Source: a virus. From it: a stretch of 59,913 bases of DNA. The notes below the pieces were generated by a model. The model did not search any database. It was not told where the DNA came from and saw only the letters and a list, made by a program, of their open reading frames with translations. Each line of letters begins with the position of its first letter. The first letter of the stretch is position 1. A program made the translations under genes and the position numbers. The stretch spans positions 1 through 59,913 of the IMG/VR virus record IMGVR_UViG_3300032116_000209; one strand, written 5' to 3'. Shown here piece by piece: positions 1-59,913 of this stretch.

Positions 1-29
1 GCAAGAGCGATCTTCTTAAATGAATTCAT
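1..29 (-). CDS. 5' end of an unidentified gene, cut by the window edge
   Basis: An ATG at 27-29 on the minus strand opens a frame reading MNSFKKIAL to the window edge. A good Shine-Dalgarno sequence (AAAGGAG, about 4-5 bases before the ATG) supports it as a real start. It follows the large terminase gene by about 26 bases. Only nine residues are visible, so no function can be given; the basic start followed by hydrophobic residues would also fit a signal peptide, but that is a guess. Confidence 0.5.
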
Positions 30-55
30 TTTTCTCCTTTTATTATTCATTTGGT

Positions 56-1831
56 TTATATTGTTTTTAGTCTATCCAAATAGTCTTTAATTTCTTCTAT
101 TTGACTAGGTTTATATTGTATCACGTTTGCAGGTAGTTCGTCAACCTGACGTGGCCTATCCCTAAAAGTATGAACCTCTACTTCAGAGTCTATATTTTTA
201 GGAGTGTGAGATATAGCACCAAAAATAGCACCACACACAGCATCGGCCAAGTCTTTAGATTTTTTCCTGGGGTGATCAACTTTATCATTTTTCATAATTT
301 TTAATTGAGTTAATTCTTCAAACAACAACTCGATTGCTGGCATGACAAGTCTTTCTTCGTATACCAACATAGCCATATCCTCATAATGTTTTTTAGCAAC
401 AGAAACAGTATCAGTTTTCATTCCTACCTGATTTAACTCATTCTGAATATCGAATGACTGCCAACGGTCAAAAGACACCATGCCAATATCAAACCCTATT
501 CTTCTTAGGTTTTGTATCCACTGCTTAACCTCAGATAGATTAACTGGACCTTCTACCTTTGGCTCCCACCAAGCAACGGCATCTACTACAACTATTGGGG
601 CCACCTGTTCATAGTTATTAATTACCTGTATGTTTACCCATTTTTCTACATGTGCAATAGCAACCGCACACTTATCGTGCTTTTGTGCAAGGTCAGCATG
701 GACATAATACTTCTTAGTTGGGTCTGGCTTGAATGATTCGTCAAATCTTTTAAAATCATCTATTGGATTTCTAGTTGTCATGCAGGATCTTAATTTTTCT
801 GCCTGCTTAAAAAATGCATCAGAAGCAAATGTTGGAACGCAGGCAAAGCGCATCATTGCATCTCCAAGGTCTGTCATAAATGCAATCTTAAAATCGTCAA
901 TCTTTCTTGTAGGATTTACTTCCCATGTGGGACGCTTAAGTGCAAAGACTCCAGGATATTTGTATGAAAGTATTTGATCTTCATCCCATGATATTTCAAA
1001 CCTATTGTCTTTATCATCTTCTGGCAATAATGGATTAATTACAAACTCATGCTTCTTTTCTATTATTTCTTTATCTGCAATAACAGACTCATATCTTTCT
1101 GAAATAAAGTCTCCTGGATATCTTGGAAAAGAAAGCAAAACAACCTTGCCTAAGTCTGGGAAACGAGAGTCTACAGATCCACGGAATGCCTTGTATATGT
1201 TTTCTGCAGTCTTTCCTTGTTCATTTCCTGTGCCAACCTCTGATGCAAAACCAGAAATCTCATCCAGAACTGCAAGTAGAAGGTTTAGTCCCTCATGTGA
1301 TTCACGCTCTGAGTGTCCAGAGTAAACAGTAATTGATTTATCAAATTCAATTGAATCTGCTTTAGGGTTATACTTGCCTGCAAACCAAGGAGACTTTTCA
1401 ATCTTTGTTTTAAAACCTTTAAAGAAAACATTCTTAGCCTGCTGTGCGTTGATAGCAACATTGATTAGATCTATGGCATCCCCAGTGGGTTTACCGAAAT
1501 ATCTGGCTGGATCCTTAAGGCATAGTAACTTATACACGATGTAAGCACAAGCAACAGTAGAAGTAAAATCTTTACCACTACCCTTTCCAAGTTGGAGTAT
1601 AATTTCATTCTTCGTATATTTCTCATAGTATCTTGCGCCTTCTTCATACCCCATTAAATTCTCTAAATCTTCTTTACGATATATTTGGCTCATTGCCTCA
1701 ACAATGTCATATTGAATATCTGATAGGCCTGGCTGACCAAGGTAGTCTGGTGACTCAACAAATGTCTTTGCGTCTACTGGTGTCTCTTCAAAATGATTAT
1801 CTTTAAGTGCTTCCAAGAAATCATCAAACAT
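56..1831 (-). CDS. terL: Terminase large subunit (DNA-packaging ATPase/nuclease)
   Basis: This is the motor that pumps DNA into the prohead and cuts the concatemer. Numbering from the ATG at 1831 (591 aa): Walker A is GKGSGKD at about 82-88, Walker B is LLLAVLDE ending at D190-E191, and the C-terminal RNase H-like nuclease shows candidate acidic residues at D380 (HADLAQ), D455 (SFDRW) and D527/D530 (KSKDLADAV). The length is typical of the family. A TTG nine bases upstream (1840) could also start the gene; neither start has a strong ribosome site, and translation is probably coupled to the small subunit gene, which it overlaps. The portal gene lies about 38 kb away in this window, which is unusual. 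Confidence 0.93.
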   Translation of the reverse strand: MFDDFLEALKDNHFEETPVDAKTFVESPDYLGQPGLSDIQYDIVEAMSQIYRKEDLENLMGYEEGARYYEKYTKNEIILQLGKGSGKDFTSTVACAYIVYKLLCLKDPARYFGKPTGDAIDLINVAINAQQAKNVFFKGFKTKIEKSPWFAGKYNPKADSIEFDKSITVYSGHSERESHEGLNLLLAVLDEISGFASEVGTGNEQGKTAENIYKAFRGSVDSRFPDLGKVVLLSFPRYPGDFISERYESVIADKEIIEKKHEFVINPLLPEDDKDNRFEISWDEDQILSYKYPGVFALKRPTWEVNPTRKIDDFKIAFMTDLGDAMMRFACVPTFASDAFFKQAEKLRSCMTTRNPIDDFKRFDESFKPDPTKKYYVHADLAQKHDKCAVAIAHVEKWVNIQVINNYEQVAPIVVVDAVAWWEPKVEGPVNLSEVKQWIQNLRRIGFDIGMVSFDRWQSFDIQNELNQVGMKTDTVSVAKKHYEDMAMLVYEERLVMPAIELLFEELTQLKIMKNDKVDHPRKKSKDLADAVCGAIFGAISHTPKNIDSEVEVHTFRDRPRQVDELPANVIQYKPSQIEEIKDYLDRLKTI

Positions 1832-2357
1832 CGTGGACAATTGTAATCACTTCATCTTTCTTGGCAATATCAGAAAGCCTACGCATAATCTCATCTCGTA
1901 TCTGCGGATACTCAGACGCTATGTCACGAAGAATTCCCATCAAAACTTCTTGTCGTCTTTCTATTTGAATCATTTCTTCTGCCAACTCTTTATTCTCAAG
2001 AAGTCCAGCCTTTTGTAGCATGTCAATTCTTTTAGACTCAATATCCATTACAAGTTTGATAGCAGCAGTCTTTGCACTAAGATTGTTTGTCATTGATGCT
2101 TCATCAATAACTTCGTATGTACGAGACACCAGTTTGCTATAGTGGGTGTCTGCTGCAGCAAGTGCCTCTTTAGCACGAGCACGAATAGCATCATTAGCAG
2201 ATGCCATAACTTTCCACTCGTTGATAAGTGTTACTACTTTTTGTCTTGGTATAGCAAGTTGTTTTGAAATTGCAGTTGGGTCATTACCCTTTAGGTATTC
2301 TTCTACTACTTGATTGACCTGATCAAGGTGCTTAACTAAATCATCTTCAGTTGACAC
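1824..2357 (-). CDS. terS: Terminase small subunit-like protein
   Basis: A 177-aa protein directly upstream of the large terminase gene. It starts at a GTG preceded by GGGAG with 7-base spacing. The N-terminal third holds a helix-turn-helix-like segment (PTAISKQLAIPRQKVVTLI, about residues 27-45), and the rest is predicted helical with many charged residues, as in small terminases that bind the packaging site and form rings. Its position, size and N-terminal HTH are the basis of the call; the family is too divergent for a motif-level proof. Confidence 0.75.
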   Translation of the reverse strand: MSTEDDLVKHLDQVNQVVEEYLKGNDPTAISKQLAIPRQKVVTLINEWKVMASANDAIRARAKEALAAADTHYSKLVSRTYEVIDEASMTNNLSAKTAAIKLVMDIESKRIDMLQKAGLLENKELAEEMIQIERRQEVLMGILRDIASEYPQIRDEIMRRLSDIAKKDEVITIVHDV

Positions 2358-2619
2358 CGTTTAACTCCCTTGCTATTTTTAGCAATATCAAGTATCCAAT
2401 AAGGTCGTCTATATCATTGTCGCCAATGTAAGATCCACCTCTAGTTATTCTAGACAACTTGTCATCAATACGAACATGCAACTGCTCTACACTATCAGAG
2501 GTAGAAAAAATTCTAACTGGATTTAAAGCAGAGTCTCCATAGGACTTATTCTTAGCAATAAGCATTTCCTTAATTTCATCACAAACCTGAGCAATTGTAA
2601 ACTGTGTCTCAGAACTCAT
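2347..2619 (-). CDS. Nmad1/DUF1599-like small protein (MazG-like fold suspected)
   Basis: About 90 aa. The pattern KNKSYGDSALNP, then VRIDDKLSRI, then DNDIDDLIGYLILL resembles the nucleotide-modification-associated domain 1/DUF1599 group, which is related to all-alpha nucleotide pyrophosphohydrolases. Conserved acidic residues in the last helix would bind metal. An ATG at 2625 sits directly on the AGAGG ribosome site, so the ATG at 2619 is preferred. It overlaps both neighbours by about ten bases and is thus co-translated with the terminase genes. A role in nucleotide pool editing or DNA modification is inference. Confidence 0.55.
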   Translation of the reverse strand: MSSETQFTIAQVCDEIKEMLIAKNKSYGDSALNPVRIFSTSDSVEQLHVRIDDKLSRITRGGSYIGDNDIDDLIGYLILLKIARELNGVN

Positions 2620-2746
2620 CTTCATCCTCTTCTTCCCACGATGCTTCCCAATCTTCCATACTCTTAGATAGCCTAATTAATGTTATTCCCGCTAAAGCAG
2701 AAAAAACTCCAATAAATACAACAATAGGTAGCAATACTTTTTTCAT
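2609..2746 (-). CDS. 45-aa single-span membrane protein with acidic tail
   Basis: A short frame reads MKKVLLPIVVFIGVFSALAG and continues through an acidic tail rich in Glu and Asp (WEEEDEDEF). One hydrophobic segment (about residues 4-24) follows two lysines, so it should insert in the membrane with the acidic tail on the other side, or act as a signal-anchor. Its ATG overlaps the stop of the upstream HTH gene (ATGA), and its end overlaps the next gene. Such coupling argues that it is a real gene. A role in lysis or superinfection control is possible but not shown. Confidence 0.6.
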   Translation of the reverse strand: MKKVLLPIVVFIGVFSALAGITLIRLSKSMEDWEASWEEEDEDEF

Positions 2747-2898
2747 CGTCTCGACTTCCTTAATTTAAATTTAGCAAGATATACATAGATTGTCTCCACG
2801 CTAACCCCGCATTCTTTTGCTATTTCTTCTGGAGTCTTTTTATCCATAAGATATCTCTTACGCATATAAGTCTCGCTTGTATATAGTTTAGCAGACAC
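2743..2898 (-). CDS. 51-aa helix-turn-helix protein
   Basis: The frame starts at GTG with AGGAG five bases upstream and ends with TGA overlapping the next ATG. The protein is basic and contains a clear helix-turn-helix-like stretch, TPEEIAKECGVSVETIYVYL (about residues 22-41), followed by a Lys/Arg-rich C-terminus. This looks like the DNA-binding part of a small regulator or of a recombinase/sigma-region-4-like fold. It lies between the glycosyltransferases and the terminase genes. Confidence 0.6.
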   Translation of the reverse strand: MSAKLYTSETYMRKRYLMDKKTPEEIAKECGVSVETIYVYLAKFKLRKSRR

Positions 2899-2909
2899 AT
2901 CTACTCCTG

Positions 2910-3935
2910 TCAAATATCTGATATTGGTTTGGCATTTCTTAGGTGCTTTCTTTGCTGATAATTATCTAAGTTATGATAGTTTGGATCGTATTCTGTATAT
3001 TTTGTATTAAGGCCACTCTCTCTACAATAATCTAAGACTACGTCTTTGCTAATCTTAAACCTATCTTCATCTTCCAACATTCCAGACAAAAGTTTATTTA
3101 ATCTTAATATAGAATAATCCACATTAGCCCAATAACTATCCTTATTCTTGTCTGCCCAGGGTCTATGAGTATCATTCCTCAATTCTTTCTCTCCTGGATA
3201 TTTTCTAATTGTATGATGATAATATAATTTTGTTGGAATTGCAAAAATTTTCCATCCCTTTGACCAAGCCTGTATTGAGCAATATATCTCTTCAGCCGTC
3301 CAACCAATAGATGTATCAAATGGCACATCCTCAACAAATTCCTTTGAGGCAAAACACCAGGTAAAGTGAATCCAGTAAGACTGCGTAAAATCTTTATCTG
3401 TTGGAACTTCCCTGACATCTGGGAACCAATATCCTGGAGCAAAGTCGTAGCCAAAGTCTTTTGTTACGTCAAGTCTTGGGTAGTAGGTGTTTACTTTTGG
3501 TCCAACATTTTTTTCAAACTCAAGGGTTCCGTCTTCGTTAACCTCAAACATGGGTGACTGAAATGACAGAACTGCCTTTTCAGATCTACTATTTTGTAAA
3601 ATATTGTAGTACTCTTTTATGCAAATTTCGTCCCAATCTTTTTCAAATCTTGTATGACCACAGATATATAAAACATAGTCATAATTAAATGGCAACTCTT
3701 TTGTTGTTAAATCTCGTGCCCAAAGAATGCCCCTGTATTTTGAAAGATCAAACTTTCTGTAAATAATTTGCTCTTCTGGAATAAAACTTAAATCTGAATA
3801 AGAGTCTGGGTAGTGTTCTTCTACTATTGAAAACAAAATACCTTCTTTATTTTTTGCTTTATCATAGCAGTCTTTAACTGTTCCAAGCAGATCTCCCTCT
3901 TTATACCCAATTATCGATACCAATATTTTCTTCAT
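2910..3935 (-). CDS. Glycosyltransferase resembling the GT60/PF11397 (GlcNAc) family
   Basis: A 341-aa protein. Several blocks match my recollection of PF11397, the family of Skp1 hydroxyproline GlcNAc-transferase: ILVSIIGYKEGDLLGTVKDC near the start, then CYDKAKNKEGILFSIV, then YRGILWARDL (about 67-76), then DYVLYICGHTRFEKDWDE (about 86-103), then GWTAEEIYCSIQAWSKGW (about 211-228) and YYHHTIRKYP. At the usual DSH metal motif the sequence reads CGH (about 92-94), so the first acidic ligand appears replaced. The ATG at 3941 lies on the ribosome site AAGGAGGG; the ATG at 3935, seven bases beyond, is the better start. It overlaps the next glycosyltransferase by 35 bases. The fold assignment is good; donor and acceptor are unknown. 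Confidence 0.72.
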   Translation of the reverse strand: MKKILVSIIGYKEGDLLGTVKDCYDKAKNKEGILFSIVEEHYPDSYSDLSFIPEEQIIYRKFDLSKYRGILWARDLTTKELPFNYDYVLYICGHTRFEKDWDEICIKEYYNILQNSRSEKAVLSFQSPMFEVNEDGTLEFEKNVGPKVNTYYPRLDVTKDFGYDFAPGYWFPDVREVPTDKDFTQSYWIHFTWCFASKEFVEDVPFDTSIGWTAEEIYCSIQAWSKGWKIFAIPTKLYYHHTIRKYPGEKELRNDTHRPWADKNKDSYWANVDYSILRLNKLLSGMLEDEDRFKISKDVVLDYCRESGLNTKYTEYDPNYHNLDNYQQRKHLRNAKPISDI

Positions 3936-4632
3936 ATACATCCCTCCTTACCCAAAGTTCGTTATAATTATTTGAACCCTCTAAGTTTATATCCCCACTA
4001 GCAAAATTCTTGGACAGTGCAAAGATATTTCCATCTGGCAAAATAAATCCGTAATTTCTTATTGGGTATTCCCCTGTCAACTGCCTGAAGTCCCCTATGA
4101 TGGTGTCTGTAGGATTGTTGTAATCAACAAAAGACTTTCCAAATGGTATTGGTCCAGTGGGTGCGAGAGAACTCCAGCCGTAGTGTTTTGATTTTACATT
4201 TTCTACAATGCTATTTATTGTTAATTCAAATATTTTATGACCAGGATTTTTTGAATACAGAACACTAGTTTGCATAGCCCAAGATGTTAGGGAATGTCTT
4301 TGATCATCACGAAAAGCCATTAGGCTTTGTGACGGAACAATATGTGTTAACGGTCTATTATGTATATCAAAATAAAATCCACCGTTAAGAAAAAGTATGC
4401 AGAATCTTGCAAGATCGGATTTATAGCAATATGGCTTCAAAGATTTGAAAGCAATAAAAACATCTTTATCAAAATTATTTTTTATCATATCTTCGATTTC
4501 TTCTTGATTCCAAACTTTGTAGTTAAACTCTGGATAAAAATAGTTAAATCTTTTTTTATTTTGCTCTATAAGAAACTTGGCAGCGTCAGGGTATTCTTTG
4601 GTATTTAATATTAGTATTTGATTTATATTCAT
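3901..4632 (-). CDS. Glycosyltransferase of the DXD sugar-binding (Gly_transf_sug/OCH1-like) type
   Basis: A 243-aa protein. The core block is KSDLARFCILFLNGGFYFD (about residues 71-89), followed by IH: an invariant Asp (D73), the LxxxGGxYxD pattern, and a DxH (89-91) in place of the usual DXD that binds the metal and sugar nucleotide. This is the signature of OCH1-like/capsular polysaccharide glycosyltransferases. The ATG at 4632 is chosen over an upstream in-frame TTG. It is encoded just upstream of the GT60-like enzyme and probably acts with it, for example to extend a first sugar. Acceptor unknown. Confidence 0.75.
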   Translation of the reverse strand: MNINQILILNTKEYPDAAKFLIEQNKKRFNYFYPEFNYKVWNQEEIEDMIKNNFDKDVFIAFKSLKPYCYKSDLARFCILFLNGGFYFDIHNRPLTHIVPSQSLMAFRDDQRHSLTSWAMQTSVLYSKNPGHKIFELTINSIVENVKSKHYGWSSLAPTGPIPFGKSFVDYNNPTDTIIGDFRQLTGEYPIRNYGFILPDGNIFALSKNFASGDINLEGSNNYNELWVRRDVYEENIGIDNWV

Positions 4633-4639
4633 TGTTTGC

Positions 4640-5233
4640 CTACTCCGTCCCAACCGCTTTTGACCAATTATTAATTGCCCAGTGTCCTATGCCACAAGCA
4701 TCGGCAACATCGTTATCAGTTATATTTCTATCATAAATTGTGTTTACAAATCTAATGGTTCTCTCTTTTCTTAAATTTCTTTCATAAGTTTTATACCAAG
4801 ATACTGATTTGCCTGGGTGCTGAGATCTAATATACAGTTGTTCATCTTTTGATATTTTTTTGTTTCCTATATAGTTTTGCCATGTTATTGGAGACACCTT
4901 TCCAATTACGCTTGTTCCAGACTGCCCCGCTGCCCCCAAAATAGCGCCCTGAACAAGGGCTAGGTCTGCAGCGGTCTTTGGACTATTCATAAATACGGTA
5001 TGCTCAATAACTATCCCCTCAAAGCCACCATAAAAATCTAAAAATGCTTTTACCTTTTTCCCTGCGTCCATTACTTTTTCATATATATCTTTTCCATCAA
5101 AATTAATTTTTCCAACAGCACCCAATGTTTTTTGTTGGGTATCAAACAAAGCAAATGCAAGACTATTTGTGCTGGCGTCAATAGAGCATAGGTTTTTTGG
5201 AATCAATTCTATCCCCCATTTATTTTTTACCAT
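4640..5233 (-). CDS. RuvC-like Holliday junction resolvase/nuclease
   Basis: A 197-aa protein with an RNase H-like fold. Visible acidic residues are D19 (CSIDASTNS, first strand), E77 (GIVIEHTVF), and D175/D178 in NDVADACGIG, the order and spacing of RuvC. Phage RuvC-like enzymes cut four-way junctions and branched DNA before packaging. The start has AAGGA eight bases upstream. The gene overlaps the zinc-finger gene before it and stands at the end of the recombination block. Confidence 0.78.
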   Translation of the reverse strand: MVKNKWGIELIPKNLCSIDASTNSLAFALFDTQQKTLGAVGKINFDGKDIYEKVMDAGKKVKAFLDFYGGFEGIVIEHTVFMNSPKTAADLALVQGAILGAAGQSGTSVIGKVSPITWQNYIGNKKISKDEQLYIRSQHPGKSVSWYKTYERNLRKERTIRFVNTIYDRNITDNDVADACGIGHWAINNWSKAVGTE

Positions 5234-5504
5234 TAGTCTTATCCTTAATCTTTTTTAGTGCTTTAGCAACCGCATCTGGGTTGACAGAGCATGTATTGCA
5301 AATTTGGTGGTCATTGTATATTGATAGTGGCATTGAACAGGATTTACAAGGCCTTATCTTTCCTTTTCTTTTTGCTCTTTTTGATTGCAAATACCTTGCA
5401 GCAATTTTTTCTTTTGTTGCAAGGTCTCTACATTCTACCGAACAATATATCTGATACGATACTGATTGATCAAATTGTTTATCACAAAAGTTACAATGTC
5501 TCAC
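5220..5504 (-). CDS. Two-zinc-finger protein, 94 aa
   Basis: The sequence holds two Cys4 units: CNFCDKQF with a later YCSVEC (residues about 4-25), and CKSC with CNTC (about 53-71), followed by a Lys-rich tail. A GTG start with GGAG seven bases upstream is used. The gene overlaps the Cas4-like and RuvC-like nuclease genes by about 14 bases at each end. A nucleic-acid-binding accessory role in recombination is likely from context; there is no catalytic motif. Confidence 0.65.
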   Translation of the reverse strand: MRHCNFCDKQFDQSVSYQIYCSVECRDLATKEKIAARYLQSKRAKRKGKIRPCKSCSMPLSIYNDHQICNTCSVNPDAVAKALKKIKDKTNGKK

Positions 5505-6306
5505 CGAGAATCTCCAGGGGCGCTATTTTAATTACGCCTGTCCCTGCAGACTCACATGCCTTTTTGATTGGGCATGACTTGCATATCTTGGAATTAGATC
5601 TATAGTTCTTGACTGGCAAAGTTTTATCTTCCCATGCCTTTCGAACTGTCCTCATCCAATCAAATGCCTGGTCTACCCACCGACGGTAATGATCGTTTAC
5701 TTCTACGGGAATCAAAAGAAGTTCATGATTGTTTTTATTTTCATAAATCATAACACCCTTTGGCCGTTTTAAAATCTTCATATAGATAAGTAGTTGCATA
5801 AGGTGTCCAGTCTTGGCTTTACCAGATGCCTTTCTATATTCAAAACCCTCATTCATCATTGTTTTAATTTCACCAATGAGTTCTTCACCTTGCCAATCAA
5901 GCATAACATCTCCGTATCCAAAGATAGGAGGATCGCTGTGGGTGATCTTAAACTCTGTTGTAGTCTCATTGTCATCATTGCGATATATTTTTGCTACCCC
6001 CGAATTCATCATTGCTGCCTGAATTCTGGCGTGTGATAGTGTTCCAGCAGTCATATTTGCTGCTGCATATGCGTCTGCATTATCTTCAAACACTTGACCA
6101 TCAAAAGCAAGATACCAATATCTCGCACACTCTCCGTGCCCATATGCAATGGTTGAAGGGGCAAAAGTCTTTTTGACAGTGTGCTTATCTACACGATTAA
6201 TCGTATATCCTTCTTTAATCTTTGCTTCTAGGGCAGCAATATCCATAGAGTGAACTGGCTTTTCTTCTTGTTTTATCATAACTGTATGTAGTAAATTTTT
6301 TGTCAT
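5491..6306 (-). CDS. Cas4/RecB-like PD-(D/E)XK exonuclease with Fe-S cluster cysteines
   Basis: A 271-aa protein. The nuclease core shows D133 (GYGDVMLDW) and E146-x-K148 (IGEIKTM). One Cys lies upstream of the core (C60, GHGECARYW) and three lie near the C-terminus (C242, C245, C251 in ICKSCPIKKAC), the arrangement that holds a 4Fe-4S cluster in Cas4 and AddB-type nucleases. Such enzymes resect DNA ends to feed the strand-exchange protein encoded upstream. A TGC-TATACT promoter lies at 6330-6338, leaving a leader of roughly 17 bases with only a weak ribosome site. Confidence 0.85.
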   Translation of the reverse strand: MTKNLLHTVMIKQEEKPVHSMDIAALEAKIKEGYTINRVDKHTVKKTFAPSTIAYGHGECARYWYLAFDGQVFEDNADAYAAANMTAGTLSHARIQAAMMNSGVAKIYRNDDNETTTEFKITHSDPPIFGYGDVMLDWQGEELIGEIKTMMNEGFEYRKASGKAKTGHLMQLLIYMKILKRPKGVMIYENKNNHELLLIPVEVNDHYRRWVDQAFDWMRTVRKAWEDKTLPVKNYRSNSKICKSCPIKKACESAGTGVIKIAPLEILGETL

Positions 6307-6329
6307 TTTAACTCGTTTCTGTTAGTATA

Positions 6330-6338
6330 AGTATAGCA
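6330..6338 (-). promoter_or_regulatory. Extended -10 promoter for the Cas4-like gene
   Basis: On the minus strand this reads TGC-TATACT, a match to the TGn-extended -10 element. No good -35 is visible. It falls in the 34-base gap ahead of the nuclease gene. Confidence 0.45.
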
Positions 6339-6340
6339 GA

Positions 6341-6646
6341 TTATCGGATTATGTACTTTAAAGCAGAAACAAGATTGTTGATTGACTCTGCTGCAGTGTA
6401 GTAAAGATTCTTCTTTCCTCTATCAGACTTGTCCACATTTGCCATCCAAGTGGCCTTGAGAGACATTTTTGCTGCAATTGCCTGTAGCCTAACTATCTCT
6501 ACCGTTGCTACATTAAGTGGTATGTCTGGCTTTATGATAATCTTAGCAATGAAAGTAAGAGCCGTTGTCAACTCCTGATCATCCATATAGTCTGCAATCT
6601 CTGCCAAACCATTTACCATATCTATTGTTGTTTGTTGTTGCTCCAT
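6341..6646 (-). CDS. Conserved-looking phage hypothetical, 101 aa
   Basis: I do not recognise a domain. The protein is predicted almost entirely helical, with a basic stretch (KSDRGKKNLYYTAAE, about 73-87) and no Cys. The start has a strong GGAGG site six to seven bases upstream. It sits in the recombination block, its start codon touching the stop of the small PD-(D/E)XK gene, so a supporting role in replication or recombination is likely from context only. Confidence 0.6.
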   Translation of the reverse strand: MEQQQTTIDMVNGLAEIADYMDDQELTTALTFIAKIIIKPDIPLNVATVEIVRLQAIAAKMSLKATWMANVDKSDRGKKNLYYTAAESINNLVSALKYIIR

Positions 6647-6927
6647 TATTCCTCCGTTAGTTGTTCTAAAATACTCATCTCAATTATAGCAAGTCTGACC
6701 TTGGCGTTACCCTCGCCAATAACCACAACTATGGCTGGGTCTTTTCCATTCTTTATAGCATCAGTGGTAGCCTTTGCCCACACCTCTTTATTTAATGTAA
6801 AAGATTTTCCAACCTCTTTAAAATCTACAACAAAATTTTTCCAGGAAGCGTCACCTTTTTTAGTATTGCGACCAGAGTTTTTATGCTGCTTGGCACCTAT
6901 TCTTTTACTTTCACTCTTCTCGCTCAT
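6646..6927 (-). CDS. Small PD-(D/E)XK nuclease, Holliday-junction-resolvase-like
   Basis: A 93-aa protein. The blocks NSGRNTKKGDASW (about 17-29), VVDFKEVGKSF (34-44), KEVWAKATTDAIKNGKDPAI (47-66) follow the pattern of archaeal Hjc-like and related minimal nucleases: a GD acidic residue (D26), a DxK in place of ExK (D35-F-K37), Ser at 42, and a Trp helix. The ATG at 6927 has AAGGAAGG before it and is chosen over a longer frame beginning at 7017. A structure-selective nuclease or a nickase is likely; the substrate is not shown. Confidence 0.62.
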   Translation of the reverse strand: MSEKSESKRIGAKQHKNSGRNTKKGDASWKNFVVDFKEVGKSFTLNKEVWAKATTDAIKNGKDPAIVVVIGEGNAKVRLAIIEMSILEQLTEE

Positions 6928-7096
6928 TGACCTTCCTTTTCTTATAACCAACCTTAAACAACTGAACTTCAGACAAGTGTTTATCAGAACACATCCAAGA
7001 CGCCATACCAGTTGCAAGATATACCCTAATAGTTTTTACTTCTTTTTTACAAACCTTACAAGGAAACTTTCCTTCGTAAACGCTATACTTGTCCAC
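6911..7096 (-). CDS. Small zinc-finger protein, 61 aa
   Basis: A CKVC pair near residues 13-16 and a second Cys/His group (MCSDKHL, about 35-41) suggest one zinc site. The C-terminus is strongly basic (YKKRKVNEREE). It starts at GTG with no strong ribosome site, and overlaps the ends of its neighbours by about 14-17 bases, which suggests coupled translation from the RecA-like gene. Confidence 0.55.
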   Translation of the reverse strand: MDKYSVYEGKFPCKVCKKEVKTIRVYLATGMASWMCSDKHLSEVQLFKVGYKKRKVNEREE

Positions 7097-8099
7097 TAAT
7101 TTTATTCTTAATCATATCTTGTAGATCAAGATCCTCTCTTACCCTATTAATAAACCCTTCTCTTCCCTGAATCTTAGTTCCGTCTGGAAGAATATACCAT
7201 GCTCCTGTACGCTCTACAAAACCCATAGACTCTGCTGTGTCAACAAGATCAGCAATTGCATCTACTCCTAATACGTCTCCTCTAAAATAGAAATCGTATT
7301 CTCCTGATTGAAATCCTGGAGAGGTTTTAGAAAATTGAAGTTCCCATCGAATTTTTCTTCCAATCTTTTCTTCTATCAACTTATCTCCGACTTTAATCTT
7401 TCCCTTAAGTGCTTGATTGTCCGACTCTGAAGAAAATAGTTTAATAACACATGAGGAATAAAACTTAGTAGCCTGACCACCAGAAGGCTGCTGGCTAGTA
7501 TACATAGCATTGATATTGTTACGAGACTGAGAAATAAGAACAAGCAAAGTTGGCTTAACTTTATTGTTTGCATAATTAAGCATTTTCCATGCGTTACTAA
7601 AGTCACGAGACTCTGCTCCAATCTGCTTTGTATTTTCCAAAGCCTTCATCTCATCAGTGTCCTTTTCAAAATAAATTGCAGGAAGCATTGATGTAATAGA
7701 GTCTACCACAATTAAATCAACTCCAGCATTCATTAGGGCAACTCCAACATCAACCATGTCACTGATTGTTCTAGCCTGTGAGTAGATTAATTTTTCTGGA
7801 TCTACCCCCATCTTTCTAGCCCAGTCTTCTGAGTATGACATCTCTGAGTCAATCCAAGCACACAATTTACCTTCGGCTTGTGCAAGGGCAATCATCTGAA
7901 GACACATAGAGGACTTGGCAGAAGACTTGCTTCCCCAAATCAAAACCTGTCTGCCATACGGCAAGCCTCCGCCCAGGGCTTTGTTCAGTCCAAAACTAGG
8001 GGTAGGCTGATACTCAAAGTTTACGCCAATACCACTGCCAAGTTTCTTTCTTAACTTTGGGTCTAACTGTGCTAATGCTTCTTCGATACTAACTGACAT
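7083..8099 (-). CDS. RecA/UvsX-type strand-exchange ATPase
   Basis: A 338-aa recombinase. The Walker A loop is GSKSSAKSS (about 56-64): Ala replaces the Gly before the catalytic Lys, as in T4-type UvsX proteins, where this Gly is also replaced. Walker B is VDLIVVDSI (about 110-118), followed by ISQSRNNINAMYTSQQPSGG, the RecA loop-1 region. It forms filaments on single-stranded DNA for repair and replication restart. The ATG at 8099 lies six bases after GGAGG; the ATG at 8105 abuts that site and is unlikely. The gene overlaps the end of the polymerase gene by 11 bases. Confidence 0.9.
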   Translation of the reverse strand: MSVSIEEALAQLDPKLRKKLGSGIGVNFEYQPTPSFGLNKALGGGLPYGRQVLIWGSKSSAKSSMCLQMIALAQAEGKLCAWIDSEMSYSEDWARKMGVDPEKLIYSQARTISDMVDVGVALMNAGVDLIVVDSITSMLPAIYFEKDTDEMKALENTKQIGAESRDFSNAWKMLNYANNKVKPTLLVLISQSRNNINAMYTSQQPSGGQATKFYSSCVIKLFSSESDNQALKGKIKVGDKLIEEKIGRKIRWELQFSKTSPGFQSGEYDFYFRGDVLGVDAIADLVDTAESMGFVERTGAWYILPDGTKIQGREGFINRVREDLDLQDMIKNKISGQV

Positions 8100-11000
8100 G
8101 TACATCCTCCAATGTTATAGTTCCGTCTTTTGTTTTTCCAAAATCAAATTTATAATACTTTCCTTCTTCAATATGCATGTATGCTTTTGCAAACGATGTT
8201 GGAAATACTGTTATTGAGTGCAAATCTCTTTTTGTATCTGCTAAAGTTAGTGATGCCATCTTCTTTCCTGCCTTGGTGACTCTGGGCTTAAAAGAAACAA
8301 CAAACATCTCATCATCTTTGTATGGTAACTGTTTATATCCTAAAAATTTAACCAGTGCATGTGAAGAACTTTTTATCTCGTCAGACGGTATGAAAGATAC
8401 AATCCTATTATCATTACAAAGCACCAAGTAAGAACGACCCGTCTCAATAGCGGTATTTTCATCATCAAATATACCGACAGACCCAGTCTTGTCCAAAATT
8501 TCAACTCGTGACCATCCTGTTCCCCTTTTAATAGATTTTACCATACCCATAAAAATGTATGAGCCTTTTTCTTCAAAGTCAACAATGTCCTGAATAAAAG
8601 CGTAATAATGAGAAGGTATAGTAATATTGAACTCTGGAAGATTTAAATATTCATATAAGTTTTCTTTAATCTCTTGATCATTTCTAGGGTTATCTGGAAA
8701 TGTTGCTGCACCAATTACACGAAGTGCCTGAAGTGCACGAGAGTTTACTCCATTGCCCTTTGTGAATGTAAACTCTTCAAGTTCTTTGTAAGACTTAAAA
8801 GGTCGTGCCGATATATATCGTTCTGCAATCTTATCAGAGATAAACTTGATCGCCGAGAGTCCAAACCGAATACCCTTACCCTCAATCTTAAAATCAATAT
8901 CCGAATCGTTAATGTGAGGTAGTTTAATGCTAATCCCCATTCTTTTCGCTTCAATAAGATATTCAGTTCGTGCATCTTTATCCTTTTCATTCTTTAGAAG
9001 TGCAAACATAAACTCTAGTGGATAATAATACTTTAGCCATGCTGTCCAGTATGATAGTGTGGAGTATGCTACGGCGTGAGACTTGTTAAATGAGTACCCT
9101 GCGTGAGCCTCAAAGTCATGCCATAAGTCACGAGCATTGTTTGGGCTAATAAAACGAGAAGCACCCTCTATAAACTTATCCTTAAATATGTCAAACTCTT
9201 TAGCATCTTTTTTCTTTCCAATAATCTTACGAACCTTGTCAGCCTCAGACATAGACATACCGCCAAGGTGTACGCAAGCCTGCATAACCTGCTCTTGGTA
9301 AAGAATGCAACCATAGGTTTCTTCTGTAAATTCTTTTACAACTTGATGAATATAGGATATATTCTGACGACCATGTTTACGATCAACATAATCTTTTCCA
9401 ATTGTATTCATTGCGCCTGGACGAACAAGAGCATTTGAGGCAGCAAGTTCTGCTAGATTTTTTACACCCATCTTAATTAGTAGGTTTGTGTATGGTGCTG
9501 CTTCACACTGGAACACGCCCTTTGTATATCCATCTGACAGCATTTGATAGACATTTTTATCATCCATATCTATTTTAAGAAGGTCAATCTTTTTGCCGTC
9601 ACGCTCTTTAATTATGTTAATAGTGTCTTTTAGAACAGACAAAGTCTTTAGTCCTAATGCATCTATTTTAATAAGGCCAACCTTTTCAGCCTCTTCCATA
9701 TCAATACCGACAACTGGTATGCGATCATCAGATCCAGGAGAAGAACGAGTCTCCAAAGGCGCATACCTAAAAATTGGATCCTTACTAGTAACAACACCAG
9801 CAGCATGAATACCAGTTCCCCTAATACGACCACGAAGTTGTTCACCATATTCTTCTACCTCTGGATATTTTTCACGAAACTCTAATGTTGATTTTGATGT
9901 ACAGTAGTCGTCCCACGAATCTACTGTCTTTAGAACCTTGTTTACATCTGACAAAGGAATATTCAGAACTCTGGCAACGTCTCTAACAATTCCCTTGCCA
10001 GTAAACTGAAGGAATGTTGCAATAGATGCTACATGTCGGTACTGTCTTACAAGATAGTCTTTAACCTCTTCACGCCTAGTATCCTGAATATCTGTGTCAA
10101 TATCTGGAAAGTCATTACGGTCTGGGTTAATAAATCGGAAAAACAATAGATTGTGCTGAATTGGATCTATATCTGTAATTCCAAGGGCATAGCAAACCAA
10201 GGACCCAGCAGATGACCCACGACCAGGTCCAACCAGAATCTCTTCTTTCTTTGCCCAGTTAATCATGTTGCTAACAACCAAGAAGTATGGAGCAAACTTT
10301 TTATCCTTGATAATTTCTAACTCTTCGTTAAGCCTGTCTATATACTGCTTGTTTTCAGACAACCCTCTTGCTGTCAAACCTTCCAATGAAATCTTTGCAA
10401 GTTCCTTATCTGGACTCTTATACTGAACTGGCAGCAAGTTCAAGCCTTCTTGAATTTCGTAATCTTCTACAGTATCTGCAAGCGATAGTGTGTTTGTGTA
10501 TATATCTTCTCTATCAATACCCTGCGATTTCATGGCTGCCTTCATCTCTTCATAAGAAAGCAAATGAATATCAAACTTATTAAATGTTATCTCTCTATCT
10601 TTACCATAAAGCAAGTCTAGCCTGTCCATCATGTTAGAACACTTTGCCGACTTAGCATAAGAAACATCTTTAGAAAGTTTAGCATGGGTGTTCATAATTA
10701 GTTTAAATTCTTGAATTTCTTTTTGCCCTGGGTGAGAATGGTGGCAGTCTGGAGTAACAATAGCCTTAATGTTAAACTCATCTGCTAAATCCAAAAGGTA
10801 TTTATTTATGTGGGCTTCGTTGTGTGGCATAACCTCAATATAATAATCACTGCCGAAGTTATCTTTAAACCAACTAATATACTTCTTAGCGAGTGCAAAT
10901 TCTTCTTCTTCTAAAGCCTTTACTAGCACACTGCTTGGGCAGGCAGAAGAAACAATAATTCCTTCTTTATATTTTTCTAATATCTTAAAATCAAACCTAG

Positions 11001-11364
11001 GTTTTTTAAAGAAACCATCGGTCCATGCTATTTCGCTTATCTTGTTTAGATTTTCTAAACCAATTTTATTCTTGGCTAGAAGGATAATGTGATTATAGAC
11101 AAGATCTTGCTGACCTTCTCTTTCATTCTTATCACGCTTATCGGATATATCAGAACACATATATCCTTCTAGCCCAAGAATAGGCTTAATGCCCTTTGCT
11201 TTTGCAACTCGGTACAGTTCCCGATGCCCAGACAATGTTCCGTGATCTGTGATAGCCAATGCTGGCATACCAAGTTCAACTGCTCGGTCTACTAATTCTT
11301 CTGGAGTAGCAATCCCGTCAAAAAGACTAAAGTGGGTATGGACATGTAGGCCTACGTAGTTCAT
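8089..11364 (-). CDS. dnaE: DNA polymerase III alpha subunit (DnaE-type replicative polymerase)
   Basis: A 1091-aa C-family polymerase. The N-terminal PHP domain (about 1-280) keeps its metal ligands: HVHTHFS (H7, H9, H11), AITDHG and VTPDCHHSH, so it may be active, possibly in proofreading. The palm has GPGRGSSAGSL (about 380-390) and the catalytic aspartates in FPDIDTDIQD (about 418-427). A helix-hairpin-helix region follows, and an OB-fold lies near 935-1000 (FMGMVKSIKRGTG). It is slightly shorter than cellular DnaE. No separate proofreading exonuclease or clamp gene is seen. The gene follows the ssDNA-binding protein with one base between them. Confidence 0.95.
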   Translation of the reverse strand: MNYVGLHVHTHFSLFDGIATPEELVDRAVELGMPALAITDHGTLSGHRELYRVAKAKGIKPILGLEGYMCSDISDKRDKNEREGQQDLVYNHIILLAKNKIGLENLNKISEIAWTDGFFKKPRFDFKILEKYKEGIIVSSACPSSVLVKALEEEEFALAKKYISWFKDNFGSDYYIEVMPHNEAHINKYLLDLADEFNIKAIVTPDCHHSHPGQKEIQEFKLIMNTHAKLSKDVSYAKSAKCSNMMDRLDLLYGKDREITFNKFDIHLLSYEEMKAAMKSQGIDREDIYTNTLSLADTVEDYEIQEGLNLLPVQYKSPDKELAKISLEGLTARGLSENKQYIDRLNEELEIIKDKKFAPYFLVVSNMINWAKKEEILVGPGRGSSAGSLVCYALGITDIDPIQHNLLFFRFINPDRNDFPDIDTDIQDTRREEVKDYLVRQYRHVASIATFLQFTGKGIVRDVARVLNIPLSDVNKVLKTVDSWDDYCTSKSTLEFREKYPEVEEYGEQLRGRIRGTGIHAAGVVTSKDPIFRYAPLETRSSPGSDDRIPVVGIDMEEAEKVGLIKIDALGLKTLSVLKDTINIIKERDGKKIDLLKIDMDDKNVYQMLSDGYTKGVFQCEAAPYTNLLIKMGVKNLAELAASNALVRPGAMNTIGKDYVDRKHGRQNISYIHQVVKEFTEETYGCILYQEQVMQACVHLGGMSMSEADKVRKIIGKKKDAKEFDIFKDKFIEGASRFISPNNARDLWHDFEAHAGYSFNKSHAVAYSTLSYWTAWLKYYYPLEFMFALLKNEKDKDARTEYLIEAKRMGISIKLPHINDSDIDFKIEGKGIRFGLSAIKFISDKIAERYISARPFKSYKELEEFTFTKGNGVNSRALQALRVIGAATFPDNPRNDQEIKENLYEYLNLPEFNITIPSHYYAFIQDIVDFEEKGSYIFMGMVKSIKRGTGWSRVEILDKTGSVGIFDDENTAIETGRSYLVLCNDNRIVSFIPSDEIKSSSHALVKFLGYKQLPYKDDEMFVVSFKPRVTKAGKKMASLTLADTKRDLHSITVFPTSFAKAYMHIEEGKYYKFDFGKTKDGTITLEDVHVS

Positions 11365-11365
11365 C

Positions 11366-12022
11366 TTACCAATCAGTGTTGGTAGACGAAGTTACTGACG
11401 GACCATCAAAGCCCAAGTAGAACGCTTCTTGTTCTGCGTAAGGAACCTTCTTAAGCGCTGACTCCAAAGGATATGGTTCGATACCCTTCCAGTCAAATGG
11501 CTCCTTGTCTGGTGCTGATGGAATAAGTGTATAGTTTGTTTCAGTTCCCTGGCCGTTACGCTTCAACTTCCAAACTACATTCGAGATGCTTCCTGTTTCT
11601 AGGGCATACTCACGAATTGTATTAAATGATGATTGCTTGCTGATACCCATTGACCAGATAGCAACATATGGTGCCTCAATGCCGTCGTCGACTAGGACAT
11701 TGCAATAAAAGCGAAGACGGCCACGCCATCCAGCCTTTGGATCTTTACGGTGCATTTCTTCAGCCCAGTCACGGCCTTCTGATTCCATAGTATCTACAGC
11801 ACGACGCTTATAGTCTTTTGGATTAACATGTTCTTTGACAACAAGAGCAAGTCCACGGCTATCGCTATAGTTAGCAGAGTCCTCGTCTAGTTCTTCAATG
11901 AAACGGATTTTTACTGACTGACCATCAGCAAGTTTTAGCCACTTGATCTTTGGTCCGTCGTTTTCATATTTTGGCTTATCGAGCAGGGCATTGATATTTT
12001 TTAGTCCCTTAATAACGCTCAT
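11366..12022 (-). CDS. Single-stranded DNA-binding protein, gp32-like
   Basis: A 218-aa protein with an OB-like central part (WLKLADGQSVKIRFIEEL, about 28-45; RGRLRFYCNVLVDDG) and an acidic, disordered C-terminus ending GPSVTSSTNTDW. Position immediately before the replicative polymerase and near the primase, the KWLKLADGQSVKIRFI start and the acidic tail fit phage gp32/SSB-like proteins. A strong ribosome site (AAGGAG) and a probable TGC-TAAACT promoter at 12049-12057 precede it. The exact family is not proven by motif. Confidence 0.65.
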   Translation of the reverse strand: MSVIKGLKNINALLDKPKYENDGPKIKWLKLADGQSVKIRFIEELDEDSANYSDSRGLALVVKEHVNPKDYKRRAVDTMESEGRDWAEEMHRKDPKAGWRGRLRFYCNVLVDDGIEAPYVAIWSMGISKQSSFNTIREYALETGSISNVVWKLKRNGQGTETNYTLIPSAPDKEPFDWKGIEPYPLESALKKVPYAEQEAFYLGFDGPSVTSSTNTDW

Positions 12023-12046
12023 AGTTTTCTCCTTTGTGTGTTTGTA

Positions 12047-12991
12047 TTAGTTTAGCATAGACTCTATAGATTTGTCAAATGAAAAGTCTAAATCTTTTAT
12101 TTCATTATCAGTCATATCGCCTATATCTTTATATTGTTTATTTAGTTTAACTATAGAAACACGAGATCCAAGTTTTTCAATTATCCTGTCTTTCATGTTT
12201 CCACCTGCCTCATCATTATCAGCAATAACAATAATGTTATTGAAATACTTTTGAAGCAATTCTATTTGTTTGCTAGAGACATTTGCGCCAAGTGTTGCCA
12301 CTGCAGGCATTCCTAATTGATCTAGCCTGATAGCATCAAATGATGACTCCACAACATATACTCTATCAGATTTCTTTACACGATGCAAGTTAAAAAGGGT
12401 TTTGCTTTTTGGCAAGCCTGGAGTATTTTTAAAATCTTTACCTTCAACTGATCTACCAACAAATCCCAAGGGGATTCCTTCTGGGCTATGTACTGGAACA
12501 GTAACCATGTCTTGTTTATCGGAATAGCCCAACGAGAACTTAGAAAATGATGGAGGATATATTTTTCTATATGAAAAATAGTTTTTTGGTCTTTCAGAAG
12601 CAACAAGGTTGTTGTGTAATCTTTTAATAATTAGTTCATCAAAAGGCTTATACTTTTCTTCTTCAACTAATGCACGATCAATATCTATAGCAAGATTACT
12701 CTGCTTTTCTTTGCTCTTGATAAACCTGGCAGCCTCAAAATACGATCTTCCAGATGTATGCATTACAAGTTCTGTTAGGTCTGCCGATTTTTGGCATGAG
12801 AAACAAAAAAACATTCCGCTATTTTTTTGGACTTCTCCTGCTGGGGTTCTGTGATTATTGTGAAAAGGACAAAATATTATAAAGTCTGCATCTAATTCTG
12901 ATTCAACCGTTACGCCTGATCCCGTAAGGACTCTTTTGACTTGCTCTGCTGTATATTGATTGGATTGGTTCCGTCTACCCCTGCTATCCAT
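12047..12991 (-). CDS. dnaG: DnaG-type primase
   Basis: A 314-aa primase, short for the family and lacking a helicase-interaction domain. The zinc-binding CHC2 finger uses C41, H44, C63 and C66 (FCPFH and FFCFSCQK). The TOPRIM catalytic core has E215 (VYVVESSFDAI) and the DxD pair D258/D260 (VIADNDEAGG). It makes RNA primers for the phage replisome. The start has AAGGAAGAG upstream but lies inside the preceding gene, overlapping it by 82 bases, which is the longest overlap in the replication block. Confidence 0.92.
   Translation of the reverse strand: MDSRGRRNQSNQYTAEQVKRVLTGSGVTVESELDADFIIFCPFHNNHRTPAGEVQKNSGMFFCFSCQKSADLTELVMHTSGRSYFEAARFIKSKEKQSNLAIDIDRALVEEEKYKPFDELIIKRLHNNLVASERPKNYFSYRKIYPPSFSKFSLGYSDKQDMVTVPVHSPEGIPLGFVGRSVEGKDFKNTPGLPKSKTLFNLHRVKKSDRVYVVESSFDAIRLDQLGMPAVATLGANVSSKQIELLQKYFNNIIVIADNDEAGGNMKDRIIEKLGSRVSIVKLNKQYKDIGDMTDNEIKDLDFSFDKSIESMLN
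12049..12057 (-). promoter_or_regulatory. Probable extended -10 promoter before the ssDNA-binding protein gene
   Basis: Minus-strand TGC-TAAACT, a one-mismatch version of the TGnTATAAT element seen elsewhere in the window. It would give a leader of about 20 bases that carries the AAGGAG ribosome site. Confidence 0.3.
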
Positions 12992-13263
12992 TCGCTCTTC
13001 CTTTTCCCTGCGTAAACTCCGTGTATAGATAATTCAAACTCAAAAAACCCTTTTATCTCATTATACCTTATTGTGAAGTCTGGGTCAATATCAAATCTTG
13101 GAACATATCCACTCAGCCTCATTTCTGATACTAGCAATCTTATATATTCTATTTTTAGTCTTCCTATTAAAGCCTCGTCCTGAATAACCCCATCAATATA
13201 AAACTTCCTCAAAGACTTATGGTGATAAAAGTCTGGCGGTATGTTTTCCTTGTTTTTTGGCAT
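12910..13263 (-). CDS. Unknown protein between helicase and primase genes, 117 aa
   Basis: No domain recognised. The N-terminal half is charged and the middle has alternating strand-like segments (FDIDPDFTIRYNEIKGFFEFEL). There is no clear ribosome site; instead the sequence GGTATAAT lies five bases before the ATG, so the transcript may begin at the start codon. Its 3' end overlaps the primase gene by 82 bases in another frame. Confidence 0.55.
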   Translation of the reverse strand: MPKNKENIPPDFYHHKSLRKFYIDGVIQDEALIGRLKIEYIRLLVSEMRLSGYVPRFDIDPDFTIRYNEIKGFFEFELSIHGVYAGKRKSEWIAGVDGTNPINIQQSKSKESLRDQA

Positions 13264-13268
13264 ACCAT

Positions 13269-13274
13269 ATTATA
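13269..13274 (-). promoter_or_regulatory. -10 element placed for a leaderless start
   Basis: TATAAT on the minus strand, followed by five bases and then the ATG at 13263. With transcription starting 6-7 bases past a -10 element, the mRNA would begin at the start codon. No ribosome site competes with this reading. Confidence 0.45.
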
Positions 13275-13275
13275 C

Positions 13276-14496
13276 CTACTTATCTTCAAAATCTTTGTAC
13301 CTATAATAGCCTTTGTCAAAATCACATTGAACTAGGAAATCTCCCATAAAGCCATTTCTATTCTTTCTAAAAGCACACTCAATAATATCACTGTTTGTAC
13401 CTCGCCCAAGGGCTAAGACCCAGTCAGCATCATATGCAATCTGCCTAGACCACGCTGTTTGACCCAATGTTGGGACTGTAGACAAATCGTTTACATCGTC
13501 AGGTGTAGCAGAGGAAATGGCAATAATAGGAACCTCTTCGCCAATAGCCATGAGTTTGAGTTCTCTTGAAAGGTTCTTCATTCGTACCGTTTCATTATCT
13601 GACTTCTGATTGGGAGCCATCAACTGAAGGTAGTCAACGATTACAAAGTCTGGCTTATACTGATCGATCTTTCCACGAAGGACTGATGGATTAATTTCTC
13701 CACCCTGATCGTTTGAGATAATGTGAAACTCTGGCTTACCCTGTAGATTTTTGGCATGCCAATCTTTAAGCATTTCTAACTCTACTTCTCCATTACTTAA
13801 CTTTCGGTGTGACCAACGACCTTCACCCATAATGGTAAAGACACGATTACGCACTTCTGTTTCGCTCATCTCAAGACTTATGACTAGTGGGCTACGACCC
13901 TGTTTCCAGGCCTGTACAGCGAAATAGAGAGCCAACCACGACTTTCCGATACCTGGATATGCCAAGAAGACTCCCAACTGCCCTGGCATGATTCCAGAGG
14001 GTAGGTAGTTATCAAATCCTGGCAGGCCAGTCTTGATGCCAATATGACCTAGTGCTTGTTGCTTCTTTACATTTTCAAAGTAGGCAATCGCAGATTCTAG
14101 GTCAGTAACATCAATATCACGAATAGCAGCAGTGTTCTTTTTTAACTCTGAGGTCTGTGTTATTAGATTTTCTAAAGCCTTGTTACCCTCACCCTGCTGA
14201 ACATCACTAGCAGCAGATCTTAAAATATCTTTTAGGCTATCTCTTAAATATTCTCCCTGAAGTTCATCAAGATGGTGCTTGGTTGCACCCACCCCTGGAA
14301 CTGGGTCAAAGTCTCTGAACTTTTCACTAACTAGGTCAACTGGCGGTAGCGATGAGTTGTTTTCAAAATAAAGCCTGATGAAGTTCCAAATATCTGCATG
14401 TGTTCTGAGAAGATTTTCTACATTGGCCTGAAGAAGAACATGTATTTGTTTATCTTGCAATACAGCAGTTATTAGTTTTGACTCTGTGCTATTCAC
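13276..14496 (-). CDS. dnaB: DnaB-type replicative helicase
   Basis: A 406-aa hexameric helicase with a helical N-terminal domain (about 1-110), a linker, and a RecA-like motor: Walker A AYPGIGKSW (179-187, K185), the SLEMSETEV motif (about 207-215), Walker B VIVDYLQLM (D288) and an arginine-rich C-terminal part with YDADWVLALGRG. It unwinds the fork and recruits the primase. It starts at GTG with GGAG seven bases upstream and overlaps the preceding 102-aa gene by eight bases. Confidence 0.93.
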   Translation of the reverse strand: MNSTESKLITAVLQDKQIHVLLQANVENLLRTHADIWNFIRLYFENNSSLPPVDLVSEKFRDFDPVPGVGATKHHLDELQGEYLRDSLKDILRSAASDVQQGEGNKALENLITQTSELKKNTAAIRDIDVTDLESAIAYFENVKKQQALGHIGIKTGLPGFDNYLPSGIMPGQLGVFLAYPGIGKSWLALYFAVQAWKQGRSPLVISLEMSETEVRNRVFTIMGEGRWSHRKLSNGEVELEMLKDWHAKNLQGKPEFHIISNDQGGEINPSVLRGKIDQYKPDFVIVDYLQLMAPNQKSDNETVRMKNLSRELKLMAIGEEVPIIAISSATPDDVNDLSTVPTLGQTAWSRQIAYDADWVLALGRGTNSDIIECAFRKNRNGFMGDFLVQCDFDKGYYRYKDFEDK

Positions 14497-14797
14497 TTAA
14501 CCACTCCTTTGCCATTATCCTACGCTCTGCTCTTTCTGCATCGTCTCGCTCTTTATCTAATTTTATTTGAAGTATTTTTTCTGCGTTATATGCAAAGTAA
14601 TTCCAAGAAGGGGAATGAGCAATGCTGAAATAATAATTTAATAAATCATAACAACCGATCATTCCGTAAGATTCAATAAGTGCATCGGCAGCCCACTGCT
14701 CTACATTAAGATTAAGAGAAGGCTTCTGCTCGTATCGCTGTGTATACAACTTGCTGTAACGACTAAGCAAAGCCATTCGGTCTTTGCGGTCTGCCAT
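14489..14797 (-). CDS. Small helical protein upstream of the helicase; possible helicase loader
   Basis: A 102-aa protein rich in Trp and Tyr (ALLSRYSKLYTQRYEQKPSL) with a long charged C-terminal helix ending AEWLSE-like (MAKEWLSE). No ATPase motif is present, so it is not a DnaC-type loader. Small helical partners often precede phage dnaB genes, and the stop-start overlap on both sides shows coupled expression, but a loader role is only inference. Confidence 0.5.
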   Translation of the reverse strand: MADRKDRMALLSRYSKLYTQRYEQKPSLNLNVEQWAADALIESYGMIGCYDLLNYYFSIAHSPSWNYFAYNAEKILQIKLDKERDDAERAERRIMAKEWLSE

Positions 14798-15006
14798 TAC
14801 TTTGCTTCTGCTTCAGTCTGTGCTTCTAAAATTTTTGCTGTAAGTTTATCTTCAACAAACTTATAAACACGCTCAAAAGCCTGATCTGTATTTTCGCCAT
14901 CTCGCTTTGAGTCAGTTACGCCAAGGTCTAGCCTTAGTGATTGAAAGTTGCCTAGATTTAGAGTGTATCCTAGAGTTACGGACACCTTAGTTGGTTCATT
15001 TTCCAT
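14797..15006 (-). CDS. Conserved-looking phage hypothetical, 69 aa
   Basis: Begins MENEPTKVSVTLGYTLNLGN, with strand-like segments and then a charged helix. I recall similar short proteins in phage replication blocks but no function. The start is supported by GAAGGG seven bases upstream. It ends on the start codon of the next gene. Confidence 0.55.
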   Translation of the reverse strand: MENEPTKVSVTLGYTLNLGNFQSLRLDLGVTDSKRDGENTDQAFERVYKFVEDKLTAKILEAQTEAEAK

Positions 15007-15020
15007 TGTTATACCCTTCG

Positions 15021-15563
15021 CTAAATAGACTCACTCCATACAGGAATGAATCGTCCATCTTCTGTTTTCGTATATGTAAGTATACCATCGCCCATTCTTC
15101 GTGTCAACTCAGCCTTGCTGGGCGTAATGTCATTTGTAATTAATCCATCTTTTCTTGGTCTACCAATATGGTATGTAGCCAGTATATCACGAATCTCTTT
15201 TACTTGCGACTCAGAGTAATATGATCTAACACGAAAGCCCCTTGCTCCACCCTTTTGAGATCCTTTTGGAAATGGAATAATTCCTCTACGCATAAGAGAC
15301 GGCATATATTTTTTATGACGATTAACTAGATTAGCAGTCTCTCCAACTGTGTATGCTCGTTCTCTATTTTTTTTAAAATCATTAATTAAACAACTTTCAA
15401 TCCTGTCTTTATTAATATTATAAACAGACATGATTCCGTTAGATTTGTTTAAATGATGGATTCTAACAAGATCACCATTTAGAAACCAAACCTTTTTATT
15501 CCCTGGTATTACAGGGAGGACATTGTAGCCTTCGCTCTCAATTGTTCCCTTTTTAATAGCCAT
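15021..15563 (-). CDS. DNA-binding protein with MerR-like helix-turn-helix
   Basis: A 180-aa basic protein. Residues about 71-130 read YTVGETANLVNRHKKYMPSL, then MRRGIIPFPKG, then FRVRSYYSESQVKEIRDILA, the layout of a MerR/excisionase-type winged helix: recognition helix, wing and a second helix. The N-terminal half is strand-rich and unplaced. It opens the replication block and may control it. The start has AGGAGG four bases upstream, and lies 55 bases inside the preceding zinc-finger gene. Confidence 0.65.
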   Translation of the reverse strand: MAIKKGTIESEGYNVLPVIPGNKKVWFLNGDLVRIHHLNKSNGIMSVYNINKDRIESCLINDFKKNRERAYTVGETANLVNRHKKYMPSLMRRGIIPFPKGSQKGGARGFRVRSYYSESQVKEIRDILATYHIGRPRKDGLITNDITPSKAELTRRMGDGILTYTKTEDGRFIPVWSESI

Positions 15564-15700
15564 ATGCCCTCCTGTGAATTACTAGGTGGATGAAAAAATG
15601 TTCTTGACCCACAAGACATGCAATACATCTCAAGATTATTAATTTGTGAGTATTGTCTGTCGACAAACATTCTTCCTTTGCATCTTTTACAAAAAATCAT
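15509..15700 (-). CDS. Zinc-ribbon protein, 63 aa
   Basis: Two CxxC pairs, CKRC (4-7) and CMSC (27-30), make a compact zinc ribbon, followed by a basic tail. The gene begins next to the stop of the tail gene at 15700 and overlaps the MerR-like gene by 55 bases. A nucleic-acid-binding role is likely. Confidence 0.55.
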   Translation of the reverse strand: MIFCKRCKGRMFVDRQYSQINNLEMYCMSCGSRTFFHPPSNSQEGIWLLKREQLRAKATMSSL

Positions 15701-16143
15701 TAATTAGGAATTCCAACTACTATTAGGTTGATTCCAACCGATGTGTCTCCACCAACATTAAATTTTACAGTTCCTTCAATTTTAGAAGTAGAGATGCTTA
15801 GTATTGTTACTGTAACATCTTTTCCAGCATCTGTATTACCTACGTTTACTGGGGTTGCGGTAACTATTGGTGGAAACTTAAACTCACTTGGCAGGCTATA
15901 AGAAAAAGATTGGGTCGATCCTGCTGTTTGGGTAGATCCAGATGTAACCTGAACATAGCCACCGATAATTCTTGCCTCAGATGTTTTTACGCTTTGCTTT
16001 CCTGAATTTGGTGTGTCTACAGTTACATATTTATATATTGATGTAGACGCCTGTGCAGAAAGATCATTAACAGCCTTAACTATCTGATAAAGATATGTTA
16101 CGTCTAAAGGCTGCCCTCTTTCGGGTAAAGGTAAGATTGCCAT
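15700..16143 (-). CDS. Small beta-rich virion protein at the end of the tail block
   Basis: A 147-aa protein with an N-terminal helix (GQPLDVTYLYQIVKAVNDLS) and a strand-rich C-terminal domain (FPPIVTATPVNVGNTDAGKD). The pattern FxxPPxVxxTPVN resembles the H-type lectin/receptor-binding tips found on phage tail proteins, but this is a weak match. The start codon follows TGG-TATAAT by only six bases and has no ribosome site, so a leaderless transcript is likely. Confidence 0.55.
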   Translation of the reverse strand: MAILPLPERGQPLDVTYLYQIVKAVNDLSAQASTSIYKYVTVDTPNSGKQSVKTSEARIIGGYVQVTSGSTQTAGSTQSFSYSLPSEFKFPPIVTATPVNVGNTDAGKDVTVTILSISTSKIEGTVKFNVGGDTSVGINLIVVGIPN

Positions 16144-16149
16144 AATATA

Positions 16150-16158
16150 ATTATACCA
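16150..16158 (-). promoter_or_regulatory. Extended -10 promoter, leaderless geometry
   Basis: Minus-strand TGG-TATAAT, then six bases (TATATT as read just before the ATG region) to the start codon at 16143. Perfect TGn-extended -10 with no -35 and no ribosome site. Confidence 0.5.
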
Positions 16159-16588
16159 GACTGACTATCCCAGAATCATATATCTTTAAGTCCTCATTTA
16201 TTACTGGGTTAATAGATGATGCTTGAACTACAACACGAACAGATGTAGTTCCTGTTTTTATAAATGAATAGTTTGAAGACCCTGTTGAAGCCACAAAGGT
16301 AGGTAAAGCAGAATCAAAACCTATAAAAACATCATAAAGTGTTTGTGCAGAAATTTCTCCAGCAGACCAATTTACCATAATAGTATTTCCGATAACATTT
16401 ATATCTCCTATGCCTACCAAAACATCTCCAGACTGAGCAACGAATAACTGAGAGTATGCGGACTTTCTGTTCTTATCATCTGAAATTATTCTAAATCGTA
16501 AAACTACAGAATTGTCGCCCGTTACCCTTCCTAAAGAATCTTTTTTAATAACAACATTTTTTATTCCCTTATCTGGAGTGTTTGCCAT
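16151..16588 (-). CDS. Small tail-associated protein, Fn3-like
   Basis: A 145-aa strand-rich protein. The middle (NTIMVNWSAGEISAQTLYDV, about 84-103) has the Trp and Tyr spacing of an Fn3-like domain. It lies between tail fibre-like genes and may decorate the tail tip. The 3' end contains the promoter of the next gene. Confidence 0.45.
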   Translation of the reverse strand: MANTPDKGIKNVVIKKDSLGRVTGDNSVVLRFRIISDDKNRKSAYSQLFVAQSGDVLVGIGDINVIGNTIMVNWSAGEISAQTLYDVFIGFDSALPTFVASTGSSNYSFIKTGTTSVRVVVQASSINPVINEDLKIYDSGIVSLV

Positions 16589-16590
16589 AA

Positions 16591-17757
16591 TTAAACATCC
16601 AAGACAAATCTAAATTCTATGTAATTTGTAGTGTTGGCTGACTTTATAATAGGCCTTGCTTGCACATTTTTAATTACAGAATATCCAGTTAGACCATACA
16701 GAGAGTTTGTAGATGTAGTATTTTCAACTCTTAAACCATCCAAACATACATAGAAAGAATCTGACGGCAAGTTATTTTTAGTAATAGAAACATAAATCTT
16801 TGCCACAGAAACATCGGACCAATTAAATCTTAAACTTTTATCAAGTTGCTGAAAAGTTTTGCTGACTACAACGTATCGGTTATTTGCAAAATCATGCTTA
16901 TGTTCTGAGGTTCCTAAAGTATAGCCAACATGATCTACATCAACCATAAACTTTGCGTACTGAGTAGTTGAGTTTGGTCCAGTATGAGAAAACTCCAACA
17001 AAATTTTAACATTGTCTGGAATACTTTCTGCAGAGTTTGCCATTTTATTAACAACAGAAAATGCAAGCCTTAACTCATCCAGTGGGCTATTTTTTGTAAA
17101 GTCTACAGAAGTTTGATCCAATATAATATAATCTGATCCAGTTAATGGCACCATACTTCCTTGTGGATTATATGATAAAGAAGATGTATCTCCTCTCATT
17201 GCTACGATATTATTTAAGAATCTACATCTTTCGTTTCTGGCAACTCTATCAGACTGAGTAAAAATTGTGTTGTCGGCATTTGTAGAAAAAACCTTTGGTG
17301 TTTGATTTATGGATCCATTATTTTCACTACCGTCTAGAGGTCTATACTCTGAAGCAATTGCAGTCGGAGACTCTCCATCTATACTATATAGCCAATTGTC
17401 TGTGTCTGCAAAAGAATAAACAACTCTGCTATCAAACGATCCAGCGACTGGGTTTGATCCTGCAGAAAATATTCCAACTTCGGTAATCTCATACCTTTCC
17501 TCTGTTGGCAATTCTGCTGTTAATACTACTTTTGATAAACCGTTTTCATTTACAAATCCCCTAGAAATAATAGGGGCACGAAACATTTCAAAATCTAAAG
17601 ACTCTTTATTTTTTAATATTGCCAACTGCTCAGTAGTAAAAGTATGATTAGAAGCAACTGGCTTTGCTCCACACCCTACGGCAATGTGGGACGCATATGA
17701 TGGCGTCTGCCCGACAAGGTACTTTGCTAAAAGATTTTTTCCTATATTAGTTATCAT
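16591..17757 (-). CDS. Tail tip/fibre-like protein
   Basis: A 388-aa protein. The start, ASHIAVGCGAKPV then LDFEMFRAPIISRGF then YEITEVGIFSAG, is the N-terminal assembly pattern of many phage tail fibre and baseplate-attached proteins. A jelly-roll-like carbohydrate-binding half follows (about 210-388: SPLDELRLAFSVVNKM, LLEFSHTG, FYVCLDGLRVENT). It overlaps the next gene by four bases (ATGA-type coupling). Confidence 0.6.
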   Translation of the reverse strand: MITNIGKNLLAKYLVGQTPSYASHIAVGCGAKPVASNHTFTTEQLAILKNKESLDFEMFRAPIISRGFVNENGLSKVVLTAELPTEERYEITEVGIFSAGSNPVAGSFDSRVVYSFADTDNWLYSIDGESPTAIASEYRPLDGSENNGSINQTPKVFSTNADNTIFTQSDRVARNERCRFLNNIVAMRGDTSSLSYNPQGSMVPLTGSDYIILDQTSVDFTKNSPLDELRLAFSVVNKMANSAESIPDNVKILLEFSHTGPNSTTQYAKFMVDVDHVGYTLGTSEHKHDFANNRYVVVSKTFQQLDKSLRFNWSDVSVAKIYVSITKNNLPSDSFYVCLDGLRVENTTSTNSLYGLTGYSVIKNVQARPIIKSANTTNYIEFRFVLDV

Positions 17758-18341
17758 TGGCTACTCCCATAGTATATTGTATCATCAAAAATGTTTCCAG
17801 CGGTGAGTATTTCAACCTCAACCTGTTCGTTTTCTTTCATATTAATAAGATTTATTACAAGGTCTCCAGTTATTGGGTCTATGTAAATTGACTTGCAGTT
17901 TGGAGTTTTTATCCACTTGGTTTTATCCTGCTCATTTGGATTCGTTGGTGGTGGGGAAATATCGTATCCAGTACCGCATATGGGAAGTCTGTCAAGTATA
18001 GACAAAGATAGTGACTTAAAGTAAGAGTCGGAGGATTGAAGCCTTAATACATTGTTTGGGTTATACTGTAAATATAGATCTGTTAAATTTTTAATTGGAG
18101 CGTATATTACTTTTTGACCATTTATCAAATCATGCCTAGAAATTGTTGCAAGTTCATACCCACCAATATCTTCAAATATTAAGTCTGTCATTATTTCTAT
18201 TGACATGGTTTCGTCATTTGACAGTATAAGATCTGGCGTTGCAATCTTTACAGAGTCATCATCTTTTTTCTGGGATGGCTCTGGAATTGCTGCGACAGCA
18301 GAAAGATAAACAGGGTTTACTGATTTAATTGGACTTGACAT
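17754..18341 (-). CDS. Minor tail protein, function unknown
   Basis: A 195-aa, strand-rich protein (SIEIMTDLIFEDIGGYELAT, about 47-66) that fits the class of distal tail proteins encoded after the tape measure. The segment with SIYIDPITGDLVINLI looks like a beta-sandwich. Start and stop codons overlap both neighbours, so it belongs to the tail operon. No closer family recognised. Confidence 0.5.
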   Translation of the reverse strand: MSSPIKSVNPVYLSAVAAIPEPSQKKDDDSVKIATPDLILSNDETMSIEIMTDLIFEDIGGYELATISRHDLINGQKVIYAPIKNLTDLYLQYNPNNVLRLQSSDSYFKSLSLSILDRLPICGTGYDISPPPTNPNEQDKTKWIKTPNCKSIYIDPITGDLVINLINMKENEQVEVEILTAGNIFDDTIYYGSSQ

Positions 18342-21300
18342 TATACAACCTCACTTAAAAACAAAGTCATGGACGGACCATCAGAACTTCTAGAAAATTC
18401 AATATTATAAACAACAAACCTATTGTTTGGATTTGACGCCATACTTATATCATTTTCTTTATAATCTACACTAACAATATCGCCAAGTTGAATTGTTGGT
18501 ATTGCAAATATCTGAACACCTAAAGACCTTCTTGGCTTTGTAATTTTTTCAACTAGCCATTTCATTAAATTGAATGCCTCATCCTGTGACTGAACATATG
18601 TTGTGTCTATTGCAAAATCTTTTTTGCCGTAAGTCATTCTGCTAAGTTTAATATCCTGATAGTCCTGCTTAAATTTATAAGGGTTTGATATTAATTGATC
18701 AGCAACAAACTGGGGATTTGAAACAAGACTATTTTTATTAAAGTATTCATCAACTGTTAAGTTGTTATCTGACTGTTGTGTAAATGTAATTCCTTGCATT
18801 CTTAAATAGTTTCCGCTTGTCTCATCTAAAGAAAGGGGTGCATCAGTTGTATTAAAAACCAAAAATTCTGCTCCATATGATCCTGCTCTAAAACCAGAAA
18901 TTGCATATCCTTTCATTTTATTAAATGTAGGAGATATTTTTGCGCTTAATGCTGGATAGGCTTTATCATATTTAAAATTAAATGCTGCAAGTTCTCTCAT
19001 TATACTTCCAAACTCCTCAAAATAAATATCATACTTAGGTGGCTCAGAAGACCCAACTCCAGTTAAATATGTATTTTGTATTAATCCGCTTATAGAGTAT
19101 TTTCTAAATGATTCATTGACATCTAACTCCGAGTCTCCAAAAACAGAGTTGACTGGAGCACCTAAACGGAAAGATGTGTTTTGAGAATAGTTATTGCATA
19201 GAGCGTATACATTTTCAAACATTGCTCTTGAAGATCCTCTTGTAAATAGTGCAATATTTGAGTATACTGGAAGCGGATCTGTATCGTCTACAGTCTTTAT
19301 CATAACGCCATTTAAATATAAATAGAACCTTCTTGTTGTTCCTATGTCTTCGTATTCTACGGCCAAGTCATATACCGTTGGATTTTCTTCAGCAAAACTT
19401 CTTGATTGTCCAGTAAATTTACCGTCGTCAACTGTGATCTCACCAAGACCGTCCCAAAGTTTTATTGGCACGGCTGCTCCATTATTAGATTTTATCTTAT
19501 AAAAGAATACATTGCTAATTCCTTGCTTTTCTTTTTTAGACAAATTTCCTAATCCCAATGCTGCTATTTCAAAATAATAACCAACATTAGTCAATGGATT
19601 TAGCATTACCCCTATTCCAGCAGAGCCTCCATAAACATTTATATTTTTATCTGGCGTTGATCCATTAACAACAAAATATGTTGACGAGCCATTTGATGTC
19701 TGCCCTCTGTCCTGATTGTTTTCTATCTTACCGACAATTCTCATTCTTGTTCCAAAGTGCTTATACTTTTTATTTTCTAACGACTTATGAACATATGATA
19801 TAAAATCCCTAGGCTTTTCTTTTGTAGTAAAGTTTGGACCAGTTAGAGATAGGGCAGAAGATTGTATTGATCCAGGCTGTTGCTGGGTCTGTGTAGTTAT
19901 CTCTCCAGTTAGAGTTGTAGAAAGAAAGTTTTTTATAAGACCAGTTCTTGATGCTGTTCTTCCTATTGCATCGGCAGACGCACCAACATCTGTTGTCTTG
20001 CCTGCAGACCCCACCGTAGTTGCAGGAATTGGAGTTTTGCCATCGAACAAATACTCAGATTCCATATGGCAACCTTTTATATTTTCATCAGACTTCCAGT
20101 ATTCAGAAATTCCAGCAGAGTGTGCAACAATAGTAGTTCCAAATTGTCCACGACCATGCTTGACCACAGGACCATTTTGAAGTTTTACAATCCCATTCTG
20201 TTCAAAGTATTTAGGCTCAGAATAAATTCTAATTAAACCTGTTGGATATATTTTGCCATTAAACGGAAGTTTTGAAAAATAGTTTTGATAGTCTTCAATA
20301 GATGTAATCCATACATTTCCAAAACCAGTAACATTGTGTTGTACTGCATCATATTTTATAATCTCGCCCTGGGAATAAAAATATCCGTTATATCTAGCAA
20401 TCCAAAAAACTGCCTCGCCTAAATTAAATGTATTATTAATTACAACATTATTCTTTACTATTGGAACTTCTGCTGATAGGTCTGAGTTTAGAGGAATTGC
20501 AGTAAGCAAATAAGAAGACTGAGTTCCTATTTCATTATTTAGAGACTTGGTGTTTTCTGTTCCAGAAACTTCCCAAAGTAGTGCTGGCTTATAAACATAA
20601 TACCTTTCTTCATCTAATAAACTTGCCTGCCTAATAGACCCTACAGATCTCTGAATGTGTCTTGGCGTATAATTTATAACCCCATCATTATATACAGAAT
20701 TTGATTGTGCTGAAACTGAAATAATGTTGGCAATTTTTGCGTTTGGCAATGTCTTATTGTTTATTGCTTCTTGCTGAAACAGGTCATTCGTTCCTTTAAG
20801 TTGAAAAACTGTTGGCCTCTGTTCTACAGTTGGCATTATATAATTTTTGCTCATCATAACAAAGTTGTTATATTCATCAAAAAACATTGCTGTCTGAGTT
20901 GATACAGCCAAGTCTTCCAACACCTCTGCAACACTTCTATCTGGAGCAATAAAAAAATATGGAATTATTAATTCTTTTTCATTTTGAACTCTTTTAAAAG
21001 TGTAATTAGAAAAACCAATATAGTCTAGCAATAAAGAAACTGCAGAACTAAGGGATACCTCTGTCATTAAAATTTGTGGAGCAGTTATTGATTCTAAATA
21101 CCAATACATGTCTCTTAATGAAATAAAAACTGCTTTATTCATTATATCTGATTTTGGAAATGAGTCAGAATATAAAGTTTTAATTGGAACCCAATAATCC
21201 CACCCATCAACATCCACTATGACCTCATAGAACTTAAACTGTATGTGCCTGTCAATATATTTGCTTATAATACTTGCAGAATTATTCTCATTAAAAGCCT

Positions 21301-22732
21301 GATCATAATCAAATATATTTATCGATCCATTTGAAGCAACTAGTTGTCCGACTGGCAATCCACTTACACCAAGGTCGGAGGCACTTTTGTTTATTGAATA
21401 ATCCAAGGTTTTATCAGATATGTTCATAACAAGTCTTGGAGATATTTCAATTAGGTCGAATGTAGAATCTTTGACATTCATTGTGTCTACAACAATTCTT
21501 ACGCCAGAAATATATTCAAACTCTCTATATTGTATTTTTCCATCTAGAGATCTAACAAACTTGCTTGGATCTGTTGCGTCTACAACAAAATTAGTTAGCC
21601 TATCTACAGTTTCATCTTGAACATACCAGCCATACTTTGGTCTAATAACTGTATAGTCTTGTCCATTCCAAATATGATATTCTCCTATATCATTTTCGTT
21701 TTCTTTAATTAAGTATGCATAGCCAACTACAGACTCTTTTGGCAAAAATAGTTCAGTTGGATATGTTTCTGCAAATACAAAATTTGCCCTCCACTCTTCT
21801 GGAACAATTAGCCCATAGGCAACCTCAACATACCCGTCGCTTTTAATAATTGAAGAACCGTCTCTTCTTCTTTTTGATGGATCAAAAGATATAATGTCTT
21901 GCCAATTATTATCTTTTAAAACTTGAATTTTCCATTTGCTAGGAGTTTTTTGGTTTAACTCTCCAAAAAATGGATCAGCAAAAGATCCCGTAGAAGACGA
22001 AAAAGGTCCTAAGTTTTCTGTTCCAGTATGCGTTTGCATTTTAACAACAACTCTATTGGCAGGTATTTTTTCTTTATAAACTACAAAAGGACAGGCATCT
22101 TCGATATCGTACTGAGATCCACGAACCTTAGATGCAATACCATATTCAGAAAGTGTGTCAATTGTTCCTAGTTTTTGTTTACCATCTTTATCTAAAAATA
22201 CTTGAGAAGAGCCATAGGAAACAGAAGCATCGTTGTAAGTATATTTATATGTTACCTCTGACCTATACGATGTCCAGTATTTAAATATATCGTTTTTGTC
22301 TGGCATGTAATATCTAGGTCTGTCTGCCATAAACAAATTGGGATGATGGAGTTTTCCATTCTCAAAAAACACTGCCTTATTTATTCCAGATCTTGGTCTA
22401 AATTGTCCGAAGCAGTCTTCTAACGAATACAGGGTTTGTAGTTTTTCTTTTTTAGTTAAAAATGCAGTAGGAGTATCATTATTGTCAAAAGTTCCATCAA
22501 TTACAACATCTGAATCAGTTGCCCCAGTATAAAAATTACCAGCATCATTAATGTCAAAACTTGTTGGCAAAGAAGAATACACTGTCGATGTTTGTGTTGG
22601 CCTATATCTATAGTTACCAATATGCTTTATATTGGTTGGTACATTCATGTTCCATTCTGCAGTAATTACTGACTTGTTTCTAACAGTAGGAGATGTCTCC
22701 AAAAATTTCTGCAGGTCTTTGTCTTCAAACAT
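18341..22732 (-). CDS. Large tail tip protein with LamG-like domain
   Basis: A 1463-aa minor tail protein. A hub-like segment at about 545-640 (SLSSAVSLLLDYIGFSNYTF, then VAEVLEDLAVSTQTAMFFDE) resembles the domain common in central tail proteins. Residues about 980-1180 form a concanavalin/LamG-like sandwich (HFGTRMRIVGKIEN, GYYFEIAALG, RRFYLYLNGVMIKTV), the usual glycan-binding module. The C-terminal 200 residues return to a baseplate-like fold (QIFAIPTIQLGDIVSVDYKE). It likely forms the tail tip and meets the host surface. No peptidase or lysozyme motif is visible. Confidence 0.7.
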   Translation of the reverse strand: MFEDKDLQKFLETSPTVRNKSVITAEWNMNVPTNIKHIGNYRYRPTQTSTVYSSLPTSFDINDAGNFYTGATDSDVVIDGTFDNNDTPTAFLTKKEKLQTLYSLEDCFGQFRPRSGINKAVFFENGKLHHPNLFMADRPRYYMPDKNDIFKYWTSYRSEVTYKYTYNDASVSYGSSQVFLDKDGKQKLGTIDTLSEYGIASKVRGSQYDIEDACPFVVYKEKIPANRVVVKMQTHTGTENLGPFSSSTGSFADPFFGELNQKTPSKWKIQVLKDNNWQDIISFDPSKRRRDGSSIIKSDGYVEVAYGLIVPEEWRANFVFAETYPTELFLPKESVVGYAYLIKENENDIGEYHIWNGQDYTVIRPKYGWYVQDETVDRLTNFVVDATDPSKFVRSLDGKIQYREFEYISGVRIVVDTMNVKDSTFDLIEISPRLVMNISDKTLDYSINKSASDLGVSGLPVGQLVASNGSINIFDYDQAFNENNSASIISKYIDRHIQFKFYEVIVDVDGWDYWVPIKTLYSDSFPKSDIMNKAVFISLRDMYWYLESITAPQILMTEVSLSSAVSLLLDYIGFSNYTFKRVQNEKELIIPYFFIAPDRSVAEVLEDLAVSTQTAMFFDEYNNFVMMSKNYIMPTVEQRPTVFQLKGTNDLFQQEAINNKTLPNAKIANIISVSAQSNSVYNDGVINYTPRHIQRSVGSIRQASLLDEERYYVYKPALLWEVSGTENTKSLNNEIGTQSSYLLTAIPLNSDLSAEVPIVKNNVVINNTFNLGEAVFWIARYNGYFYSQGEIIKYDAVQHNVTGFGNVWITSIEDYQNYFSKLPFNGKIYPTGLIRIYSEPKYFEQNGIVKLQNGPVVKHGRGQFGTTIVAHSAGISEYWKSDENIKGCHMESEYLFDGKTPIPATTVGSAGKTTDVGASADAIGRTASRTGLIKNFLSTTLTGEITTQTQQQPGSIQSSALSLTGPNFTTKEKPRDFISYVHKSLENKKYKHFGTRMRIVGKIENNQDRGQTSNGSSTYFVVNGSTPDKNINVYGGSAGIGVMLNPLTNVGYYFEIAALGLGNLSKKEKQGISNVFFYKIKSNNGAAVPIKLWDGLGEITVDDGKFTGQSRSFAEENPTVYDLAVEYEDIGTTRRFYLYLNGVMIKTVDDTDPLPVYSNIALFTRGSSRAMFENVYALCNNYSQNTSFRLGAPVNSVFGDSELDVNESFRKYSISGLIQNTYLTGVGSSEPPKYDIYFEEFGSIMRELAAFNFKYDKAYPALSAKISPTFNKMKGYAISGFRAGSYGAEFLVFNTTDAPLSLDETSGNYLRMQGITFTQQSDNNLTVDEYFNKNSLVSNPQFVADQLISNPYKFKQDYQDIKLSRMTYGKKDFAIDTTYVQSQDEAFNLMKWLVEKITKPRRSLGVQIFAIPTIQLGDIVSVDYKENDISMASNPNNRFVVYNIEFSRSSDGPSMTLFLSEVV

Positions 22733-23403
22733 TATACCTCTTCCAGTGTTACAGAAACATTCCAGTAATCAAACTTGGTTCCTCTTTTTTCAACTGAATA
22801 TGAAAAATCACTTATGAACATTTCGATTAACTGGTTATACTGTCTAAGATGATCGTATGGCTCTGGGGTTCCCTTAAAAATACCTTTTCTATCATATGCC
22901 AAGAAAACCCAAAAAGATCCCTTGTGTGAGTCATACCATTCAAGCATATCTGCTCCGCCTGCGCCACCATCTGTTGTATATGACTTATGCGGAGACAATC
23001 CAGTTGCAGGATCAAAATTTGGAAAGTTTTCGTGTGATCTAGATGGAATCATATCCCAATTAACACTTACTGTAGTCTTGTCTGCAATATGATAGGACCT
23101 CATTCGACCATTGATCATTCGTTCACGCTTTTCAATGCGCTCTGTTTTAATATCGATAGGCTGTCTATTATCATCAGTTAAAAATAAAAACTGATCAATA
23201 AGGGATTCATCCTCTATACTTTCTGGATCAGTACCAACCTCAAAGCCAATCGGAACATATATTTTTTTCTTTGGTGTTGTTATACTTGCAGGATCTTCCA
23301 CAAGCGTTCCAGAATTTTCAGACCAAAGCATACCGCTTGGCCTACTGTATTTTTTACGACCATTAACATATAATAGCCTTGGGTCTAAATCACCTTCTGC
23401 CAC
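22732..23403 (-). CDS. Distal tail protein-like
   Basis: A 223-aa protein encoded directly after the tape measure gene, overlapping it by 14 bases, the usual place of the distal tail (Dit) protein that joins tube and tip. Its residues KTTVSVNWDMIPSRSH and FWVFLAYDRKG and a C-terminal NVSVTLEEV fit a tube-like beta fold. It starts at GTG after a G-rich ribosome site. The assignment rests mainly on position and size. Confidence 0.6.
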   Translation of the reverse strand: MAEGDLDPRLLYVNGRKKYSRPSGMLWSENSGTLVEDPASITTPKKKIYVPIGFEVGTDPESIEDESLIDQFLFLTDDNRQPIDIKTERIEKRERMINGRMRSYHIADKTTVSVNWDMIPSRSHENFPNFDPATGLSPHKSYTTDGGAGGADMLEWYDSHKGSFWVFLAYDRKGIFKGTPEPYDHLRQYNQLIEMFISDFSYSVEKRGTKFDYWNVSVTLEEV

Positions 23404-26400
23404 TTATAGCCACCCCCCTTATCCTTCTATCATCAACCTGTTTAATTGTTGCCATGACTGCTTGTGCAATTTCATTTGGATTTGCGTCAGTCTTAGCGTT
23501 TACTGTTAATGTATATGTATTATTATACACTGATCCGCCAACTGCCTCGCCCTTATTTATTTGCTTCATTGTGTCTAATCCATACGAATCAACAGCATAC
23601 TTACTCATAATAAATTCTCCTGGAGTTAGCATTGCTGGAACTGTATCTGTCCCCCTGGCAAATCCACCCATCGCAAACCTCATTGGATTAATTAGACCAC
23701 CCTTTGCTAAAGCCTGCATAAAGCCTCCACCGCCACCACCAGATCCTGCTGCAGCACCAGAACCAGTAGGAAGTTTTACAGTAGTTCCAGACCATATCAT
23801 ATTTCCATTCTTATATTTTGGATCATTAGTAAATTTTGGATTTAGGGCCAATAGTTGTTTTAATGATATATTGTTATCTGCTGCAATTTCTGACAATGTG
23901 TCGCCAGGCTGAACAACATATTTTGTTGTGCCAGTGTTTGTGTTTGTTTTTGTGTTAGTGTCAGTGGCTGGAACTATTTCTTCTTTTATAGTTCCTTGTT
24001 TTACGCAATCATTTCCCACTAAATTATATCCTTCAGGACATACTGTTTTTGTTGCTCCCTCTTTTACGCAATTGTTTCCAACTAACTTATGTCCTTCTGG
24101 ACATATAATCTCAGTTGTTCCTTCCTTAACACACTTATCTCCGACCTGCTTAAAACCAGCAGGACATACGACCTCTGTTTTACCATCCATTACGCAGTTA
24201 TTTCCAACCTGCTTATATCCAGGAGGACATACGACAGTTTGGGCTGGAACAACTGGGTCTGTGTTTACCTGCTGATTATTATAGGCATTTATAAGTCTTC
24301 CCTGTACATTTAGAGCATCCTGCATTGATTTAACAAATTGGGCACTTGCCACTCTTGCAAGATCTACAGCATTCTTTATTTGTTCCCACTCTGCTCTGGT
24401 TTTTTCTAAAACAGTAATTGACTCTATAGATTTTTCTAGAGCAAGTTCATTAAGTCTTAAAGTTTCTCTATTTGGCTCAAGACTCTTTGTTTCAATTTCA
24501 TAAATCTGATCCTGCAAATCCTTTATTTCTTTTTCAATTTGAATTCTTGTTCTTCCATCTTTGGATCTTAATTCTGAAAGTTCGTACTCCCTGGCCAAAC
24601 CAAGAGCGTCTCTTTGTCTTGTTAGTGCGTCTGCTGCAGACTGTGCTCTCATATCTTGTGCAGCACGAGCAGCAGCAGCAATATCTCCAGATGTTAAAGC
24701 CTCGGCAAGTGTTAATTGACCCTTTTGTTGTTGTGCTATATAAGAGTTTGCCTTTTCAATTTCATCAAGAGCCTTTAGTCTTTCATCATATTTCTCATTT
24801 ACCTTTTCTTCTTGAGTTTCAATTTCCTTTAGGCTTACCTCTTGTATTCTAATTTTTTCTTGTGTCTTTGCAATTAACTCTTCTGCTTTTCTTATTTCTT
24901 CTTTAAGAGGTTTATTCTGAACATCAAACGAAAGCCTTAACTTTGTTTCTTCTACATCAAATGCCTCCATCGCATTGCTAACACCAGTATCAAATATTTC
25001 TTGCATGCCCTCAATGGTCATTAGTTTAAGATTAAGTTCAATACGTTTTTTCTTTACCGCTAACGCCAAACCTTCTGCAAAATTTGCAGCACCAGTTAAC
25101 AGGCCTTCTGTCAATCCCTGGTTGTTTATAATTGCTTCTATTTCTGCTTGATTGAATCTTCCAAGATTAGATATTAGTTTTTCGTACAAGTCAGATCTTT
25201 GCTGTATATCTTTGTTTTCTTGCTCAATAGACTGAACTGCAGCCATTCTTCTTTGTGCTTTTGTTGCCTCGTTTGCTGCCTTTATAACTTTCTTGAGTTG
25301 TTTGTCTGATAACTTATTGTTAGCAATTGCTGCAGCAGTTGAAGCATCTGCAACCATCTCCAATGCAACAGAACCATCAACTCCAGCAGCCTTTAATCTG
25401 GCAAGCGCAGCATTTTGATTTCCAATATTTTTAACCATTCTGTCTTGAGTACTAACAAAATCTCCAAGAGCGATAGACTGAAGAGCATCTCCAATGCTTT
25501 TTGCACCATCTTTTAATGCTACGATTTCTCCATTTTTAAACTTAAATAGTTTGTTCTTTTGCTTTTCAAATTCTTTTGGATCCATACCAACAATAAGTTC
25601 AATTAGGTCTTCTCCTGCACCCAGTCTTCTCATGTCATTTTCTATACCGCTGAAAACCTCAATAGTTTTTTTGCCACCAAATAACTTATTTAAAGATTTA
25701 AATGACGCATCAAAACCTTCTGTAACTTTAATCTGGTTCTTACGAACATCCCTTAACTTCTTAAGCAGATCGTCTAAAGGTGAGGACTTTGGCTTATTAC
25801 CGCTTCCGCTTTTATCTCCACTGACTGGAGCGTTTGCACCTATTGAAACATTTTCGGTTACAGCCTTAAAGCCTTGCTGTTCTTTATAGTGTGCAATCAT
25901 TGCAGCCTGAGATAAGCCCTTATACTGCGCTCCACCGTATGTCCTGCCACCAATTACTGTATTTTCTTTTAACCAATTCTGATAATCATCGGAAGCAACA
26001 ATTTGTGGGTCTGGAACATTTATTACAGCAGCAATAGTTGTAGTATAAACTTTTTGTTGATCTTCTGTCAATGTATTAAAATATTCCTCATTAAATGCAT
26101 TTGTTCCTTTAACCTCTGGAATAATCTCATATACCATTGTTGCTGTTAAATCTTTTTTGCCTTCAATTGCGTCAAGCATTTTATTTAATTGTTGATAAGC
26201 AGCATCATTTTCAGTATAATACTTTACCAACACATTTGAAGGTATTACAGCATTAAGATTATTTAACTTTACCATATTCTTAGCAAAATCTAAAGCATCG
26301 GAATCTTTTTCAAATGCCTCAACCTTAGTAATAAACTTTGTCTGAACTTCTTTATCAATTTTGTTGTCAGCAGTTAGTATGTTCTGAGCAGCGACCCCAA

Positions 26401-29400
26401 TAGTTTCTGATGTAGCACCACTAAACTTTGTAATAATATTCATCATTTTTGGAGCAATATCTTTATTATCTGTTGCCATTTGAAGCAATTGTCTAAATAC
26501 AGATGGAGGGATATCTCCACTTGCCATTTTTGCTTGAATCAAAAACTCTTGTCCGCTATCAATTGCACCAGATTTACGAAGGTTTGCGGCTTGTGTGCCA
26601 ACGACATCCATATACGCAACTTCATTTGGATTGTCTTTGTATCTAGCCTTAGCAGCCTTTTTCATACCGCCCATCATTGCTTCCTGCATACCGCCAGCAC
26701 TATTATATTGAGACACCATGTCTGACTGAATTTTTGCTTGGGCTGCAGTTAGTTCATTTCTTTTTCCTACTGTGCCCTTTTCTTTATCTCCTAAATATTC
26801 TTTTTCTAGTTCTAATGCTTCATTAATTTTTCCTTGAAGTCTAAGTTCTTCAATTTTCTTTTGATAATACATGTCAAGTGAGTCAAGCATTTGTTTGTTT
26901 TGCTCTAGTGCAATTTTTGAATCTACTGCATATGCTGCGCCCAATTCTCCTGCTTGCTTGGCATACTTTTTTGATTGAAGGTATCCGAATGCGGCACCCG
27001 CTGCTGCTCCAATTCCTGCGCCAACTGCTGCTCCTATAGGACCACCAATAAATGATCCTATGCCAGCACCTGCTGCTGCTCCACCCAGTGCTGACGCTCC
27101 TATACCAGCAATTTGCATTGTTTTCTGACCAGCAAGTTTGGTAATAGGACTAGCATTTTGAATATTAGAAATATTTGACTGCATCCTTTTTTGGTTTTCA
27201 TTAATCATTCTCATTCTAACCTGTAAAGGATTTTTATCTAGATCTTCTCCATTTGGACCAAGAACTTTTTCCATTTGTGCAATAACTTTAAGACCTATAG
27301 TGATATCTCCTGCTTGTCTAGCAGCATTCATCGCAAGGCTTTTTGCCTGATTAATATCCATTGCTCCAGACATTACTGCAGTAGACAACTGATTGCTTAG
27401 GTCTGATGCAGCCTGCGATCCTTTGCCTGCAGCACTTTGCTTTGATAGATTTTCAGTCAAAGCCTTTCCTTCTTTTGTTTGAACAAAGGCTTCTCCATAT
27501 GTTGTTTTTCCAGTTGCTGGTCCAAGCATTGAAAAAGAATTTTTTCTTCTTAGGTCCATCTGCTCTGAAGCAGTTACCTTGCCACCAAATTTTGCAATTG
27601 AATCTATTGCAGAGGTAGAGCCTCTAAACTTTTCATTTTCTTCTAAAACCTTGTTTGCTGCTTTATCAAATGCCATTCTTAGAGCCACCATAGATCCAAC
27701 TGTTGCTGCAAGCCCAACTGCTAATGCTCCAAATTTATTATTAACCATTGGCAATATCATTGAAAGGCCCATTAGAGGCATCATTAGTTTCTGAAACATT
27801 TCTCCAACTGAACCTGGAATCATGGATCCTACCATTGCTATGCCAGCAACAGCCATAGCAGCCCCACCTACACCCATGCCACCCCTTGACTTTGGATTAT
27901 TTGGGTCGTCTGGATTTGCCTTTGCTGCTTGTCTTGCCCTAAAAGATTCTAAAATTTTTGAAGAAGTAGACTGCATTTTTGACTTAACCCCAGTTGCACT
28001 CAGTCCCTGTTTAATATTTTTTGTCATATTTTCAGTTACAACTTTTTGTGTAACTGCAACATTTTGAGCAACAACACTTAACTTCTTTCCATCTTTTTGT
28101 AGTTGCTGTATTTTTCTTCTTAATGATTTTTGTTCTGCATCTATTGGACCATCTCCATAAAGGGCGGTTCTAGACGCTGCTGCCTTTGCTTGAGAATTTG
28201 CTTTATTAATTCTATCCTTGACTTCTTGGGAAGAAAGAGGTGCGTCTGCCTTTCCAACAATTCTAACTCCTCTTGGTCCTTGTCTAATTGATGGCGCCAT
28301 TGATGCTGGAACAAGCCTTGTATCTTTTGGACCACCAGTAGATTTAAACTTCCTATTGTTTGGCTCTGACTTTATTTTTTTATTTTTTCCGTCTTCATCT
28401 TCACTAACTTCGTCAGGTTTAACCAAAATAGAACTATGCTTTTGGTGCAAGGTTTTCCAGTCTACCTTTAATCCTTCTCTAAGTCTTTCCAACATAGCAA
28501 CATATTGTGACTTTAAAGGATGGTCTGCAGGCATTTTTGCAACATATGGTTCTGCATTATTTAGTTGTCTCTGAATTTCTGCCTTCATTTGACGATCATA
28601 TTCGTCTGGAGTCAGATTTAGAGCAATATCTTTTGTTGCATTTGCAAACCAGTTTGGAGAATTCTTTGCCTGTTTTCCTGGAACACCCTTTAGATTTTCT
28701 TCTGCCATTTCAAGTAAAGAAGGCATTTGGGTTGCCAATGCGCCAATACCAGATGCTTTACTTAGTACTCCAGCACGACCAACATCTGCTAAAGCGTTAC
28801 CGCCAAGATTACCCATCTTAAGATCATTATCGCCACGAAGATTTGCTGACACTAATTGTCTAAAATATTGTTCTTGTGTAAATGATTTAGACATTAAGTC
28901 AGCATACTTAGGATCATACTTGGACTCTAAAACAATGATCTTTCTTTTACCTTCTGGGTCTGTGGGGTCAATCATTGTTGCTATTTTTTGTTTTGGAACA
29001 TCCAGCCCTTGAACTTTTCTAGCAAAATCTGTTGCTTCTTTTTCTGCAATGGCATTTAGTTCGCTCATCATAGGCTTTACAAAAACTTTTTGACCGTTTG
29101 GCTTTTCAAAAATTCCACCAACTTCTCTTACATCAAAACTTCTTCCCGTAGTTTTTGATATCTGTTTTCCAAAGTTTGTTGGCTTCTTTTGTCCAGTTTT
29201 TGTTTTTGCTGCCTCATCTGCTATAGCCTTTAAAGTTGCTTCCTGGCTTCTTGCCTTTTCCATATTTTCTTGAATTAATTCTGGTGCCGTTACTGCTCCA
29301 CCACTTGTAGGCTTTTGGCTTATAACTGGAGTTGTTCCTGCTCCAAGTCGGTTCATATTTACAGTTGTGCCATCATTAAGGGTAACTGTAGAAGACTTTG

Positions 29401-32203
29401 TCACAACCTTGTCGGTTCTTCCTTCTCCCGTTCCAAATCCTTCCTTAATATCAAAATCTTTTATAAAACCTTTATCTTTTGCATTTTGAAGTATTCTTCT
29501 GCTTTCTTCTGGAGTGCTACCAAGACCCTTACCCATATTAAATCTGGAATCTGTTGCGTAAAGTTGTTGTGCTTTTTGATATGCCCTGTCTTCTGGATTT
29601 ATATATTTTGGAACTTCATTTTTAAAGATATCATCTACTATTCTGTCATTTATATATGTGCTAGTGCTTAACTTAAATGAATCTAGAAATGCTCTATCTA
29701 GGGCTGCAGCCTGTGCTGCATTCATTCCAGATGGCTTCCACTTTTCTGGACCTCTGCGTTCCCATTCATCTATAAATTCTTGAACTGGTACCCCAGTAGT
29801 AAGGCTAGGCATTGCTTTATTCATCCACTCAGGGAAATCAAACATTAACCCATGCTTGGTTGTTGTGGTAGTAGGCAGCCCCTGAGATTTAAAGATTTGT
29901 TCCATAGCAAGAAGTTTGTTTCTTTGATCTTGTGTCATATAAGGATTATTTTTTATAATATCCTGTATTTCTTTTGGAGTGCTCTTTCCACCTACGTGAG
30001 TTTTATTGGTTACATTATTGTCTTTTTTGATTTCATCTGTACCCTTTTTAAACCCTGGAATTCTTCCGCCTGCAACCATGTGTGCGATGAACGGTTTGTT
30101 GGCTGGATCTTGTGCTGGTCCTGCTGGAATAACTGCCTCTCCAGGAGAAGCAAGAATTGGAACTATATCTCCTGCGCCCTTTGGTCCTGGAATGCTAGTA
30201 ATACCATTAGAATATTTTCTGCTTTGTGGAATTCTGCCTTTACCAACTGGCCCAGCAAAACCTAACTGCGAAGCAATTGCTTTTTGATACGCTGCAGCAA
30301 GTGCATTAACTGCTGCTGCTTCTGACGTGAATGTTTGCCTAAGTTTTTGATGAACTTGGTCAAGAGACGCTGCTACAGCAGACGCCTCAAGTTGTTGCTT
30401 AGTTAAATAGTCTGTTTGATTTCCAAGTATCTGTGTTGATGTTCCAGCCCTATTAAATGAAGACTTCATTGTTGCAAATAGTTTAATTATATTTGCAAGA
30501 CCGTTAGCAAGCAAACCAAATGTCATAAGTGCGATAGGACCTATTGCTCCAAGTGCCACTGTTAAAATGGTTAAAAATCTCTTGCTACCATCGCCAAGGT
30601 TATTGAATTTTTCAAGAACTTTAGAGGCAAACTCAACGATTGGAGTTAGGGCTTTTAAGAATTGCTCTCCAACTGGAGCAAGGGTTACCTTTAAATCTTC
30701 TATTGATTTCTTAAATTTGTACGTTGTAGTGTTTTCTATCTTATCTAATTCTCGCTGTGAAAGGATTGCCAACTCTTCTGTTGTTGCTCTTGTCAAACCT
30801 AAAACTCTTGCTGCCTGAGATCCTTGGGCAGTTACGTTTTGAAATAGTGTAGATAATCTTGAAAACTGGAACTTTCCAAATAGTTGCTCAATTGCTCTTG
30901 CACGATTAAGGGGATCTAGAGTATCTAGTGCTTGTGCAAATCCCACTACAGTTGCTGCGACGTCTCCCTTATTTGCTTCTACAATACCCCGAATATTAAT
31001 GCCCATCTCGGCAAGCATCTTAGAGGCTTTTTCAGATGGATTAATTAATGATGCTAAACCAGACTTAAGTGCGTTAGCACCTTCTGATGCATTGATTCCA
31101 CCTTCTTTCATTGCTGTTAGGAAGAATGCAAGATCCTCAACATCTCCACCCAATTGCTGAACAACTGGTCCTGCTTTTGGAATTGCAATTGTTAAATCTT
31201 CAATAGAAACAACAGTTTGGTTTTCAACTGCGTTAAGGAAGTCAATCTTTTTTGCTAAGTCTTCTGCTGCTACACCGAATGCGTTAGTAACAGAAATTGT
31301 TGTCTCAAGTGCCTGCTCCTGTTCAACTCCACCTAGAACAGCAAGCCTTGTTGCTTCTGTAACTTGTGCAGTAAGTTCTGCCCCCATCTTACCCATTGCT
31401 GCAGCGTTTGCTGCCATCTCCATAGTCTTTTCAACAGCAACACCATATTTGGTATACTCTTTTGCAAGTGTCTGTATCTGCTTAACCATTGCATCGGTTT
31501 CTTCTTGCGTAGTAAACATTTCACCGTAAACACGCTTAAACCTAATTGCCTGCTCTTCAAGTTTCATGAAGGTTTTTGCTGCAGTTGATCCAAGGAGCAT
31601 TAGTGGCACTGTAAAACCAACCATCAACTGACGGCCAGCCCATTGTGTATTCTTACCAAAATTTAATAAATTAGTTGAGCCTTGCTTTAGTAATTGATTT
31701 AGTAGTTGCTGGCGTTGTGCTGCTATCTGTGTTTGGGTAGCAAGATTTTTCATGTCTAGAGTAAGAGGTCTTACCGCAATCGCTTGTAGGGCTCCATTTG
31801 CCCCACGACCCATCTTTATATACTGGGTCTGGATATCTTTTACACGCTCTCGTGCTACTTTATTTATTGTTTCAAATTCAGACTTAAAAAGTCTACCAAA
31901 AGTTTTAGTTGCTGCTCCAGTATATCTAAAATACTCTCTGGAGGTTAGTTTGTTTTTTTCTAAAGCATTAGTAAAATGCTCGGTACTTGTAGCAACCGTT
32001 CGCATGGTTGCTTGAAATTTTCCAGTAGCATTTATGCTGTTCATCAAGTTTTGTGCTTGATTTGCTGCTACCGCTGACGCTGCTGCGCCAGACTTTGACA
32101 TCTGTGTATGGAAGGCTGATATTTGACGCTGTAGAAGTTTTAAACTTGCTAAAGCATCTGACGTATCAATATTTACATGAATATTGGATTGAACATCAGC
32201 CAT
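23390..32203 (-). CDS. Tape measure protein with kinase-like segment, Cys repeats and LysM
   Basis: A 2937-aa tape measure protein; the classical ruler of about 0.15 nm per residue would suggest a tail of some 400 nm. The N-terminal third has the TP901-1-type core (helical, GNKNTQWAGRQLMVGFTVPL-like segment near 200; LARVLG and GEAVIPAGP further on). Residues about 1010-1260 carry a kinase-like pattern: VFVKP (K near 1040), a Glu helix, RGDNDLKMGNLGG (about 1123-1135) and ADVGRAG (about 1139-1145). Hydrophobic spans lie at about 1450-1510 and a glycine zipper at about 1700-1745. Four 21-residue Cys repeats (about 2657-2740) and a LysM domain (about 2760-2808, VVQPGDTLSEIAADNNIS) end the protein. 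It sets tail length and probably enters the envelope during DNA ejection. Confidence 0.93.
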   Translation of the reverse strand: MADVQSNIHVNIDTSDALASLKLLQRQISAFHTQMSKSGAAASAVAANQAQNLMNSINATGKFQATMRTVATSTEHFTNALEKNKLTSREYFRYTGAATKTFGRLFKSEFETINKVARERVKDIQTQYIKMGRGANGALQAIAVRPLTLDMKNLATQTQIAAQRQQLLNQLLKQGSTNLLNFGKNTQWAGRQLMVGFTVPLMLLGSTAAKTFMKLEEQAIRFKRVYGEMFTTQEETDAMVKQIQTLAKEYTKYGVAVEKTMEMAANAAAMGKMGAELTAQVTEATRLAVLGGVEQEQALETTISVTNAFGVAAEDLAKKIDFLNAVENQTVVSIEDLTIAIPKAGPVVQQLGGDVEDLAFFLTAMKEGGINASEGANALKSGLASLINPSEKASKMLAEMGINIRGIVEANKGDVAATVVGFAQALDTLDPLNRARAIEQLFGKFQFSRLSTLFQNVTAQGSQAARVLGLTRATTEELAILSQRELDKIENTTTYKFKKSIEDLKVTLAPVGEQFLKALTPIVEFASKVLEKFNNLGDGSKRFLTILTVALGAIGPIALMTFGLLANGLANIIKLFATMKSSFNRAGTSTQILGNQTDYLTKQQLEASAVAASLDQVHQKLRQTFTSEAAAVNALAAAYQKAIASQLGFAGPVGKGRIPQSRKYSNGITSIPGPKGAGDIVPILASPGEAVIPAGPAQDPANKPFIAHMVAGGRIPGFKKGTDEIKKDNNVTNKTHVGGKSTPKEIQDIIKNNPYMTQDQRNKLLAMEQIFKSQGLPTTTTTKHGLMFDFPEWMNKAMPSLTTGVPVQEFIDEWERRGPEKWKPSGMNAAQAAALDRAFLDSFKLSTSTYINDRIVDDIFKNEVPKYINPEDRAYQKAQQLYATDSRFNMGKGLGSTPEESRRILQNAKDKGFIKDFDIKEGFGTGEGRTDKVVTKSSTVTLNDGTTVNMNRLGAGTTPVISQKPTSGGAVTAPELIQENMEKARSQEATLKAIADEAAKTKTGQKKPTNFGKQISKTTGRSFDVREVGGIFEKPNGQKVFVKPMMSELNAIAEKEATDFARKVQGLDVPKQKIATMIDPTDPEGKRKIIVLESKYDPKYADLMSKSFTQEQYFRQLVSANLRGDNDLKMGNLGGNALADVGRAGVLSKASGIGALATQMPSLLEMAEENLKGVPGKQAKNSPNWFANATKDIALNLTPDEYDRQMKAEIQRQLNNAEPYVAKMPADHPLKSQYVAMLERLREGLKVDWKTLHQKHSSILVKPDEVSEDEDGKNKKIKSEPNNRKFKSTGGPKDTRLVPASMAPSIRQGPRGVRIVGKADAPLSSQEVKDRINKANSQAKAAASRTALYGDGPIDAEQKSLRRKIQQLQKDGKKLSVVAQNVAVTQKVVTENMTKNIKQGLSATGVKSKMQSTSSKILESFRARQAAKANPDDPNNPKSRGGMGVGGAAMAVAGIAMVGSMIPGSVGEMFQKLMMPLMGLSMILPMVNNKFGALAVGLAATVGSMVALRMAFDKAANKVLEENEKFRGSTSAIDSIAKFGGKVTASEQMDLRRKNSFSMLGPATGKTTYGEAFVQTKEGKALTENLSKQSAAGKGSQAASDLSNQLSTAVMSGAMDINQAKSLAMNAARQAGDITIGLKVIAQMEKVLGPNGEDLDKNPLQVRMRMINENQKRMQSNISNIQNASPITKLAGQKTMQIAGIGASALGGAAAGAGIGSFIGGPIGAAVGAGIGAAAGAAFGYLQSKKYAKQAGELGAAYAVDSKIALEQNKQMLDSLDMYYQKKIEELRLQGKINEALELEKEYLGDKEKGTVGKRNELTAAQAKIQSDMVSQYNSAGGMQEAMMGGMKKAAKARYKDNPNEVAYMDVVGTQAANLRKSGAIDSGQEFLIQAKMASGDIPPSVFRQLLQMATDNKDIAPKMMNIITKFSGATSETIGVAAQNILTADNKIDKEVQTKFITKVEAFEKDSDALDFAKNMVKLNNLNAVIPSNVLVKYYTENDAAYQQLNKMLDAIEGKKDLTATMVYEIIPEVKGTNAFNEEYFNTLTEDQQKVYTTTIAAVINVPDPQIVASDDYQNWLKENTVIGGRTYGGAQYKGLSQAAMIAHYKEQQGFKAVTENVSIGANAPVSGDKSGSGNKPKSSPLDDLLKKLRDVRKNQIKVTEGFDASFKSLNKLFGGKKTIEVFSGIENDMRRLGAGEDLIELIVGMDPKEFEKQKNKLFKFKNGEIVALKDGAKSIGDALQSIALGDFVSTQDRMVKNIGNQNAALARLKAAGVDGSVALEMVADASTAAAIANNKLSDKQLKKVIKAANEATKAQRRMAAVQSIEQENKDIQQRSDLYEKLISNLGRFNQAEIEAIINNQGLTEGLLTGAANFAEGLALAVKKKRIELNLKLMTIEGMQEIFDTGVSNAMEAFDVEETKLRLSFDVQNKPLKEEIRKAEELIAKTQEKIRIQEVSLKEIETQEEKVNEKYDERLKALDEIEKANSYIAQQQKGQLTLAEALTSGDIAAAARAAQDMRAQSAADALTRQRDALGLAREYELSELRSKDGRTRIQIEKEIKDLQDQIYEIETKSLEPNRETLRLNELALEKSIESITVLEKTRAEWEQIKNAVDLARVASAQFVKSMQDALNVQGRLINAYNNQQVNTDPVVPAQTVVCPPGYKQVGNNCVMDGKTEVVCPAGFKQVGDKCVKEGTTEIICPEGHKLVGNNCVKEGATKTVCPEGYNLVGNDCVKQGTIKEEIVPATDTNTKTNTNTGTTKYVVQPGDTLSEIAADNNISLKQLLALNPKFTNDPKYKNGNMIWSGTTVKLPTGSGAAAGSGGGGGGFMQALAKGGLINPMRFAMGGFARGTDTVPAMLTPGEFIMSKYAVDSYGLDTMKQINKGEAVGGSVYNNTYTLTVNAKTDANPNEIAQAVMATIKQVDDRRIRGVAISGRR
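23983..24234 (-). repeat. Four tandem 63-bp repeats coding 21-aa Cys repeats in the tape measure gene
   Basis: The encoded units follow the pattern (V/I)CPxGxxxVGxxCVxxGxxx, four times in a row, each with two cysteines eleven residues apart. They sit just before the LysM domain. Boundaries are approximate. Confidence 0.8.
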
Positions 32204-32221
32204 CCATTAACACCTCTTTAT

Positions 32222-32545
32222 TTAGTTATTTACAAGATTGCCGAGCAGAGTTGCGTCTGAAAGTCTAATTCCAGATGCCTCTTCAACGATCTTGTATACT
32301 GTAGGAAGGTCCATATTTTCTTCTAGGGCTTCCTTATCTTCCGCCAACTCTGGCTTGTATTGCTGCATTGCGATTTGTACACACTCCATAAGTAGAGTCA
32401 TTGACTTTTCGTTGTCTTCCGCTACTTTAGCGATATCTTCAAACTTCTTCATAAACGGACGAAGTAGTGAGATCTTTAATGGTCTTACCTTGATCTTTGT
32501 TCCATCGATGAGAGTTACTGTCTTTTCTTCCGTGGCAGTTGCCAT
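32222..32545 (-). CDS. Tail assembly chaperone, short form
   Basis: A 107-aa protein whose whole length is paralogous to the first ~100 residues of the gene before it: LIDGT, PLKI, IAM-QY and (L/M)DLPT-Y are shared in the same order. It lies just before the tape measure gene, where the short gpG-like chaperone of siphoviruses belongs. Here it has its own ATG, AAGGAGG ribosome site and TGG-TATAAT promoter. Confidence 0.8.
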   Translation of the reverse strand: MATATEEKTVTLIDGTKIKVRPLKISLLRPFMKKFEDIAKVAEDNEKSMTLLMECVQIAMQQYKPELAEDKEALEENMDLPTVYKIVEEASGIRLSDATLLGNLVNN

Positions 32546-32572
32546 TTATTCCTCCTTATAAGGTTAAAGTTA

Positions 32573-32581
32573 ATTATACCA
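32573..32581 (-). promoter_or_regulatory. Extended -10 promoter for the short tail chaperone and tape measure genes
   Basis: Minus-strand TGG-TATAAT, about 27 bases before the ATG at 32545, leaving a short leader that contains AAGGAGG. It lies in the 57-base gap between the two chaperone genes. Confidence 0.5.
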
Positions 32582-32602
32582 TAGCGGAGTCTATTTTTTT
32601 TG

Positions 32603-33283
32603 CTATTCTATAACCTCATAAGTTAGGCCCATCCCTATTCCAAAACCAGCCCTCTCTGCATTTTTACCCTGTAGGGCAAGGATGTCATTTCCATTTTCTG
32701 CCTTTCCTTTACTAAATACTCTAGCCTTCATGTCTTCCCAGGCATTACTATTTCCAGAGTTTTTGTCAATATCTACTCCCTGCATAGCAGCAGCAAACTT
32801 CTTATCGTTATAATCCAAATCTCTTTTTGCCTTAATAGTTGCGGTTAGTTCTGGCATTGATAAAGACTGCTCAAGTTCTTCATAATCTTTCCAAATCCCT
32901 ATAAGAAATGCTTCTGCTTCTAGTTTTGCTAAATCTAGAGTTTCCCAAGAAGATCCGCTATCTACTGCTTGAGACTTTACTGGCTCTTCTGACTTTTGAT
33001 TAATCTTAATACCTGCTGCAATATCAATAACTTGATATATTGTTGGCAAATCTAAATTATCTTCAAGGTCTTCAACTGTTTTTATATGCGGAGCATACTG
33101 CCTCATTGCTATAAGAGCACAGACTACTAAAATAGATATTGATTCGTCATCTGTTTTTGCTGACTTTATTGTTTCAAATTTTGTTAAAAATTCTCTAAGA
33201 TATTTTATTTTTAATGGGGCAGCCTCAATAACAGTTCCATCAATAAGAGAAAAATTTTTCTTTTCGTATACGCTTGTTGCCAT
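32603..33283 (-). CDS. Tail assembly chaperone, long form
   Basis: A 226-aa protein. Residues 1-100 match the short chaperone gene that follows; residues about 120-190 (LDLAKLEAEAFLIGIWKDYE, then DYNDKKFAAAMQGVD) are the helical extension typical of the gpGT frameshift product. It thus looks like a G-T fusion encoded in one frame, with no frameshift needed. The ATG is six bases after TTGG-TATACT and lacks a ribosome site, pointing to a leaderless mRNA. It binds the tape measure protein during tail assembly. Confidence 0.8.
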   Translation of the reverse strand: MATSVYEKKNFSLIDGTVIEAAPLKIKYLREFLTKFETIKSAKTDDESISILVVCALIAMRQYAPHIKTVEDLEDNLDLPTIYQVIDIAAGIKINQKSEEPVKSQAVDSGSSWETLDLAKLEAEAFLIGIWKDYEELEQSLSMPELTATIKAKRDLDYNDKKFAAAMQGVDIDKNSGNSNAWEDMKARVFSKGKAENGNDILALQGKNAERAGFGIGMGLTYEVIE

Positions 33284-33289
33284 TATATA

Positions 33290-33298
33290 AGTATACCA
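33290..33298 (-). promoter_or_regulatory. Extended -10 promoter, leaderless geometry, before the long chaperone gene
   Basis: Minus-strand TGG-TATACT followed by six bases and the ATG at 33283. It lies right after the terminator of the major tail protein gene, so the chaperone and tape measure genes are re-initiated separately. Confidence 0.5.
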
Positions 33299-33303
33299 AA
33301 TGG

Positions 33304-33330
33304 AAAAGCCCAGACCTTGTGAGTCTGGGC
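33304..33330 (-). terminator. Rho-independent terminator after the major tail protein gene
   Basis: On the minus strand an 8-bp perfect stem (GCCCAGAC and GTCTGGGC) with a 7-base loop is followed by TTTT. It lies 18 bases after the stop of the major tail protein gene and before the next promoter. Confidence 0.82.
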
Positions 33331-33348
33331 CAATCCTATTAAGTTGTA

Positions 33349-34002
33349 TTATAGAGAACGATCTACGATTTTACCGTATGATGCGTCATCGTTTGGAAGG
33401 AGACGGAATGAAACTTCAAACATTGAAGCCTCATCACGCTTTGCTGATACTGTAACATTCTCAATTGAGAGTGCACGGTATGCAACATAGATTCTTTCCT
33501 TTGGCTCGTTAGAAGAACCAGATCCTGGTCCTACTGCTACGAGTCCACGCTCTAGTGGAACGTCACCAATGTCACCTGCGGACATCTTTAGTGTCTCTAG
33601 GTCTCCACTGATTACCTTATCTGTATCATCTGCTGCAATTGCAACTAGAAGATTTTCTAGGGTTGCCTCTGCGAATGATGTATTTAGATTAACTGTCATA
33701 CCTTGCTTGAATAGACGAGCAACGTCGAGAAGTTGATCTACTGCTACTTCACCGAAATCTGGCTGGAAAGCGAGTTCCAAACCATTTGATGTATATCCTA
33801 TGTTTCTGTATGCTTCGTCGTCTGACAAAGTTTCCTTGTAGGATACTGCTGGGGATGCGGTCATTGATGGAAGATCGATACCTGCTTGAGTATCAGTAAT
33901 CTTACCAGTTGCTGAGTCGTATCCGATTGGACCTGCATTATGCGTAAAAAGTGCTGCTGCACCCACGATAATGTTACTACTTGAACCACGGCTGTATGCC
34001 AT
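33349..34002 (-). CDS. Major tail (tube) protein
   Basis: A 217-aa protein with the strand-rich, Gly/Ala/Ser-rich composition of siphovirus tube proteins (TASPAVSYKETLSDDEAYRN; YVAYRALSIENVTVSAKRDE; MFEVSFRLLPND). Position before the chaperones and tape measure gene, and a strong terminator right after it, fit a highly expressed tube subunit. The start has an AGAGGTGAG ribosome site; a perfect TATAAT (34049-34054 region) lies upstream with no clear -35 or TGn extension. Confidence 0.8.
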   Translation of the reverse strand: MAYSRGSSSNIIVGAAALFTHNAGPIGYDSATGKITDTQAGIDLPSMTASPAVSYKETLSDDEAYRNIGYTSNGLELAFQPDFGEVAVDQLLDVARLFKQGMTVNLNTSFAEATLENLLVAIAADDTDKVISGDLETLKMSAGDIGDVPLERGLVAVGPGSGSSNEPKERIYVAYRALSIENVTVSAKRDEASMFEVSFRLLPNDDASYGKIVDRSL

Positions 34003-34067
34003 ATATTCTCACCTCTTTCATTTTATTAAAAGGGGGTTTGTTTCCTCACCATAATTATACAGCCTTT

Positions 34068-34679
34068 TTATGAGGGGTTTATATCCCAAACCAATTTGTT
34101 ATCATCTGTCTTTATACAAATAAGACTACCTTTTACAACACCCTGCTTCTCACATGGACCACCCAAGTACACATCTAGTGGGTGCCAGTCGTAGTCGATA
34201 ATGATCTTATTCCCCGCATAGGTACGGGCTGTACCGAAATCTACGATATCCCTGGTTTCTTCTAGTTGATAGATTTTAAAGTTGTGGAAAAAACATGGCT
34301 TAGATTCTGCGCTCCAATCTCCTTGGTTTGCTGCTGCCCATTCATTTAAATCTTTTGCCGAATCGTCTGCATAATCTAAAAGGTCATTTACCTGCTGCTG
34401 AGTAATTATCATCTTCTTTTGTGCGTCATCGCCAGTGGCATAAAAATAGTACAAAAGTTGTTCGCACTTTATGTATGGAAATGGTACTCTTCTCATTTTA
34501 AACATTCTGTCATACACAGCAAAAACTCCATTGCTGTCTGGAAATGTCTCAGTTAACGCATCTATTTGTGTTGGAAGCGTTGGGAAAAAATATGCGGCCC
34601 CGCTAAATCCAGGCATATCTAGTTTTGATGCAAGATATTTATTGATAATTGTAGGTGGATGATGAATTAATGCTGTCAC
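34068..34679 (-). CDS. Tail completion/terminator-like protein
   Basis: A 203-aa protein just before the major tail protein gene, where the tail terminator is normally encoded. It has an alpha/beta N-terminal half (FPYIKCEQLLYYFYATGDDA, about 71-90) and a strand-rich C-terminus (GNKIIIDYDWHPLDVYLGGP). It starts at GTG after GGAG and overlaps the preceding gene by four bases. The function is inferred from gene order. Confidence 0.55.
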   Translation of the reverse strand: MTALIHHPPTIINKYLASKLDMPGFSGAAYFFPTLPTQIDALTETFPDSNGVFAVYDRMFKMRRVPFPYIKCEQLLYYFYATGDDAQKKMIITQQQVNDLLDYADDSAKDLNEWAAANQGDWSAESKPCFFHNFKIYQLEETRDIVDFGTARTYAGNKIIIDYDWHPLDVYLGGPCEKQGVVKGSLICIKTDDNKLVWDINPS

Positions 34680-35353
34680 TGAATACCAACTCCTGCATTA
34701 GCAATCCAACGGTAGCCTGTTGACAAACCTTTAGATCTGCCCAGTCTTTTACCTGCTGCCATATCTTTTCTATATACCACTGGATTTTCAAGATACCTAG
34801 CAATACCGCTTACTCTTAAAAATGCTTGAGAAAAATATCTATTAAAGAACATATCAAATACCTTTTCAAATCCACCTTGAACTTCTGTTCCTCCAGGATT
34901 GTCTACCCTTACTTCGTTTTTTGTAAACACTGTTTCTCCGTTATCCTCAAATGCTAAAGCCTGTGCAACTCTTGGTCTGATAACAACTGGAATGCCTTCT
35001 TCCATGATTCTTGCCTTATCATAAAACGGAGTCCTCGACCCATTCTTTATTGAGGTAGATTGACGAAATGACGACCTAAATGACAAACCTAAATTACTGG
35101 TTGTATATGATATATCATATAATCTTGCACTAGGGCTGCCTGTCTGATTCCATTCATAAACATGATGCAGCATATCTGGATTAACTCTAGCATTAGAATC
35201 TATAAACTCTTTCATTAGTTCTACTGTTTCTAATCCTACTGTTTTTAGGAATATGGTTTTGCCTCTTTGTATTCCCTCCAAAAATCCCATAGAGTAGTCT
35301 ACAATATTGCTCATTTCTTTTTTAAATTGTGCAGAATTAAATACGGCTCTCAT
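34676..35353 (-). CDS. HK97 gp10-like neck/tail-completion protein
   Basis: A 225-aa protein with an N-terminal long helix (IVDYSMGFLEGIQRGKTIFL, about 17-36), then VNPDMLHHVYEW and a strand-rich C-terminal part, the general layout of gp10-type neck proteins that join head and tail. Overlaps its neighbours by four bases at each end. Assigned by order and layout. Confidence 0.5.
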   Translation of the reverse strand: MRAVFNSAQFKKEMSNIVDYSMGFLEGIQRGKTIFLKTVGLETVELMKEFIDSNARVNPDMLHHVYEWNQTGSPSARLYDISYTTSNLGLSFRSSFRQSTSIKNGSRTPFYDKARIMEEGIPVVIRPRVAQALAFEDNGETVFTKNEVRVDNPGGTEVQGGFEKVFDMFFNRYFSQAFLRVSGIARYLENPVVYRKDMAAGKRLGRSKGLSTGYRWIANAGVGIQ

Positions 35354-35799
35354 ACATCACCCGTTTGATTTTCTGACCTTCTTATTACAACCCTATAAGA
35401 GTCTACAGTTCCAAATGGCCCCATAAATGGCTCATATGTTGCTATTTCAAACAGCGTTCCCTTGCCAGATCTTGGCCCAGATGTTTCTAAATAAATAAGG
35501 TTTCCCTCTTGATCTTTTACATCAGTTATCAGTATATTTGTTAAAGAGTTTTTAGAATCTCTAGACGACATTCTTATGTCTGATTTTACTCTACCAACTA
35601 GGATTGAATGCTGAGTTATATTAACATTTGGCTTAACCTCTTCTTTAAAAGCAGTTCCGCCAGAACTAAAGTTACATGCAATAACCCTATCCAAAACCCA
35701 TTGCTTTTTTATTGCTCCAAAGTCGCCTTGCTCAACGATTGGATGATATAAAGATGCCTGCATTGGAAACATAAAGTCTGGAGTTTCGCATACTGTCAT
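35350..35799 (-). CDS. Head-tail stopper-like protein
   Basis: A 149-aa, strand-rich protein in the slot between the adaptor and neck protein genes, the usual place of the small stopper that plugs the connector. Segments such as KQWVLDRVIACNFSS and SYRVVIRRSEN fit a small beta-barrel. No diagnostic motif is visible; position is the main evidence. Confidence 0.5.
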   Translation of the reverse strand: MTVCETPDFMFPMQASLYHPIVEQGDFGAIKKQWVLDRVIACNFSSGGTAFKEEVKPNVNITQHSILVGRVKSDIRMSSRDSKNSLTNILITDVKDQEGNLIYLETSGPRSGKGTLFEIATYEPFMGPFGTVDSYRVVIRRSENQTGDV

Positions 35800-36680
35800 T
35801 ACAACACCCCAAGTTTTGTAATAGACTTAGTATACTTTGAAAGTATCTTGTCTACAAGTATATTTCCCGTTCCCTCGAAAAGACCTTTGTCAAACTGAAT
35901 TCTATACTGATCTGTATTGTACGAAGAAATGAATCTCTTATAATAGTCTAACTTTCCACAGTCTATGTCGTGAACAAGCATCTCAGTTGCTTTTACGATA
36001 TCTGATGGCACATTGGAGTAGCCATACTCAACTGTTATTCTATAATCCCAGGTTTTACCAAATCCTCTGTAAATAAATTGTGGATCAAGAGAGTCTGAAG
36101 ACGCTGCTGGTAGAACAAGTGGGGCTGACTCTGCACGATTAATATTGTCTGTTGACTTTTCAACAATTGCTGTTTTATCAGATGTTACTTCGTATTCTCT
36201 ATCTGTTACTAACTTATTATTTTCATAAACCGATAAAACCTTTTTTACATCATCCCAGATAGGCAAATAGTCTGATCCAGTTCCTGTAAAATTCAAAACT
36301 TTTTTCTTGTAATAAAAACCTTCTCCAACAATTGAGTCAATTATTGCTCTTGCCACTCCCTCATTGTCTGCATATGCAGCAATATCAGAAGCAGTGCTTC
36401 CCTTTGTAGATGGGTCTACATATGGTCTAGTCACCTCATATGTATCATCAATAATAACATCATCTATAATTTTTACTTCTACTCTATACTCAGAGTCATA
36501 CCTTCCAGGAAGGTTTATGGTTAGAGTGTCCCCTGTAGAAAGTTCTGGAAATTCTAGCGTAGATACAGAAAGGTCCGCCATATCAGTTACTAAAACAGTT
36601 ACATCTTCATCTACAATAGATGAAGGAATAGTGTAAGTAACTGGTATATCTGCGTATGGCGGAACTCTCAATATCTCCAT
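35799..36680 (-). CDS. Head-tail adaptor with N-terminal beta domain
   Basis: A 293-aa protein. The C-terminal half (YGYSNVPSDIVKATEMLVHD and later helices) resembles head-tail adaptor (gp6-like) proteins, which are helical rings under the portal. The first ~95 residues form an additional strand-rich, Ig-like domain (VTYTIPSSIVDEDVTVLVTD) not found in minimal adaptors. It starts shortly after the stop of the upstream proline-rich protein gene and ends at the stopper gene start. Confidence 0.55.
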   Translation of the reverse strand: MEILRVPPYADIPVTYTIPSSIVDEDVTVLVTDMADLSVSTLEFPELSTGDTLTINLPGRYDSEYRVEVKIIDDVIIDDTYEVTRPYVDPSTKGSTASDIAAYADNEGVARAIIDSIVGEGFYYKKKVLNFTGTGSDYLPIWDDVKKVLSVYENNKLVTDREYEVTSDKTAIVEKSTDNINRAESAPLVLPAASSDSLDPQFIYRGFGKTWDYRITVEYGYSNVPSDIVKATEMLVHDIDCGKLDYYKRFISSYNTDQYRIQFDKGLFEGTGNILVDKILSKYTKSITKLGVL

Positions 36681-36686
36681 ACTATA

Positions 36687-37106
36687 CTACCCTAAAACCT
36701 TTTTTACTTCTTCGGGTGTTGCAATACGGACGTGTGAGCGTGTTAGCCACTTATCTGCTTGCTCTTTTGTTACAATATTGTAACCTCTGTAAAGTGTTCC
36801 AACTTCTTCCCAACGAACATTCTTTGTTGAGTAAATGGCCACCTTATCTCCATCCTTATGTGCTGGCTTAATGGTCTTCTTTGGACCGTCTGCTGCCATA
36901 GATCCAATAGCACCTGTATTTGTAAATCCTAATGCCTGAACTGGTTCTTCAACTGGCTTTGGGGCTTCTACAACAACTGGCTCTGCTACAGGCTCTGCAA
37001 CTGGTTCTACCACAGGCTCTGCAACTGGTTCTGCTGGTGTTTCAACAACAATAGGCTCTGGTGCATCTTCTGCTACGAATGGCTTGTTATATTCATTATT
37101 TTCCAT
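36687..37106 (-). CDS. Small head protein with Pro-Glu-Val-Ala repeats
   Basis: A 139-aa protein. Residues about 15-57 are low-complexity repeats of the form PVAEPVVEPVAEPVAEPVV, an extended linker. Residues about 70-139 form a compact domain (KVAIYSTKNVRWEEVGTLYR then GYNIVTKEQADKWLTRSHVR) reminiscent of small phage head-tail joining or capsid-decoration proteins. It follows the capsid gene but has its own promoter and a strong AAGGAGG ribosome site. Confidence 0.6.
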   Translation of the reverse strand: MENNEYNKPFVAEDAPEPIVVETPAEPVAEPVVEPVAEPVAEPVVVEAPKPVEEPVQALGFTNTGAIGSMAADGPKKTIKPAHKDGDKVAIYSTKNVRWEEVGTLYRGYNIVTKEQADKWLTRSHVRIATPEEVKKVLG

Positions 37107-37124
37107 AATATCCTCCTTGTTTGT

Positions 37125-37133
37125 ATTATATCA
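37125..37133 (-). promoter_or_regulatory. Extended -10 promoter after the capsid terminator
   Basis: Minus-strand TGA-TATAAT, located just downstream of the hairpin after the capsid gene and about 20 bases before the AAGGAGG-led ATG at 37106. It would restart transcription of the connector genes. Confidence 0.5.
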
Positions 37134-37145
37134 CTAAAGTATTAA

Positions 37146-37175
37146 GGGGGACAGGAGAGTGAACTCCCGCCCCCC
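37146..37175 (-). terminator. Strong hairpin after the major capsid protein gene
   Basis: A 12-bp GC-rich stem (two G-T pairs) with a 6-base loop, 37146-37157 pairing with 37164-37175. On the minus strand it is followed by TTAATACTTT, a poor U tract, so it may terminate partially or protect the capsid mRNA 3' end. Confidence 0.65.
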
Positions 37176-37196
37176 ATAAAAGGTTACTTCTACAGA

Positions 37197-38330
37197 TTAC
37201 TCATCTGCTGAAGCGTCAGCGAATGCAATTGCATCCTCTTCTTCCCATTGAATACCGAAGCGAACGAATACAGTATATTCAATTGTATCCTTCTTCGCTA
37301 CATACTCACGGTTTACAGTAATATCTCTCTGGAATCCCCAAACACGGTTGGCAGGGAATGTCAAATCGATATAGCCTTCTGGGTAGTAAGGAACTTCCTG
37401 AACTTCAATTCCGAGAACACGAGTTGTACGTGCTCCACCGAATGTCTGTCCAATACCGTCGAGATAGTTCTGACGGTTTGCTTGAGTGCTTCCTGGAACT
37501 TGTCCAGCAAACGCCTCAGCAACTGCATCTGCAAGTGTACCGTTGTTCTTAACGATTCCACCGAATGCGTCTGTACCTGCGTAGAACTTAAGATTATTCT
37601 TAAGTGCACGGTACTTACGTGGCATTGCATTGATGATGCCCTGCATGACGCTAGGTGTCCAAGCATTATCTGCTACGGTCACGACTGACTCATGTGCATC
37701 TCCGTTTGTCTTTACCTTGTTGATAAAGCCTGGCATGATTGACAAGAATGCTCCTGTTGTACCATCACCATTGATAGCGAGATCTTCGATATCATTTGCG
37801 AATGCGTTGGTCATCAAGCGTACCAAGTGATCTTCTAGAGCATCACCCTCGACACCATCTTCCAAAGATTCTGCAGTTACTTCCCAATCAAGACGAATCT
37901 TCTTGGTAGTAAGTTCGACCTTGGAGAAGGTTGCGCCTGTGTTTGTGTAGTTACCAACTGCTTGCGCTGCTGCACGAATTACACGCTCACCTACGTTAAT
38001 CTTCTCAAGTTCCATTGAGTTAGCCTTCATTGTTACACGACGGCCATCCTTTGCTAACACTGTAGCGTCCCAAACATAGTCGATAAAACGACGAGCCTGC
38101 TCGGGGCGCAAAATTCCAGAAGCCGCTGAACCACTAGGGTTAACAGCATTTGCTCCGCTAGTTGTTCCTAGCGTTGCTGTTGGAATGTTACCAAGTGTAT
38201 CTGCACCTGGATTTGTTACTCCACCAATACCGCCTGATGCGAATGCACCTTGACCCTGATAAAGTCCTGGTGCTGTTCCACCTAGATTTCCAGAATCGCC
38301 TGGCTGGTTTTTGATTATTTCTTCTGACAT
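37197..38330 (-). CDS. Major capsid protein (HK97 fold)
   Basis: A 377-aa protein. After a disordered, Gly-rich N-terminus (about 1-75) come the blocks typical of HK97-like shells: RRFIDYVWDATVLAKDGRRV, then INVGERVIRAAAQAVG, LTTKKIRLDWEVTAESLEDG, NAFANDIEDLAINGDGT and RVLGIEVQEVPYYPEG, with a P-domain-like end (RDITVNREYVAKKDTIEYTV). The ATG at 38330 is preceded by AGGAGGTGA and is clearly the start rather than an ATG 27 bases upstream. It is flanked by protease-scaffold and connector genes. Confidence 0.92.
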   Translation of the reverse strand: MSEEIIKNQPGDSGNLGGTAPGLYQGQGAFASGGIGGVTNPGADTLGNIPTATLGTTSGANAVNPSGSAASGILRPEQARRFIDYVWDATVLAKDGRRVTMKANSMELEKINVGERVIRAAAQAVGNYTNTGATFSKVELTTKKIRLDWEVTAESLEDGVEGDALEDHLVRLMTNAFANDIEDLAINGDGTTGAFLSIMPGFINKVKTNGDAHESVVTVADNAWTPSVMQGIINAMPRKYRALKNNLKFYAGTDAFGGIVKNNGTLADAVAEAFAGQVPGSTQANRQNYLDGIGQTFGGARTTRVLGIEVQEVPYYPEGYIDLTFPANRVWGFQRDITVNREYVAKKDTIEYTVFVRFGIQWEEEDAIAFADASADE

Positions 38331-38353
38331 ATTGTCACCTCCTAGTGATTTGT

Positions 38354-38932
38354 TCATTTGAATAGATCGGCTGTTTTGAGGAAACTACCGCCCCATAGGG
38401 ATTTTTCAACCATTTCAGGCTGAGACTGGAAGATATCGCCGATATCTCCAGACTTTCGGAATGCGGTGTCTGCTTCCACAGCGTCTACTCGTTTTCCAAA
38501 TTCATTAAATTCATTTGTTACTGCTGCAATATCTTTTGCAACGGCATCAAATGAATCCTTAACAGTATCAACATCGACCTTTGTAGACTTAAGAAGTTCT
38601 ACTTCTGCCTGCAAAGCCTTTACTGTTGACACTAGATCGCTAAAGGCTGATTCTAGAGTATTTTTCATTTCGGTAACTGCCTCAGCAATTACTTCTTCTG
38701 ATTTAGATACTTCTACAACTGCCTCGGTTACTGTTTCAATTGCTTCAGCATCTTCTGCCTTAGTAATTTCTTCTGCCACGGCTTCTTCTGTCTTAACAAC
38801 TTCAGTCGTTTCAACTTCGTCTGCCTTAGCAACTTGTTCAGTAACTTCTGCAACTGATGCATCTGCCTCTGGAGCGACCACAACATCTTCAACTACATCT
38901 GTCTTTTCAACTTGTGTCTTTGATTTTGTCAT
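38354..38932 (-). CDS. Nested in-frame scaffold protein
   Basis: Inside the protease-scaffold gene, an in-frame ATG at 38932 (MTKSKTQVEKTD) is preceded by AAGGAGGT with 7-base spacing, the best ribosome site in the region. It would yield a free 192-aa scaffold made of the Glu/Val/Ala-rich coiled-coil half only. This is the arrangement of lambda C/Nu3, where the protease gene holds an independent scaffold start. Confidence 0.75.
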   Translation of the reverse strand: MTKSKTQVEKTDVVEDVVVAPEADASVAEVTEQVAKADEVETTEVVKTEEAVAEEITKAEDAEAIETVTEAVVEVSKSEEVIAEAVTEMKNTLESAFSDLVSTVKALQAEVELLKSTKVDVDTVKDSFDAVAKDIAAVTNEFNEFGKRVDAVEADTAFRKSGDIGDIFQSQPEMVEKSLWGGSFLKTADLFK

Positions 38933-39688
38933 ATGTTGTACCTCCTTGTTCATCTTAGAAGTATTAATGCCTTTAGCACTATCGACTAAGAATTTTATCA
39001 TTGTTGTTTTTTCGTTATCCGTTTTTTCAACGAATCCTATGTTTTCCATCTGTTCTCCGCTGATTGGGCTAAGTTCTGATTCATTTTCAGATGAGATTAC
39101 TATACCGTTTTCTTTGTCGTAAAAAACATTTTCTAGAACAGTTGAGTCTGCTTTAATAACATCTACGCCGTCAACTTTTTCAATCGATACAATGTTCGCA
39201 AATTGATTTGCTGGCGAGTCAACCAGACTCAACTCTATTAGGTCATAGTCTTTAATAATTCTAATTGTAGAATCAGACTTTTCATCATAACCATCATCCC
39301 ACTTATTCATTTTACCGCCAATAGAAAAACCAGTAAGGGTTCCATCTAGAACTTTTTCCCATGTGTCTTGTGCGCCTTTTGATACGTATGCGGAGACAAA
39401 AACTCCAGAATAAAACTTCTTAGAGTCTGGATCAAAGTATTTGTCTTCCTTAAAATTAATCATTTTTCCAACAGCCAATGGCTGATGCATCTCACGAATA
39501 TTGCCTCTAAACTTTGCAAAGGCCTTCATAGAAGCCTCTGAAGTAACTATATCATTTTGTTTGTCTAGGTTGTCTAATGAAGCGAAACCTGAAACAATAC
39601 GTCTTTCCTTATCTACCTTACTAAAAGGCATTGAGAGACGAAGATTATCCCCATCGGAGTTCCAATGGGCTTTAGATATATTGGTCAC
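38354..39688 (-). CDS. Prohead protease fused to scaffold (XkdF/HK97-type)
   Basis: A 444-aa protein. The N-terminal ~180 residues are a herpes/HK97-type serine protease: H68 (REMHQPLAVG), S122 (TLTGFSIGGK) and D157 (ELSLVDSPAN). Residues about 253-444 are a Glu/Val/Ala/Thr-rich, coiled-coil-like scaffold with a C-terminus (FRKSGDIGDIFQ, SLWGGSF) that should contact the capsid protein. The protease matures the prohead by removing scaffold. Two GTG codons are adjacent; the second (39688) lies six bases after TATAAT and is preferred as a leaderless start. A nested start for the scaffold is described separately. Confidence 0.85.
   Translation of the reverse strand: MTNISKAHWNSDGDNLRLSMPFSKVDKERRIVSGFASLDNLDKQNDIVTSEASMKAFAKFRGNIREMHQPLAVGKMINFKEDKYFDPDSKKFYSGVFVSAYVSKGAQDTWEKVLDGTLTGFSIGGKMNKWDDGYDEKSDSTIRIIKDYDLIELSLVDSPANQFANIVSIEKVDGVDVIKADSTVLENVFYDKENGIVISSENESELSPISGEQMENIGFVEKTDNEKTTMIKFLVDSAKGINTSKMNKEVQHMTKSKTQVEKTDVVEDVVVAPEADASVAEVTEQVAKADEVETTEVVKTEEAVAEEITKAEDAEAIETVTEAVVEVSKSEEVIAEAVTEMKNTLESAFSDLVSTVKALQAEVELLKSTKVDVDTVKDSFDAVAKDIAAVTNEFNEFGKRVDAVEADTAFRKSGDIGDIFQSQPEMVEKSLWGGSFLKTADLFK
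38940..38947 (-). promoter_or_regulatory. Ribosome binding site for the nested scaffold
   Basis: AAGGAGGT on the minus strand, seven bases before the internal ATG at 38932. It is encoded by codons of the longer protein, so its near-perfect form is unlikely to be needed for that protein's sequence alone. Confidence 0.75.
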
Positions 39689-39694
39689 CACTAT

Positions 39695-39700
39695 ATTATA
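39695..39700 (-). promoter_or_regulatory. -10 element with leaderless geometry before the protease gene
   Basis: TATAAT six bases ahead of the GTG at 39688. It lacks the TG extension (GGG instead) and a good -35. The 52-base gap has no other recognisable signal. Confidence 0.4.
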
Positions 39701-39743
39701 CCCTCCATTTTATACAAGTATCACATTCTGGACAAATCGGACA

Positions 39744-41330
39744 TTAGGGAGTTTTTCTACCTTCACCCTTTGGATTTCTTCCAGCGACTGTTGATGTGCT
39801 ATCAGAGTTGTTGTTTGTTCTCTCTGAATCTCTAGATCTTGACGCAGTTGCCTCTGCTGCAGCCTCTGGCTTCAACTGTAGGACTTCGTCTCCACCTTCT
39901 CGTTGTGGCATATCAAGTATAACTCTTGCTTCGTTTGGAGTTATAATCTGATTCTTGACATATCTTTCAAGTATTTGAGATTGTGCAATTTCATCAGTCA
40001 AAGTTAACTCATTAAATACAAACTCAAGTATGTCTGTTTTTTCACGAATGATCTTGTTAATCATTTTTTCTAGTTGGCGTTGTGCTGGTCGAGCAACTTG
40101 CTCTTTAAAGGTACGGTCTTGTGCAAGTGCTGCTGCTATAGATGCAGAGTCGCTACCGCCTAGTTTTGAAAGTGGCACTTGATGTGCTACCAAAATATCG
40201 TCACGATTTTGCTTACGATACTCCTTAAATGATCCATCCTGTATTCCATCTTCAATGGGATCCATTTTAAACTCTACTTTATTGTTTTCTGTATCGCCTG
40301 GCAATGGAATATACAGCGTTCTATGTGATTGACCTCTTAGGTTTGTTTGCAAGAACCTAAACATCTTATCCTCTGCGTCTCCAGAAAGTTTTGCACCCTT
40401 CAATGTTACAACATATCTTGGAACTGCCTTATTTGCAAAGTAGTCAATGTTGTACTGAGAGGCAAGAGAGTCTCCGTGCAATGAGTTAATTGCTGACATA
40501 ATGTCTGGCACTCCATAAAATGTATTAAGAGGTGAGTATTGTTTGAAGTGAATTATCTCATTTGGACGTGAGTCTGTTGTAAGAGGGTTAGGATTTTTTG
40601 CTCCAAAATTACGGAAGTAAACAATCTTATTTCCAATAATCTGAACATACCCATCTTTCAATCTTCTGACTCTCATAGTTGTTGCTGGAATATGACCAAC
40701 ATATCCAATTTCTCCACGAGTGGTTCTTCCTATTTCTAGGTATCCGTTTCCAGTAGATTGAAGATCTGTGTAAACTTTTTCCATAGTTGCAGTAAATGAA
40801 TCATCATCGTTTAGTGATTCAAGCCAATCACGCATTTCAATTTTTGCTCTTTCAATTCTTTTTCGTGCCTTCTGTGTTGCACTGTTATCTTCTGAGGCTT
40901 CAAGTCTCATCATAGTTCTTGGAGAAACCTTAAACTCGTAACCAAGTCCAACTATATTCTCTACCTTGGCATCAATTGCTGCATGATTTGCAAATGATGT
41001 ATCGTAGTAGTTTGCTAATTCATACAGATTCCAAGGCGGTGTAATAACGTCAAACATTCCATAGCCGTTTACATATACTAGACCTGGGTTTATTTCTTTT
41101 GACTGTGCTCCATCAATACCGCTTTTTCCTGCTAACGCTGCAGTTGTATATTGTGGTGTTGGTTGCAACGCTTTGGTAGACAGCCTGCTAGTTCTTCTTT
41201 TAAAATTTGAATCCAAACCGTCTAATGTTTTTAGTGTGTCCCATGTGTTATTGAATGGATCTGACTTTGAAAAAGGATCGTCTTTTTTTATTGCTTCGTC
41301 AATTTTTGCACTTATTGTATACTCTTCCAT
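39744..41330 (-). CDS. Portal protein
   Basis: A 528-aa protein with the features of the HK97/SPP1 portal families: VIPPWNLYELANYYDTSFAN-type N-terminal wing (about 77-97), FKQYSPLNTFYGVPDIMSAI (about 260-279), NIDYFANKAVPRYVVTLKGA (about 296-315), and QVPLSKLGGSDSASIAAALA (about 390-409), with a disordered Asn/Ser-rich tail. It forms the dodecameric DNA channel. A GAGG ribosome site lies before the ATG, and the small gene upstream ends two bases away. Confidence 0.9.
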   Translation of the reverse strand: MEEYTISAKIDEAIKKDDPFSKSDPFNNTWDTLKTLDGLDSNFKRRTSRLSTKALQPTPQYTTAALAGKSGIDGAQSKEINPGLVYVNGYGMFDVITPPWNLYELANYYDTSFANHAAIDAKVENIVGLGYEFKVSPRTMMRLEASEDNSATQKARKRIERAKIEMRDWLESLNDDDSFTATMEKVYTDLQSTGNGYLEIGRTTRGEIGYVGHIPATTMRVRRLKDGYVQIIGNKIVYFRNFGAKNPNPLTTDSRPNEIIHFKQYSPLNTFYGVPDIMSAINSLHGDSLASQYNIDYFANKAVPRYVVTLKGAKLSGDAEDKMFRFLQTNLRGQSHRTLYIPLPGDTENNKVEFKMDPIEDGIQDGSFKEYRKQNRDDILVAHQVPLSKLGGSDSASIAAALAQDRTFKEQVARPAQRQLEKMINKIIREKTDILEFVFNELTLTDEIAQSQILERYVKNQIITPNEARVILDMPQREGGDEVLQLKPEAAAEATASRSRDSERTNNNSDSTSTVAGRNPKGEGRKTP

Positions 41331-41332
41331 TT

Positions 41333-41719
41333 TTATTCCTCATCTCCATACTTAGCAATCGTATCTTTTGCTGCCTGAACTGCGCCAAGATCGTTTAGTG
41401 ATGGAATAAGTCCTGACTTCATTCTGTCTACTTGTTCTGAATATTCTTCTTCTGATACCCTTGTTCCACCTGGAACAAATATTGCTTGTCCATCTCCAGG
41501 GTCGCCATAATACATTGCAACCTTTTTTAGTTCTGCAATTTTAGAAATATCGCCCTTTTCAGATGGAATATTTAAAACTGATCCATGACCGTCTGTAAAC
41601 CACTTGCCGTTTGCTCTTTTATAAACATAAAGCCCCCAGTTATAGTTCTTTTCAATGACCTTGCGTCGCACATTTTGTACAATTGGCTTACCAGTTTTTG
41701 GGTTTATTAATGAATCCAT
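41333..41719 (-). CDS. Conserved-looking small protein upstream of portal
   Basis: A 128-aa protein. No domain recognised. It has an N-terminal basic part, a Tyr/Trp-rich core (NYNWGLYVYKRANGKWFTDG) and a helical C-terminus. The compact core suggests a small structural or assembly factor made together with the portal. It starts seven bases after TGG-TATACT with no ribosome site, so it is a candidate leaderless gene and may head the portal operon. Confidence 0.55.
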   Translation of the reverse strand: MDSLINPKTGKPIVQNVRRKVIEKNYNWGLYVYKRANGKWFTDGHGSVLNIPSEKGDISKIAELKKVAMYYGDPGDGQAIFVPGGTRVSEEEYSEQVDRMKSGLIPSLNDLGAVQAAKDTIAKYGDEE

Positions 41720-41726
41720 GACAACA

Positions 41727-41735
41727 AGTATACCA
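41727..41735 (-). promoter_or_regulatory. Extended -10 promoter, leaderless geometry, before the portal operon
   Basis: Minus-strand TGG-TATACT with seven bases to the ATG at 41719. Confidence 0.5.
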
Positions 41736-41737
41736 TA

Positions 41738-44700
41738 TTAAACTGGATCAACAGTGAACTTGTTCCAGAATATGTCATTATATAAAGAATAGGCATAGTT
41801 GCCGACGCTGACTGGGACATTGTCTCCAACTACTATTTTGTTTGTTCCAGTATAACTCTTATATATTTCCTTTGGATCAACACCATAATAACTTTTTTCT
41901 GCTAAAACCAATACCCTATTCCAATTAAAGGACCCAACATTCCAGAACTCCCAATCCAGTGGAGAGTTAAAATCTGATGGCAGACCAGACAGAACCTTTA
42001 CTCTGAACCATGGCCTTTCTGATATGGTCTGAACCTCCTGTAAATTTGTTGACTGATAGTAAGATATGCTATTAAATATCAATGGCCCAGTTAATCTTAA
42101 AGCCCCCTCAAAATATGAAAAATTTAAACTATCAGCAAAGGTAACACCAAGGAATCCCCACTCTTGAAGTGTGACTACTGGCTCTCTGACTGCCTTTCCA
42201 TTCCAGTAAAAACTAATGCCATTTTGCACTAGCCCAGTCTTTGCATCTATTCCATAAATCTTTGCTCTTTTTCCACTAGAGTCATTTGCGACCATGTAGA
42301 ATTTTATGTACGCATTTTTGCTCTCTATTTCAAATATTTGAGTTGGCGCATATGGGAAATAATCTCCATCAAACCGAACAGCCATTTGTGATGCAATTAC
42401 TTTAAAATTATCTGCCCTACTAGCATTAATTGGTATTGATAGTCCACGATTTACCAATGGATCATACTGACCCTTTATTTGTATACCGCTAGTTTTTGTA
42501 AGATACAGATATGGAGATGAGCCAGTGTAAATAGAAAAAGGATTATTCTTTTTGAAGTTGTAATAAATTCCAGTTTTTGTATATGGGTAAATTGGTGTTC
42601 CAAACCTTGTGCCGATTGGACTTGCGTCTGATTCATTTAATGCCTGAGAAGCATAAGAAAGTTTCTTTATGTTAATATTATTTGTTTGTGAATCCTTAAC
42701 ATTAATATCAATGTGGGTAACTATAGAAAGGTCATTAAAATCTACACCTGCTGGAGGATAAATAATCATATTGTCTACAACCTCATATTTTGTAGTCATC
42801 CAGTCTGACTTAGGGATTAAAACCCCATTTCTAGGAGGCCTTTCTGTTTTTGTAAAATAAAAAGAAGTCTGATTGGCGCCTAGTTCTGTATATTGAAATG
42901 TTATATAAGTTTTTACAATTTGTCCGTCTGTATCATATCTATAGTCTTTTGCAATTTTATTTTTTAAATCTTCATAATCATTATATCCAGTAAATAAATA
43001 ATTATCAAGAGACTCATATGTTCTTTGAACTGGCATTCCATACTCGTTTGCTAACTCTGCGTATGTCCATTCTACTGGATCAGTCTCTATTGCAATTGTT
43101 TTTGATGTTATTGGATAATCAATATTAAATTGTATAAAATCAAGATCTAGATACTTATCTCCTCGCTTATCCAAAACTGATTCAGCAAAATATGTTAGTG
43201 GAATTTGGTCTTCCCAATAAGCATTTGCAGCAACTGTAAGTTTGTATGTGTCAAAAATTTGATTTGGCACAAGAGTGTAACTTGCTGTATGATCCAAAAG
43301 GAAATCTTCGTCTGGTATTATAACTCCCCCACCGCTAATGGCCCCCTGAACAGTCCCTGTTATAGAACCGTAAGCAGGCATAGATGTTGTGTCAATGCCT
43401 CCATCTATATTTATTAATTCATTATTTTGATAAATAGCAAATAGATCTTCATTCCAAACTGGAACACCTATCTCATTAAACAGAGATCTAATTTTTTGAA
43501 AATTATATTTGCTGCAAAATCCAACCTTGTATATTTTGCCAGTAAATGTCTCGCTACCATTTTTATTTCCTCCGACATATAGCCTCAAGTCTGACATAGA
43601 TCCAAAAAAGTCTGCTGCTGGATTTCCGAATCTTGCAACAAATGCTGGAATATTTAGCCCTATATCAATCAACTCTAAGGACTCTGCGATTGTAGGAGAA
43701 TATATGGTCTCTAACCCTTGGTCATTTTTTATTACATAAGATATTTGATTATTAATCAATTCTATTGCAAAATAATTATCTGTATCTTCTTTTTCAATTC
43801 TCATAAGAGTTTGTTTTGTGCTAGAAGATTGAGGTAATCTAAAACATCCATAGAACGCAGAAATTGGCTCTCTTAGAAAATCAAAACTTTCAAAGAAAAG
43901 GTAACCAGAAATGCTGTTCCAAGAGGAGTTTGGCCTAAAAGAAAAAAAGTTTGTTGTATCTGATGTCTGAACTAGTTTGCAGTCTGCAAGCAACTCTTTT
44001 TCTGTTTTTGAAGACAAAAATATTTTTGGAAGAGGTGCAGATGGAACCGACAAAGATTTATTTACAATAGAGGTGTTGTCATTAAATGCTTGTTGCCAAG
44101 AACCTATTTTTGGATATGAATAATTAGCCGTATAATCCGCAAACGCATAGTCAATAAAAACAGATGTTCCACTATATGAAGTATTGATGTTTTCTGGTAT
44201 TTCTACTCCCTGTCCAAACACAAATCTTCTTTTTGCCATTGCGGTTGCAACAACATATGGGTATATTCCAACACAATCAACCTCTATTGGATATATGTCT
44301 TCGTGTGCATAAAAACCTATCCAGTCCTGATCTTTATCATTTTCATCTAGCATATTTGGAACAGATAAACTTTCTTTTGAGTAATCAATAGATATAACTT
44401 CTTGACCATTAATTAGCAAAGAAATAATATCTTTTCCAATTCTTAAATGAACAAGCATTGGCCTTGTCCATTCGCCAACGTAATATGTTTTGTATTCAGA
44501 ATTAATTTTAAGGCCTATCGATGGCCCATCTACATATATCCCGTCATCCGAGGCAATTGGACCTATAATTCTTTTTGTTTCATTTGTATAAGAATTTATT
44601 CTAAGCCAGGTTTCAAGTGTGTACTCTCTAAATGTGCCAGACTCATTCAAAAATCCTAAGCCAGGAATTATTAAAGATGGATTTAATCCGTTTGGATACA

Positions 44701-45472
44701 AAGCGGTAAGGTTTGACGCTCCATAGACCATCGGGATACTTAAGTTTTTTGCTTTAATCATATTATCAGAAACTAAGTAATAAGCATCAAGATCTTGCAA
44801 TCCGTAGCACTTTGCAACAATTGCTTTTTGTGGAGCAATAGATATTGTAGAGGGAATATTTATTGGAATAAGGCCAAGAGAAGTTGATGCAAACTCTTCT
44901 GACCACTGACCAAAACTAATACCATTAACTAAAAAAACATCTTCTACTACTGAACCACCCACAAAGTTAATCTTAAAAACTAGTCTAAGGTTTGTGTTGT
45001 CTGGTGGAGTATCAAATGTTTCTGATATAAAAACCCAACTATTGTTTATGGTTGTATCATAGTTTCTCAAATTTCTGACTATTTGTCCGCTTGTTACATC
45101 CTCATATTCATAACCTATTTCAAACCCTACAATATAAGAACTTTTAGAATAAAAGTATCCACCAACGCAAAATGTTTTAAGATACTTATTAAGATCTTGA
45201 AGATTTATGATGTCTTGACTTACAGCAATAATTGATGCAGAGTCTTCACTTGTTGGAGTTGCTGTTATTTTACCAACATAACTGCTTGTAAACGGCTCAT
45301 CAACTGACTCTGTGTATGCTTCCTTAGTTCCCCCAAAAACATCCCAATTAACAAGGTTCCTTTGTTCTTCAGAAATTAAAGAAATATAGTCTGCATTATC
45401 ATCTAATGCCCATAGGCCAGTGGGGTGTTCTGCGAACACTTTTTCTGCATATAGGTTTGATGGACTAGACAT
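41738..45472 (-). CDS. Giant virion protein with LamG-like domains
   Basis: A 1244-aa protein. Two concanavalin/LamG-like sandwiches can be made out, at about 272-365 (EYTLETWLRINSYTNE; VHLRIGKDIISLLINGQEV) and about 524-670 (FYGCFRLPQSSSTKQTLMRI; DLRLYVGGNKNGS), both carbohydrate-binding folds. The N-terminus (LYAEKVFAEHPTGLWALDDN) resembles the opening of phage LamG-domain minor tail proteins. No enzymatic motif is seen. It is encoded ahead of the portal operon rather than after the tape measure, which is unusual for a tail tip protein; it could be a head fibre or a side tail fibre. A TGG-TAAAAT element lies nine bases before its ATG. Confidence 0.65.
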   Translation of the reverse strand: MSSPSNLYAEKVFAEHPTGLWALDDNADYISLISEEQRNLVNWDVFGGTKEAYTESVDEPFTSSYVGKITATPTSEDSASIIAVSQDIINLQDLNKYLKTFCVGGYFYSKSSYIVGFEIGYEYEDVTSGQIVRNLRNYDTTINNSWVFISETFDTPPDNTNLRLVFKINFVGGSVVEDVFLVNGISFGQWSEEFASTSLGLIPINIPSTISIAPQKAIVAKCYGLQDLDAYYLVSDNMIKAKNLSIPMVYGASNLTALYPNGLNPSLIIPGLGFLNESGTFREYTLETWLRINSYTNETKRIIGPIASDDGIYVDGPSIGLKINSEYKTYYVGEWTRPMLVHLRIGKDIISLLINGQEVISIDYSKESLSVPNMLDENDKDQDWIGFYAHEDIYPIEVDCVGIYPYVVATAMAKRRFVFGQGVEIPENINTSYSGTSVFIDYAFADYTANYSYPKIGSWQQAFNDNTSIVNKSLSVPSAPLPKIFLSSKTEKELLADCKLVQTSDTTNFFSFRPNSSWNSISGYLFFESFDFLREPISAFYGCFRLPQSSSTKQTLMRIEKEDTDNYFAIELINNQISYVIKNDQGLETIYSPTIAESLELIDIGLNIPAFVARFGNPAADFFGSMSDLRLYVGGNKNGSETFTGKIYKVGFCSKYNFQKIRSLFNEIGVPVWNEDLFAIYQNNELINIDGGIDTTSMPAYGSITGTVQGAISGGGVIIPDEDFLLDHTASYTLVPNQIFDTYKLTVAANAYWEDQIPLTYFAESVLDKRGDKYLDLDFIQFNIDYPITSKTIAIETDPVEWTYAELANEYGMPVQRTYESLDNYLFTGYNDYEDLKNKIAKDYRYDTDGQIVKTYITFQYTELGANQTSFYFTKTERPPRNGVLIPKSDWMTTKYEVVDNMIIYPPAGVDFNDLSIVTHIDINVKDSQTNNINIKKLSYASQALNESDASPIGTRFGTPIYPYTKTGIYYNFKKNNPFSIYTGSSPYLYLTKTSGIQIKGQYDPLVNRGLSIPINASRADNFKVIASQMAVRFDGDYFPYAPTQIFEIESKNAYIKFYMVANDSSGKRAKIYGIDAKTGLVQNGISFYWNGKAVREPVVTLQEWGFLGVTFADSLNFSYFEGALRLTGPLIFNSISYYQSTNLQEVQTISERPWFRVKVLSGLPSDFNSPLDWEFWNVGSFNWNRVLVLAEKSYYGVDPKEIYKSYTGTNKIVVGDNVPVSVGNYAYSLYNDIFWNKFTVDPV

Positions 45473-45481
45473 GATGAGTCT

Positions 45482-45490
45482 ATTTTACCA
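45482..45490 (-). promoter_or_regulatory. Probable extended -10 promoter before the giant virion protein gene
   Basis: Minus-strand TGG-TAAAAT (one base off consensus), nine bases before the ATG at 45472; there is no ribosome site, so the leader would be at most two or three bases. Confidence 0.35.
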
Positions 45491-45497
45491 CAGAAGA

Positions 45498-47531
45498 CTA
45501 CTTGTTTATTTTAATTTCACAATAGTCTGTTGTGCAATATGCTTCGCCCTGAGCCTCAAGATTATCAACACCGTCATAAATTGCACTAAAGTCAATGTGC
45601 TTTAGTTTACCAATATATGACTCATATTCTTCTTCAGTAATCTGGGTATATGGCTGCTGTGGATAAACAGTATTTCCCATTGGTAAGAATGATACTGCCT
45701 TTAACTGTCCCTCGTACATGTGAAGTGCTGGCACAACATGCTTGGACTCTGTTTCCTTGTCAAACGAAAGTGTTACAGAAACACCATTGTCTGACCAGTA
45801 CTTCTGGGCAGTTGCAGCAAGTGCAATCTTTTCAAACAATGTAACATCCTTTTCAGATCTTGGATGACCTGACTTAATTGGGAAGTATACAACTGATGTA
45901 TTTGCTGACACTACATCGTCTTCAATTGTGTACCCCGCTGCTTTGAACAAGTGCATCATTGGATCTGTGTTTCCAAAACGAACTGCACGAAGGAAGAAGT
46001 TTCCTCCAGGTCCCCAGTGAACTCCAGGAGTTGCACCAGAAAGAATTGATACAGAGCCTGACGGTTTAACTGTTGTTACACGAATTGACTCACGAACACA
46101 TAGCCATTCTGAATATGAGTGATCATATTTACGAATTGTTGTGTAGCCTTCATCCATCCATTCACGAACCGTTGGCAAACCTTTTTGATCAGCAAATGAT
46201 GCAATACCAGTAAGCGATGTACCAATACGGCGATTACGCTGCATGATACCATTAGTCTGTTGCCAATGTGTTGGAACAAGTGTAACAGTCTTTCCATAAA
46301 GATATGCAAACTTCAGGGTACGCAGGAAGTCCTCCTTAGATTCATGACGATTTAAGTGCACTTCTACAAGTGTACATAATTCGTATGACTCTAATGGCTG
46401 CTCCGCACAGGGGTTAAAGCCCATCACACGATAGTCTTTACCATCTGGCGCATCCTTTAGCCTGCCATAATTACGAGCAACATCAAGCCAAATAAAACCT
46501 GGCTCTCCGTTTTCTGTAATCAAATCTACATAGTCTTCATACTTAGTTCCTACCTCTGCTGAGATAGAGTTGTTAGACATCCAGGCCCAGCCTGGGTTTT
46601 CTGGATCAAACGAATTTCGTTCTGGGAAAACTTCAGAGTTTTTCAAATTCATAAACGCTTCATCTCCAGCACTACCCAAAGCGAGTGTTGCAGAGCGTCT
46701 AACATTTCCAGAAACAACACATGTTCCTATTAGGTTTACTAGGTCTACAATGGCACGAGAATCTAGTGTTTCTCCCGCTCTAGAGCCTATTACACGGTCA
46801 ATCTGCTCGTGCAACCTAATAAGAGGTGCGGGACCAGAGGCGACGCCTCCAAAGCCCTTTATAGGGGCTCCTAGGGGCCTAATTAGGTCATAGTTAAACT
46901 TCTGTATATTTTGATTAGGTCTGAGATATGAGTTTATTAAAACTCTCACTGACTCTACCCAACCTTCACGAGTGTCTGGAATTTCATAAATCTGCTCTGG
47001 CTCTGTAGGGCTGTAAATTAAGAAACCTTTATCCTGACCAACAGTATCGAACCCAACTCCGATGCCGAGCATAAGAGCATCCATGACCCAAGCAAACAGG
47101 GCCCCTGGATCATTCTTGTCAAGATCTTTTGTTGAAACCATTGCACAATTTTGTAGTGCTGCTGAGTTCTTCTTCTCCATAGTCATAGGAGTTCCAAATG
47201 CCCACATACCACGACCTGGTGGTGTCCACTTTAAGTTAAACATTCTATCAAATGCTTCTTGTGCTGACTTCTGAGCCTTGTAGTCATTCCAAGGCAAGCG
47301 GTTTTCTTTAGCATGATTCTTCTGAACTGAATACATGCCCTCGATTACACGACGACAAACTTCATGCCATCTTTCTTTAGTTCCATCTTCCTTCATACGA
47401 GAATATGTACGAATAAAGGTAATCTCTCCAAGTGAATTTTCTGCTGCATCTTTAAATCCAAATGGGCTTTCAGCACCTTTGTACTTTTCGATAAAGTCTT
47501 CTGGAAGTCTAAAACTAAAAAAATCTGACAT
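45498..47531 (-). CDS. nrdJ: Class II (adenosylcobalamin-dependent) ribonucleotide reductase, monomeric type
   Basis: A 677-aa enzyme that makes deoxynucleotides using vitamin B12. Cysteines match the Lactobacillus RTPR plan: C129 (LQNCAMV), C375 and E377 in NPCAEQPLE (radical site), C386 (SYELC, eleven residues on) forming the redox pair with C129, and the C-terminal shuttle pair C666/C671 (YCTTDYC). The ATG at 47531 is chosen over one at 47588 because AAAGGA precedes it and because a promoter (TTTACT, 16 bases, TGC-TATAAT) lies between the two. No nrdA/nrdB partner or activase is needed. It implies that the host makes or imports B12. Confidence 0.94.
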   Translation of the reverse strand: MSDFFSFRLPEDFIEKYKGAESPFGFKDAAENSLGEITFIRTYSRMKEDGTKERWHEVCRRVIEGMYSVQKNHAKENRLPWNDYKAQKSAQEAFDRMFNLKWTPPGRGMWAFGTPMTMEKKNSAALQNCAMVSTKDLDKNDPGALFAWVMDALMLGIGVGFDTVGQDKGFLIYSPTEPEQIYEIPDTREGWVESVRVLINSYLRPNQNIQKFNYDLIRPLGAPIKGFGGVASGPAPLIRLHEQIDRVIGSRAGETLDSRAIVDLVNLIGTCVVSGNVRRSATLALGSAGDEAFMNLKNSEVFPERNSFDPENPGWAWMSNNSISAEVGTKYEDYVDLITENGEPGFIWLDVARNYGRLKDAPDGKDYRVMGFNPCAEQPLESYELCTLVEVHLNRHESKEDFLRTLKFAYLYGKTVTLVPTHWQQTNGIMQRNRRIGTSLTGIASFADQKGLPTVREWMDEGYTTIRKYDHSYSEWLCVRESIRVTTVKPSGSVSILSGATPGVHWGPGGNFFLRAVRFGNTDPMMHLFKAAGYTIEDDVVSANTSVVYFPIKSGHPRSEKDVTLFEKIALAATAQKYWSDNGVSVTLSFDKETESKHVVPALHMYEGQLKAVSFLPMGNTVYPQQPYTQITEEEYESYIGKLKHIDFSAIYDGVDNLEAQGEAYCTTDYCEIKINK

Positions 47532-47568
47532 AATGTATATCGTCCTTTCAAAAACGGAATAAGTGTTA

Positions 47569-47596
47569 ATTATAGCAGAGTTTTGCAAAAAGTAAA
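47569..47596 (-). promoter_or_regulatory. Promoter of the ribonucleotide reductase gene
   Basis: -35 TTTACT (47591-47596), 16-base spacer, TGC-TATAAT with the -10 at 47569-47574. This is the only promoter in the window with a fair -35. The predicted transcript starts near 47562, giving a leader of about 30 bases. Confidence 0.6.
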
Positions 47597-47637
47597 ACTC
47601 TACCCCTAAAGTTAAAGTTTATGGTTTTATATTAAAA

Positions 47638-48300
47638 CTATTTACCACTGAGGATATGATTAAGTTCAATATGATTTATGTTTACATGCCTTGGAAGAGA
47701 TGCAACCCACCTAATACTTTCTGCCATATCTTCTGCTGTTAATGCTATTTCTCTTTTTTCTTCTTGTGTATCAATTGTACCTGGACAAATTTCTGTGACT
47801 TTAATTCCATATTCTGGAAACTCTAGCCTCATGGTATCTACTAAAGCCATCATTCCTCTTTTTGCATTAGTATAATTACCACCAGATCTGTAGGCATATT
47901 TACCACCTAAAGAACTTATAAAAACAATAGTTGCCGATTCTGACTTTTTCATGCAAGGAACAAACAGTTGAGATATATACATTGGACCAGAGACATTTAT
48001 ATCGTATGCCCTTCTAAAGTTATCCATTGTTTCATGAATTATGCTAGTGGGACCAGCCCCTCCTCCAGCATTATGAACAAGCAAATCAAGAGTTATATCT
48101 TTGTATTTATCATAAAATCTTTTGATTTCTTCTGAGTTTGTAATGTCAAGCCTATACACCTCAACATTATTAGAAATCAATTCTGATACTTTAGACAGGT
48201 CTCTTGAAACTGCAATAACCTTATACCCACTTTCAGATAAAAGTTTTACAGTTGCGTAACCAACGCCTTTACTTGCTCCAGTAACTATTGCTGTTTTCAA
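47638..48300 (-). CDS. Short-chain dehydrogenase/reductase (SDR)
   Basis: A 220-aa classical SDR. Cofactor loop TGASKGVG (7-14), NAG at 77-79, and the catalytic Ser (129/130), Tyr (143) and Lys (147, YxxxK) are all present. An Arg at 33 (VSRDL) suggests NADP(H). Substrate unknown. It starts at TTG one codon after the stop of the last oxygenase gene, with a poor ribosome site, so it is probably translated by coupling with the oxygenase array. It could oxidise or reduce a product of the oxygenases or a sugar nucleotide; both are inference. Confidence 0.85.
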   Translation of the reverse strand: MKTAIVTGASKGVGYATVKLLSESGYKVIAVSRDLSKVSELISNNVEVYRLDITNSEEIKRFYDKYKDITLDLLVHNAGGGAGPTSIIHETMDNFRRAYDINVSGPMYISQLFVPCMKKSESATIVFISSLGGKYAYRSGGNYTNAKRGMMALVDTMRLEFPEYGIKVTEICPGTIDTQEEKREIALTAEDMAESIRWVASLPRHVNINHIELNHILSGK

Positions 48301-48302
48301 TA

Positions 48303-48932
48303 TTAGTGAATCCAGTGTTGTGGAACCATAATCTTTTCACCGCTTTTAACTAGGTGTGCGGTGTGATGATATGGTGGTGATGGTGGGAAAACAATAACGC
48401 TTCCAGCCTTTGGTTTTACTGCAAATGTATAATTTCCATTATGCTGCGCTTCTGCAAAATCTGCTTCTGGGCTTGGATGACTTAAAACTCCTTCTGGAGA
48501 AGCAATAGTGAAAGAAATTTCTCCACCTTCGTAATCATCGTTAAGGTACATAACAAAAGAAACCTTTAGTCTTTCGTCGCCCTCTTGTTGATCAAAGTGT
48601 GCACCCATAAATGTGCCAGGCTGATACTTCTTGATTGGATACATTGGAAATAGTTTTGGCTCATCCGTTATTCCCTGTGCTGCTGCGTAGTCTCTTGCAA
48701 CATCATCAAATGCTTTTTGCAGTGTCTTATAGATATAATCGTTTTTTTCATCTGTGCCTTCTGAAGGAGCAATGGTCTTATCGGTTCCATACACATAATG
48801 CTGACCACTACAAGCCATCCACTCACCCCATGGGTCCTTGTTATCGTTTTCGATTGCATCAACAAGTCTCTTTGGGTCCTCAATTACATTTGTGTAATAG
48901 TAAACCTTTTCTTCAAGTATTTCTCTATCCAT
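48303..48932 (-). CDS. 2OG-Fe(II) oxygenase, prolyl 4-hydroxylase-like (array member 7)
   Basis: A 209-aa jelly-roll oxygenase. Iron ligands H112 and D114 (GAHFDQQ) and H193 (TAHLV), with K200 to bind 2-oxoglutarate. The family block MYLNDDYEGGEISF (about 128-141) and KPKAGSVIVFPP (173-184) match the P4H pattern. It is closest in length to the minimal catalytic domain. Last oxygenase gene before the SDR gene; its start has an AGGAG site. Confidence 0.87.
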   Translation of the reverse strand: MDREILEEKVYYYTNVIEDPKRLVDAIENDNKDPWGEWMACSGQHYVYGTDKTIAPSEGTDEKNDYIYKTLQKAFDDVARDYAAAQGITDEPKLFPMYPIKKYQPGTFMGAHFDQQEGDERLKVSFVMYLNDDYEGGEISFTIASPEGVLSHPSPEADFAEAQHNGNYTFAVKPKAGSVIVFPPSPPYHHTAHLVKSGEKIMVPQHWIH

Positions 48933-48943
48933 CTTATATCTCC

Positions 48944-49606
48944 TTAGTATTTATTTTTTTCGTAAAAGCCTGTGACTTTCATAAAGCCTACAGTAACGTA
49001 CCGTATTGGTCCTTCTCCTACATGTCTTACTCCGTGCTCGTATTCTTCGTTGCCTGGGAAAATGAGCAAAGTTCCTGGTTTTGGCCTCAAGTCTGAATTT
49101 TCTTTATTTATAAAAAATAAAGTTCCATCCTTGTAGTCATCATTGATATATAGTATAGCAGCATATCTAATGGATGGGTCTGTATGCTGGTCCGTATGTG
49201 ATTTTAACTCAACTCCAGCCTGCATTCTTTGAAGAGTTCCAAAACCAGCAAGTTCTAGAGATGGATCTGCCAGTTCTAACAACCTTCCTAGCCTACCCTG
49301 GAGAGTAATGCTTATTGGCTCAGTGACAATGCTTAAATTCTTATCTTCCCAGTTTCTAGTAATCTCAAACTTTCCTTCTGCAACTAGGTTTTCTACATCA
49401 TCTCTTCCAAATTTTTCCATACAGAATCTTGCAAGATTTTTTGTATACTCAATTGACCAATCTTCTTCTGGTGTAACTTCAATTATTTTTAAAATAGTGT
49501 CAAGTTCTTCTGAAGAAATAAAGTTTTCTATAGACAAAACATGATCATGAAAAACCTCAGTTTTATATCCAGCGTTGTCAAATTCTTTTTTTAAGAAAAC
49601 TTCCAT
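48944..49606 (-). CDS. 2OG-Fe(II) oxygenase, prolyl 4-hydroxylase-like (array member 6)
   Basis: A 220-aa protein with H137/D139 (KSHTDQ), H191 (YEHGV) and R202 for 2-oxoglutarate. The block ILYINDDYKDGTLFF (about 141-155) and KPGTLLIFPGN follow the family pattern; the usual GGE is changed to DGT. The N-terminal 110 residues are helical and specific to this member. It has GAGG before the ATG and ends 11 bases before the next gene. Confidence 0.87.
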   Translation of the reverse strand: MEVFLKKEFDNAGYKTEVFHDHVLSIENFISSEELDTILKIIEVTPEEDWSIEYTKNLARFCMEKFGRDDVENLVAEGKFEITRNWEDKNLSIVTEPISITLQGRLGRLLELADPSLELAGFGTLQRMQAGVELKSHTDQHTDPSIRYAAILYINDDYKDGTLFFINKENSDLRPKPGTLLIFPGNEEYEHGVRHVGEGPIRYVTVGFMKVTGFYEKNKY

Positions 49607-50353
49607 TTACAACTCCTCAACTTTATACCTATTTCCATTAGCATCAAGTTTCCACCCTTGCTTTAACAATTCTTGCCACTCGGCTCTTTCGATTTCCTGT
49701 TTGGCTCTTGTTTCTTTCATTTCTGCTGCCCAGGCATCTCTTAGTTCTTGTGGGTATGCATCTTCTTCACGATCATCCCAGAACGAACCTATGGTATACC
49801 TAACACCTTTAGTAATAAGAGTTACTTCATGCATATTATTAAATCCCCCGTCAAATGCAGCAAGCATTCCAACTTTAGGCTGAATAGTTATTTCTTGATC
49901 TGGAAACTGTAAAAGCCCTCCCTCAAAATTATCATTTAAATATAAAAATGCTGCATATCGACTTCTAGTAAAAGCGCCAGAGTGTCCGTGCTCATCTGTA
50001 TTGTCTGAATGTTTTCTTGCATATGCGCCTGGCTCCCATTTCTGAGTATGATACCCAATTTGAGAAATTATCTTGGGATCAAGGTCGTGAACACTTGCAA
50101 CTGCATCAATAATTCCGTTTTTTATTTGTGAAAAAATGTCAGAAGGAAGTCCTTCAGAAATAACATGTTCGTCATTGTCTTGTGGTAAAACCGAAGAGTA
50201 TGATTCATAGAAGGATATCGGCATCCAACTAATTGTTCCAAGTTCTGCATGCTTATCTAAAACCTTAACAAGTTTTGCAGATGTCTCTGCGTCAATAAAG
50301 TTTTCATAAACAACAATGTCTTTGGTTATTCTATTTTTATTTTCTAGGTTCAT
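49607..50353 (-). CDS. 2OG-Fe(II) oxygenase, prolyl 4-hydroxylase-like (array member 5)
   Basis: A 248-aa protein with H115/D117 (RKHSDN), H175 (NMHEV) and R185. The family block FLYLNDNFEGGLLQFP (about 136-151) is present. A charged helical tail of about 50 residues (EMKETRAKQEIERAEWQELL) is unique to this member and could bind a partner. It abuts the next gene with no gap and overlaps the previous one by four bases. Confidence 0.87.
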   Translation of the reverse strand: MNLENKNRITKDIVVYENFIDAETSAKLVKVLDKHAELGTISWMPISFYESYSSVLPQDNDEHVISEGLPSDIFSQIKNGIIDAVASVHDLDPKIISQIGYHTQKWEPGAYARKHSDNTDEHGHSGAFTRSRYAAFLYLNDNFEGGLLQFPDQEITIQPKVGMLAAFDGGFNNMHEVTLITKGVRYTIGSFWDDREEDAYPQELRDAWAAEMKETRAKQEIERAEWQELLKQGWKLDANGNRYKVEEL

Positions 50354-51207
50354 TTTATCCTTCTTTCTTTGTCGGCACTAGTTCTGTTTGGATTTTCGTC
50401 TCTAAACTTTTTTAAAATCTCTTCCTGCATTTCTTTCCATTTTTCTTTGCCGAATTTTTCTTCGTTTTCAAACCATTCTGGTGCTCCAACTGAATATTTT
50501 GTCCAATACATTCTTGCCAAGTATTTTGAATTATTATATGAAGGCATTACTCCGTGAAGATAGATAGAGGTTTCAGACATTAAAAATTCTGGATGTCCAG
50601 AAGGAAATACTAAAACATCTCCAGCCTCTGGCTTGTACATATAGGCCTCTCCATTTGCTATAAAGTCAATTTCTCCTCCATCATAATCATCATTGAAATA
50701 TGTCAAGGCAGTAATTGCAAACTTATGTCCTGGACTTGTTATCGGCTCTCGTATATAATCTGTATGATATGTCATTGCCAACGGATCTTCGACATTAGCA
50801 TGATATCTTGCTATTGATGGGCCAGTAAAAAGCCATTCCTTTATAGGATTTCCATTTTCATCTTTGATTCCTGGAACAATTCTATTTTTATCAAAATCAA
50901 CATTATGCTTTTTTACATAATCTTCTGTCGCTATATAAAAATTATTTAACAATTCTAAAAGAATTTCTTTGTGCTCTTTTTCTTTTTCTGTTTTTGTTTC
51001 AATTGCTTTTGCACCATCAAGTTGTAATACCGTATTATATCCTTTAAAGGTTGGATATATATATTCTCCAAAGTGTGACCACTTTGACCATGGGCTAAAT
51101 AGGCCTTCTATCCCATCCGACTCTTTTAGTATTTTATATATATAGTCAATATCTTTGTATAAACCCTTATACACAAAAACTTTTGGATATATTTCTACAA
51201 CATTCAT
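50350..51207 (-). CDS. 2OG-Fe(II) oxygenase, prolyl 4-hydroxylase-like (array member 4)
   Basis: A 285-aa protein, the longest of the array. Iron ligands H148/D150 (TYHTDY) and H218 (YLHGV); K228 is the likely 2-oxoglutarate ligand. Family block ALTYFNDDYDGGEIDF (about 167-182) and KPEAGDVLVFPSG. The N-terminal 125 residues are a divergent helical part, and the C-terminus is Lys/Glu-rich. Overlaps both neighbours by four bases. Confidence 0.86.
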   Translation of the reverse strand: MNVVEIYPKVFVYKGLYKDIDYIYKILKESDGIEGLFSPWSKWSHFGEYIYPTFKGYNTVLQLDGAKAIETKTEKEKEHKEILLELLNNFYIATEDYVKKHNVDFDKNRIVPGIKDENGNPIKEWLFTGPSIARYHANVEDPLAMTYHTDYIREPITSPGHKFAITALTYFNDDYDGGEIDFIANGEAYMYKPEAGDVLVFPSGHPEFLMSETSIYLHGVMPSYNNSKYLARMYWTKYSVGAPEWFENEEKFGKEKWKEMQEEILKKFRDENPNRTSADKERRIK

Positions 51208-51965
51208 TGGCTATTCCTAATTCCATTATCTGGATCCCAGGCCCTTATTGAATCATCGTTAGGGAAAATTCTATGATATTTTTTATTAAAGTCTGGCTTT
51301 TCTTCTCCAGTGTGCTCTAAAATTTCCCAAAAGAATGGGCAGGTATATCTAGTCCCATTTTTAATTTTTGTTACACCGTGAACATAATTCATATCGCCTG
51401 GGAAAAAGTATGCAGAACCTCTTTTTGGTTTAAACTGTATTCCCTGATTAGGAAAATACAACTCTCCACCTTCATAGTCGTCATTTATATAAAATAAACT
51501 TGCAATATCATAGTTTGGAAAATCATTAGGAGTTCCTGCATCTGGACCAGAGTGTAACTCTTTGTCTGCATGCGGCAATTGATACTGACCAGGATTCCAC
51601 TTTACAATGGTTTGCCCAGTAGGTTGAACGCTAACATTAAAAAAGTTTTCAATTACTGGCTGAAGTTTATTAAATAAACCAACAATTACTGGAACAATAT
51701 TTGGATTATTTTGGTTAAGAGATGGCGCACTTGCAACCCTATCTTTCCAATAATCTGCATCATAAATTACAGTGCCATTTTCATTTTTATGACTTTGGGT
51801 GACATCCCAGATAGTTATACTTCGTGCTGCATTATCTAAAAAGTCAACCTCTTCTTGAGTCATAAAATTTTCTAACTCAACTATATTTTCTGGCCCACTT
51901 CCAAAAAAGCCAGAGGGCGTACTTGATGGTTTTCTTACTACGGTTATGGCTTCTTCTGGATTCAT
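51204..51965 (-). CDS. 2OG-Fe(II) oxygenase, prolyl 4-hydroxylase-like (array member 3)
   Basis: A 253-aa protein with H122/D124 (LPHADK), H186 (YVHGV) and R196. Family block LFYINDDYEGGELYFP (about 137-152), then KPKRGSAYFFPGD. It is the member closest to the textbook P4H core. The ATG follows TGA-TATAAT by only six bases and has no ribosome site, so this gene may head its own leaderless mRNA covering members 3-7 and the SDR gene. Confidence 0.88.
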   Translation of the reverse strand: MNPEEAITVVRKPSSTPSGFFGSGPENIVELENFMTQEEVDFLDNAARSITIWDVTQSHKNENGTVIYDADYWKDRVASAPSLNQNNPNIVPVIVGLFNKLQPVIENFFNVSVQPTGQTIVKWNPGQYQLPHADKELHSGPDAGTPNDFPNYDIASLFYINDDYEGGELYFPNQGIQFKPKRGSAYFFPGDMNYVHGVTKIKNGTRYTCPFFWEILEHTGEEKPDFNKKYHRIFPNDDSIRAWDPDNGIRNSQ

Positions 51966-51971
51966 ATTTAA

Positions 51972-51980
51972 ATTATATCA
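51972..51980 (-). promoter_or_regulatory. Extended -10 promoter inside the oxygenase array, leaderless geometry
   Basis: Minus-strand TGA-TATAAT in the 34-base gap before array member 3, six bases from the ATG at 51965. It splits the array into an upstream block of four genes and a downstream block of six. Confidence 0.5.
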
Positions 51981-51999
51981 TAGGCTTTATTACCTATAA

Positions 52000-52716
52000 C
52001 TATATACCTTTCTCAGTATTATCTTCTACATAAAGTTTTAAAGTTTTTACTTCATGAGATCCTAGACTTTCTCCCTTTTCATTTACAGCATCTCTATACC
52101 AATCTGTCCATTGTCCAGACCTATTAACTTCTTGGGCTGCCTCTCCATACGCTATGTTTGACTTTTCTCTTAGCCTATTCTCATCTTTATACCCGACAAC
52201 TTGAATTTTAGTATTATTTAAATTTGTTAAAGATATTGGAATTATCGTTGCTATAGGGGTGCCTGACTTTATAGTTAGTTCTTGATTTGCTTTTCTTGCT
52301 TTAATTGCTAATGGTAGTGGATTATCATAAAAAGAAGTACTAATAAGATTAGACATTGTTTCAAAGTCTTCATTAAAATAGTTTACTGGGTTAATAGTCC
52401 AAAGACTAACATCCTGATCTGTTCTAAAAACCAATCCTGTATTAAAACTTATAGAGGACTGACCTCTTCCTGAATAAGATCCTTCTGGACTGGACAGGAT
52501 AGTGATATGTTGATCGGTTTGATCGTTTACTCCATCCCAAATAAACTTAATGTCTTCTTCGCAGGAAATATTCCAACCCACAACATTGGCCTGAGTTACT
52601 GGAAAACATCTATATGCATGATTTTCTGATGTAGCATCCATCCAGTCTCTTTTTATAGACATTGGAGATACTTTAAACTTGGTGCCCTGCATTTTTTCTA
52701 CTGAAATATTAAACAT
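52000..52716 (-). CDS. DUF6065-like protein (second copy)
   Basis: About 238 aa, read from the ATG in TAATG at 52716, which overlaps the stop of the preceding oxygenase gene; an in-frame ATG at 52731 is also possible. The segment RDWMDATSENHAYRCFPVTQ (about residues 22-41) then ANVVGWNISCEEDIKFIWDG, with SGTPIATIIPISL further on, resembles DUF6065 as I recall it. The second half aligns by eye with the protein at 53408-54175. No catalytic motif is clear; a cupin-like fold is possible. Confidence 0.6.
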   Translation of the reverse strand: MFNISVEKMQGTKFKVSPMSIKRDWMDATSENHAYRCFPVTQANVVGWNISCEEDIKFIWDGVNDQTDQHITILSSPEGSYSGRGQSSISFNTGLVFRTDQDVSLWTINPVNYFNEDFETMSNLISTSFYDNPLPLAIKARKANQELTIKSGTPIATIIPISLTNLNNTKIQVVGYKDENRLREKSNIAYGEAAQEVNRSGQWTDWYRDAVNEKGESLGSHEVKTLKLYVEDNTEKGI

Positions 52717-53399
52717 TATTCCTGATCCCATTTTGGATCATACATATCTGGTGTATGATACTTTTTGCTATAGTCAAGCATAGTCACAATTGAATACTTT
52801 GTTCCAGAATGAACTGGCATTGCTTGGTGGGGATACATGAAGTTTGATGGGAAAATATAGAGATCTCCAGCCTTTGGTTTAATATTTAAATTTTGTAACC
52901 TAAAGAACAACTCTCCTCCATCATAGTCATCATTTACATACGCAACTAAAGATACTGTGCAGTTATAAGAATATCCGTGGTCGTGGTGCTCCATAAAGTG
53001 CTGTCCTGGACCGTATTTAATAAAGTTAAAAGCCTCCCAATATTTTAGTGGCATAATATTATAGTCTCTGCGATAATCCTCTACTGCTGCTGCCTGAGCA
53101 TCATAAACATCTTGCCAAAGTGCCTGAAGTTTTAGAGAGTCTTCACTCTTATCTGCTTCTATGTCTGTCTTCTTAAATTTAAAGTCAACACAATCTCTAT
53201 AGTCTGGCATTAGTTGTTGATAGCCAACATACGCTGGCATCCAGTGATACCTCTTACCTTCTGGAGACAACTCGCCATACCCAGCAACAGAGCCCAGAAT
53301 GCTTTCTAGTCTATTGATTACATCAAACTCTTTTTTTATAACTCCTCTATAACAAGTTATTCCATTTCCAAGATTTTCTTTTTCTGTCCAAGTTTGCAT
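52716..53399 (-). CDS. 2OG-Fe(II) oxygenase, prolyl 4-hydroxylase-like (array member 2)
   Basis: A 227-aa protein with H138/D140 (FMEHHDHG), H191 (YPHQAM) and K201 (GTKYSIV). Family block AYVNDDYDGGELFF (about 143-156). It is clearly paralogous to array member 1: both read NF-KY then HF--H-DHG--YNCTVS around the first iron ligands. The stop overlaps the start of the DUF6065-like gene, forming a two-gene unit that is repeated just upstream. Confidence 0.88.
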   Translation of the reverse strand: MQTWTEKENLGNGITCYRGVIKKEFDVINRLESILGSVAGYGELSPEGKRYHWMPAYVGYQQLMPDYRDCVDFKFKKTDIEADKSEDSLKLQALWQDVYDAQAAAVEDYRRDYNIMPLKYWEAFNFIKYGPGQHFMEHHDHGYSYNCTVSLVAYVNDDYDGGELFFRLQNLNIKPKAGDLYIFPSNFMYPHQAMPVHSGTKYSIVTMLDYSKKYHTPDMYDPKWDQE

Positions 53400-53407
53400 T
53401 TTATCTC

Positions 53408-54175
53408 CTATTTATACTCTCTTCTTGACCATACTTTGTTCTTGTATACCCCGCCATCTGGCTGACGGAAGAACTGCATGTTCTTAACCATTTTATCATA
53501 TATCTGAGACTGGTCTAAAATATCTATCTCATGTTCCCAATTTTCTCTTTTAAATGGAAGTACCTGTAAGTATGGTGTTCCTGCTGGAATTGTTCCTTCC
53601 CAACCCTCTACTATAAAAAATGGGAAACTTCCCAAAAGGTGTACCTTATCGCTATCTACAACTCCCGTTGTGTTAACAAACGGAAGATCAAATCTATTCA
53701 TAGGAGTCATAAATAGTGCACTATAGCCTTCTGGCAATTCTAATCCCCATGGAGAACTCCAAGCAAAATGATAACCGTAGTATCCTTTGGGGTGTTCAAA
53801 CTGTGGCATTGGTGGTCTTTGAGTGCAAAAGTCTTTATATCTTGGGTCATCAATAGTAACATTTATGATGCCTTGAGAATTTTTAGAAAATGTTAAATCG
53901 CATGGAGTTTTAAAAACATATCCAGTTGCAAACGCATCCATAATGGCTGGACAGGCTTTCCATGTTGGAATTTTTCCATAGTCATCCGTTGTTCCTTCTT
54001 TTGGAAATGGACAAACCTCTTTTGTTGCTTTATAGTATTCTCCATTTGGCATTTTTGCAAATCTGTCTGCATCTTTGTACCAGTCTGGAATTTCTTTTTG
54101 GGTAGGTACAGGAACAGAAATATCTTCTTTATTTAGCCAAGGCCTAAACGATCTAAACTTAGCAACCAAAGACAC
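53408..54175 (-). CDS. DUF6065-like protein (first copy)
   Basis: A 255-aa protein starting with GTG that overlaps the stop of array member 1 (TAGTG). The opening VPVPTQKEIPDWYKDADRFA is Pro/Trp-rich. From about residue 70 it follows the same order of blocks as the protein at 52000-52716: a CPA..MDAF..GYV segment, SPWGLELPEGYSALFMTPMN, then IPAGTPYLQVLPF against SGTPIATIIPISL. It is probably a partner of, or substrate adaptor for, the oxygenase encoded with it; function unknown. Confidence 0.6.
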   Translation of the reverse strand: MSLVAKFRSFRPWLNKEDISVPVPTQKEIPDWYKDADRFAKMPNGEYYKATKEVCPFPKEGTTDDYGKIPTWKACPAIMDAFATGYVFKTPCDLTFSKNSQGIINVTIDDPRYKDFCTQRPPMPQFEHPKGYYGYHFAWSSPWGLELPEGYSALFMTPMNRFDLPFVNTTGVVDSDKVHLLGSFPFFIVEGWEGTIPAGTPYLQVLPFKRENWEHEIDILDQSQIYDKMVKNMQFFRQPDGGVYKNKVWSRREYK

Positions 54176-54888
54176 TACTTGTGTCCTAGTTCATTGATGT
54201 CTGTCATTACAACGACACAGTACTTTGTTCCTTCTTTCATAGGCAATGATGCATGCTCATAAATATAATTTGATGGACAAAGAACAATATCTCCTATTTT
54301 TGGAGTATGGGTATAGTTGTCCATTCTTGGAAACTTAATTTCTCCGCCTTGATAGTCTTCATTTATGTAAACAACAGCAGAAACTGTGCAGTTATACATT
54401 GGCCCATGATCTGCATGGATGTTAAAGTGAGTTCCCTCACCTTCGTATTTTACAAAGTTAAACGCTTCATAATATACTACATTAATTCCCCAGTACCGTG
54501 CATAATCGTCAACACAGAACTTTAACTTTTGATAAATTTCTTCATGAAGATCTAGCAATTCAGCATTATGCTCATCCCTTGGTCCCAAATTCTCTTGTTT
54601 AAATCTAAAATCTACAGCATCTCTAGCCTTTTTAATTGGAATATCAGAATTCGTTACCTTTGCTTCAGACCACTTGTATTTTCCGTTACCGCCCAAGTTT
54701 GACTCAAGAACTTTGATATATCTTTCAGAGTCTTCCTTTGTAAAAGTATTTCTATATAGGTTTATACCAAGTGCTGGGTTTTCAACTAATATGTTGTTGC
54801 CTATAGTTCTTGACGGATATCTGTTTATTGCTGTTTCTGATCTATCCTTAGTAAACCAAGGTGTTTCATTTTCGTCGTAAATTGTCAT
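54175..54888 (-). CDS. 2OG-Fe(II) oxygenase, prolyl 4-hydroxylase-like (array member 1)
   Basis: A 237-aa protein with H148/D150 (FNIHADHG), H202 (YEHASL) and K212 (GTKYCVVV). Family block VYINEDYQGGEIKFP (about 163-177), KIGDIVLCPSN. First gene of the array, behind a TGA-TATACT promoter and an AAAGGA ribosome site. It pairs with the DUF6065-like gene that follows. Confidence 0.88.
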   Translation of the reverse strand: MTIYDENETPWFTKDRSETAINRYPSRTIGNNILVENPALGINLYRNTFTKEDSERYIKVLESNLGGNGKYKWSEAKVTNSDIPIKKARDAVDFRFKQENLGPRDEHNAELLDLHEEIYQKLKFCVDDYARYWGINVVYYEAFNFVKYEGEGTHFNIHADHGPMYNCTVSAVVYINEDYQGGEIKFPRMDNYTHTPKIGDIVLCPSNYIYEHASLPMKEGTKYCVVVMTDINELGHK

Positions 54889-54915
54889 AATATTCCTTTG
54901 TTAGGCTATAACTAT

Positions 54916-54924
54916 AGTATATCA
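54916..54924 (-). promoter_or_regulatory. Extended -10 promoter at the head of the oxygenase array
   Basis: Minus-strand TGA-TATACT, in the 58-base gap before array member 1. No convincing -35. The leader would be about 22 bases and carries AAAGGA. Confidence 0.5.
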
Positions 54925-54946
54925 CAAAGTAACTTATAGTGTATTG

Positions 54947-55375
54947 TTATGCTGCTGAAATTTCTCTAGTAGCATGGTCATATACGACTTTTGTTCCATT
55001 TACTGCAAAAACACACTTGACCAACAAAACTTCTCCAGAAAATGCTGCGTCATATAGTGCTGCCTTTTCTGAATCAGAATTAACACTAATTCTGTGGATT
55101 ATTTTATTATCACATAGAAAACCATACTGTCGATATGCGTCCTTTTGCTCTTGTGACAATTCAAAAAAATCTGGTTTTGCAGTTCCATCAAAAGACGTAC
55201 CATTCCATGTGGCGCCCATAGTTGCTGTCGACTTGTGGTTATTCAAGTCTATTCCTATGATAGGGAGATTTTTTTCCCACTCAGAATCAAGACGCTCTCT
55301 TAATTCACCGTCACTTCTAAGTGCTGCTATTACATCATAAGTGTTTCCACTATCTTTGACTAATATTGCGTACAT
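54947..55375 (-). CDS. Unknown 142-aa protein between appendage gene and oxygenase array
   Basis: Starts MYAILVKDSGNTYDVIAALR, followed by a helix, strands and a second helical segment (SQEQKDAYRQYGFLCDNKII). No domain recognised and no signal peptide. Two cysteines only. It has its own extended -10 promoter and an AAGGAG ribosome site. It may be a small virion or chaperone protein for the appendage encoded just upstream. Confidence 0.55.
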   Translation of the reverse strand: MYAILVKDSGNTYDVIAALRSDGELRERLDSEWEKNLPIIGIDLNNHKSTATMGATWNGTSFDGTAKPDFFELSQEQKDAYRQYGFLCDNKIIHRISVNSDSEKAALYDAAFSGEVLLVKCVFAVNGTKVVYDHATREISAA

Positions 55376-55397
55376 ATTTTATATCTCCTTTTGTCAT

Positions 55398-55406
55398 AGT
55401 ATATCA
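55398..55406 (-). promoter_or_regulatory. Extended -10 promoter before the 142-aa gene
   Basis: Minus-strand TGA-TATACT in the 37-base gap; the AAGGAG-led ATG lies about 22 bases downstream. Confidence 0.45.
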
Positions 55407-55412
55407 TCCCTA

Positions 55413-56402
55413 TTAGCATCCACAGCCACCGCAACATGCTGGACATGCTTGCCAACAATAACTTCTTACGCATCCTGAGCAACCGCTGCTGCTAGTAAAT
55501 GATGGTGGGAAGAACGGTGGGAAGAATGGGAAGAATGGGAAGAATGGTGGGAAGAATGGGAAGTAAGGGAAGAATGGGAAGAACGGTGGGAAGAATGGGA
55601 AGAATGGGAAGAATGGTGGGAAGAATGGGAAGTAAGGGAAGAATGGGAAGAACGGTGGGAAGAATGGGAAGAATGGGAAGAATGGTGGGAAGAAGGGGAA
55701 GTAAGGGAAGAATGGGAAGAACGGTGGGAAGAATGGGAAGAATGGTGGGAAGAACGGCGGGAAGAATGGAAAGAATGGGGGGAAAAATGGGGGAAAGAAT
55801 GGAGCAATTGTAGTTACACTACCAGAAGAAGCAGATGTTCCAGAGTTACCATTAGCATTTGTTGCGTAAACGGTGTATGTCTGAGATGTATTTGCTTCTT
55901 GAGAAACTGTTACAGATGTTGAAGCAGTTGAGCCAGTCTTTCCATCTGAAGATGCCCAAGTATATCCAGTAATTGCCTTACCACCATTTGCTGGGGCAGA
56001 CCAAGAAACTGTATCTGCGTCTACTCCTGCAGTTGCTGTTGGTGCAGAAGGTGTTGCTGGAACAGTCGTTGCTGTTACAGAAGAAGACGCTGCAGATGCA
56101 GCAGAAGTTCCTGCAGCATTTGTTGCAGTAACTGTAAATGTATAAGCAGTATTAGATGCTAAACCTGTTACTCTAACTGGAGATGATGCGCCAGTTCCAG
56201 TAAATCCTCCAGGGGAAGATGTAACTGTAAAAGATGTTGCTGCTGGAGAAAGCGCAGGTAATGTAAAAGATACATCTACTGCTCCATTATTAAATGCACG
56301 ACCTGTTCCTACATCTGTCGCACCAGTAATGGTTGGTGTTAATGGCTCCAAAAAGTCATTTGATGCTTGGGACTTTCTACCTGTCTTCTTACCTGCTGCC
56401 AT
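55413..56402 (-). CDS. Fn3 protein with Phe/Pro repeat and Cys-rich tail
   Basis: A 329-aa protein in four parts. Residues about 22-115 and 116-200 are two Fn3-like domains (ASNTAYTFTVTATNAAGTS; AITGYTWASSDGKTGS; QTYTVYATNANGNSG). Residues about 203-300 consist almost only of Phe and Pro with a few Tyr (PPFFPFFPYFPFF pattern, 23-residue period). Residues about 301-329 hold eight cysteines among Ser and Gly (GCSGCVRSYC, ACPACCGGCGC). The first 15 residues are basic. It lies between a fibre gene and the oxygenase array. A surface adhesin or tail appendage is likely; the Pro-rich block is a natural candidate substrate for the hydroxylases. Confidence 0.75.
   Translation of the reverse strand: MAAGKKTGRKSQASNDFLEPLTPTITGATDVGTGRAFNNGAVDVSFTLPALSPAATSFTVTSSPGGFTGTGASSPVRVTGLASNTAYTFTVTATNAAGTSAASAASSSVTATTVPATPSAPTATAGVDADTVSWSAPANGGKAITGYTWASSDGKTGSTASTSVTVSQEANTSQTYTVYATNANGNSGTSASSGSVTTIAPFFPPFFPPFFPFFPPFFPPFFPFFPPFFPFFPYFPFFPPFFPFFPFFPPFFPFFPYFPFFPPFFPFFPFFPPFFPFFPYFPFFPPFFPFFPFFPPFFPPSFTSSSGCSGCVRSYCWQACPACCGGCGC
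55503..55800 (-). repeat. 69-bp tandem repeat coding the Phe/Pro block
   Basis: Units begin at about 55512, 55581, 55650 and 55719 (GAACGG landmarks on the plus strand, spaced exactly 69), each coding 23 residues; shorter degenerate units flank them. One strand is very purine-rich. Such a tract should expand and contract easily and is hard to assemble. Confidence 0.9.
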
Positions 56403-56431
56403 TTTATCTCCTAGTTTCTATTAAATTTTTA

Positions 56432-58207
56432 CTACGCTGTTAGATCGCCATAAACGACCCAAGTGTTTGCTGCTCTCTTTAGGAGGGTAGCGGAAGACCA
56501 TCTTGTTCTCAACTTTAGTCCAGGAGTTGCGTTTACTGTAACTGATCCGCTTACTGGAGCAATTGTAACCTGTCCTGTGTTTGTTTGAAGAATGTCGATA
56601 GTTGTTCCTATTGGATAGTTTACAGTTGAATCCAATGGGATTGTGAGAGTTGTTGCTGATGTAGAGTCTACCTCAATCAACGAGTCTCTATGAGTTAGTT
56701 GGGAAAGAGCATAGGATGCTGTCTTTTGAACGATAGGAGTTCTTGAAGGAACGCCTTCCTTTGTCTGTGTACCGTCTGAGAATACAACACCTGCAGATGG
56801 AGTTACTGTGGTTGCTTCAAGAGCACCTACTGCAAGGGCATCAAGAGATCCCTCTCCGAATGCTACTGTTGTTGATGGCTCTGTGGCTACATCTTTAAAC
56901 AACTTCCACTTAGCATCTGATACGTCTCTTACGATACCTGCATGCTTTGCAGATCCATCATTATAAGCAACGACAATACCAAGGTCAACTGTATTTGCTG
57001 CATTCTGATGAGCAAGTTGAACCATATTATCTTCGATTGTAATAGATGTTGCGCTTGCATTAAATGTTGTACCATTAACAGTCAAGTTTCCGTCAACTGT
57101 AAGGTTTTGGTCAATTTCTACTGAACCAGTAAATGTTGCACCAGAGAGTGAAGCCTTTGCATCAAGTGCTGTCTGTGTAGCAGTTGATACTGGCTTGTCT
57201 GCATCTGAAGTGTTATCAACATTTGCAAGTCCTACTGAAGACTTTGTGAGTGCTGCTACTGCTGCTGTTATTTCTGCATCAGTATAAGATGCTGCTGCCG
57301 TAACTGCGTCTGATTCTGCTGCGTCTGCATATGCTTCTGTTGCAAGAAGTGCTGTATTGGCAATGCCGTGAACATTCAAAGTTTCAGCATTGTGTGTAGT
57401 TACTGCATCATCTGCATAAGTCTTGGTTGCAACTGTGGAATCAATATCAAACTGGCCTGATCCAGAATTCCAATCAATTCCAACACCAGCAAGTGTTGCT
57501 TGATCTACTTCTGCTCCATTAATTGCATTTGTAAGATCTGTCTGTGTTACTAGATCTGCTGTATTTACAATACCGTGGACATTTTCTGTCTCAGCCTCAT
57601 GAAGACCCAATGCTGAAGCAGCAGCAGTTGCTGCATCATTAACATCGGAAGTTGTTGCAAGAAGTGATGTATCTGCAATACCATGTACTGCTAATGTTAG
57701 TGCCTCATGTGCACCTAGTGCTGCTGAAGCAGCAGTTTCTGCATCATTAACATCTGAAGTTGTTGCAAGAAGTGATGTATCTGCGATACCATGCACTGCC
57801 TGTGTAAGTGACTCGTGTGCTGAAAGGGCTGTCGCTGCTCCTGTTGCTGCATTATTGACATCTCCTGTTGTTGCAAGAAGAGATGTGTCTGCAATGCCGT
57901 GAACCATTGTGGAGGCATTTGTGTGATTGGATACAGTTGTTCCAATTGTTAAATAAAATTGTGGATCATCTCCAACGGCTGCTGCTAGTTCATCAAGGGT
58001 ATTAAGGAGTCCTGGTGCATTATTTACAATGGCTGCTAATTCAGAAGCATTGGCAAAGTACTGTAGTGCAGACCATGTTGAAGAGCCATTACCCATCTTA
58101 AATTTACTTGTGTCAGTTTCAAAACCGATTTCACCTGCTGCGAGAACTGGGTTAGCAGCCGTCCATTGTGCTGCAGTTCCTCTGCGCTGTTGCATTCTTG
58201 TTGCCAT
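56432..58207 (-). CDS. Tail fibre-like protein with 36-residue repeats
   Basis: A 591-aa protein. The N-terminus MATRMQQRRGTAAQWTAANP then LAAGEIGFETDTSKFKMG is the attachment motif of many phage fibre and tropism proteins. Residues about 100-230 are tandem repeats built on VHGIADTSLLATTSDVNDA, likely a trimeric shaft. Residues about 360-480 contain a SVEIDQNLTVDGNLTVNGTT triple-helix-like segment, and the C-terminus is a small strand-rich head (DSLIEVDSTSATTLTIPLDS). A GAGAG ribosome site precedes the ATG. Confidence 0.8.
   Translation of the reverse strand: MATRMQQRRGTAAQWTAANPVLAAGEIGFETDTSKFKMGNGSSTWSALQYFANASELAAIVNNAPGLLNTLDELAAAVGDDPQFYLTIGTTVSNHTNASTMVHGIADTSLLATTGDVNNAATGAATALSAHESLTQAVHGIADTSLLATTSDVNDAETAASAALGAHEALTLAVHGIADTSLLATTSDVNDAATAAASALGLHEAETENVHGIVNTADLVTQTDLTNAINGAEVDQATLAGVGIDWNSGSGQFDIDSTVATKTYADDAVTTHNAETLNVHGIANTALLATEAYADAAESDAVTAAASYTDAEITAAVAALTKSSVGLANVDNTSDADKPVSTATQTALDAKASLSGATFTGSVEIDQNLTVDGNLTVNGTTFNASATSITIEDNMVQLAHQNAANTVDLGIVVAYNDGSAKHAGIVRDVSDAKWKLFKDVATEPSTTVAFGEGSLDALAVGALEATTVTPSAGVVFSDGTQTKEGVPSRTPIVQKTASYALSQLTHRDSLIEVDSTSATTLTIPLDSTVNYPIGTTIDILQTNTGQVTIAPVSGSVTVNATPGLKLRTRWSSATLLKRAANTWVVYGDLTA
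57540..57910 (-). repeat. 108-bp tandem repeats in the fibre gene
   Basis: The landmark GAAGTTGTTGCAA occurs at about 57648 and 57756 and, with changes, at about 57864, giving a 108-bp (36-aa) period; a more divergent copy lies upstream in the gene order at about 57540. Boundaries approximate. Confidence 0.8.
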
Positions 58208-58245
58208 TTATCTCTCCTTATGGGGTCTGCCCATGAACTTATCTT

Positions 58246-58254
58246 ATTATAACA
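58246..58254 (-). promoter_or_regulatory. Extended -10 promoter before the repeat-bearing fibre gene
   Basis: Minus-strand TGT-TATAAT in the 55-base gap, about 38 bases before the ATG at 58207. The AAGGAG ribosome site lies in the leader. Confidence 0.45.
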
Positions 58255-58262
58255 TCAATTTT

Positions 58263-58718
58263 TTAATTGAAATTATCTACTACACTACCGCCATCAAATA
58301 CGACTGTCCACTCTGTTGTGTCTGGGCCACCTGCGTCTATTCCTATTCCAAGAGGACTGTTAAAAGATCCACCTTCGTAGAATTGAGACACGATGAAACC
58401 AGTTCCATCAATTGCGGTATCGTGAATGTGCTGCGGAAGATTATTTGTATCATCAATAGTTGCTTGTGTGTACCAAGTACCATTGTAATAAAAATTAACT
58501 CTGTTTGTTAGAGTGTCTAACCACTGAGTTCCATTAGTTGGGGATGAAGGAGCAGTTGAGCCTACAGCCATAGATCCTGTTAAAGAGTCTACATACTCCT
58601 TGGTTGCTGCATGTGTAGCAAGAGTTGGTGCTCCTACTGTTACTGCGCCTCCGAATGTACCGCCGTTAGTTACGACAAGTCCATTCTTTACCTTAAAGTC
58701 TTTATCGACTGTTGCCAT
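58263..58718 (-). CDS. Short fibre-like protein
   Basis: A 151-aa protein with MATVDKDFKVKNGLVVTNGG, the N-terminal motif of shaft-type fibre proteins, then ATHAATKEYVDSL and a small C-terminal domain with GSTAPSSPTNGTQWLDTLTN, a common fibre-tip motif for binding glycans. An AAGGAG site precedes it. It shares the ATKEYVD/ATKAYVD helix with the partial fibre gene before it, so these may form one fibre in sections. Confidence 0.7.
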   Translation of the reverse strand: MATVDKDFKVKNGLVVTNGGTFGGAVTVGAPTLATHAATKEYVDSLTGSMAVGSTAPSSPTNGTQWLDTLTNRVNFYYNGTWYTQATIDDTNNLPQHIHDTAIDGTGFIVSQFYEGGSFNSPLGIGIDAGGPDTTEWTVVFDGGSVVDNFN

Positions 58719-58749
58719 TTACTGCTCCTTCTTCCAACTATTTATTTTT

Positions 58750-59913
58750 TTACTTCAAAAGAGTTCCGATAACAGCAACTGTTGAGTTGTTGTTAAGGGT
58801 TGCGACACGAAGACGAACATCGTTGCCAGAAACATCTGCTGAAACTGATCCAAGATCACCGTTTGTTCCAACCATTGCGTATTCTGTAATTGCGATATTG
58901 TCTGATGTGTCAAGTGTCAAAATAACCTTTGAAACCTCTGTATGAGATCCATTAGCAATCTTAACAAGGAATTCAGCAGAACGATAGTCTGCCTTGGCCC
59001 ATGAAACTGCTGTGTTTGTGCTTGCAGTTGCAACTTCTGCTGATGCTGCTACTTGCTTTGCTACAGAAGCAATCTCTACTGCAGGGAAATCTGGAGTAAC
59101 TGCTTCAAGAGCAGAAACTGCACGAGCATCTGTGAAGTACATTGTGCCAGAAGAACCTGTTGCGTTTGGATCTTCTGCAAGGTCTGCAGTTGTTGAATCT
59201 GCAACACCATTTTCTGCAGTAATTACAAGACCACCATTACCTGTACCAGTAATTGTGATATTTGTTAGTGTTGCAGTTGTAAGAAGTGCTGCTGCTGAAT
59301 CCTTTGCCTTAGCATCTGTAAAGTATTCGTTTGCGCCTTCTGCAATGTCATCTGTTGTAAGGTTATTAATTGTTGTATTTACACCAGAGATCGCTGTGTC
59401 TGTATAAGAGTTAGCATTTGTCAATGCTGTTGATGCTGAACCTGCTGGATCATAGTTTCCTGCAAGTCCATCAGCATAATCTTCAGCATTTGACTGTGCT
59501 GTTGATGCTGCTGTATCTACATAAGCCTTAGTTGCTGCTTCAAGATTATTTACTGGGTCTGCATGAAGAACAAGAGCACCAGTCATGGTGTCTCCAGCCT
59601 TTGCAACCTTTTCTCCTACTGAGGTAGCAAGGTTTGCTGCAAAGTTGGCGTCATCGCCAATTGCTGCAGCCAATTCATTGAGTGTATCAAGAAGTGCTGG
59701 AGCAGAATCTACAAGATCTGCAACCTTTTGATCAGCATAAGCCTTTGCATCTGACTCTGCTGTATCAGCATATGATTGATATGCTGTTGTAATAGCAGTT
59801 TCACGAGCATCTGTATATGCCTTAGCAGCATTTTCAGCAGCGTTAGCCTTTGTAGTAGCATCTGATGCTGCTGTAGAAATTGCTGCTGCTTGTGCTGCGT
59901 TAGCCTTAGATGT
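58750..59913 (-). CDS. Tail fibre-like protein, 5' end outside the window
   Basis: The open frame runs to the window edge with no stop (388 residues visible), so an apparent start at about 59673 is only an internal TTG. The visible part is Ala/Thr/Ser/Asp-rich helix (NAAENAAKAYTDARETAITT, LLDTLNELAAAIGDDANF), then a shaft segment GDTMTGALVLHADPVNNLEA with ATKAYVD, and a strand-rich end (VAVIGTLLK). The blend is that of a long trimeric fibre. The LLDTLDELAAAVGDDPQF-type block is also found in the fibre at 56432-58207, so they are related. Confidence 0.8.
   Translation of the reverse strand, partial: TSKANAAQAAAISTAASDATTKANAAENAAKAYTDARETAITTAYQSYADTAESDAKAYADQKVADLVDSAPALLDTLNELAAAIGDDANFAANLATSVGEKVAKAGDTMTGALVLHADPVNNLEAATKAYVDTAASTAQSNAEDYADGLAGNYDPAGSASTALTNANSYTDTAISGVNTTINNLTTDDIAEGANEYFTDAKAKDSAAALLTTATLTNITITGTGNGGLVITAENGVADSTTADLAEDPNATGSSGTMYFTDARAVSALEAVTPDFPAVEIASVAKQVAASAEVATASTNTAVSWAKADYRSAEFLVKIANGSHTEVSKVILTLDTSDNIAITEYAMVGTNGDLGSVSADVSGNDVRLRVATLNNNSTVAVIGTLLK

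Follow-up and report, generated by a model that had tools for sequence, protein, structure and literature searches.

A Phe-Phe-Pro repeat gene accompanies an array of prolyl hydroxylase-like oxygenases in a phage lineage

What do the 2OG-Fe(II) oxygenases encoded by many aquatic phages act on? This has been an open question since at least 2010, and the main proposals concern the nitrogen metabolism of the host and the repair of DNA (PMC3037559, PMC9602691). The question is raised in concentrated form by a 59,913-nucleotide viral record (IMG/VR IMGVR_UViG_3300032116_000209), analyzed here at full length and referred to as the window, in which positions 48,303 to 54,888 hold seven separate minus-strand ORFs encoding PF13640 oxygenases, with the ends given in a preliminary description of this DNA. 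Upstream of that interval, and outside it, lies a gene whose product (F) carries Phe-Phe-Pro-Pro repeats, and the pairing of this gene with the array is the new point of the present analysis.

Table 1 Features of the oxygenase locus in the window
Feature	Position	Strand	Remarks
ox1	48303..48932	-	PF13640, HDH+K
ox2	48944..49606	-	PF13640, HDH+R
ox3	49607..50353	-	PF13640, HDH+R
ox4	50350..51207	-	PF13640, HDH+K
ox5	51204..51965	-	PF13640, HDH+R
DUF_b (PF19541, DUF6065)	52000..52731	-	Cassette member, distantly related to DUF_a; in 101/102 cassettes
ox6	52716..53399	-	PF13640, HDH+K; modelled, pLDDT 95, P4H fold
DUF_a (phrog_7084)	53408..54175	-	Cassette member, predicted dUTPase-like fold; in 93/102 cassettes
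ox7	54175..54888	-	PF13640, HDH+K
142-aa ORF	54947..55375	-	Not a constant member (10/40 cassettes)
F protein, 329 aa	55413..56402	-	Proposed substrate; two fn3 domains (PF00041 E 1e-9), FFP/FFPP repeat, Cys-rich C-terminus
Cys-rich tail of F	55416..55496	-	TSSSGCSGCVRSYCWQACPACCGGCGC
F repeat, 102 residues	55497..55802	-	PFFPPFFPPFFPFF...; 56 Phe, 42 Pro, 3 Tyr, 1 Ser; probable site of hydroxylation
Tail fibre with Mtd_N domain	56432..58207	-	PF18454 E 9e-14; its proximity puts the F gene in the fibre module

Oxygenase genes and predicted fold

All seven array proteins pass the Pfam cut-off for PF13640 (E 4e-15 to 6e-8; 33.9-57 bits against 27) and retain the HxD motif, the distal His and, some 10 residues after it, a Lys/Arg, so that all appear catalytically competent from their sequences, as previously suggested. 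None of the seven matches the other families named for comparison at that stage above cut-off: PhyH is absent from the families listed up to E 0.1, the Pfam search lists no AlkB match, and ox5 alone touches the Tet_JBP profile, below its cut-off (22.3 bits against 34.9). Local identities among the seven are about 22-41%. The paralogues had been said to differ mostly in their N-terminal regions; these do differ, and so do the C-terminal extensions. Of 851 distinct relatives in which all four positions are aligned, 843 keep H-D-H-K/R. Comparison with divergent orthologues gives every gene a dN/dS of 0.02-0.21, a signature of purifying selection. Given both results, the array is not a product of chance. 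A nucleotide search of the array DNA against isolate phages gave no match.

Pfam matches and fold both favour protein prolyl hydroxylases, with proline hydroxylation as the presumed reaction. One of the seven, ox6, was modelled, and nearly all of its top structural rows are prolyl hydroxylases, in line with the earlier label of the array as prolyl-4-hydroxylase (P4H)-like. The best match is algal Cr-P4H1 (PDB 3gze, 2jig; Z 20.6, 2.0 Å over 173 residues, ~19% identity); further structural neighbours include Pseudomonas putida P4H, PHD2 and vCPH of PBCV-1, and the double-stranded β-helix of this one model aligns with P4H, PHD2, OGFOD1 and P3H1 at Z 16.7-20.6. A sequence comparison with the PDB places Bacillus anthracis P4H and procollagen lysyl hydroxylase LH3 nearest. 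Cr-P4H1 acts on Pro-rich repeats in extended form, and 3gze holds a (Ser-Pro)5 peptide; it differs from the array enzymes in being a cellular enzyme that serves cell-wall glycoproteins.

Cassette composition and abundance

The order F-7-a-6-b-5-4-3-2-1 is conserved among cassettes, although ox4 is missing in many that are otherwise complete. The two non-oxygenase genes within the array, DUF_a and DUF_b, are constant parts of the cassette. A dUTPase-like fold is predicted for DUF_a (Z about 10 across 119 residues at 13% identity; Foldseek E 8e-4). DUF_a has distant matches in tailed haloarchaeal viruses, with no oxygenase annotated near the match in the one such virus inspected, and DUF_b has no match among isolate phages. 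The literature searched, which lay mostly outside subscription journals, holds no description of DUF6065 or of an F-oxygenase cassette.

Non-redundant cassettes that have at least four oxygenases number 102 in the fetched loci, and 48 of 108 contigs found through the oxygenase motif carry three or more. Since arrays of 6-9 oxygenases are common in metagenomic phages and the cultured cyanophage S-SCSM1 has 24 2OG-Fe(II) oxygenase genes (PMC9602691), the number of oxygenases alone is not new, and the initial impression that an array of seven is unusual does not hold. Similar arrays in many described phages had been named as evidence against that impression, and the arrays now found go part of the way towards this. 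S-SCSM1 likewise combines many divergent PF13640 genes in one phage, but it is T4-like, its oxygenases belong to four Pfam subfamilies spread over the genome, and a function in host metabolism has been proposed. Seven of its oxygenase genes (ORF240-243 and 248/249/251) are clustered beside tail-fibre genes, and the 25.8-kb stretch examined contains no FFP protein. A single anecdotal parallel is offered by the RQP repeats of ORF245, the short tail fibre of S-SCSM1.

The F protein

F has the highest Pro content in the window (16%; mean 4.5%, sd 2.6%), and the remaining fibre proteins are low in Pro. Its repeat is built of FFP/FFPP units without Gly and contains no Gly-X-Y triplets, which distinguishes it from collagen-like phage tail fibres, likewise repetitive, Pro-rich and beside other fibre genes. 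Relatives of F exchange the Cys-rich tail for other Cys-rich tails or a Hint-like domain. A tblastn search with F gave no match, though low-complexity filtering limits this result. With portal, protease and capsid genes at 37-41 kb and the Mtd_N gene on the other side, the array does lie between head and fibre genes; the earlier view that action on virion proteins is likelier than action on metabolism is supported too. F itself probably belongs to the virion, as a fibre or surface protein. Candidate repeat peptides for the array enzymes are FFPPFFPFFP and FFAPPGFFAPPG.

Linkage of F and the array

When contigs were searched from the substrate side, with the FFP-repeat DNA pattern alone, 82 of 95 FFP genes proved to have oxygenases no more than 2 kb downstream, versus 0 of 34 control loci. 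Ten records longer than 28 kb have an FFP gene without the full array in the fetched stretch; seven of them carry 6-13 oxygenases, one carries a single oxygenase and two, of 38 and 53 kb, carry none, compared with 1 of 33 control records. Conversely, 38 of 40 non-redundant cassettes have F immediately upstream, and in one of the two exceptions the contig edge cuts into an F protein whose Hint-like tail is still present. Other neighbours are less constant, namely the 142-aa ORF (Table 1) and a downstream SDR gene (8/20). A probe from the non-repeat fn3 region recovers F relatives with FFAPPG, FFSPPG or HFPPFFPP repeats; the pairing persists even where the repeat is of another type.

The linkage is established mostly within one deep phage lineage. 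Typable cassette records mostly share their capsid protein (37-97% identical) and terminase (50-89%), so part of the linkage could reflect co-inheritance. The pairing is also present in G093, a 76.5-kb record in which the window's capsid and terminase proteins match nothing. Of the 26 array records longer than 18 kb, 11 have no F gene. Beyond the cassette family, Pro-repeat genes show no significant enrichment next to oxygenases (7 loci observed against 4.2 expected), leaving a general rule that phage oxygenases adjoin Pro-repeat genes unsupported there. Comparison of the enzyme repertoire with repeat features (Cys tail, Tyr, length) across 31 non-redundant cassettes gave no convincing association (lowest P 0.01 in ~10 tests).

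Proposed function and alternatives

Because F and the array stay together in dozens of related phage contigs, we hypothesize that the enzymes hydroxylate prolines of the phage's own Pro-rich fibre protein, the cassette being self-contained and comprising the putative substrate gene F, prolyl-hydroxylase-type oxygenases, DUF_a and DUF_b. We assign this reading, in which both catalysis and substrate are deduced from sequences and models, a probability of about 0.6. It builds on the intact catalytic residues, purifying selection, the P4H fold of one member, the conserved gene order and the conserved linkage to F. In each oxygenase His-Asp-His would hold Fe(II) and the Lys/Arg would hold 2OG; the Pro-rich repeat would enter in extended form and have its prolines hydroxylated, presumably ahead of assembly. 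Several enzymes may be kept because repeat contexts differ (FFP-P, FFP-F, YFP, first or second Pro of PP, 3- or 4-position), or modification may be stepwise. The likely effect would be a stiffer, less greasy repeat, or hydroxyls available for contact or further modification. The preliminary description had expected each enzyme to recognize a different substrate; the evidence points instead to one shared substrate, the upstream FFP-repeat protein, and the repertoire is uncorrelated with repeat features.

The same array could serve other virion proteins, such as the Mtd_N fibre or a 1244-aa protein, and adjoin F merely as part of a fibre module, with F perhaps unmodified. The array genes do lie in the fibre region, and tail-fibre genes of S-SCSM1 are flanked by two oxygenase groups without an FFP protein; the other fibre proteins here are Pro-poor, however, and F is retained next to the array more often than any other neighbour that was scored, and we consider this explanation rather unlikely. 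If the pairing reflected only a colinear late region kept by this lineage, with no functional link, the mostly shared capsid and terminase genes of typable records would be expected, but not the retention of F where the 142-aa ORF and SDR gene are lost, nor the pairing in G093; of all alternatives we give this one the least credence.

Host proteins such as EF-Tu or ribosomal proteins could also be the targets, allowing the phage to take over translation. The structural neighbours include the P. putida P4H/EF-Tu complex, the EF-Tu-modifying B. anthracis P4H and OGFOD1, yet this proposal, which we consider improbable, leaves unexplained why six to nine paralogues are locked to a Pro-repeat gene of the fibre region. 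Still less probable is action on DNA or nucleotides (hydroxylation or repair), or a lowering of 2OG that alters host nitrogen sensing as proposed for cyanophages. A DNA endonuclease among the PHROG names, the weak Tet_JBP match of ox5, the predicted fold of DUF_a and the 2OG and DNA-repair roles proposed previously (PMC3037559) would fit it, but Pfam and fold indicate protein prolyl hydroxylases, the array lies outside the replication module and the PHROG names probably derive from neighbouring denV genes.

For the proposed hydroxylation of F, a close viral parallel is vCPH of PBCV-1 (PDB 5c5t), which is likewise a P4H encoded by a virus and shares the fold (Z 18.0). There a single enzyme is found in a eukaryotic algal virus, whereas here 6-9 paralogues form a phage operon beside an FFPP-repeat gene; no adjacent substrate cassette is known to us for the PBCV-1 enzyme. 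The window and its relatives encode both the enzymes and a linked Pro-repeat protein as putative substrate. Although Pro peptides are hydroxylated by the PBCV-1 enzyme, purified virions showed no detectable hydroxyproline (PMC7019647), and this serves as a warning for the F hypothesis.

More tentatively, and with somewhat less than even odds, a widespread phage lineage may build a hydroxyproline-rich, aromatic-proline virion fibre, a counterpart of collagen, extensin and mussel-foot protein, using six to nine dedicated prolyl hydroxylases on different repeat positions and two dUTPase-fold helpers, with the hydroxyls of some members perhaps glycosylated by a phage transferase. A PF11397 glycosyltransferase is encoded in the window at 2910-3941; it occurs in only 3 of 23 array records, so glycosylation would be an option and was discarded as an obligatory step.

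The cassette thus offers a concrete, testable candidate substrate, the repeat protein encoded next door. Should the hydroxylation of F hold, phages would make hydroxyproline-containing structural proteins, genes counted as auxiliary metabolism would therefore partly belong to virion maturation, and multi-enzyme prolyl hydroxylation would be open to study in a compact system.

Host and minor observations

The window contains no tRNAs, and a promoter scan gave matches at shuffle level. A search of bacterial genomes for the host gave one close match; it lies in a Chitinophagaceae MAG, on a 5.3-kb contig that is probably misbinned phage DNA.

Oxygenase array and proline-rich neighbor

All seven oxygenases of the array (ox1 to ox7) pass the PF13640 model, with iron triad and 2OG Lys/Arg intact in each, which confirms the preliminary description. 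The four residues are retained in 843 of 851 distinct relatives from fetched loci with all four positions aligned, and comparison of divergent orthologues gave dN/dS values of 0.02-0.21 for each of the seven enzymes. The predicted structure of ox6, the array member modelled, has a mean pLDDT of 95 and best matches an algal P4H with (Ser-Pro)5 (Z 20.6), followed by PHD2-type enzymes, a Pseudomonas P4H, the PBCV-1 enzyme and OGFOD1. By sequence, the closest PDB entries are the P4H of Bacillus anthracis and the procollagen lysyl hydroxylase LH3. Together, these fold and sequence matches point to protein prolyl (or lysyl) hydroxylases as the enzyme class, the exact reaction being an inference.

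Scanning IMG/VR with the motif Y-x-N-D-D-Y-x-G-G yielded at least 108 further loci, 48 of 108 carrying at least three oxygenases; loci were gathered by sampling scans, and all locus counts are samples, not totals. Many contigs contain six- to nine-gene arrays in the same order as the window, one related 107-kb record holds 15 oxygenases and the genome of cyanophage S-SCSM1 encodes 24 (PMC9602691), of which seven, as two groups, adjoin tail-fibre genes. The array is therefore a recurring feature and no oddity. The P4H-like character proposed earlier stands as a prediction from sequence and model, the supposed rarity does not, and the point deserving attention is the proposed enzyme-substrate cassette, not paralogue number.

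The putative substrate, F, is encoded directly outside the interval first described. It consists of two fn3 domains, a 102-residue repeat (56 Phe, 42 Pro) and a Cys-rich tail, and its 16% proline is the highest among window proteins (mean 4.5%). The C-terminus varies among relatives (Cys-rich, Hint-like or short); a Hint-like, self-processing domain replaces the Cys-rich tail in many, including L122, L127, L146, L172, L187 and L283. The FFP repeat DNA is also open in other frames, and the resulting 113-aa and 104-aa ORFs are shadows of the repeat that risk being miscalled as genes.

Minus-strand genes run from tail-fibre genes through the Mtd_N fibre, F, a 142-aa ORF, ox7, DUF_a, ox6, DUF_b and ox5 to ox1 to a short-chain dehydrogenase (SDR), class II ribonucleotide reductase (RNR), 1244-aa protein and portal. 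The window also codes for tape measure, protease, capsid and terminase proteins; best isolate matches of the capsid protein are Streptomyces phages (~41%). Since close relatives (capsid proteins 78-97% identical) have records of 109-119 kb, the 59.9-kb window is probably about half a genome.

Features of the window
Feature	Position	Strand
PF11397 (GlcNAc) glycosyltransferase	2910-3941	
Adjacent PF11397 and PF04488 glycosyltransferase genes	2910-4653	
Oxygenase array, ox1-ox7	48303-54888	-
DUF_b (PF19541, DUF6065)	52000-52731	-
DUF_a (phrog_7084), distant DUF6065 relative	53408-54175	-
F gene	55413-56402	-
FFP repeat DNA, open in other frames	55466-55813	
Mtd_N fibre gene	56432-58207	-

Linkage of F and the array

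Cassettes were defined by at least four oxygenases plus a DUF protein, and 102 non-redundant ones were sampled (DUF_a in 93/102, DUF_b in 101/102, with a DUF protein required by definition). F lies immediately upstream in 38 of the 40 with 3 kb of upstream sequence; the exceptions are L278, whose contig edge carries a Hint-like F-protein C-terminus, and L241, which appears to be a different phage. The 142-aa ORF is present in just 10/40, and downstream SDR and RNR occur in 8/20 and 14/20. In L278 (489-1731), sulfotransferase-like and Asp/Asn beta-hydroxylase-like genes were seen by eye between F-type tail and array. Probing 48 array records with the non-repeat fn3 part of F alone found relatives in 17, and in 15 of the 26 exceeding 18 kb; the other 11 hold arrays lacking F and apparently belong to other kinds of phage.

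From the substrate side, FFP genes were sought in the viral collection by repeat DNA pattern alone, without any oxygenase sequence. Among 95 with at least 1.5 kb downstream, 82 are followed on their own strand by an oxygenase that starts no more than 2 kb away; control contigs from an unrelated pattern gave PF13640 genes in 0/34 loci and 1/33 whole records. Whole-record searches for 20 FFP loci with no array, or a single oxygenase, in the retrieved stretch recovered oxygenases in 10. Ten of the 20 records exceed 28 kb: seven hold 6-13 oxygenases, one holds one, and G005 (38 kb) and G010 (53 kb), searched whole, have none. The remaining oxygenase-free records are mostly short fragments.

Proposed function and alternatives

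Most likely, the linked oxygenases hydroxylate prolines of F, which would give a modified virion fibre. Repeats of F relatives (including FFAPPG, FFSPPG and HFPPFFPP) vary in sequence but keep proline next to aromatic residues; Pro-Pro-Gly, the context in which collagen P4H classically acts, is present in some. Several enzymes might be kept for different positions or contexts of the repeat, though this is a guess, and enzyme repertoire was not found to track repeat features of F. PBCV-1 P4H is active on proline peptides, yet hydroxyproline was not found in PBCV-1 virions (PMC7019647).

Most cassette records that could be typed belong to a single deep lineage, so shared descent accounts for some of the linkage. 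G093 (76.5 kb) provides the best counter-example: oxygenases lie downstream of an FFPP fn3 protein in this record, and the window's capsid and terminase found no match there. Outside the cassette family, enrichment of proline-repeat genes beside oxygenases was not significant. PF11397, the family of the Skp1 hydroxyproline GlcNAc-transferase, occurs in only 3/23 array records, so glycosylation would be no more than an occasional addition.

DUF_a and DUF_b are constant cassette members. The predicted DUF_a structure (pLDDT 88) is dUTPase-like (Z ~10, 13% identity), and DUF_a has distant relatives in tailed haloarchaeal viruses. In a related phage (L301, record G096, 101 kb), terminase, F and oxygenase genes contain many in-frame stops, which may reflect decay of the element, errors in sequencing or use of another genetic code. 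In S-SCSM1, an isolated cyanophage with an existing virion proteome, the short tail fibre ORF245 (L381:10880-12145) carries RQP/RVP repeats and adjoins four oxygenase genes.
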